Shown here: in pieces, positions 1-23,587 of the stretch
How positions within the stretch are numbered: position 1 is the stretch's first letter
Layout: each line of letters starts with the position of its first letter
From: a virus
IMG/VR virus record: IMGVR_UViG_3300038416_000012
Coordinates: 1-23,587 of that record
Length of the DNA stretch: 23,587 nt
Reading direction: 5' to 3' (one strand)
Notes under the pieces: model-generated
The model's input: the letters and a program-made list of their open reading frames with translations, nothing else
Databases searched by the model: none
What the model was told of the DNA's origin: nothing
Made by a program: the position numbers and the translations under genes

Positions 1-509
1 TTAAAGAGCTCTCTTAACCTGTCTTCGTACCACTGCCCAAATGTTTCAAACTCTACCTTTTCATGGTCTTTTACTGGTGAGTTTAATTCTGAAATCTCAG
101 CGTGCTTATACGTATCAACTTCGGGGGGTCTTACATCAACAGGGTTTCCGTGATCGTCATAGATAACTTCCATACCGATAGCACGTATAAGCTCAAGTCC
201 TGCGGTCTGGAATACACGTCTTTCGTCCGGTTCTTCATCGAGTAATGAAAGGGCTTCTTTAGAAGAGCCTATGATGCCATACTGCAAGATTAACCTCTTT
301 TCCGTATCGCTGAGCATATTCAGGACGAATAAGTCAATAACTCTCCATAATGGAATGCAAAGCAACTGTTCAATCGTAAGTAAATCCTTTATCGTATAGC
401 GTATCGAAACCGGCATACCACCTATGAAGATGGTCGTAAAGGGAAGGATTGTGCATCCTCTATGCACATCTTCGGTCTTTTCTAATTCGTCCATTTGTGC
501 GAATTGCAT
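1..509 (-). CDS. Partial gene after the tail terminator (possible tail assembly chaperone)
   Basis: This frame stays open from an ATG at 509 to the window edge, so the 3' end is missing and 169 residues are visible. The ATG follows the stop of the tail terminator gene by two bases (TAACCATG), which points to translational coupling. A second ATG at 494 is the alternative start, and neither has a strong Shine-Dalgarno. The product is soluble and mixed helical, acidic towards the visible end, with a hydrophobic stretch near residues 25-60. I recognise no domain. In many siphoviruses the slot after terminator and tube genes holds tail assembly chaperones (gpG/gpGT type), and that is a guess from position only. 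Confidence 0.7.
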   Translation of the reverse strand, partial: MQFAQMDELEKTEDVHRGCTILPFTTIFIGGMPVSIRYTIKDLLTIEQLLCIPLWRVIDLFVLNMLSDTEKRLILQYGIIGSSKEALSLLDEEPDERRVFQTAGLELIRAIGMEVIYDDHGNPVDVRPPEVDTYKHAEISELNSPVKDHEKVEFETFGQWYEDRLRELF

Positions 510-511
510 GG

Positions 512-1012
512 TTAGATTGGGTACGGCATTGTGCTAGGTATTCTGGTTAAGCGGATGACAAGCGAGAGTATCCTGCCTTGCACGTATTCGTCTACTTCAA
601 CCGGAGCCATAACGGGGCCGTGTGTAACCCAGCACTGGCCTACGGTAAAGAGCTCGCTGTCACCTGAGTTGAGTATGTAGTATTGTAAGGTCTTTTCCTG
701 CCTGTGGAAAATATCTCGTAGACGCATTGACCACATATTCATGTTTCGTGGGTCTGCTGTATCATAATCGTAAATCCGTACATCTCTATGAATATCATGT
801 CCAACTAGGTCTTTTGTATCATCCTCGACATCTGCTACGTTTGGTTCTGAAACGACAAAAGGTAAGGGTAATTTAGGTGGCGGCCCTGGGTCAACTTCTG
901 GAACTGGAACAAACGTAAACACTGCTGGATGACCTTGAAAGCTGTATAACCCCGCTTGCATCACAGGGTCTGCCTGAATCATTGCGACAATAGCGTAATC
1001 AAGTGCGTTCAT
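512..1012 (-). CDS. Tail terminator / tail completion-like protein
   Basis: This 166-residue protein begins with a helical segment (LDYAIVAMIQADPVMQAGLY). A proline-rich loop follows at about residues 35-50, then beta-rich segments that include PFVVSEP, RDVRIYDYD and LSLVIRLTRI. This layout resembles the DUF3168/gp17 tail-completion fold, which caps the tail tube and joins it to the head. Position supports the call, since it follows a gp10-like neck gene apart from the inserted TnpB element. Its ATG overlaps a TGA (ATGA) that ends an open His/Lys-rich frame just upstream. That overlap suggests the gene was originally coupled to an upstream gene that the insertion has broken. Assignment is by fold-like pattern, not by a diagnostic motif. 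Confidence 0.68.
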   Translation of the reverse strand: MNALDYAIVAMIQADPVMQAGLYSFQGHPAVFTFVPVPEVDPGPPPKLPLPFVVSEPNVADVEDDTKDLVGHDIHRDVRIYDYDTADPRNMNMWSMRLRDIFHRQEKTLQYYILNSGDSELFTVGQCWVTHGPVMAPVEVDEYVQGRILSLVIRLTRIPSTMPYPI

Positions 1013-1107
1013 TCTTTCTTCTTGTGTTTCGTTTTCGTCTTTTTATGCGTGTGGTGGCTTTTCTTATGTGTGTGTTTTGTCCTCGCTTTGTGGACGCTGT
1101 GCTTGTG
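1009..1107 (-). pseudogene. Orphan His/Lys-rich C-terminal tail cut off by the TnpB element
   Basis: Directly after the TnpB stop codon, in the same frame, 32 codons run open and encode an extremely basic stretch with repeated HK, HKK and THKK units, ending in KKKE. The terminating TGA overlaps the ATG of the tail terminator gene as ATGA, the usual coupling arrangement in this operon. There is no start codon of its own. The simplest reading is that this is the 3' end of the gp10-like gene (2334-2690), which ends unusually soon after its conserved LRPA motif, with the mobile element inserted between the two parts. It could instead be non-coding A-rich flank that is open by chance. Confidence 0.5.
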
Positions 1108-1230
1108 TCAATTACCCACGCTAAAGCTGTGGGCTTGTATCTCCTTCGACTTCTTTAGGGATACAATAGGCTGATTGACTACAGCCCTCGAAGCAATATT
1201 CTTAGCCGCGTTTATATCGGCGTTTTCAGT
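1090..1230 (-). ncRNA. Probable omega/reRNA region at the TnpB element right end
   Basis: TnpB proteins use an RNA transcribed across the 3' end of their own gene and the element right end. Within the last codons of tnpB lies an imperfect hairpin, CCCAC-a-GC-TTTA-GC-GTGGG (minus strand, 1133-1115), of the kind seen at IS200/IS605 right ends. The guide would be the bases just beyond the right end, at or just below 1107, inside the viral flank. Boundaries are inferred from the family and no promoter was identified. Confidence 0.4.
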
Positions 1231-2232
1231 GTGTCCACACGCAACGCAAACAAACTCGCTCTGTGTCTTGCGGTTCTTCTTGTCGATGTGTCCACAACAC
1301 GAGCATTGCTTCGACGTGTATTTCGGGTCAACTACAAAAGTAGGAACCCCGTTCAACTGCGCTTTGTAGTCGATGAATTGGCGCAGTTGTCCGAACGCCC
1401 ACTTACCTAGTCTCCCTCGTTGAGCCTTTCTAACCGTTACCTGAGAGCGTATATGCGTCAAATCCTCTAACGCTATCACCCTCTTTGTGTCTTTGGCTAT
1501 TCCTACGATTATCTTAGAAATACAATGATTAAGGTTCGTTTTGAACTTGCGTTCTTTTCCGCTTGTCCGCTTTAGATGTCGCTTCGCACTCTTGGTTTCT
1601 TTCGACTGAAGCGCTGACTTCAGTTTAGTGTATTTCACTCGCACGTTATCGGCTTTCTCTCCGCTGAAGTGCTGACCGTCGCTTGTGGTTGCTATGTTGA
1701 CGAGTCCTAAGTCCACGCCTAAGCAGCCTTCCGCATTGTATTGCACATCCTCATCAACCTCAACAACCACACAGAGATAGAACGTGCCTTTTTGGAGTAT
1801 CAAGTCGGCTTGCCCTCTGATTCGTCTTTGGTCAAGTTGAGCATACTCGCCAACCGAGAACGGGATAAGGAGCCGTCCGCTGAGTGTCAGAATTGAAACC
1901 GCATCGAGTGACTTGAACGATAATATTCTTTGGTCATAAACGACGGCGCTGTGCGGTTTGAATGTATGAAGTTCTTGCCGATGCCCTTTGCCTCGATATG
2001 ACTCTGAGACTTTGGCTATCGCTCTGACCGCTAACTGTGCCGATAAACCGTAGGTATCTCGAATATAACGATAATGCTGCTTTTGAAGCGTCCGCTTGCC
2101 GAATACTCGCTCTTGATATGAAGCAGACGAAACGTAGTTGCACGCCTCATTGAACCGTTCCATAGTGGTTAAGAGGGCTTGCCGTTGCTCGTCGGTTGGA
2201 TTGAGCTTTGCTTTGACGGTTAAAAGCATCAT
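1108..2232 (-). CDS. tnpB: TnpB RNA-guided endonuclease (IS200/IS605 family)
   Basis: This 374-residue protein has the full TnpB architecture: an N-terminal wedge/REC region (to about residue 165), then a split RuvC nuclease. The RuvC acidic residues are present as GVDLG (D174), ALEDL (E256) and NADINAAKN (D339). Between the last two lies a zinc ribbon with CSCC at 310-313 and CVAC at 329-332. Length is typical and no inactivating change is visible, so it is probably active. Such proteins cut DNA beside a short element-specific motif using an RNA from the element's right end, which helps the element persist after TnpA excises it. No tnpA is in the window, so movement would need one in trans. 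The start is ATG-ATG with no clear Shine-Dalgarno. Confidence 0.93.
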   Translation of the reverse strand: MMLLTVKAKLNPTDEQRQALLTTMERFNEACNYVSSASYQERVFGKRTLQKQHYRYIRDTYGLSAQLAVRAIAKVSESYRGKGHRQELHTFKPHSAVVYDQRILSFKSLDAVSILTLSGRLLIPFSVGEYAQLDQRRIRGQADLILQKGTFYLCVVVEVDEDVQYNAEGCLGVDLGLVNIATTSDGQHFSGEKADNVRVKYTKLKSALQSKETKSAKRHLKRTSGKERKFKTNLNHCISKIIVGIAKDTKRVIALEDLTHIRSQVTVRKAQRGRLGKWAFGQLRQFIDYKAQLNGVPTFVVDPKYTSKQCSCCGHIDKKNRKTQSEFVCVACGHTENADINAAKNIASRAVVNQPIVSLKKSKEIQAHSFSVGN

Positions 2233-2282
2233 AGATTATATGGCTCTATAAGTAATTAAGTTTCGTGTTAGACGCGATTCCT

Positions 2283-2303
2283 CCCGCCGTTGAAACGAAC
2301 GGG
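2283..2303 (-). repeat. Left-end subterminal hairpin of the TnpB element
   Basis: On the minus strand CCCGTT and AACGGCGGG pair around a CGTTTC loop, with one bulged base. The flanks GAGGAAG and AGGAATC resemble hairpin flanks of IS200/IS605 ends. It lies in the 101-base gap upstream of tnpB, where a left end is expected. Confidence 0.55.
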
Positions 2304-2333
2304 CTTCCTCGCTCGAATATTTGTGACATCCTC

Positions 2334-2690
2334 TTAGAGTTTACCCATTACTTGAGCCATTGCTGGCCTTAGATACGGCTGCGCTGCCATCTTTGAAGTT
2401 CCCTCCTCCAAAAACAGAGCATACGATTTCCAACGCGACTGGTCTTTAGTCGGCGCGTCATACACAACGTACCAAATCCCTTCACCTACCGCACTGCCTA
2501 CCTCTTCAATATGCCCTGATTCTTTAAGGGCACCAGTATCAACCGGAACAAGGTCTTGAGATGCTTCGTATATTTCTTGGGCTTTCTCTCTACAGAAGGG
2601 GTCGAACATCTGTTGTGAGACGAGTTGCGTGGCTGCGGTGCCGTCAATATCAGATTCCAAATCGGCGGTGATATTCATGCTACTAGCCAT
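2334..2690 (-). CDS. HK97 gp10-like neck/tail-joining protein, probably C-terminally truncated
   Basis: The 118-residue product has the core gp10-like pattern: a helical stretch (REKAQEIYEASQ), then LVPVDTGALKES at about residues 48-59, an IWYVVYDAP beta strand, YALFLEEGTSKM, and the closing AAQPYLRPAM at about 102-111. Members of this family act at the head-tail interface during assembly. The ATG overlaps the end of the upstream gene by eight bases and has an upstream GAGGGT Shine-Dalgarno. The protein stops six residues after LRPAM, shorter than I expect for the family, and the TnpB element begins right there. The His/Lys-rich frame at 1009-1107 is a candidate for its lost tail. Confidence 0.82.
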   Translation of the reverse strand: MASSMNITADLESDIDGTAATQLVSQQMFDPFCREKAQEIYEASQDLVPVDTGALKESGHIEEVGSAVGEGIWYVVYDAPTKDQSRWKSYALFLEEGTSKMAAQPYLRPAMAQVMGKL

Positions 2691-3033
2691 TGACTACCCT
2701 CACTTCACCTTCGAACAATCCTCGATTGTTGCCTGCCGCATCGACAGCTTCGGCAATGTGTTTATAATACCCATTCGTGATTCCAACCGATTCAGGCCCG
2801 TTTAATATGACTGTAACCCATCCAGTAGGGGTATTAACCGTAATTTCTCCATTTGTAGATGTTCTTGTTATTAGTGTAATTTCTTTGACACCTAATAGTC
2901 GCCATGTAATACTATATGTAGCAAGGTTAGGGTCGAGTATTGTATTGTTGTTATCGGTGTACACGGGAGCTGTGATCTGTGTGTATTCCCCTACGGTGAT
3001 TGGTGGATCAATAATATCCTGATGCCGTTTCAA
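2683..3033 (-). CDS. BppU-like beta-sandwich structural protein
   Basis: This 116-residue, all-beta protein has the pattern of the phage BppU N-terminal domain: an early VGEYTQITAPVY strand, a central ITWRLLGV strand, INTP-type turns with GWVTVIL, then GYYKHIAEAVDAAGN and a final GLFEGEVRVV strand. That domain anchors receptor-binding assemblies and also occurs in other virion beta-sandwiches. The start is TTG, one base after the previous stop, preceded by GGGGGT; no closer ATG is available. It is a distant paralogue in fold of the 121-residue protein at 3238-3603, so two such domains are encoded almost side by side. Confidence 0.68.
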   Translation of the reverse strand: MKRHQDIIDPPITVGEYTQITAPVYTDNNNTILDPNLATYSITWRLLGVKEITLITRTSTNGEITVNTPTGWVTVILNGPESVGITNGYYKHIAEAVDAAGNNRGLFEGEVRVVNG

Positions 3034-3034
3034 T

Positions 3035-3241
3035 TTAATTACCCCCTACAAGTTGTATCGTTTCAGATGATGATGCAGATAATATCGTGGTTTCAGATGA
3101 TGATGCTTCCAGACATATTTCTGTAAAGCCACTAGGTAGCTCGACCCACTCAAGATAGAAGTCCGCTCCGCTTATATATTCGGCTCTGCCTTGCATCACG
3201 GATTCAAGTGCGGCCATTTGGTACACCGGGAAGCTTCTCAT
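3035..3241 (-). CDS. Small structural protein with a duplicated ASSSET segment
   Basis: The product has 68 residues. The start overlaps the preceding stop as ATGA, which supports translation. The N-terminal half is helical and then aromatic (GADFYLEWVELPSG). The C-terminal quarter contains two ASSSET copies ten residues apart, encoded by a near-perfect 30-base tandem repeat. I recognise no family. Its place between two BppU-like genes suggests a virion accessory piece. Confidence 0.6.
   Translation of the reverse strand: MRSFPVYQMAALESVMQGRAEYISGADFYLEWVELPSGFTEICLEASSSETTILSASSSETIQLVGGN
3060..3106. repeat. 30-base-period direct repeat
   Basis: The 17 bases gtttcagatgatgatgc occur at 3060-3076 and 3090-3106 with identical sequence, exactly 30 bases apart, and the codons between are also related. 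The repeat is in frame and gives the duplicated ASSSET peptide of the surrounding small gene. Copy-number change here would not break the frame. Confidence 0.85.
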
Positions 3242-3603
3242 ACCAGCCCCACTGTGTCGGATTGCGTTATAGTGAATGAACCGGAGAATAGGACTTCCTC
3301 TGCACTCCCGAGCGCCGCTCTTGCTTCGTGATACAATACCTGACCGCCCAATGTCGCCGTGTCAGCGGGCAACAACTGAATATTAAACACGCCGCCCGTT
3401 GGATCAGTAAGTGAGATTTGCGTTGGATCAACGCTCGTCTTTGTTACCAGTGGTGTAGAACTAACATTCGCCGCGAGAATCCATACGATCGACATATCGG
3501 TGATGTCCATCGGCGCTCCGGCTTGCTGAACAACGCACCATATCGGATGTGTCGTCCCCGCATAGAACGGCGGATCTCCTGAGACCGGAATATTAACTAT
3601 CAT
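3238..3603 (-). CDS. BppU-like beta-sandwich structural protein
   Basis: The 121-residue product fits the BppU N-terminal pattern closely: PPFYAGTTHPIWCVVQQ, then APMDITDMSIVWILAA, a TDPTGGVFNIQLLPADTATL segment, GQVLYHEARAAL, and a final LFSGSFTIT strand. The domain is known as an attachment module in phage baseplates and neck-linked fibres. The ATG directly follows the TAA of the upstream gene. The context with fibre-like genes upstream suggests it anchors or decorates part of the adsorption apparatus. Confidence 0.73.
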   Translation of the reverse strand: MIVNIPVSGDPPFYAGTTHPIWCVVQQAGAPMDITDMSIVWILAANVSSTPLVTKTSVDPTQISLTDPTGGVFNIQLLPADTATLGGQVLYHEARAALGSAEEVLFSGSFTITQSDTVGLV

Positions 3604-3891
3604 TTACATCCACTCTTTGCGTTCTATTGTTGCCGAGGACGCGGCGGTCATAAAGTAAAACACGACCGCGACCGAGTAGTCTAATATTTGTGCATCAACG
3701 TCTCCGGGTTCTAATGTGAAACTCCCGCTGCCGTCGTTGTTACATTCCCAAACGTCCGAGCCGCCGGAGTTCCTAAACGCGACGCCCTTGCGCCCCGTCA
3801 ACGGTGAAGGTTCTGTCTTTGGATTGTCGGAACTCAAGACGGTGATTGTTGTATATTTTGGCGTTTGCGTTGCAGTAATTGGATCTACCAT
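3604..3891 (-). CDS. Small beta-sandwich virion protein
   Basis: The 95-residue product follows a pattern common in small phage structural proteins: a strand with a KGVAFRNSGGSDVW core, a GSGSFTLEPGD turn that resembles the 'pG' motif of such proteins, and a closing VVFYFMTAASSATIERKEW strand. Start ATG at 3891 has a good GAGGTGA Shine-Dalgarno that overlaps the stop of the PHP-like gene. It is probably a fibre- or capsid-associated protein, but I cannot name a family with confidence. Confidence 0.65.
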   Translation of the reverse strand: MVDPITATQTPKYTTITVLSSDNPKTEPSPLTGRKGVAFRNSGGSDVWECNNDGSGSFTLEPGDVDAQILDYSVAVVFYFMTAASSATIERKEWM

Positions 3892-3902
3892 TTATTATCA
3901 CC

Positions 3903-5411
3903 TCATCCGGCCAACCGGACGTTAAATAATCCTTCGATGTTCGATGCGTTCCCCGTATCCCAATCAACATAAATCGTATCTGACGGGAGAACCACAAAGG
4001 GAGTTGTCCACGCTTCACGAATGACCCCATTTGTCGTGATCTGTTGCACATACAAGCGCACATATACCTCATCGCCGGTTACTGTGTACGTGTCCTGCGT
4101 CACGTTTGGGGTTGTTTGTACAACGCCGTCGGCGCAAATCCAATAAAACGTCGTTGGAAGTTTTGCGGCAGCCCCATAATTTGTACCTATCGTGATTTGG
4201 TTACCGGAAACGGTAATCGGAGAAAGGTGTATATTGGAATTGCCGTGTCCTCCAAACCACGCGACGCTGTTTCCCGCCGCGAGACTATCATGCATCTCTT
4301 CGACCGTGAGAGAATCCGCGAAGATTTCAACTCCAAAAAAACCCACGGCATTAAAGTTAAAGTTTGAATCTTCTGCGCTAGATGGCGCCGGGAACTTCTT
4401 TCCCGCCGGTATTAAAATTGAGAGTACCGCATCCCAAAATACTTGGGCATTGCTTGTAGGAGACAATGTATCAGGTGCTTCGTCGTTTTTTACCTCAAAC
4501 AAGTCGTATGCAACTGTAGCAAGTTCTTGCGGCGTGGCAGGCACTTGCGGAATCCACGCGTGCGCCGCCTGTGCTAAACATCCTATTGAATGTAAGTGGT
4601 CTACATAGGTAGCCAGTGTCACCAAACCGGTATCAAAATCTACCCAATCAGTCTGATTTCCAACGCAGACCGTGTGAGTCCAGTCTCGGCCGCCGACTAC
4701 ATAGTGGTCGTCCACTTCCTCCGTTGCGTACGTCCATATCATACCGGATAAATCCCGTTGCGACTGATCTACGATGTACCGAACAAAGAACAGCGTACCA
4801 GTATCAGGTACGTTATTTGGGTCGAGAAATGTGAGCGTTATTTTATAACGACTGCGCGGAACGCCATTAAAGTTATTTGTGGGCGTTGTTGTACCTACAA
4901 AGTCAGTTCCTTCGTGCCATACGTAGTTTGCAACGCCGTTCTTTTGACCAATAACTGTGCCACCGAGGACATCTTGCCCCCAATTCGCGGACATTGCCCA
5001 ACCATTAGCGTGACTCGGCATCGGAGAGCCTAAAAAGCAAAAGTTCCAACCATCTTCGCTATCGGTAGCGTTGTGCATATCGTAGCTTAACTGGTTGGCA
5101 ACCATCGTGAACAGGTCAACATTCTGCAAATTGATTTGCATATCCCCCGGTTCACTTCCACGCTGTGAATAGCCTACTGTCGCTGTTCCTACGTCACAAC
5201 CGGGGGGGATATTCATGCCGTGCGCCGAGAAGTTAACGTACTGAACCCCTAGCGCCTTATGCATTTCGATTATCTCACCTAATAGCCACACACCATCGTC
5301 TCCCGGCCCCGCAGAAGATGGAGTAAACCGTTCCGGTCCGACGTGAACGTGAAATGTGCCGGAATAAAAGTTCGCTTTGGGCTTATACGGGTTTATTATC
5401 GTGACCGGCAT
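3903..5411 (-). CDS. PHP-phosphoesterase-like virion protein
   Basis: The 502-residue protein carries the spaced elements of a PHP domain: HVH at residues 21-23 after YSGTF, GVQYVNFSAHG (H64) in place of the usual DH strand, GCLAQAAHAW (H284), LFEVKN (E306), AGKKFPAPSSAEDSN (D348) in place of GSDAH, and MHDSLAAGNSVAW near 373-385. PHP domains are metal-dependent hydrolases with a beta/alpha barrel. Several metal-ligand positions are altered, so activity is uncertain. About 180 residues (70-250) of beta-rich sequence interrupt the domain, and the last 115 residues look like a beta-sandwich. It sits between a beta-helix fibre and small BppU-like genes, so a virion enzyme or binding role is likely. 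GAGG precedes the start. Confidence 0.66.
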   Translation of the reverse strand: MPVTIINPYKPKANFYSGTFHVHVGPERFTPSSAGPGDDGVWLLGEIIEMHKALGVQYVNFSAHGMNIPPGCDVGTATVGYSQRGSEPGDMQINLQNVDLFTMVANQLSYDMHNATDSEDGWNFCFLGSPMPSHANGWAMSANWGQDVLGGTVIGQKNGVANYVWHEGTDFVGTTTPTNNFNGVPRSRYKITLTFLDPNNVPDTGTLFFVRYIVDQSQRDLSGMIWTYATEEVDDHYVVGGRDWTHTVCVGNQTDWVDFDTGLVTLATYVDHLHSIGCLAQAAHAWIPQVPATPQELATVAYDLFEVKNDEAPDTLSPTSNAQVFWDAVLSILIPAGKKFPAPSSAEDSNFNFNAVGFFGVEIFADSLTVEEMHDSLAAGNSVAWFGGHGNSNIHLSPITVSGNQITIGTNYGAAAKLPTTFYWICADGVVQTTPNVTQDTYTVTGDEVYVRLYVQQITTNGVIREAWTTPFVVLPSDTIYVDWDTGNASNIEGLFNVRLAG

Positions 5412-5420
5412 CTCACACCC

Positions 5421-7820
5421 TCACAAGAACGTAACCTTCTTTTTCATCAATACTTTTTCCAGCGTTTCAATGTCAGCGTAGAAATTCCCTACCGCTGCCG
5501 TGTTGTTCGCACCGATTATCCGGGCAGTCAGATGTCGTGAACGGAAGTACGGAGGTATCGGGACGGTCACGGTCTGCCATGTTCCTATCGCCGCCGTAAG
5601 TGCGGAACGGCCTACGACATACGTTGTTGTGGCTGAACCCATCGTTGTACACGCATTCGATTGTGTTGGTGTGAGCTGCCATGCCGGGTCGAACCATAAT
5701 GGGTCGTTTGGAGGATACTCTGACGATACTATCCACAGTTCTGCCGCTATGTTTGTCGTGTCTCGTGCCATCGGGACACTAACTATGAGCGACTTATTCG
5801 CAGGCATCTCAAATTCAATATCCCAAATAAGGACACCTGACGACGTGGGTGTATTTTGTGCCTCTATAACAAATTTCATCGGATTTGCGTACGCGTTGTA
5901 CGGTGTGCTGTACGCTCCCGTTATACCGTGTCCACCTCGACACCAACAATGTTTAGCACCTACGACACCATTAAGGTCGAATGATTTTACGCTATTCCAT
6001 GGAGCCATACGGCAATCGCTGCTATAAGCCGCCGCCAACACTGGCGACGACAATGTGCAATTATAGAGTACCGTTTTGTTTCTTGGATACAAAATGTCAG
6101 CATTACCCGCGCCACCGCCACCCGGGCCTACCGAGAGAGCGAGCGCGCTACTACAGTTTATAAATATGTTGTCCTGACCGCCTTCTACGGGGCTGTTAAG
6201 CAGTCCTCCGTTTCCTGCTCGTCCGCTACAGTTGACGAATCTACTGCTACTGGTGAATGTACCACCCATGCCGCCCGAGTAGTTTTCAGTTACACAGTTC
6301 ACAAATAGATCGGTTATCCCCTGATACGTAAGGGTGGAGTTAATCGCGGCGCAACCTACGAACATATTGTTTGCATCGTTGTATGTAAGTCCTGACCCGT
6401 TTCCATATACCGTAACGCAGTCGGTAAACAAATTACCGCAGCATTGAGCCATGCAAATAGCAGCGAGACTGTTGCCCCCGTTTTCCATTGTGCAACCATT
6501 ACAATTTTGTCCGTTGCCCGACCCTCGCATTCCGCAAAAGTGTACGCCTTGCATAACGCCGCTAGCTATGTTGTTTGGGGTGCTGTTGTAGACTGCCTTA
6601 TACAGCGAGATGGGTCGGTTATATTTTGCGATGAAGTCGCCAATTATGCGGCCTGTGCCAAGATTCACCGTTAATGTGAGTTTTTTGTGTGTGGCGTCGT
6701 ATGCTGAGACTATATAAACGCCCCGACTCGTCGCGCCGCTCACAGGATAGTTTATCGTGGTGTTCTCGTTGGATAATAGGGCGTTGGGTGTTCCACCTAA
6801 GCCGATGGCAACCAAGTCACCGACCTGTAAACCCATGTCGTCAGTTAAGTACAGCACCTTTTGACCGCCCGGATAGTTCGTCGCAGTGACGTAGCCATAA
6901 TGCGCGGTCGTGTAACTGTTTGCGAGATTAGTCCCCATCGTCAGGTTATTACCTGTAATGGATGAGATTATATTGTTCTCCTGAGCAACTGAATCGCCTA
7001 TCGTGACCGCCTGACCTTTGATAAACGCCGCGCCGTTCGGAACCGCTACTACTGCCTGTCCTGAGTTAGAATTACTGCTCATCAAGACGCCAATACCCGT
7101 CGCTGTGGTTCTGGTTGTTGTAATTGTCGCAGTTGTGTACGTGTGCGCGAGGTTATTAGTCATCGTTATCGCGTCGGTAGCGATTGTTGAGACTGTGTTT
7201 GTTTCTGTGTTGTTCGCGTCAGAGATTGTGACGGTTTGATTCGCCACGAACTTTACGCCGTCACCAGCCGCCACATTGACAACTGCTTGACCGGATGCTG
7301 CGCTCGCAACCGTTGAGGATTGTCCCGCGATAGTTGACCATGCCGGATGTGCTGAGGGCGTTGTTGGTATCCATCCGTAGTACCGTTGTGTGGTCGTCGA
7401 GATGAGGCCCGCACCGGCGAGTTTAATCGTAACGGTAGGCACGCACGGACTTCCTGCTGCTGCGGCTGCTGAACGTGCGATGTAATTGCCTGTTGTAGCT
7501 GCATCGCCTACATACAATGCCCCTGCGCCTGTGATAGACGACCCGCTTTTCATGATGAGCATATACCCATCAAGCGCGTTCATCGCGGTAGCTACTAAAC
7601 CGCTTCCGTTCATGTTTGTGGTCGGAAATCGTAGTGTGCCGGTTATAACTAATGAGTTGAGCCCTGTCGTGAAGTTCTTGCCGTTCGGGCCGTGGTCGTC
7701 GTCAAAGTAGACGGTGATGCCGGTGTTTATGGTTACATCGTCACCGTCAATGGGTACTGCTGCGCCGCCCCATGTTGCGGTATTAGTCCATAGTCCTGTA
7801 ACGCTTGCAGTCTTTGTCAT
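5421..7820 (-). CDS. Large beta-helix fibre / tailspike-like protein
   Basis: This 799-residue product is the largest in the window. The N-terminal 110 residues begin with a WTNTATWGG...GDDVTI pattern typical of beta-rich extracellular polysaccharide-associated domains. Two clear tandem repeats follow, starting SGQAVVNV (residue 176) and SGQAVVAV (253), with a weaker third at GGQKVLYL (318). Residues about 420-590 form a right-handed beta-helix-like ladder with repeated LFTDC, MFVGC, LFVNC, RFVNC and IFINC turns. The last 190 residues look like a beta-sandwich. Such proteins bind or degrade host glycans. Its ATG is one base after the upstream stop and its position inside the neck gene set is unusual. 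No catalytic triad could be assigned. Confidence 0.75.
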   Translation of the reverse strand: MTKTASVTGLWTNTATWGGAAVPIDGDDVTINTGITVYFDDDHGPNGKNFTTGLNSLVITGTLRFPTTNMNGSGLVATAMNALDGYMLIMKSGSSITGAGALYVGDAATTGNYIARSAAAAAGSPCVPTVTIKLAGAGLISTTTQRYYGWIPTTPSAHPAWSTIAGQSSTVASAASGQAVVNVAAGDGVKFVANQTVTISDANNTETNTVSTIATDAITMTNNLAHTYTTATITTTRTTATGIGVLMSSNSNSGQAVVAVPNGAAFIKGQAVTIGDSVAQENNIISSITGNNLTMGTNLANSYTTAHYGYVTATNYPGGQKVLYLTDDMGLQVGDLVAIGLGGTPNALLSNENTTINYPVSGATSRGVYIVSAYDATHKKLTLTVNLGTGRIIGDFIAKYNRPISLYKAVYNSTPNNIASGVMQGVHFCGMRGSGNGQNCNGCTMENGGNSLAAICMAQCCGNLFTDCVTVYGNGSGLTYNDANNMFVGCAAINSTLTYQGITDLFVNCVTENYSGGMGGTFTSSSRFVNCSGRAGNGGLLNSPVEGGQDNIFINCSSALALSVGPGGGGAGNADILYPRNKTVLYNCTLSSPVLAAAYSSDCRMAPWNSVKSFDLNGVVGAKHCWCRGGHGITGAYSTPYNAYANPMKFVIEAQNTPTSSGVLIWDIEFEMPANKSLIVSVPMARDTTNIAAELWIVSSEYPPNDPLWFDPAWQLTPTQSNACTTMGSATTTYVVGRSALTAAIGTWQTVTVPIPPYFRSRHLTARIIGANNTAAVGNFYADIETLEKVLMKKKVTFL
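6903..7295 (-). repeat. Two tandem ~55-residue repeats in the fibre
   Basis: Residues 176-231 and 253-306 of the fibre align along their length, sharing SGQAVV near the start, xxVTI in the middle and NLAxxYTTA at the end. The copies are diverged at the DNA level, so the duplication is not recent. Confidence 0.75.
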
Positions 7821-7821
7821 T

Positions 7822-8466
7822 TTAAGCCACTGCCTGACCAGTTACCGTGACACTTGTGCCGCCGGTTGCCGCGTTTGCGGTGATGTTGCATTGGATCTTT
7901 GTGATTCCTGCACACATGATCTGATATATCCATGTCCCCGCGCCTGTTTGCGAGATCGATCCTATATTATCAACGCCAAGCATATCGACCGCATCAATGC
8001 CGGTCATGAAGTTCGTGCCGTCGACCGAGACCTCAAAGTCATAGGTGATCGATCCGACCACTGTCGAGGTGACTTGGATCGCAACCATCTTCATTCCACT
8101 GATGGTTAATGGGGTGCCTACTCCGGTTCCGGTCGCTGCGTTTTGAAGTGTGCCTGTTATGGGAACTTTGCCTACGTCTTTTGTGGCGAGGTAATGGGTC
8201 GTCTGATCTTCAACAGCGGTAAGTACAGCGTTTGTCGTCGCGCCAGTGATTGACGGTAACGCGTTAACACCGATTTTACCATTTGCGTCAACGGCTAAAT
8301 ATTGCGTTTTGGTCGTGCCGTCAGAAACTTGGACAACACCACCACTGCCACCACCAGATCCGCCACTCTCTACATTAACACCGATGTTGCCGGATGAATC
8401 TACATTAAGCGGAATCTCAGGACTGCCTGGCGATTCAGCCTTAACTAAAGTAACTCTCTGTGTCAT
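7822..8466 (-). CDS. Beta-sandwich structural protein with glycine-rich linker
   Basis: The 214-residue product has three parts: a short N-terminal beta segment, a flexible SGGSGGGSGG linker near residues 34-43, and a C-terminal beta-sandwich. The last part shows a pattern frequent in phage virion proteins, with MKMVAIQVTSTVVGSITYDF, EVSVDGTNFM and closing strands ending SVTVTGQAVA. No enzymatic motif is visible. It immediately precedes the large fibre, with stop and start one base apart, so it may be a fibre-attachment or head-fibre protein. Its start has a remarkable stem-loop between a strong Shine-Dalgarno and the ATG, described separately. Confidence 0.75.
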   Translation of the reverse strand: MTQRVTLVKAESPGSPEIPLNVDSSGNIGVNVESGGSGGGSGGVVQVSDGTTKTQYLAVDANGKIGVNALPSITGATTNAVLTAVEDQTTHYLATKDVGKVPITGTLQNAATGTGVGTPLTISGMKMVAIQVTSTVVGSITYDFEVSVDGTNFMTGIDAVDMLGVDNIGSISQTGAGTWIYQIMCAGITKIQCNITANAATGGTSVTVTGQAVA

Positions 8467-8500
8467 ACTATACCCCGATTGCTCGGGCCTCCTCCTCCTT
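8464..8500 (-). promoter_or_regulatory. Stem-loop between Shine-Dalgarno and start codon
   Basis: On the minus strand an extended AAGGAGGAGGAGG (8500-8488) is followed with no gap by CCCGA-GCAA-TCGGG (8487-8474), a perfect 5-bp stem with a GNRA-type loop. GTATAGT then leads to the ATG at 8466. The linear spacing of 21 bases from the Shine-Dalgarno is too long for normal initiation. With the stem folded it becomes about seven, near the optimum. Confidence 0.7.
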
Positions 8501-8515
8501 ACTTTAAATTTAAAA

Positions 8516-8941
8516 TTACGTTGCTTCTTCCACTACGTACCCTGCCCACTCAACGCTATCTGAAACGATTGTCTTTGCGTTTATTTCGTAATGGTGCGGA
8601 ATATTCCCTGGGAGATGTGCGTGCCCTACGAGAAAGGTACTCAGGCCGCCTGGTGGTGTAGGGGTTACCACTATCACATCATTGCGCTGTATATTCGCTG
8701 TTGGCGCACAGTAGCACCTGTGCGTCATCTTGTCTTTTCGCACGTCATCCATCAGTCTTTCATGCGCATTGAGCTCGTGGACTCGGCCAGGTACGGTATC
8801 GATCATACTCCACGTCATAGGGGCCTCACCGTGGCCGGTACTATTATACGTGCGGCTCATCCGGTAGATGTTGAATTTTGATGGGTAGATGTCTGGATTA
8901 GAATCTACCCCATCCAAAGGCCAGCCGCTTAGTACGGGCAC
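8516..8941 (-). CDS. Head-closure / head-tail joining-like protein
   Basis: The 141-residue product resembles phage head-tail joining (head-closure) proteins, which seal the portal after packaging. Residues 68-115 read as a small beta-barrel: DVRKDKMTHRCYCAP, then NIQRNDVIVVTP, a STFLVGHAHLP strand and HHYEINAKTI. The start is GTG at 8941 with AGGGTAG upstream that overlaps the previous stop region. No nearby ATG fits. Its place between a decoration-like protein and fibre genes, rather than directly after the adaptor, is unusual. The family call rests on pattern and genomic role only. Confidence 0.6.
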   Translation of the reverse strand: MPVLSGWPLDGVDSNPDIYPSKFNIYRMSRTYNSTGHGEAPMTWSMIDTVPGRVHELNAHERLMDDVRKDKMTHRCYCAPTANIQRNDVIVVTPTPPGGLSTFLVGHAHLPGNIPHHYEINAKTIVSDSVEWAGYVVEEAT

Positions 8942-8952
8942 GTTTATCTACC

Positions 8953-9324
8953 CTAACCAGACCAGGGCACCTGTAGCACTGCTATTGAGATATCCGCAGG
9001 GGTTCCGTAGGTTACTGCACACGTGTTGCTTGTTGTGGCCCACCTGCTTGGAGGGAATAGTGCAACGGGAACCGTTGAAGTAGCCGGTACTAATACATTC
9101 TCCGTAACTGCTACACCCCATTGGTCTGCTTGGCCTTGAAACGTCACTGTTTGTGTGGTACCAGCACTATTTTGCACCAATACAACCGTCATTGCTGCAC
9201 CCGGTGCTAATGGAATAAGATCGCCACTAGCATTGGTGGATGCTGATGTGTACGTAAGCGCCGCCGGTGTGACTCCTGGTATTGTCGGAATCTGCGGCGT
9301 AAAGGTTATTTGTGTTGCTCCCAT
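8953..9324 (-). CDS. Small beta-rich virion protein (decoration-like)
   Basis: The 123-residue protein follows a pattern I know from small phage head-associated proteins: a GDLIPLAPGAAMTVVLVQNSA segment, then TVTFQGQA, VLVPATSTVPVALFPPSRW and a last TPADISIAVLQ strand. These proteins are often encoded among connector genes and are thought to stabilise the capsid or join head parts, without biochemical proof for most. GGAGAA precedes the ATG and overlaps the stop of the tail tube gene. Confidence 0.65.
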   Translation of the reverse strand: MGATQITFTPQIPTIPGVTPAALTYTSASTNASGDLIPLAPGAAMTVVLVQNSAGTTQTVTFQGQADQWGVAVTENVLVPATSTVPVALFPPSRWATTSNTCAVTYGTPADISIAVLQVPWSG

Positions 9325-9337
9325 GTTTTTTCTCCAT

Positions 9338-9955
9338 TTACATATTGTACGTCACGTATGCGCCGGTTCCCTGTAAGCTTCCGCTGTAGGTTTCGTAGCC
9401 GTCAACAGGGCCCATAAGGTCAAACTCAGCGATGTTCACGTTGCCGACGTAGTAGCTTGCTGCTGGTCCGGGGGTAACGAGCATCATTGGCACTGGGTTC
9501 GTATTCGTCTCCCAGTAGCCTTGCATCAGCTTAATGCCTGGGCCTTGTATGCCGCTGGTCAGGTCAATGATCCAGTCGCCGCTAAAGTCAACCGACCAGT
9601 CCTTGAACCCGCTTACATACGTGGAGTTCGGGAAGTTATCTTTGTCTTTAGCTTGCTTTTGGTCGGTCTTACGTTTTAGGTCGCCCTTATCCTGACCCTC
9701 TAAGCCAACCCACTGAGAGGTTGCGATGCTCCAGATGTAGATATATTGGTCTGCGCCCAGCACCCTGTCAGGAGTAAACACCCCAGAAGTAGGCCCAATA
9801 CCAGGACTCGCGCCAAGCCCCAGCTTTTCAGGAGCTCCCGTTGTGGGTGGTGCGCGAGGAGTCTTATATGGTTCCGGTTGCGCTGCTGGCGCTACTTGTC
9901 GCGGGGCAGCGGGGATAATAACGTCGTCTTTCTTTTCAGTCGTTCCGTTTGCCAT
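9338..9955 (-). CDS. Major tail tube protein, TP901-1-like
   Basis: The 205-residue product carries the tail tube signature: a strand with YISGFKDWSVDF-type spacing at about residues 112-124 (TYVSGFKDWSVDFSGDWIIDL), an IKLMQGYWETN helix-strand region, and a closing VGNVNIAEFDLMGPVDGYETYSGSLQGTG. This domain polymerises into the tube of long non-contractile tails. The first 65 residues are proline-rich and disordered-looking, an extension over the plain fold. GGAGC lies upstream of the ATG. The start MANG and following charged residues resemble the next upstream gene's start. It precedes rather than follows the neck genes, which is unusual. Confidence 0.75.
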   Translation of the reverse strand: MANGTTEKKDDVIIPAAPRQVAPAAQPEPYKTPRAPPTTGAPEKLGLGASPGIGPTSGVFTPDRVLGADQYIYIWSIATSQWVGLEGQDKGDLKRKTDQKQAKDKDNFPNSTYVSGFKDWSVDFSGDWIIDLTSGIQGPGIKLMQGYWETNTNPVPMMLVTPGPAASYYVGNVNIAEFDLMGPVDGYETYSGSLQGTGAYVTYNM

Positions 9956-9960
9956 GTTTA

Positions 9961-10191
9961 TCAGCTCCCGGTGCTCGTATGGCTAATCCTGGCTATTTTC
10001 TTAGCTTCAACTCCGAGATTCCATGCGACCTGCCCACAGCCGATATCTGCCATAAGCGTATTCGCTGCGGAGTTAAACGCAGTGATATCGCTCGACTCAG
10101 CTTTTAGAGGCTCTTTAACAGGTGTAACCTCAGGTTTTCCAGTCTTAAACGTCATCGGAGCGTCTTTTCCGTTCTTCTTTCCGTTTGCCAT
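9961..10191 (-). CDS. Small hypothetical protein sharing its N-terminus with the tail tube
   Basis: The 76-residue product begins MANGKKNGKDAP, close to the tail tube start MANGTTEKKDD, then has a Lys/Pro-rich linker and a helical C-terminal half (ITAFNSAANTLMADIG and VEAKKIARI). I recognise no domain. AGGTAA lies eight bases before the ATG, inside a short inverted repeat at 10200-10214. It could be a small tail or connector accessory protein. Confidence 0.65.
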   Translation of the reverse strand: MANGKKNGKDAPMTFKTGKPEVTPVKEPLKAESSDITAFNSAANTLMADIGCGQVAWNLGVEAKKIARISHTSTGS

Positions 10192-10199
10192 GTGTGTTA

Positions 10200-10214
10200 C
10201 CTAAAAAAATTAGG
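10200..10214. promoter_or_regulatory. Inverted repeat holding the Shine-Dalgarno of the 76-aa gene
   Basis: CCTAA and TTAGG flank a five-T loop on the minus strand. The AGG that serves as Shine-Dalgarno is in the 3' arm, so folding would hide it. The stem is weak. Confidence 0.35.
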
Positions 10215-10217
10215 AAG

Positions 10218-10625
10218 CTACCAGTAGTGATCCTCCCACATTCCGATTTTAATCCGCTTCGGTGTGCAGTGTTCGGGTTCAAGCGGCTGCGTTCCGCCAA
10301 AGAATGGTTTAGCCTGCATCGCTACCATTTGTTCCAGGTCAATGCTCATCTGCCTAAACTGCTGGTATCGCTGCTGGTAGTCACCGCTCCAGTCACCGAG
10401 CTTAATCTGCGTACTGGGAGCGAACCGCGCTGCTAGTTTATCTGCACACAGTTTTCCTGCCCAGTACACATTCGTAACCGCGAGACCGCCTTCTGCTTGG
10501 GGGAGTACGATGTAACATATCTCCTCGTCCTGCAGCAGTTGGTGGTTGCCGTCGGTGTCCCCGATCGTGAACCGAACCGCATCCTTCATCGAAGTGGTAG
10601 GATCGCCACTGTAGCTCCACGTCAT
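10218..10625 (-). CDS. Head-tail adaptor (HK97 gp6-like)
   Basis: The 135-residue helical protein opens with the typical adaptor pattern: MKDAVRFTIGDTDGNHQLLQDEEICYI, where residues 13-40 give a first helix, the GDTD turn and a second helix. A long helix with VYWAGKLCADKLAARFA follows, and then WSGDYQQRYQQFRQMSIDLEQM. Adaptors of this family form a ring below the portal. Placement directly after the capsid gene is the canonical one. The start codon is ATG with only a weak purine stretch upstream. Confidence 0.82.
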   Translation of the reverse strand: MTWSYSGDPTTSMKDAVRFTIGDTDGNHQLLQDEEICYIVLPQAEGGLAVTNVYWAGKLCADKLAARFAPSTQIKLGDWSGDYQQRYQQFRQMSIDLEQMVAMQAKPFFGGTQPLEPEHCTPKRIKIGMWEDHYW

Positions 10626-10636
10626 TTTTCTTTAGC

Positions 10637-11863
10637 TCAGAAGTACGTACTCGACACCGCGCTGTTGAGGAAGTACGCCAGGTCTGGTGCGATCTGTTCC
10701 ATGCCCATTGCCATCTCGGCTTCGAGTCTCATTGCCTTCCTCCACTCCAGGCGGAAGTTACGCACAGCGAACCAGCCTGCTCCACCTGAGCCTTGTATGT
10801 TCTGATAAGGCCCACCAGAGCTGAGGTAGCCGTTCCAGCCGAAGGTATATCCTGCGCTTGGCGTAAGTATCGAGGGCGTTGGGTTGCTGTAGCAGAGCAG
10901 AGCATCGTTGCCGTATGCAAAGCCATAGCTTGCACTTGCGCCTTCTGCTGCCGAGTTTACCACACACATCGGTATGATAACACGGTCAATGCTGAACACT
11001 TGTGCAAGAGCCTGTTCACTGACAACAGCCGGAGCGCCAGGCGTTCCACCGAACTTTATCCTCTCAATGATTTCCGGATGGACAATCAACGCTTCGTAGA
11101 CTTGCGGGCCTAGTACGAGTGTATTAGGCACAAAGCCAGTCTGTTGAGCGATAGACAATCTATACTTCCGTATCGTTTCGATTGGCGAGGAGTTTAGCTG
11201 GTCGTCGAACTGGACAAACTTGTAGTCAGTTGGGTCGCTTGTGACTTCGGCTTGCGTGTTGCCTGTTGCCTGGTTCGACCAGACGCCAGGGGTGAAGTAG
11301 TTGGTCACAAACTCCATCTCACGCGCCAAAAGAAGCTTCTGCGTAAGGAATAGTGAAATATCCCTCTGCATGTTCAACGGAGCATCGGCGTTAGCCGCTA
11401 CCGCATCGCCAAGGTCAACGTGTAGGCCCCAGACATCGCACATGTAGGTATTCTTCATGTTGATGCCGTAGCCGGTACCAGTGGTCTCAGCGCCGTCTAT
11501 TCGGACTTTGGCTTCATTCGTGAACCAGTAGTCCTTGTTGTACGACACGTAGTAGTCGCTTTTCTTCTGTACAGGTATCAGCGGGAATATATTAGCCGAT
11601 TGGAACTGCGTTTGGCTTTGGATATATGCCACTGAAAACGTCGTGTTCGGGACGTTAACGTGCACGTCGTAAACAGTGGGTTGACTCTTGGTCAACGTGA
11701 CGTGATCGGGCATCGTCCACGCTTCGCTGATGTCGTCGATGTATCCGGCTTTAGTAAGTCGTGAGGCTGCGCCGTGTAGTCCGGCTTGGCCTAATCGCGC
11801 TGCGTTCCCAGAGAGTCCCATATTAGGAGTGAACGACGCGACGTTTCTAAATCTAGTTGCCAT
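10637..11863 (-). CDS. Major capsid protein
   Basis: The 408-residue product has the length, position and pattern of a phage major capsid protein (gpE/HK97-fold type). Recognisable parts are FPLIPVQKKSDYYVSYNKDYW (the F/L-P-V segment common to these families), RDISLFLTQKLLLAREMEFV (spine-helix-like), a PNTLVLGPQVYEALIVHPEIIERIKFG segment, and a final GWFAVRNFRLEWRKAMRLEAEMAMG with P-domain and A-domain character. It has a strong AAGGAGAAAAAC upstream of its ATG. Residues 59-81 repeat a motif found near the C-terminus of the portal. The preceding genes encode the protease and scaffold, as expected for HK97-type assembly. Confidence 0.9.
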   Translation of the reverse strand: MATRFRNVASFTPNMGLSGNAARLGQAGLHGAASRLTKAGYIDDISEAWTMPDHVTLTKSQPTVYDVHVNVPNTTFSVAYIQSQTQFQSANIFPLIPVQKKSDYYVSYNKDYWFTNEAKVRIDGAETTGTGYGINMKNTYMCDVWGLHVDLGDAVAANADAPLNMQRDISLFLTQKLLLAREMEFVTNYFTPGVWSNQATGNTQAEVTSDPTDYKFVQFDDQLNSSPIETIRKYRLSIAQQTGFVPNTLVLGPQVYEALIVHPEIIERIKFGGTPGAPAVVSEQALAQVFSIDRVIIPMCVVNSAAEGASASYGFAYGNDALLCYSNPTPSILTPSAGYTFGWNGYLSSGGPYQNIQGSGGAGWFAVRNFRLEWRKAMRLEAEMAMGMEQIAPDLAYFLNSAVSSTYF

Positions 11864-11877
11864 TTTTGTTTTTCTCC

Positions 11878-12711
11878 TTAATTGGTGATTATGTGGACTT
11901 CCAGGGCGCCTGTGTCACTGCCGAAGGTCGTCGTCTGTGCGTAGTGGATCGTAAGCGTGTCCGTTGGCACAAACGAGTTGTTGATCGTCGGGGCTGCCCC
12001 GTTACTGATTATTTGGTACTCTGTGGCTGTGGTGCTGAGTGCAACGGTCGACTTGGTTGTGCCTGACGAGTATAGGTTTCTTGTTACTCCGCCTGTGGTT
12101 AGTATCAGGTCTAGTGATCCTACTCCTGAGCTCGATCCGGCAGTGGCCGTATACAATACGTAAAAGCCGACAATAGAGCCCGTAAAGCCTAGAGGTATGC
12201 CTGCAATAAGGTTGCCGGTCGCGGTGAGGTTCGTCTGCTTGATGCCGCCGAACATTATCTGGCCGGCGTGATACGTCGCGCCCTGCGGTATGCCTATTCC
12301 TACACGTATGTCGTGTATCTCACCGGCTCCGCCGCATACATCCTGGCTCATCATCCCAACGATAACGTCGGTTCCGGCTACACCGGGGCCGAGGGTGCCG
12401 TTGGTATCGTAAACCTTGAGACCTTGGCCTGGGTTCGCTGTCGTGCCCATATATGCTTTACTGTGCCCGACCTCTGTTACGGTCGCAATATCTCCTGCTG
12501 TTGGGTCGTTTTGTAGTATCCCCCACGCCTGATTTGCTGGTACTGTAACCGCTCCGATCGTCTGAGCAGAGGTAGAGGCAATATACATCTTGCCGTCAGT
12601 CCCCATCATGACCGCTCTGAATTGCGCTGTGTTAGGGGTGAAAAGCCCTGTGCTTGAAAAGTCTTGCCCAGCTATGTAACTCATTTGCTGGACTGGTGCA
12701 TCGCCGACCAT
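11878..12711 (-). CDS. Capsid decoration-like protein with C-terminal beta-sandwich
   Basis: The 277-residue protein is beta-rich. Its first 140 residues resemble DUF2190-type head decoration proteins: RAVMMGTDGKMYIAST, AWGILQNDPTAGDIATV and EVGHSKAYMG. The second half (about 145-277) looks like an independent beta-sandwich, with GFTGSIVGFYVLYTATAG and TTTATEYQIIS segments. Decoration proteins bind the outside of the head and stabilise it or bind host surfaces. AGGAGGT, reaching into the end of the upstream gene, precedes the ATG. The location directly before the capsid gene supports the call. Confidence 0.75.
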   Translation of the reverse strand: MVGDAPVQQMSYIAGQDFSSTGLFTPNTAQFRAVMMGTDGKMYIASTSAQTIGAVTVPANQAWGILQNDPTAGDIATVTEVGHSKAYMGTTANPGQGLKVYDTNGTLGPGVAGTDVIVGMMSQDVCGGAGEIHDIRVGIGIPQGATYHAGQIMFGGIKQTNLTATGNLIAGIPLGFTGSIVGFYVLYTATAGSSSGVGSLDLILTTGGVTRNLYSSGTTKSTVALSTTATEYQIISNGAAPTINNSFVPTDTLTIHYAQTTTFGSDTGALEVHIITN

Positions 12712-12713
12712 GA

Positions 12714-13709
12714 TTATCTACCTCCTAAAACACGGGCGAGGTTTTCGTTGTACCCCTCAGGGTCTGCGTGAACGATATCCGTGTATGCCTGTTCGTAGGT
12801 GACTGCTCCACCGCTCTTTCTAACGGCTTCTTTTGCCAGGGCGTCCCATCGGACAAGTGGATCCTGTGCGTCAGTACCGCTCTCGGCTTCGGAGCCGAAC
12901 TCAGCGAACAGATCGCCTTTAGCAAGCATCTCTTCGTGAGCGTCTAAAAGCTGGATAAACCGCTTAAAATGACTCTCGTCCATTACATCCCCTGCATACT
13001 TAAGCAGTGGGATGAAGTCCGGGCCCTTCGCAATGTGCTCGTAGGAAGCGGCTTTCTGGACATAGATACGGTCAACCGCATCACTTTCCAGCTTCTCGAT
13101 CCTTGCGTCTTTCTCTACCATCATGCGGTAGAGCGGACGGACAGCTTTCTGAACGTCCTCTGGCAGGAGGTCGATATCCTCTTTCTTTTCGATCTTTGCG
13201 AGGGCTTTTTCAATATCTGTTTTCTTCATTTTCGTAGCTCTCGATTTCGTGGTGCCGTCACCATCACCATCACAACCATCGTCATCATCGTCGTCGTCTC
13301 CGTCATCAGCAGGCTTAGAAGCCTTAGCGAATCCAGAGAGTTGAGCGATCTTGTCGAAGGTATCAGAAGGTAATTCATCAGCGACGCTCTTGGTAAGCTT
13401 CACTGCGCCTGTTAAGGCTTCATACGCTTCAGGTGGCAGCCCAGGAAATGCTTTTTGTACTTCTTCGCTATCGTTGGTCTCTTGTTTGAGCACGTCGATA
13501 GCGAAGGCTGCATCTTCTGATTCTGACATAAAACTAGACTCCGTTAACCCTTTAGTGAGCTTTATGCGCTTACGCGCAGCTCCACGGGTAACCAGATGTA
13601 CCCCTCCTTCTTTAGAGAGGTTGACATCTTCTAAACGAGTAGGGCCGTGTTCGCCTTTATTTAAAGAGCTAAGGCTAAGTGCATCATTTGAATAATCTTT
13701 AGTGTTCAC
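12714..13709 (-). CDS. Scaffold-like protein carrying an XkdF C-terminal tail
   Basis: The ORF is 331 codons long from GTG. Residues 24-54 (TRLEDVNL, VHLVTRGAARKR, IKLTKG) match the tail usual for XkdF-like proteases, which ends in 'slVdrgAn...f.lvK'. The rest is acidic and helical, with charged helices around 165-245. It has an aspartate run near 135-150 (DDGDDDDDDDG). That part is probably the head scaffold. A better scaffold start is ATG at 13529 (residue 61), with GGAG nine bases upstream. The ORF is in the same frame as the protease upstream, separated by one TAA and eleven open codons. Confidence 0.78.
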   Translation of the reverse strand: MNTKDYSNDALSLSSLNKGEHGPTRLEDVNLSKEGGVHLVTRGAARKRIKLTKGLTESSFMSESEDAAFAIDVLKQETNDSEEVQKAFPGLPPEAYEALTGAVKLTKSVADELPSDTFDKIAQLSGFAKASKPADDGDDDDDDDGCDGDGDGTTKSRATKMKKTDIEKALAKIEKKEDIDLLPEDVQKAVRPLYRMMVEKDARIEKLESDAVDRIYVQKAASYEHIAKGPDFIPLLKYAGDVMDESHFKRFIQLLDAHEEMLAKGDLFAEFGSEAESGTDAQDPLVRWDALAKEAVRKSGGAVTYEQAYTDIVHADPEGYNENLARVLGGR

Positions 13710-13742
13710 CTGAGCCTTGGTACTCTTCTCGTTTCGCTCGCT

Positions 13743-14267
13743 TTACGGGCTTTCCGGTATGCGTAACCCATTTCCATCGATACTATACGCGCCGAATTCG
13801 CCGCTCTCAACGCGCTTTGTTAGCGTATCGTTTATTCTGGTGTACAGCACCCAGTCGTCTTTTTTGACGTACTCCGGCCCATCGAACGTTTCGAGGGTGA
13901 AGTCAACGGGAGCGATAAAGCTCTCCACCGGCACAGCTTGATCCGATTTTACGGGTTTAACGTGGTGGGCTCCTACAGGGCCATAAGAGCTTTGCGATTT
14001 GATCGCATTAGCGAGATAGTCACGAGCCATCTTACGCAGGTCATCAGGATACATAAAATCCTTCTGCGTATCTAGCTCACAGGCTTCCCCCTTATGGCAC
14101 GCTGAGTACACAACACCGACCACGACGTTATCGGATTCGGCCTTCAACAGTCGTGCGGTATAGTGCCGGGTTGCTGCTGATTTCTGTATCGTCCTAAAAT
14201 CGTTTTGTGCGTTTATATAGCTTGCGTGTATCTCTTTAGAAACGGCGGCTTTTTCGGGCCGCCTCAT
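13743..14267 (-). CDS. XkdF-like prohead protease, ends early
   Basis: The 174-residue protein shows the XkdF-type protease core: NVVVGVVYSAC as first strand, ELDTQKDFMYPDDLRKMARDYL, GAHHVKP (H101/H102, candidate catalytic histidine), AVPVESFIAPVDF (S116, candidate nucleophile), WVLYTRINDTL and ESGEFGAYSIDGNG. Such proteases trim the scaffold and capsid during maturation. Start is TGATG, overlapping the upstream stop by one base. The product ends right after the G(A/F)SIxG motif, whereas related proteins continue for some 50 residues. Those residues seem to be encoded in frame past the TAA. Confidence 0.84.
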   Translation of the reverse strand: MRRPEKAAVSKEIHASYINAQNDFRTIQKSAATRHYTARLLKAESDNVVVGVVYSACHKGEACELDTQKDFMYPDDLRKMARDYLANAIKSQSSYGPVGAHHVKPVKSDQAVPVESFIAPVDFTLETFDGPEYVKKDDWVLYTRINDTLTKRVESGEFGAYSIDGNGLRIPESP

Positions 14268-15661
14268 CAGTTTTTTTGGTAACGTGCCTCAAGACTTTTA
14301 GCCAGCATGAGCCTTTTACGTTGGAACTCCTGCTCAGCACGAGGTACGCCGAGCTCAAGCAGTATCGGATGTGGTAAGGTAAAGTCTATATCTCTACCTA
14401 ACAATTTCTTTACAGTATGTCCTAATGCAACCCTAACCATCTTATGACCTTTCTCGATGCGGTTTAACTCAGTATCAAACCAGTCAGACCATTTTTCGAT
14501 TTCATCTGTATTTGGTTCACGAGGTGTGCCATTATCGTGCTTACGCAGGTGTGGTACAAGATACATAAACGCAATATCGTTTCGAGTCAGGTTAAGCGGT
14601 TTTAGATACCTCTCATCAAAGATCCTGCCAGGTTTGCCGGTCATCGCTGACTTACGGATTGTATCGTTTGGACTTGGTGATGCCGCGATAAAGAGCACCT
14701 GGGCACGAGGACCAATGTATGTTTCAACATCTAACTTTTGAATGTTGTCTGGAGCATCTTCACCTATGTCTTTGTAGTAGCTTCTGAGCGTTGTTTTCAT
14801 TGATGCGAGTTCATCCGGTGGGATACCTTTTGACTGATTGATTCGTCCCGCTGCTGCTGCAAGTGCTGTTCTGTTTATTTTGAACTGTCCGTTGATTATA
14901 TCTCCAACAGGGAACTTAAAGTCAGAAAGCTTGTTTGGGTTTGGTGCGCTCCACAGATAACCTCTTTTGAGCTGGCTGAAGTTAATGTCGCCATCGGCGT
15001 TCGTAGCTGCTGCAACCATACGCTTTTGTGCTGCACCGGCGTCCCATGCTCCTGTATCCGCTATCGGTGCGTCTTGTTTACCATGAGCGTCCTTATCGAC
15101 ATCTTCTTTGCTCATATTCTGGCACGCGGTCCGTGTCTTCTCACAGTCCTTTTCGGCTTCAGATCCGGTTTCTCCAGCTTTCTCTTTCAGTTTCATACAG
15201 TTATCTACGACACCTTGACAACCGCCAGCCTTCTCGACTGATTTTTGGGATTGCTGTACTGTGGTGTTAGGTGGGGTTTCCGGACCTGAACCACCTTGCT
15301 GGCATGGTGGACACGCCGGACAATCGGGGCAGCCCTGTGATGACGGTGAAGTCTGGTCGGTGTTGTTCATGCCACTGGGTAAATCCTGTTTGCCGATTCC
15401 TTGTTCAGCATTAACGTCTTGCTGCGTAGCAGCTGCTTGTGCTGACTCGACCGCCCCCTCTGCTGCGGTTTGCGCTTCTTGTGCTGCGGCTCGTCTGTTT
15501 TCAGCAGCGGCCATGCCACCAGCTTTAGGCATCACTTGCTGGTGTAGTTTCTCCCAGACCCCTGGGGGTAAATACTGCTTGACGCTTTCAAACATCGCGT
15601 CAACGTATTGCGGACTGTATGTTCTTTTTTCGATTTCGACTTCTTCAACAGTTTCATTCAT
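14267..15661 (-). CDS. Capsid-maturation partner fused to a uracil-DNA-glycosylase-like domain
   Basis: The 464-residue protein has four parts. Residues 1-95 are helical, Ala/Gln-rich. Residues 96-200 hold a linker with CPDCPACPPC (111-120) and scattered cysteines. Residues 227-302 (KRGYLWSAPNP, FPVGDIINGQFKINRTAL, AAAGRINQ, SYYKDIGED) match the region found in XkdF-type protease polypeptides. Residues 318-442 resemble family-4 uracil-DNA glycosylases: QVLFIAASPSPND, GRIFDERYLKPLNLTRNDIAFMYLVPHLR, PREPNTDEIEKWSDWF, VALGHTVKKLLG and TLPHP. The first motif lacks the usual GExPG, so activity is uncertain. It is coupled to the protease by TGATG. Confidence 0.7.
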   Translation of the reverse strand: MNETVEEVEIEKRTYSPQYVDAMFESVKQYLPPGVWEKLHQQVMPKAGGMAAAENRRAAAQEAQTAAEGAVESAQAAATQQDVNAEQGIGKQDLPSGMNNTDQTSPSSQGCPDCPACPPCQQGGSGPETPPNTTVQQSQKSVEKAGGCQGVVDNCMKLKEKAGETGSEAEKDCEKTRTACQNMSKEDVDKDAHGKQDAPIADTGAWDAGAAQKRMVAAATNADGDINFSQLKRGYLWSAPNPNKLSDFKFPVGDIINGQFKINRTALAAAAGRINQSKGIPPDELASMKTTLRSYYKDIGEDAPDNIQKLDVETYIGPRAQVLFIAASPSPNDTIRKSAMTGKPGRIFDERYLKPLNLTRNDIAFMYLVPHLRKHDNGTPREPNTDEIEKWSDWFDTELNRIEKGHKMVRVALGHTVKKLLGRDIDFTLPHPILLELGVPRAEQEFQRKRLMLAKSLEARYQKN

Positions 15662-15684
15662 CTCTACTTTGGTCCTCTCTAAAT

Positions 15685-16509
15685 TTATCGTTCATATGCG
15701 CGCTTCTTCGGAATCTGCTTCGGTTTCTGAGATTGAACCATTCTGTAAAAATCATTCTCAGATAACTCTTGACCATTTACCGTGACCCCACCTTTACCAT
15801 ACATACTCATTGGCGGTAGTCTTGGGGCCATTTTATTCGGGTCAGCGAGTAAACTACTCGGGTTATTTGACGTCGTAGCTTGTGGTCTTTGCTTTTCTAT
15901 TGACCTAAGCATCGCTTCCTGTTGCTCTGCGCTAGGCTGTGGTCGGCCATCATGAGGCATTAACATCGCATGTCTGACTTCATGCTGTCTTTCTATCTCT
16001 TCATCGTGTAAGGTAAGCAAATAGGTAAGCGCGATCTCGGGGGTGATTTGCATAGCACTAAGCATTGCTTTCTCAACGGCAGAGATACCCGGGCGTGACA
16101 ACATACTGGCACGCATGCCGTCGATCATTGCGTCCCAGCGTTCGAGTAAATCTCCAGACAGGTCAAGCTTGAACGGCTTAAGTTTCTTCTTTTTCTTGGC
16201 TGCTTTGGCGAACTGCGCCTCTATTTCTTTTTGCTTGGCCTCGAACTGCTTGAGCTGTTCTTCTTCTTGACTTGCTTGGAGTGCGGCGAGTGCTTCGGGT
16301 TCGGAGGCAGTTGAGATAGCTTCTAAGAACTCAACGTCTGCGGTTTCTTCGGTTGGTTGTTTCTCTTGCTCTGGAAAGAGTTTATCATGAAGTTCTTTTT
16401 CGATTTCTTCAATGCTCTTTTTATCGGTAGGCTCAATTATAACCTCAGCTTCCTTCTTCTTAGTGACTTTCTTAGTTTTAGGTTTAGCTTCTTTTTTTTC
16501 AGCTGGCAT
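15685..16509 (-). CDS. Lys-rich head-associated protein, unknown
   Basis: The 274-residue product begins with a strongly basic tail of about 20 residues rich in KK pairs, then acidic helices (IEEIEKELHDKL, ISTASEPEALAALQ), a coiled-coil-like EEEQLKQFEAKQKEIEAQF, a KKKKKLKP cluster near 107 and a helical domain with LERWDAMIDGMRASML. The C-terminal third is low in structure, ending with VTVNGQELSENDFYRMVQ. I recognise no family. It has a near-perfect AGGAGGATTTA Shine-Dalgarno that overlaps the stop of the small upstream ORF. Position between portal and maturation genes suggests an internal head role. Confidence 0.72.
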   Translation of the reverse strand: MPAEKKEAKPKTKKVTKKKEAEVIIEPTDKKSIEEIEKELHDKLFPEQEKQPTEETADVEFLEAISTASEPEALAALQASQEEEQLKQFEAKQKEIEAQFAKAAKKKKKLKPFKLDLSGDLLERWDAMIDGMRASMLSRPGISAVEKAMLSAMQITPEIALTYLLTLHDEEIERQHEVRHAMLMPHDGRPQPSAEQQEAMLRSIEKQRPQATTSNNPSSLLADPNKMAPRLPPMSMYGKGGVTVNGQELSENDFYRMVQSQKPKQIPKKRAYER

Positions 16510-16518
16510 TAAATCCTC

Positions 16519-16611
16519 CTAAACGTGAAATATAATTCCGTAAATCATTTCAGCAATGAGAACACCGGCGATTATGATTATGAGCTCTTGCAGACATTCT
16601 TTTATGTTCAT
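16519..16611 (-). CDS. 30-aa membrane peptide
   Basis: A 30-codon ORF starts six bases after the stop of the upstream membrane-protein gene. The peptide starts MNIKECLQE and is then almost wholly hydrophobic (LIIIIAGVLIAEMIYGIIFHV), one transmembrane helix. No Shine-Dalgarno is visible, so coupling to the upstream gene is likely. Its stop overlaps the Shine-Dalgarno of the next gene, so it fills the gap exactly. I could not assign a function. Small holin-like or regulatory peptides are possibilities. Confidence 0.55.
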   Translation of the reverse strand: MNIKECLQELIIIIAGVLIAEMIYGIIFHV

Positions 16612-16617
16612 TAGATT

Positions 16618-16893
16618 CTAGAAGTGGAATATGAAATGCGCTATGAATATCCAGACCAACGGCCATCCTATGAACATGAACAAAGCAAATGCCGCTTGCC
16701 AGTCTTTTGGTGTATCGGTGATGTCTTTAAGCGCATTGTCTAGTTCTTTCTTTTCTTGTCTTGAAAGCGGTCGCGTTGTTTCTCCGTCTTTGATTACGGA
16801 GGCTTTTAACAGGTCGCTCTTCTTGACTACAACTTTCATTGGCTCATCAAGACCGAAGTCTTCAGGATCGTTCCACACGTTCTTGACCTTCAT
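16618..16893 (-). CDS. Small C-terminally anchored membrane protein
   Basis: The 91-residue protein is charged and helical for its first 65 residues, then has a hydrophobic segment at about 68-91 (AAFALFMFIGWPLVWIFIAHF), rich in aromatic residues, so it is probably tail-anchored. CGGAG precedes the ATG by about seven bases. It lies within the portal-to-capsid gene run, where membrane proteins are not usual, and a second membrane peptide follows it directly. Holin-like or membrane-remodelling roles are possible but not shown by sequence. Confidence 0.72.
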   Translation of the reverse strand: MKVKNVWNDPEDFGLDEPMKVVVKKSDLLKASVIKDGETTRPLSRQEKKELDNALKDITDTPKDWQAAFALFMFIGWPLVWIFIAHFIFHF

Positions 16894-16948
16894 GCTCTGG
16901 CTCCGTTCCTGTTTTACTTAGATACCACGTTCGATATTCTTCAGTCAT
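16862..16948 (-). CDS. Possible 28-aa overlapping ORF
   Basis: The ATG overlaps the stop of the 36-aa ORF (ATGA), and the ORF covers the only gap before the next gene, overlapping that gene's start by 32 bases. It encodes a hydrophilic peptide beginning MTEEYRTWYLSK. The coupling geometry favours it, but it is short and could be chance. Confidence 0.3.
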   Translation of the reverse strand: MTEEYRTWYLSKTGTEPEHEGQERVERS

Positions 16949-17055
16949 TTAATCTCTCTGAATGGACAGTTACTGATATGGTGTTTGAGCTCCCGTTTTA
17001 GCTCATCTATTTGTCTTTCTAACTCTTTAATCCAGTCAACAGTTTCTTTGTCCAT
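16945..17055 (-). CDS. 36-aa coiled-coil ORF after the portal
   Basis: The ATG lies one base after the portal TAG (TAGTATG), with GAGG a few bases upstream. The 36 residues form a heptad-like amphipathic helix (VDWIKELERQIDELKRELKH) followed by a Cys-containing tail. The portal itself ends in a similar coiled-coil (IQALEERVATLEKMI), so the two may interact. No family is recognised. Confidence 0.6.
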   Translation of the reverse strand: MDKETVDWIKELERQIDELKRELKHHISNCPFREIK

Positions 17056-17056
17056 A

Positions 17057-18847
17057 CTACGCCTCGGTTATCATCTTCTCAAGCGTCGCCACACGTTCTT
17101 CCAACGCCTGTATCTTCTGGACTTTATTAACCCGCTTTTTCTTCTTGCCTTTAAGCCCTGGTATATACGCAACACTAAACTCATCCGTTGGGCTATTCAC
17201 GTGCACATCTGTACTAGTCGGTTCGCTCTTTGCGGTTTGAGCTGGCACAGTTGTTCCTGGCGTTCCTGCTAATGTGTACGCTCCAGGATACGGGGTTTCT
17301 TCGTTAAGCGGCTGCGCTCGTTCTCTTCTACGTGCTGGCACCTGTCCAGGTAGCAACGAATCGACCGGCGTTGTGCCTGGTGCGTCTGGCTCTGGTTCAA
17401 GCGGTAGGTGTGCAAGTCGCCACAGTGCGTTTCTAAACTGAACGTCGTCCGGTATTGCAACTCCGCCTCTAGCGACGTTGTTAAGGAAAATCCCCAGATC
17501 GCTTAGTTCCGAGCTTGCTACTTCACCGTGCACTAACCTCGGCATACTTGCAGGGTTTATATCGGGGTTCATCTGCGCTAGTCGTGGAACAGCATAGGAG
17601 TTTATCACTGAACAGATAGAATCTAAAATCGCTGTAATGCTGAGGCTAAACAGGTTATTCCGGGTTTCTGCTAATGCGTACGATCCTGTTGTATCCTGTC
17701 CAAGCATAAGGAAATCTGCTAGAACAGACATTGCGATTAACTTATTGTATCGTTGAATCCCAACATCCGGGAGTAATTGCCTTTGTGATTGTGGGCCTAG
17801 TAATTCAATAGAATACATCTGCCCGCCGCCGCGTTCAGGTGGAAAAGAATTACTTGGTAATACATACCCTTCGTCCTGGTTTCGTTTTAAGTTGCGGACG
17901 TACCGGGTAAGTAGCTGCATCATTGCGGTTGAAGTTGGATCGACGCCGGTTATGACTTCACCTGGAGCACGTATCACAGGAACACCGGCTAAGTCTCGTT
18001 CATACCCGACCATTTCGATTTCTTCTAGCAGCTTTTTAAACTCATACGCCCTGTATGCGCCTCTGAAAAGACTTACGCCTTCTGGGTTGCCCTTGCGTGG
18101 CTTTATCCTGAAGAGTAGCATTTTCTCTATGGGAATTTCAGTTATCTGGAATTTAGGTGGTGCGAGTTGTCTAAAACCTCTAATACCGCCGTGCTCGTCA
18201 AAGTGCCAGTTTAAAAGCGTTTCCTGAGCTCTTGGAGCTAACTTTCTCCATCCTATTCGGCCATCGTCGTAATTTGAATCAAGTGTAGAATCTTCTGGGT
18301 GTGGGCCCTCTCTTTTCTTGTAAACTATCTCAGCAATAGAGTAACCAAATACACCACAACTTAGGATATCCGGCAATGTGTCTTCCCAGGATGTGCTCAT
18401 ATCCTCCCAGCACTGTTCGTAGAACGTAATTGACTTTGCTAATTCCGGGTCTTGCAGGTTGCCGTTTGAATCGCGCTGTCCGTCAATCTCCCACCAGAAA
18501 TTTACACTTCGACAGATCATCTCTACGGTGTACCAGATGGCCGAGATAACAGCGTCCATGTCCCGCATTTCTTTCCATTTGCGGACGCCTCTGGTGTATT
18601 GGAGTTGTTCAAGCCACTCTTCATAGACATACGGCGGGACATACATGAGTCCCGTGGTGCCGTATTCCTGGAACCAGTTGATATTAGGTGGCAAGCCTGG
18701 TGCGCTTGGGCCGTAACCCATTAAGTCACCATAACCTAGTGATGGAAATCCTGTCGCATCCATTGGCTGATCGGTAAGGTCAAATCCTTTAGCTATGATG
18801 CTATTCCGTGTTTCAGCAAAATCAGTTATTCCGTTTGCTTTTACCAT
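17057..18847 (-). CDS. Portal protein
   Basis: The 596-residue protein has the pattern of DUF935/Mu gp29-like and related portals. Visible are KWKEMRDMDAVISAIWYTVEMI (residues about 90-112), a WEDMSTSWEDTLPDILSCGVFGYSIAEIVYK helical clip-like region, ETLLNWHFDEHGGIRGFRQL, LFRIKPRKGNPEGVSLFRGAYRAYEFKK, and later MLLTRYV-type helices with QDTTGSYALAETRNNLFSLSI. Twelve copies form the ring through which DNA enters the head. A long Pro-rich, probably disordered C-terminus (480-540) is followed by a motif at 540-562 shared with the capsid protein, a KKKK patch and a coiled-coil. Start ATG has AAGG and GAGG upstream. Confidence 0.88.
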   Translation of the reverse strand: MVKANGITDFAETRNSIIAKGFDLTDQPMDATGFPSLGYGDLMGYGPSAPGLPPNINWFQEYGTTGLMYVPPYVYEEWLEQLQYTRGVRKWKEMRDMDAVISAIWYTVEMICRSVNFWWEIDGQRDSNGNLQDPELAKSITFYEQCWEDMSTSWEDTLPDILSCGVFGYSIAEIVYKKREGPHPEDSTLDSNYDDGRIGWRKLAPRAQETLLNWHFDEHGGIRGFRQLAPPKFQITEIPIEKMLLFRIKPRKGNPEGVSLFRGAYRAYEFKKLLEEIEMVGYERDLAGVPVIRAPGEVITGVDPTSTAMMQLLTRYVRNLKRNQDEGYVLPSNSFPPERGGGQMYSIELLGPQSQRQLLPDVGIQRYNKLIAMSVLADFLMLGQDTTGSYALAETRNNLFSLSITAILDSICSVINSYAVPRLAQMNPDINPASMPRLVHGEVASSELSDLGIFLNNVARGGVAIPDDVQFRNALWRLAHLPLEPEPDAPGTTPVDSLLPGQVPARRRERAQPLNEETPYPGAYTLAGTPGTTVPAQTAKSEPTSTDVHVNSPTDEFSVAYIPGLKGKKKKRVNKVQKIQALEERVATLEKMITEA

Positions 18848-18913
18848 TATTGCCTTATTCCTCTAATTTGCCTACTTGTACAAGAAGATGGAACGTATGT
18901 TACAAAACCTGTT

Positions 18914-19342
18914 CTACATCATTCGTAACATCTTAACTGCTCTATCATCACCATTTATTTCGTGTATCTTAATGTGTTCTTCAATTGGTAAACAAAGAAG
19001 ATTTACGGGGTTGTTATTCGTTCTGTCTTTGTCTTTGTGATGTACGTGGTATCCCGTTGGTATTCTAACCTTGAAATGTTGTTCCCATGACCTTCGATAA
19101 TCAGTGTAAAACGCTGGCTTATAATCGCTGGAATCCGTAACTTTACCGAAACACATTTCTCCTTTTTCTTTTTCCGGCACGTCTACGTAATATCGTGGAA
19201 ATGAACGCTTACACAGCCCTCGTTGTTTAACTTCGCCGGACGTTTCTACTTCTTTTGTTTGAAGAAATCTACGGTTGTACTCTTTAGCATCCGCCCGTAG
19301 CTCACTAAGGTATTCGTCTAATGTTATGTCTGATCTAGTCAT
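18914..19342 (-). CDS. HNH endonuclease
   Basis: The 142-residue protein ends with a clear HNH module: GYHVHHKDKDRTNNNPVNLLCLPIEEHIKIH, with the HH pair at 101-102, N114 in the PVNLL strand and H123/H127. The N-terminal 90 residues have no recognised domain. HNH proteins next to terminase genes may assist DNA packaging, as for HK97 gp74, or be free-standing homing nucleases. Here the gene lies between the nuclease part of a split terminase and the portal, which leaves both options open. Only a weak Shine-Dalgarno precedes its ATG. Confidence 0.85.
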   Translation of the reverse strand: MTRSDITLDEYLSELRADAKEYNRRFLQTKEVETSGEVKQRGLCKRSFPRYYVDVPEKEKGEMCFGKVTDSSDYKPAFYTDYRRSWEQHFKVRIPTGYHVHHKDKDRTNNNPVNLLCLPIEEHIKIHEINGDDRAVKMLRMM

Positions 19343-19384
19343 TGCTTTTTAGTCTTTCGGCTTTCTTAAATTTCTCGCTTTGTG

Positions 19385-20329
19385 TTAATTTGGTGGTTCC
19401 TCACCACCACGGAAAGGTTTGTCTTCATCCATTGCTAGGTTTGGTAAACGTCTACCTAAATCACTTGCCGGTAACTCTCCGCGTGGCCCGTGAACTGCAA
19501 TAGGCGGATATGGTGTAACACTAGACGCCTGATCACGTTTTAACGCCCACCAGCAGACTAAACATAAAGCAAATACTAAATCGTCATGATCTGACTCGCG
19601 CCACGCTTCGTAGCTTTCATGGCGTGTCCTCTCGTTAATCTTAATCCTAAAGTTCTCAATTTCTCTGATAAGTACGTCTTTATGCTCAAGTCCGTCATCA
19701 ATCTTCAAGAGCTTTTTACCCAACATCGCCTTAGCAGCGCCAACCAAATCTTTCTTAGGCACGTTCCAAACTCCGTTTCCAAAGTTATCATTCTGGCCGC
19801 CGGTCACGTTTACTGGTACACATTTGAGTCCTGATTGCGTGAACATATCGACAATCGGCCTGCCTACGCCTGTGGCATCAACAACAAGACCAACCTGGGC
19901 CCTTGTTAATAGCTTCGTAACCAGCGTAGAGATCCAACGTACGATATCGGGATACGCTGTGCCTTTTTCTAACCGTTCGCAGAATCTAATGTGGTAGGTT
20001 TTGCCTATTGGAGTCTCTTGCGTTACTTTAGCGACTGCGCTTCTGACTGCGCTTTTACCTGTTGCATCACCTATGCCGCTTAGTTCAAACGAATCCCTTG
20101 ACGTTGGTGGAGGTGGAATTAGTTTTGCTTCGGTGCATTCCATTACTGCTACTGCGGTAAAATCGGCAGCTTGTCCAAGGTCTAGGCCTACGAAAAACGT
20201 CCTGTTAATTGAATACTTCTTAGCGCATTCGAGGCAGATAATAAACGGCGCATGGTGTGTTGAGAGTTCGTCTGCTGAGGTAATGGTCTTGTGACAGGCG
20301 TTGCACTGTATATCTTCTTTATCAGCCAT
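19385..20329 (-). CDS. Terminase large subunit, nuclease part, with N-terminal zinc ribbon
   Basis: The 314-residue product has the RNase H-like nuclease of phage terminases as a separate gene. VGLDLGQAADFTAVAV carries D50, GLVVDATGVGRPIVDMF carries D151, and ESDHDDLVFALCLVCWW carries D247/D249/D250, fitting the three acidic positions that bind metal. The nuclease cuts concatemeric DNA at start and end of packaging. Ahead of it residues 9-35 form a zinc ribbon-like CxxC...CxxC (C9, C12, C32, C35), which standard terminases lack at this point. The start overlaps the 65-aa ORF by eight bases, and the C-terminal 45 residues are Pro/Gly-rich. Confidence 0.85.
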   Translation of the reverse strand: MADKEDIQCNACHKTITSADELSTHHAPFIICLECAKKYSINRTFFVGLDLGQAADFTAVAVMECTEAKLIPPPPTSRDSFELSGIGDATGKSAVRSAVAKVTQETPIGKTYHIRFCERLEKGTAYPDIVRWISTLVTKLLTRAQVGLVVDATGVGRPIVDMFTQSGLKCVPVNVTGGQNDNFGNGVWNVPKKDLVGAAKAMLGKKLLKIDDGLEHKDVLIREIENFRIKINERTRHESYEAWRESDHDDLVFALCLVCWWALKRDQASSVTPYPPIAVHGPRGELPASDLGRRLPNLAMDEDKPFRGGEEPPN

Positions 20330-20519
20330 CTTTTCGCTTTATCTTTCCGATCTCAAGCTCTACCCTATTCCGTTCTTCTTCGAGGTATTTGTCTCGTTCA
20401 GCTATTGCTTGTAACTCATCTTTTTGTGCTTGTGTAAGGTGAGCGTATTTATACAACTCTACAAATGCTATTTCAAGCTCAGTTACTCGGTCTTCAAGTG
20501 GTGTTGTCATATTCCCCAT
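20322..20519 (-). CDS. 65-aa helical ORF between the two terminase parts
   Basis: This ORF overlaps the ATPase gene by 13 bases and the nuclease gene by eight, so three genes are translationally linked. The product is nearly all charged helix (LEDRVTELEIAFVELYKYA, AERDKYLEEERNRVELEIGKIK), probably a coiled-coil. Starts at residues 1 and 4 are both possible, and GGATGGGG precedes the second. It could bridge the two terminase halves, but nothing in its sequence proves it. Confidence 0.68.
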   Translation of the reverse strand: MGNMTTPLEDRVTELEIAFVELYKYAHLTQAQKDELQAIAERDKYLEEERNRVELEIGKIKRKDG

Positions 20520-21370
20520 CCTAGACTATCAATCATACCGCGTGCAATAGGCTTATCTGGAACTGGAACATCAAGTTCGCCAGTAACGGGATCAAAAAGC
20601 GGTTTAACCTCTTTTGAGAAGGCATTTTCTATTTCTTCAATACTAAATACGCCTTCTTCGTTCTCTCGAAACTCACACATGTATTCCTGCATGAAGTAAC
20701 GGTCGCCTTTGGTGCGCTCAGTATCTAAAAACTCTTTATCTATCCTCGGACATTCTTCGGCAGTTACGCGCACCTTAAACCATCGCTCTTCGCTTTTCGT
20801 CCATTCTTCGTAAAAGAAGCCACTCCGGCCTTTAGGGGTTGAAAGCAACACGAGTTTGCCATGTGATACGGCAAGCATTGGGCGCACTGCATCATAGAGG
20901 CTGTTAACAACGCGAGCGGCTTCGTCCACAATAAGAAGAGATACACCACTATAGCCCCTGACTGTCTGTTCGTTTCCAGGGAGTGCAACGATCCTGGACC
21001 TGTTTGCGAGCTGTATGGTGAGGGCAGTTTCAATGATACTTGCCATTGGGTGGCCTATATCTTTATAGTACCACATTATCTTTTTAAACAACTCACCTGA
21101 TTGCCGGATTGTTGGGGATAAGACAAGCACAAGAACCCCTGGATTGTTTAAAGCGTGGTGTAATGCAAGAATCGCCGTAATGGTGCTTTTTCCAGACTGT
21201 CGAGAACAGTTAAGGATAATCCGCTTCTCTTTTGAAGATAAAATCTCCTTCTGCCAAGGATCTGGTTCAATGAACTGCTGGGCAAACTTGATTGGGTTAA
21301 GCGCGAGTGCAAGCGTTCTTAACTCGCCTGTGTCAAGGTTGCCAAATTCCTGTTCAAGGCTACTTATCAT
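20507..21370 (-). CDS. Terminase large subunit, ATPase part
   Basis: The 287-residue protein contains the packaging ATPase: an adenine-type PWQ motif (38-40), Walker A RQSGKST (57-63), Walker B LLIVDE with the catalytic glutamate (145-150), coupling motif LLSTPKG (175-181) and EYMCEF at 229-234. A full-length large subunit would continue into the nuclease, but this one ends with a tail of about 45 residues and a stop. The nuclease follows as a separate gene. After the stop the frame is closed again within eight codons, so simple readthrough would not join them. GAGGAAG in the end of the terS gene precedes the ATG. Confidence 0.92.
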   Translation of the reverse strand: MISSLEQEFGNLDTGELRTLALALNPIKFAQQFIEPDPWQKEILSSKEKRIILNCSRQSGKSTITAILALHHALNNPGVLVLVLSPTIRQSGELFKKIMWYYKDIGHPMASIIETALTIQLANRSRIVALPGNEQTVRGYSGVSLLIVDEAARVVNSLYDAVRPMLAVSHGKLVLLSTPKGRSGFFYEEWTKSEERWFKVRVTAEECPRIDKEFLDTERTKGDRYFMQEYMCEFRENEEGVFSIEEIENAFSKEVKPLFDPVTGELDVPVPDKPIARGMIDSLGWGI

Positions 21371-21893
21371 CTTCCTCTGCTAGTTTAAGGAGTTCTTCGG
21401 ACAGCTTTAGACGAGCTTCATCGTTCAATGATGAGTCTAATGCCGTCTTAATACGCATTAATTTTGATGTGTTGTCTATCTTGACCTTACCGGCGATTTC
21501 TACTTTCTTGGTGTCTCTGCCTGAGATTTTCTGCGTTACATCAACAGCTCCGAGCCAGCGATGTGTGACTGCCCATGATCCCGGCTTATCGTTTTGCATT
21601 ATTTTAAACGAGTCTCTACGTAATTCTATGGCTTCTTCAAGCGTTTCGTCGTCCGCAGCGATAAGTTTAGCTTGCCACCGTTTTTGCCGTTGTTCGTCTA
21701 AATGGTCGTCATACGCGGTAGCTCGTTCTACCCAGTGATACTTAGAACTCCATCTCCCTATGAGCCTTGAACTTTTGCGGCACTCTTCTGCTACCTTTTC
21801 TAAACTCCGTTCTATCCTTAGATCCCTATAAAGACAAAACGCAGCGTATGCCTTCGAGCTCTCGTTATTCAATCGTTTCCACTGCTGCGTCAT
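21360..21893 (-). CDS. Terminase small subunit-like DNA-binding protein
   Basis: The 177-residue protein has the helix-turn-helix pattern typical of terminase small subunits: RSLEKVAEECRKSSRLIGRWSSKYHWVERATAYD. It has no other motif, and its C-terminal helices (NDEARLKLSEELLKLAEEDD) are suited to oligomerisation. It would recognise viral DNA and load the large subunit, whose gene follows with a stop/start overlap. I chose ATG 21893: it is preceded by GGTGGAG, and it overlaps the TGA of a small upstream ORF (ATGA). A GTG at 21935 would add 14 residues without a good Shine-Dalgarno. Confidence 0.82.
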   Translation of the reverse strand: MTQQWKRLNNESSKAYAAFCLYRDLRIERSLEKVAEECRKSSRLIGRWSSKYHWVERATAYDDHLDEQRQKRWQAKLIAADDETLEEAIELRRDSFKIMQNDKPGSWAVTHRWLGAVDVTQKISGRDTKKVEIAGKVKIDNTSKLMRIKTALDSSLNDEARLKLSEELLKLAEEDDK

Positions 21894-22003
21894 TCTCTCC
21901 ACCAAGGCGGGTACGGAAAAATATGATGCCACCACGGGGGTTTCCAGTGTTTATGCCGGATTGTTACCCTAACCCTCTTGCTCTTTGATTTTTTGTAGTA
22001 CAT
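21890..22003 (-). CDS. 37-aa basic, Trp-rich ORF coupled to the terminase small subunit
   Basis: The ORF starts with ATG 17 bases after the previous stop and ends with ATGA overlap at the terminase small subunit start. The peptide begins with nine mostly Lys/Arg/Ser residues (MYYKKSKSKR) and ends with three aromatic pairs in PPWW, HHIF and PPWW settings. There is no Shine-Dalgarno and the leader is pyrimidine-rich, so it may be leaderless or poorly translated. I recognise no family. Confidence 0.5.
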   Translation of the reverse strand: MYYKKSKSKRVRVTIRHKHWKPPWWHHIFPYPPWWRE

Positions 22004-22020
22004 AAAAAAGGAGAAAGGGT

Positions 22021-22347
22021 TTAGTCGCTTCCCCCTGCAAAGTAGCTTTGGAACTCATACGTCCCTGCTGCTGCTTCAGTCATTTCCATTGAATACGTGC
22101 CATCTGCTGCGGTTACTGCGGTCGCTCCGTCGATGGTGTTACCTGACCCGTCTTGTAGTTGGATTGTCTGGTTTGGTATGCCTACTCCGGTGTCGTTCCG
22201 CGTTAACATCCCTGTGATGGGGAAGGCAACGTTTACGAACAAGGCACCTGTCGTTGGCAGGACCATTGTGGTCGTCGTGTCGATTGCAGCGGCGTTTATG
22301 GTTGCAGAGCCTACTGCACTTGTAGATGGGTTAAATGTGTCGGTCAT
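22021..22347 (-). CDS. Ig-like beta-sandwich protein
   Basis: The 108-residue protein has a 40-residue Thr/Ala-rich N-terminus, followed by a domain with the carboxypeptidase-regulatory/CNA-B-like pattern: FPITGMLTRNDTGVGIPNQTIQLQD, GATAVTAADGTYSMEM and AAGTYEFQSYFAG. Such domains serve as binding or spacer modules on virion and cell surfaces. AAGGAG precedes the ATG by about eleven bases. Being next to a TIM-barrel protein with a related C-terminal domain, it may work on the same surface structure. Confidence 0.75.
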   Translation of the reverse strand: MTDTFNPSTSAVGSATINAAAIDTTTTMVLPTTGALFVNVAFPITGMLTRNDTGVGIPNQTIQLQDGSGNTIDGATAVTAADGTYSMEMTEAAAGTYEFQSYFAGGSD

Positions 22348-22361
22348 TTTAAAAATTCTCC

Positions 22362-22493
22362 TTAAACTAATGTTTTGTTGTACCTGTTTTTGCGTTCTAT
22401 GTTGTGTAGTTCTTTTGAGAGCACGTACGCTTGTTCTTTACATTCGCTGCACCACTGGGGGTACAATAAGCACCACGTACGGCATTTGTCCAC
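22362..22493 (-). CDS. 43-aa Cys4 ORF (possible zinc finger)
   Basis: In the 171-base gap between two structural genes, a GTG-start ORF encodes 43 residues with CRTWC and CSEC separated by six residues, a CxxxC-x6-CxxC arrangement, followed by a charged helix ending KNRYNKTLV. Its stop lies next to the AAGGAG of the following gene, which is typical of genuine packing here. AGAGG is about 16 bases before the GTG, which is far. Alternatively it is chance coding. Confidence 0.42.
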   Translation of the reverse strand: MDKCRTWCLLYPQWCSECKEQAYVLSKELHNIERKNRYNKTLV

Positions 22494-22518
22494 GTTAGCG
22501 TTGCTCTCGTCCTCTTAT

Positions 22519-23577
22519 TCAGATATAGATCATATCGTTAGACCAGTAGCCTCTTTTTCCGTCAGCAGTTACTAGCCAAAAGAAGTTAGGGCCACTAGCT
22601 ACCGGCATCGTTAATCTCCAAGCTCCGCTTGAATTACTGACCGGAGAGCCCATACGGGTCCAGTTCTTAGTAGTCCCTCGCGCAGATGCTCTATCGATGT
22701 TTATCTGAGCATTTGGAAGTAGGTTACCTTCCGCGTCATAGGTTGACCCTACGAGCGTTAATTGCGTGCCGACGAGCTGGTTGATCCCCCAGGTGAAGTT
22801 TGCGGGTGTGGCTGGCTTTGGTGTTGGTGCCGGTCCTGGTGAATCACCAAAGCGCGTTAGGATGTTTTCCTTGATGGGGGTGTACGTTTCCATGAGGGTT
22901 TGCATCATTGCGAGCTCTGCAAATGCGGATGAGTCCCCTTCTACGTACCAATAACTAAACCCTGCAGGATTAACGCCATTGGACACGTATTCATCGGCTA
23001 TTTCGAGGTAGGTATCTGCGTTGGCGCCGTAATCGTTTGAACACCAACTCCCTATCATGATGCCAATTTCTTTGCATCCGGCGTCCTTGTTGTAGCCTGC
23101 TTCTTGGCCTAGTTCTGAAGCTGAAATCATTGAGTTGGAGGTGTAGCTTTCCAGGTATGACGCACAGCCTTTTGGGCCCATGACTGCGCCAGCGTTGCCG
23201 CCGGTGGCCGCCCATATGTTATTATTCCCGGTCGGGCCGCCTGTGCCTTCACCACCGCAGTTCCAGAAGATTAAAGAATTCATTATCGCTGTGTCTTCAA
23301 CAGCGCCTTCGCTTTCTCCACCGACTGCCTGTATTCCTGCGGCAGCTAAAGCTTGGTAATACGATGTACAATTTTGTCCACCGCAACCACCGCTGCCGTC
23401 ATTCGAGTTGTTCATTATCGGACTTGCGCCTACTGCCTGACACGCAGCTACAAAACTAGCGTCTGCTCCTGCGCCGGGTGACGTGACTTGGATTAAATCG
23501 GCGAAGCCCTGGTTCCATAGTGTCGCAACGTTTGAAAACGAACTTGCGGCTAATTGATATACTCCGGTTGTTGTCAT
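22519..23577 (-). CDS. TIM-barrel-like putative glycan-active protein with Ig-like C-terminus
   Basis: The 352-residue product resembles a glycoside-hydrolase-type barrel in residues 1-240: successive strands ADLIQVTSPG, ASPIMNNSND, IQAVGGESEGAV (candidate catalytic acids in the ESE), SMISASELGQEAG, EIGIMIGSW and GFSYWYVEGD. Eight cysteines in this part could form disulfides. A Pro-rich linker (GPAPTPKPATP) joins it to a beta-sandwich (about 265-352: TLVGSTYDAEGNLLPNAQINI and later strands). I cannot name the family. Cell-wall degradation or receptor binding is likely. Only ten bases lie upstream of the ATG, so a longer start cannot be excluded. Confidence 0.7.
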   Translation of the reverse strand: MTTTGVYQLAASSFSNVATLWNQGFADLIQVTSPGAGADASFVAACQAVGASPIMNNSNDGSGGCGGQNCTSYYQALAAAGIQAVGGESEGAVEDTAIMNSLIFWNCGGEGTGGPTGNNNIWAATGGNAGAVMGPKGCASYLESYTSNSMISASELGQEAGYNKDAGCKEIGIMIGSWCSNDYGANADTYLEIADEYVSNGVNPAGFSYWYVEGDSSAFAELAMMQTLMETYTPIKENILTRFGDSPGPAPTPKPATPANFTWGINQLVGTQLTLVGSTYDAEGNLLPNAQINIDRASARGTTKNWTRMGSPVSNSSGAWRLTMPVASGPNFFWLVTADGKRGYWSNDMIYI

Positions 23578-23587
23578 TGTGATACTC

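Follow-up and report, generated by a model that had tools for sequence, protein, structure and literature searches.

The window, the whole 23,587-nt stretch of IMG/VR record IMGVR_UViG_3300038416_000012 analysed here, comes from an environmental bacterial virus family. It carries genes for a major capsid protein (MCP), a candidate scaffold, a prohead protease and a portal, and the features considered below are as follows.

10637..11863, minus strand: MCP gene, 408 aa, HK97 fold (phrog_1005, Foldseek)
11621..11689, minus strand: MCP N-arm motif, capsid aa 59-81 (sequence, AF2)
11645..11680, minus strand: core tag inside the MCP arm, capsid aa 62-73, PTVYDVHVNVPN (recurs in relatives)
11690..11863, minus strand: 58-aa N-terminal capsid extension preceding the arm, specific to the window's clade (alignments)
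12714..13709, minus strand: candidate scaffold, with protease and capsid genes on either side and an acidic stretch, DDGDDDDDDDGCDGDGDG (position)
13743..14267, minus strand: prohead protease, Peptidase_S78_2/XkdF (PF14550, 46 bits)
17057..18847, minus strand: portal gene, 596 aa (PF06074, phrog_113)
17063..17140, minus strand: portal C-terminal helix, a predicted coiled coil, aa 570-595 (AF2)
17132..17152, minus strand: basic patch KGKKKKR after the portal tag, aa 566-572 (sequence)
17162..17230, minus strand: portal copy of the MCP N-arm, aa 540-562 (alignment, recurrence)
17231..17386, minus strand: disordered linker joining the portal body to the tag, aa 488-539 (AF2)

The MCP belongs to the HK97-fold MCPs of PHROG 1005 by both family match and fold. 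It matched phrog_1005 (major head protein) with an E-value of 7e-66, and in Foldseek its AF2 model matched HK97-fold capsids, with 3bjq at the top; the score against Pfam Phage_cap_E (PF03864) was 22.2 bits, under the curated cut-off of 22.9. The portal was assigned to PF06074 (Portal_Mu) with 89.1 bits against a curated cut-off of 23.9, and to phrog_113 (portal) with an E-value of 1.3e-58. In the AF2 model of the MCP monomer, aa 65-73 had pLDDT values below 50 and confidence was higher afterwards, the front half of the arm being unstructured. Unlike in the window's clade, the capsids of most relatives begin at or near the motif. In the portal model, aa 488-572 were disordered (pLDDT <50) and were followed by the helix of aa 570-595, which is confined to the window's own sub-lineage.

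Capsid residues 59-81 (KSQPTVYDVHVNVPNTTFSVAYI) and portal residues 540-562 (KSEPTSTDVHVNSPTDEFSVAYI) are identical at 16 of 23 positions without a gap. The Smith-Waterman score of the two proteins was 79, higher than for any other of the window's 435 protein pairs, and the flanks cannot be aligned, because the optimal alignment covers precisely these 23 residues. In 5000 shuffles of the capsid the mean score was 37.7 and the maximum 77, and the Gumbel p-value was 1.8e-5 for this pair; correcting for 435 pairs raised it to about 0.01. In 300 shuffles, no ungapped 23-mer exceeded 11 identities, compared with the 16 observed. Searched with the portal peptide, the record yielded two copies only, the capsid copy with an E-value of 1.1e-6. 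These results bear out the original prediction in the position, minus-strand orientation and identity count of the motif, in its non-aligning flanks, and in its placement between a disordered linker and a helix in the portal; the resemblance also lies outside the range of shuffled sequences. Chance resemblance is ruled out mainly by the recurrence of the peptide in relatives and its covariation with the capsid, described below, and also by the shuffles and controls.

Among 99 distinct portal tails, the portal copy was found in 10, with a score gap between 43 and 32. The full copy is kept in a clade with 100/99 support, whose portals are about 62-98% identical. It was absent from portals of about 33-47% identity, from some at 56-58%, and from part of the sister clade, which rules out a motif universal in portals. 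Within the clade, identity to the window was 67-74% in the portal core, 48-65% in the motif, 42-50% in the linker and 15-24% at the tail end. The portal copies share derived features of their own, acidic residues after the P and QG..PKKKK, both missing in the capsids. The portal alignment had no match in cellular genomes. Judged from these comparisons, the MCP N-arm is the ancestral, family-wide original of the motif, and the copy on the portal is derived and belongs to a single portal clade. Thus, the suggestion that both shell components carry the motif holds in the window, but not in the symmetric form in which it was made, and the motif does not occur in one or the other protein without a trend, since its distribution follows a clear phylogenetic one.

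In the relatives, the repeated part is the arm's front half, P[T/S/G]xxxVHV[N/D]x[P/I][L/M], and a lysine-rich run generally comes next (mean 5.5 K/R in 12 residues, after nearly all tags). This half corresponds to the core tag of the window's arm and was found again on proteases, candidate scaffolds and a few further head proteins. The Peptidase_S78_2 prohead proteases of many related phages carry it, with 45 distinct tag sequences, and Peptidase_S78_2 scored above its curated cut-off in 9 of 10 tagged non-portal ORFs, plus 4 in a further set. When tag-bearing ORFs were collected by the DNA pattern alone, 62 of 70 were S78_2 proteases and 1 of 70 was a portal; the same pattern matched 19 times in cellular genomes totalling 257 Gb, never in an S78_2 prohead protease. 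Candidate scaffolds homologous to that of the window are tagged in three lineages (L331, L224 and L069), as are a few other head-gene products, and the annotations of the carriers are portal, protease, candidate scaffold and head-morphogenesis proteins. The 99th percentile of similarity to the capsid arm was 65 for portals and 52 for proteases, compared with 29 for 2556 other ORFs. The tag is C-terminal in the portal and in most tagged proteases (36 of 52 complete ones), and its position varies elsewhere. Weak, uncharacterised tag-like matches (L084, L242, L280 and L330) were excluded from the main claim.

Neither the candidate scaffold nor the prohead protease of the window contains a copy of the tag, and a tblastn search of phage records with a protease tag from a relative gave no match. 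No recognisable tag was found in 46 of 69 distinct genomes of this capsid family with both portal and protease, nor in nine reference phage records (KPP23, RDJL Phi 1, Ottawa, Salgado, ValentiniPuff, Tedan, Mulvp2, RHph_Y52 and an unannotated faecal record), so the tag is not universally needed. The portal was tagged in 7 genomes and the protease in 16, and both together in none, which is not predicted by a simple model in which every internal protein is tagged.

The tags also vary with the capsid of their own genome. For 33 pairs, tag and own capsid shared 6.85 identities compared with 5.90±0.19 when shuffled (0/10,000 permutations), and for 12 non-redundant pairs 7.5 compared with 6.03±0.32 (0/10,000), although relatedness affects both counts. 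At variable positions of the non-redundant pairs, the values were 3.42 and 1.81±0.33 (0/10,000). Capsids with VHVDAIL go with VHVD[TS]I[MA] tags, and VHVNxP capsids with P-type tags. For example, QPTSTQVHVD is identical in the capsid and protease of L306, and IYNPSGSGNVH is common to the capsid and a 98-aa ORF of L317. By sequence, then, tags match the MCP N-terminus of their own genome better than the capsids of other genomes. Such a tag, changing in step with the shell protein of its genome, may be an address label by which the proper components are collected as the head assembles. The original prediction had called for a search of related viruses and a covariation check; its proposal of a common docking-type peptide is supported, because the same peptide occurs on the proteases and candidate scaffolds of relatives and covaries with their own capsids.

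In our preferred explanation, which we consider probable, the shared peptide serves as a procapsid-recruitment tag by imitating the N-arm of the MCP encoded in the same genome. In SPP1 and P22 the MCP N-terminus is bound by the scaffold (PMC6813328, PMC9965877), and in R4C antiparallel N-arms make the penton-hexon contacts (PMC10276861). We infer that whatever site the MCP N-terminus docks on during assembly would also take the tag; this could be a groove of a neighbouring MCP or the scaffold, which has this role in P22 and SPP1. Docked in this way, the portal or protease would be flexibly tethered to the inside of the shell as it grows. The scaffold as the only receptor would fit poorly with candidate scaffolds that are themselves tagged. 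Since the portal tag of the window comprises almost the whole arm (through FSVAYI), it could also occupy the arm sites that the absent penton leaves vacant next to the portal. A bolder and rather unlikely version is that the portal's twelve flexible arm copies plug into the arm-binding grooves that a penton would otherwise fill, so that mimicry of the shell, rather than a scaffold or structural morphing, fastens a 12-fold portal in a 5-fold vertex, and that related phages use the same trick for the protease.

The strongest rival, possible but much less probable than recruitment, is that the S78_2 prohead protease recognises or cleaves the motif, so that the MCP N-terminus, portal tail, candidate scaffold and protease are cut there in maturation, the site co-evolving with the specificity of the enzyme. 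The carriers are indeed classic prohead-protease substrates, the protease itself included, in which the tag often lies at the C-terminal end; T4 gp21 cleaves itself as well as the MCP, core and internal proteins, and in SPN3US the protease cleaves itself, the MCP and the portal (PMC5694885, PMC9026906). However, the conserved stretch of about 12 residues plus a basic run is far longer than known short prohead-protease motifs, the MCPs of most relatives would have hardly any propeptide to remove, and the portal copy also includes FSVAYI, the structural half. A tag could moreover recruit first and be removed later, as in T4, whose targeting sequence has both roles. That each protein independently acquired a short hydrophobic beta-strand (VHVN / FSVAYI) for a purpose of its own would suit the short core and a VHV alternation apt for beta-augmentation, but we give it little credence, as the covariation with the own capsid extends to variable positions and the enrichment is confined to head-assembly proteins. 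It is similarly improbable that the basic run binds DNA or an unrelated internal factor and that the likeness to the MCP N-terminus is secondary: the lysine-rich run after nearly all tags would suit a DNA-filled compartment, but by itself it requires neither a copy of VHV[N/D]x[P/I][L/M] nor covariation with the capsid. The late recombination or gene conversion out of the capsid gene that had been offered as an alternative, leaving a functionless portal copy, would explain why two late genes lying close together in a genome have the sequence in common, but it is the least credible reading and is already contradicted, as the two copies share only 42 of 69 bases and use different codons at 10 of 16 identical residues (other pairs are similar), the full copy persists in one conserved clade with derived features of its own while the tail around it diverges, and unrelated proteins also bear the peptide.

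The proposed recruitment tag resembles several known systems in part. Encapsulin cargo-loading peptides are terminal peptides that dock inside an HK97-fold shell, although the cargo there is enzymes and the shell a cellular compartment. As far as we know, these peptides have not been described as copies of the shell's own arm, and no report known to us presents the capsid targeting sequence (CTS) of T4 as copying the MCP N-terminus. As proposed for the tag, the T4 CTS of IPI-III and Alt is a short peptide that brings internal head proteins into the prohead, on diverse and exchangeable carriers (PMC9026906). The T4 CTS is an N-terminal propeptide of 10-19 residues, directed to the core and cut by gp21 (PMC9026906), whereas the tag can be N-terminal, internal or C-terminal, has portal and protease as its main carriers and matches the MCP N-arm of its own phage; by its C-terminal or variable position, it is not a short N-terminal propeptide of the T4 type. 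The N-terminal packaging signal of P1 DarB is a terminal peptide sufficient to send a reporter into the capsid, but it has 30 residues and sits on an ejected defence protein, and the accessible part of that report does not describe a relation to the MCP N-terminus (PMC9024508). In P22 and SPP1, the MCP N-terminus docks during procapsid assembly and later rearranges to touch neighbouring capsomers, but the element is reported on the MCP only (PMC9965877, PMC6813328), whereas in the present family further proteins, among them portal and protease, repeat it. Flexible segments bridge the 12-fold portal and 5-fold shell in HK97, by the MCP's own scaffold domain (PMC10275583), and in T4, by structural morphing (PMC7136217); the accessible portions of these reports describe no portal tail mimicking an MCP arm at the vertex.

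No description of such a motif was found in the open-access literature, most subscription papers being outside the search. To our knowledge, the way in which portal, protease and internal proteins enter the procapsid is understood in only a few model phages. If the recruitment reading is true, a tag that copies the N-terminus of the shell protein and co-evolves with the shell would be a simple, readable address code, by which internal head proteins would be predictable from sequence. It would also offer a testable mechanism for portal and protease incorporation and a handle to load cargo into phage shells.

The window, a viral record of 23,587 bases, has its head genes in a block on the minus strand:

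terminase, - strand
17057-18847, - strand, Mu-type portal protein
13743-14267, - strand, Peptidase_S78_2 prohead protease
12714-13709, - strand, candidate scaffold
10637-11863, - strand, HK97-fold major capsid protein (MCP)

The terminase large subunit is apparently split over 19385-21370 (-): the ORF at 20507-21370 encodes the ATPase, and a second ORF at 19385-20329 (phrog_27743) sits where the nuclease half would be. An HNH endonuclease gene (18914-19342) lies close by. The head block also contains a 464-aa ORF (14267-15661, -) with a low-complexity N-terminal part followed by a Uracil-DNA-glycosylase-superfamily domain (25 bits). A TnpB-like gene (1108-2232, -; Cas12f1-like_TNB 84.8 bits, OrfB_IS605 32.2 bits) lies within the structural gene block, adjoining tail-type genes.

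As originally noted, capsid residues 59-81 (KSQPTVYDVHVNVPNTTFSVAYI) and portal residues 540-562 (KSEPTSTDVHVNSPTDEFSVAYI) were identical at 16 of 23 positions, and the optimal alignment of the two proteins was confined to these 23 residues, leaving the flanks unaligned. This pair scored highest among the 435 pairs of the 30 window proteins tested, and comparison with shuffled sequences gave a Gumbel p of 1.8e-5, or about 0.01 corrected for 435 pairs. Taken alone, these statistics give good but not overwhelming support, so the case was built on recombination, clade, other-protein, covariation and control evidence.

Judged by sequence comparison, the capsid copy is the original, a family-wide N-terminal arm. 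In annotated relatives (KPP23, RDJL Phi 1, ValentiniPuff, Tedan, Mulvp2, and others), the MCP starts at or near the arm peptide, e.g., MKPTPGDVHVNRPLSNVSVAYIQ, and capsids of the window's clade carry approximately 40-58 extra residues ahead of it. In the AF2 monomer of the MCP, the front half of the arm (aa 65-73) was predicted to be unstructured, with confidence climbing from about aa 80. In the window (capsid gene 10637-11863) and relatives, the 40-58 aa extension co-occurs in the genome with a full-length portal copy; related capsids without it accompany a half copy or none.

In portals, the copy is a derived trait that has been conserved. Among loci of related viruses, portals with as little as about 62% identity had it (L005, L006/L007, L133, L148, L132, and L172), with features of its own, namely acidic residues ahead of FSVAY and then QG..PKKKK. 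Counted over distinct sequences, because several loci derive from near-identical contigs and thus lack independence, it occurred in 10 of 99 portal tails (score gap 43 vs 32). Full-motif portals formed a single clade (100/99), while the half-motif portals of L183 (GQPSAGDVHVNAPLGGKKKKAKR) and L184, with only the front half, fell in its sister clade alongside motif-less ones. The sharing extended to one portal clade and the capsid arm of the whole family, and some related portals (L178, L179, L181, and L182) lacked the motif. Compared with the window portal, the core retained 67-74% identity and the motif 48-65%, against 42-50% for the linker and 15-24% for the remaining tail. Portal ORFs of L183 (9833-12661), L184 (1-2658), and L009 (6234-9059) have in-frame insertions of about 340 aa and probably contain inteins, since an intein splicing domain is recognised in L183 (44.9 bits) and L183 and L009 give weak LAGLIDADG matches. 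The portal N-terminal peptide NGITSF is doubled in L133:7514-9370 and L148:2395-4227 (PNGITSFPESPPNGITSF), and the window portal has a single copy, NGITDF.

Late recombination between the two genes, proposed earlier as a source of the portal copy, is contradicted by codon divergence: at the DNA level only 42 of 69 bases agree, codons differ at 10 of the 16 identical residues, and portal copies of separate lineages show many synonymous differences (e.g., L006 and L133 differ by 11 synonymous and 5 nonsynonymous codons).

Searching every ORF of the related loci with an arm profile also detected copies outside capsids and portals. These share the front half of the arm, P[T/S/G]xxxVHV[N/D]x[P/I][L/M], hereafter the tag, almost always followed by a lysine-rich run. 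Nine of ten tested carriers were Peptidase_S78_2 proteases, with a further four confirmed subsequently. When same-strand ORFs were scanned from the capsid arm with no motif fixed in advance, portals and proteases were enriched, their 99th-percentile scores being 65 and 52 compared with 29 for 2556 other ORFs. DNA patterns (VHVDxIMxxK, VHVNxPLGxK), towards which the resulting set is skewed, yielded 70 ORFs with a tag, of which 62 were proteases, 1 was a portal, and 7 were others. The others include the L331 candidate scaffold as well as small basic ORFs of 98-107 residues with a capsid-like N-terminus (L317, L320, and L265). Tagged candidate scaffolds occur in L331, L224, and L069 and are kin to the window 12714-13709 product by iterated profile; a head-morphogenesis-type protein of L212 is tagged too. 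In complete tagged proteases, the tag lay at the C-terminal end (36), before the catalytic domain (7), or after it but internally (9). Long ORFs (L063:14337-17324, L097:18772-21288, L078:14119-16620, and L306:327-3110) fuse the protease to Zeta toxin, DUF5872, DUF6321, DUF5824, or minor head protein partners, with the tag between protease and added domain. Portal and protease tags were mutually exclusive, occurring in 7 and 16 genomes, respectively, and together in none of the genomes with both genes. Nine reference phage records contained no tag, all tagged phages found being environmental contigs. As a control, bacterial and archaeal genomes totalling 257 Gb were scanned for VHVDxIMxxK, giving 19 matches, none in an S78_2 protease.

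Covariation was also observed, tags being nearer to their own capsid than to permuted ones. Mean identity over 12 positions was 6.85 vs 5.90 ± 0.19 in 33 distinct pairs and 7.5 vs 6.03 ± 0.32 in 12 non-redundant pairs (0/10,000 permutations each), the latter set controlling for relatedness in part only; at its variable positions the values were 3.42 vs 1.81 ± 0.33. VHVDAIL capsids pair with VHVD[TS]I[MA] tags, and VHVNxP capsids with P-type tags. Capsid and protease of L306 share QPTSTQVHVD, with the same codon at only 5 of 11 identical residues, and IYNPSGSGNVH is common to the capsid and tagged ORF of L317.

We infer, as the simplest reading, that the tag may be a recruitment tag mimicking the MCP N-terminus. 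The strongest rival is a common cleavage site for the prohead protease, because the carriers are usual protease substrates; the T4 capsid targeting sequence is an example of targeting coupled with removal (PMC9026906). As a recruitment tag, it would allow the portal or protease to be held by the site receiving the MCP N-terminus. The scaffolds of P22 and SPP1 bind this N-terminus in the procapsid, and the N-terminus later reaches neighbouring capsomers (PMC9965877, PMC6813328); in R4C, penton-hexon contacts are made via antiparallel N-arms (PMC10276861). The tagging of candidate scaffolds in three lineages argues for, but does not settle, the shell rather than the scaffold alone as the putative receptor.
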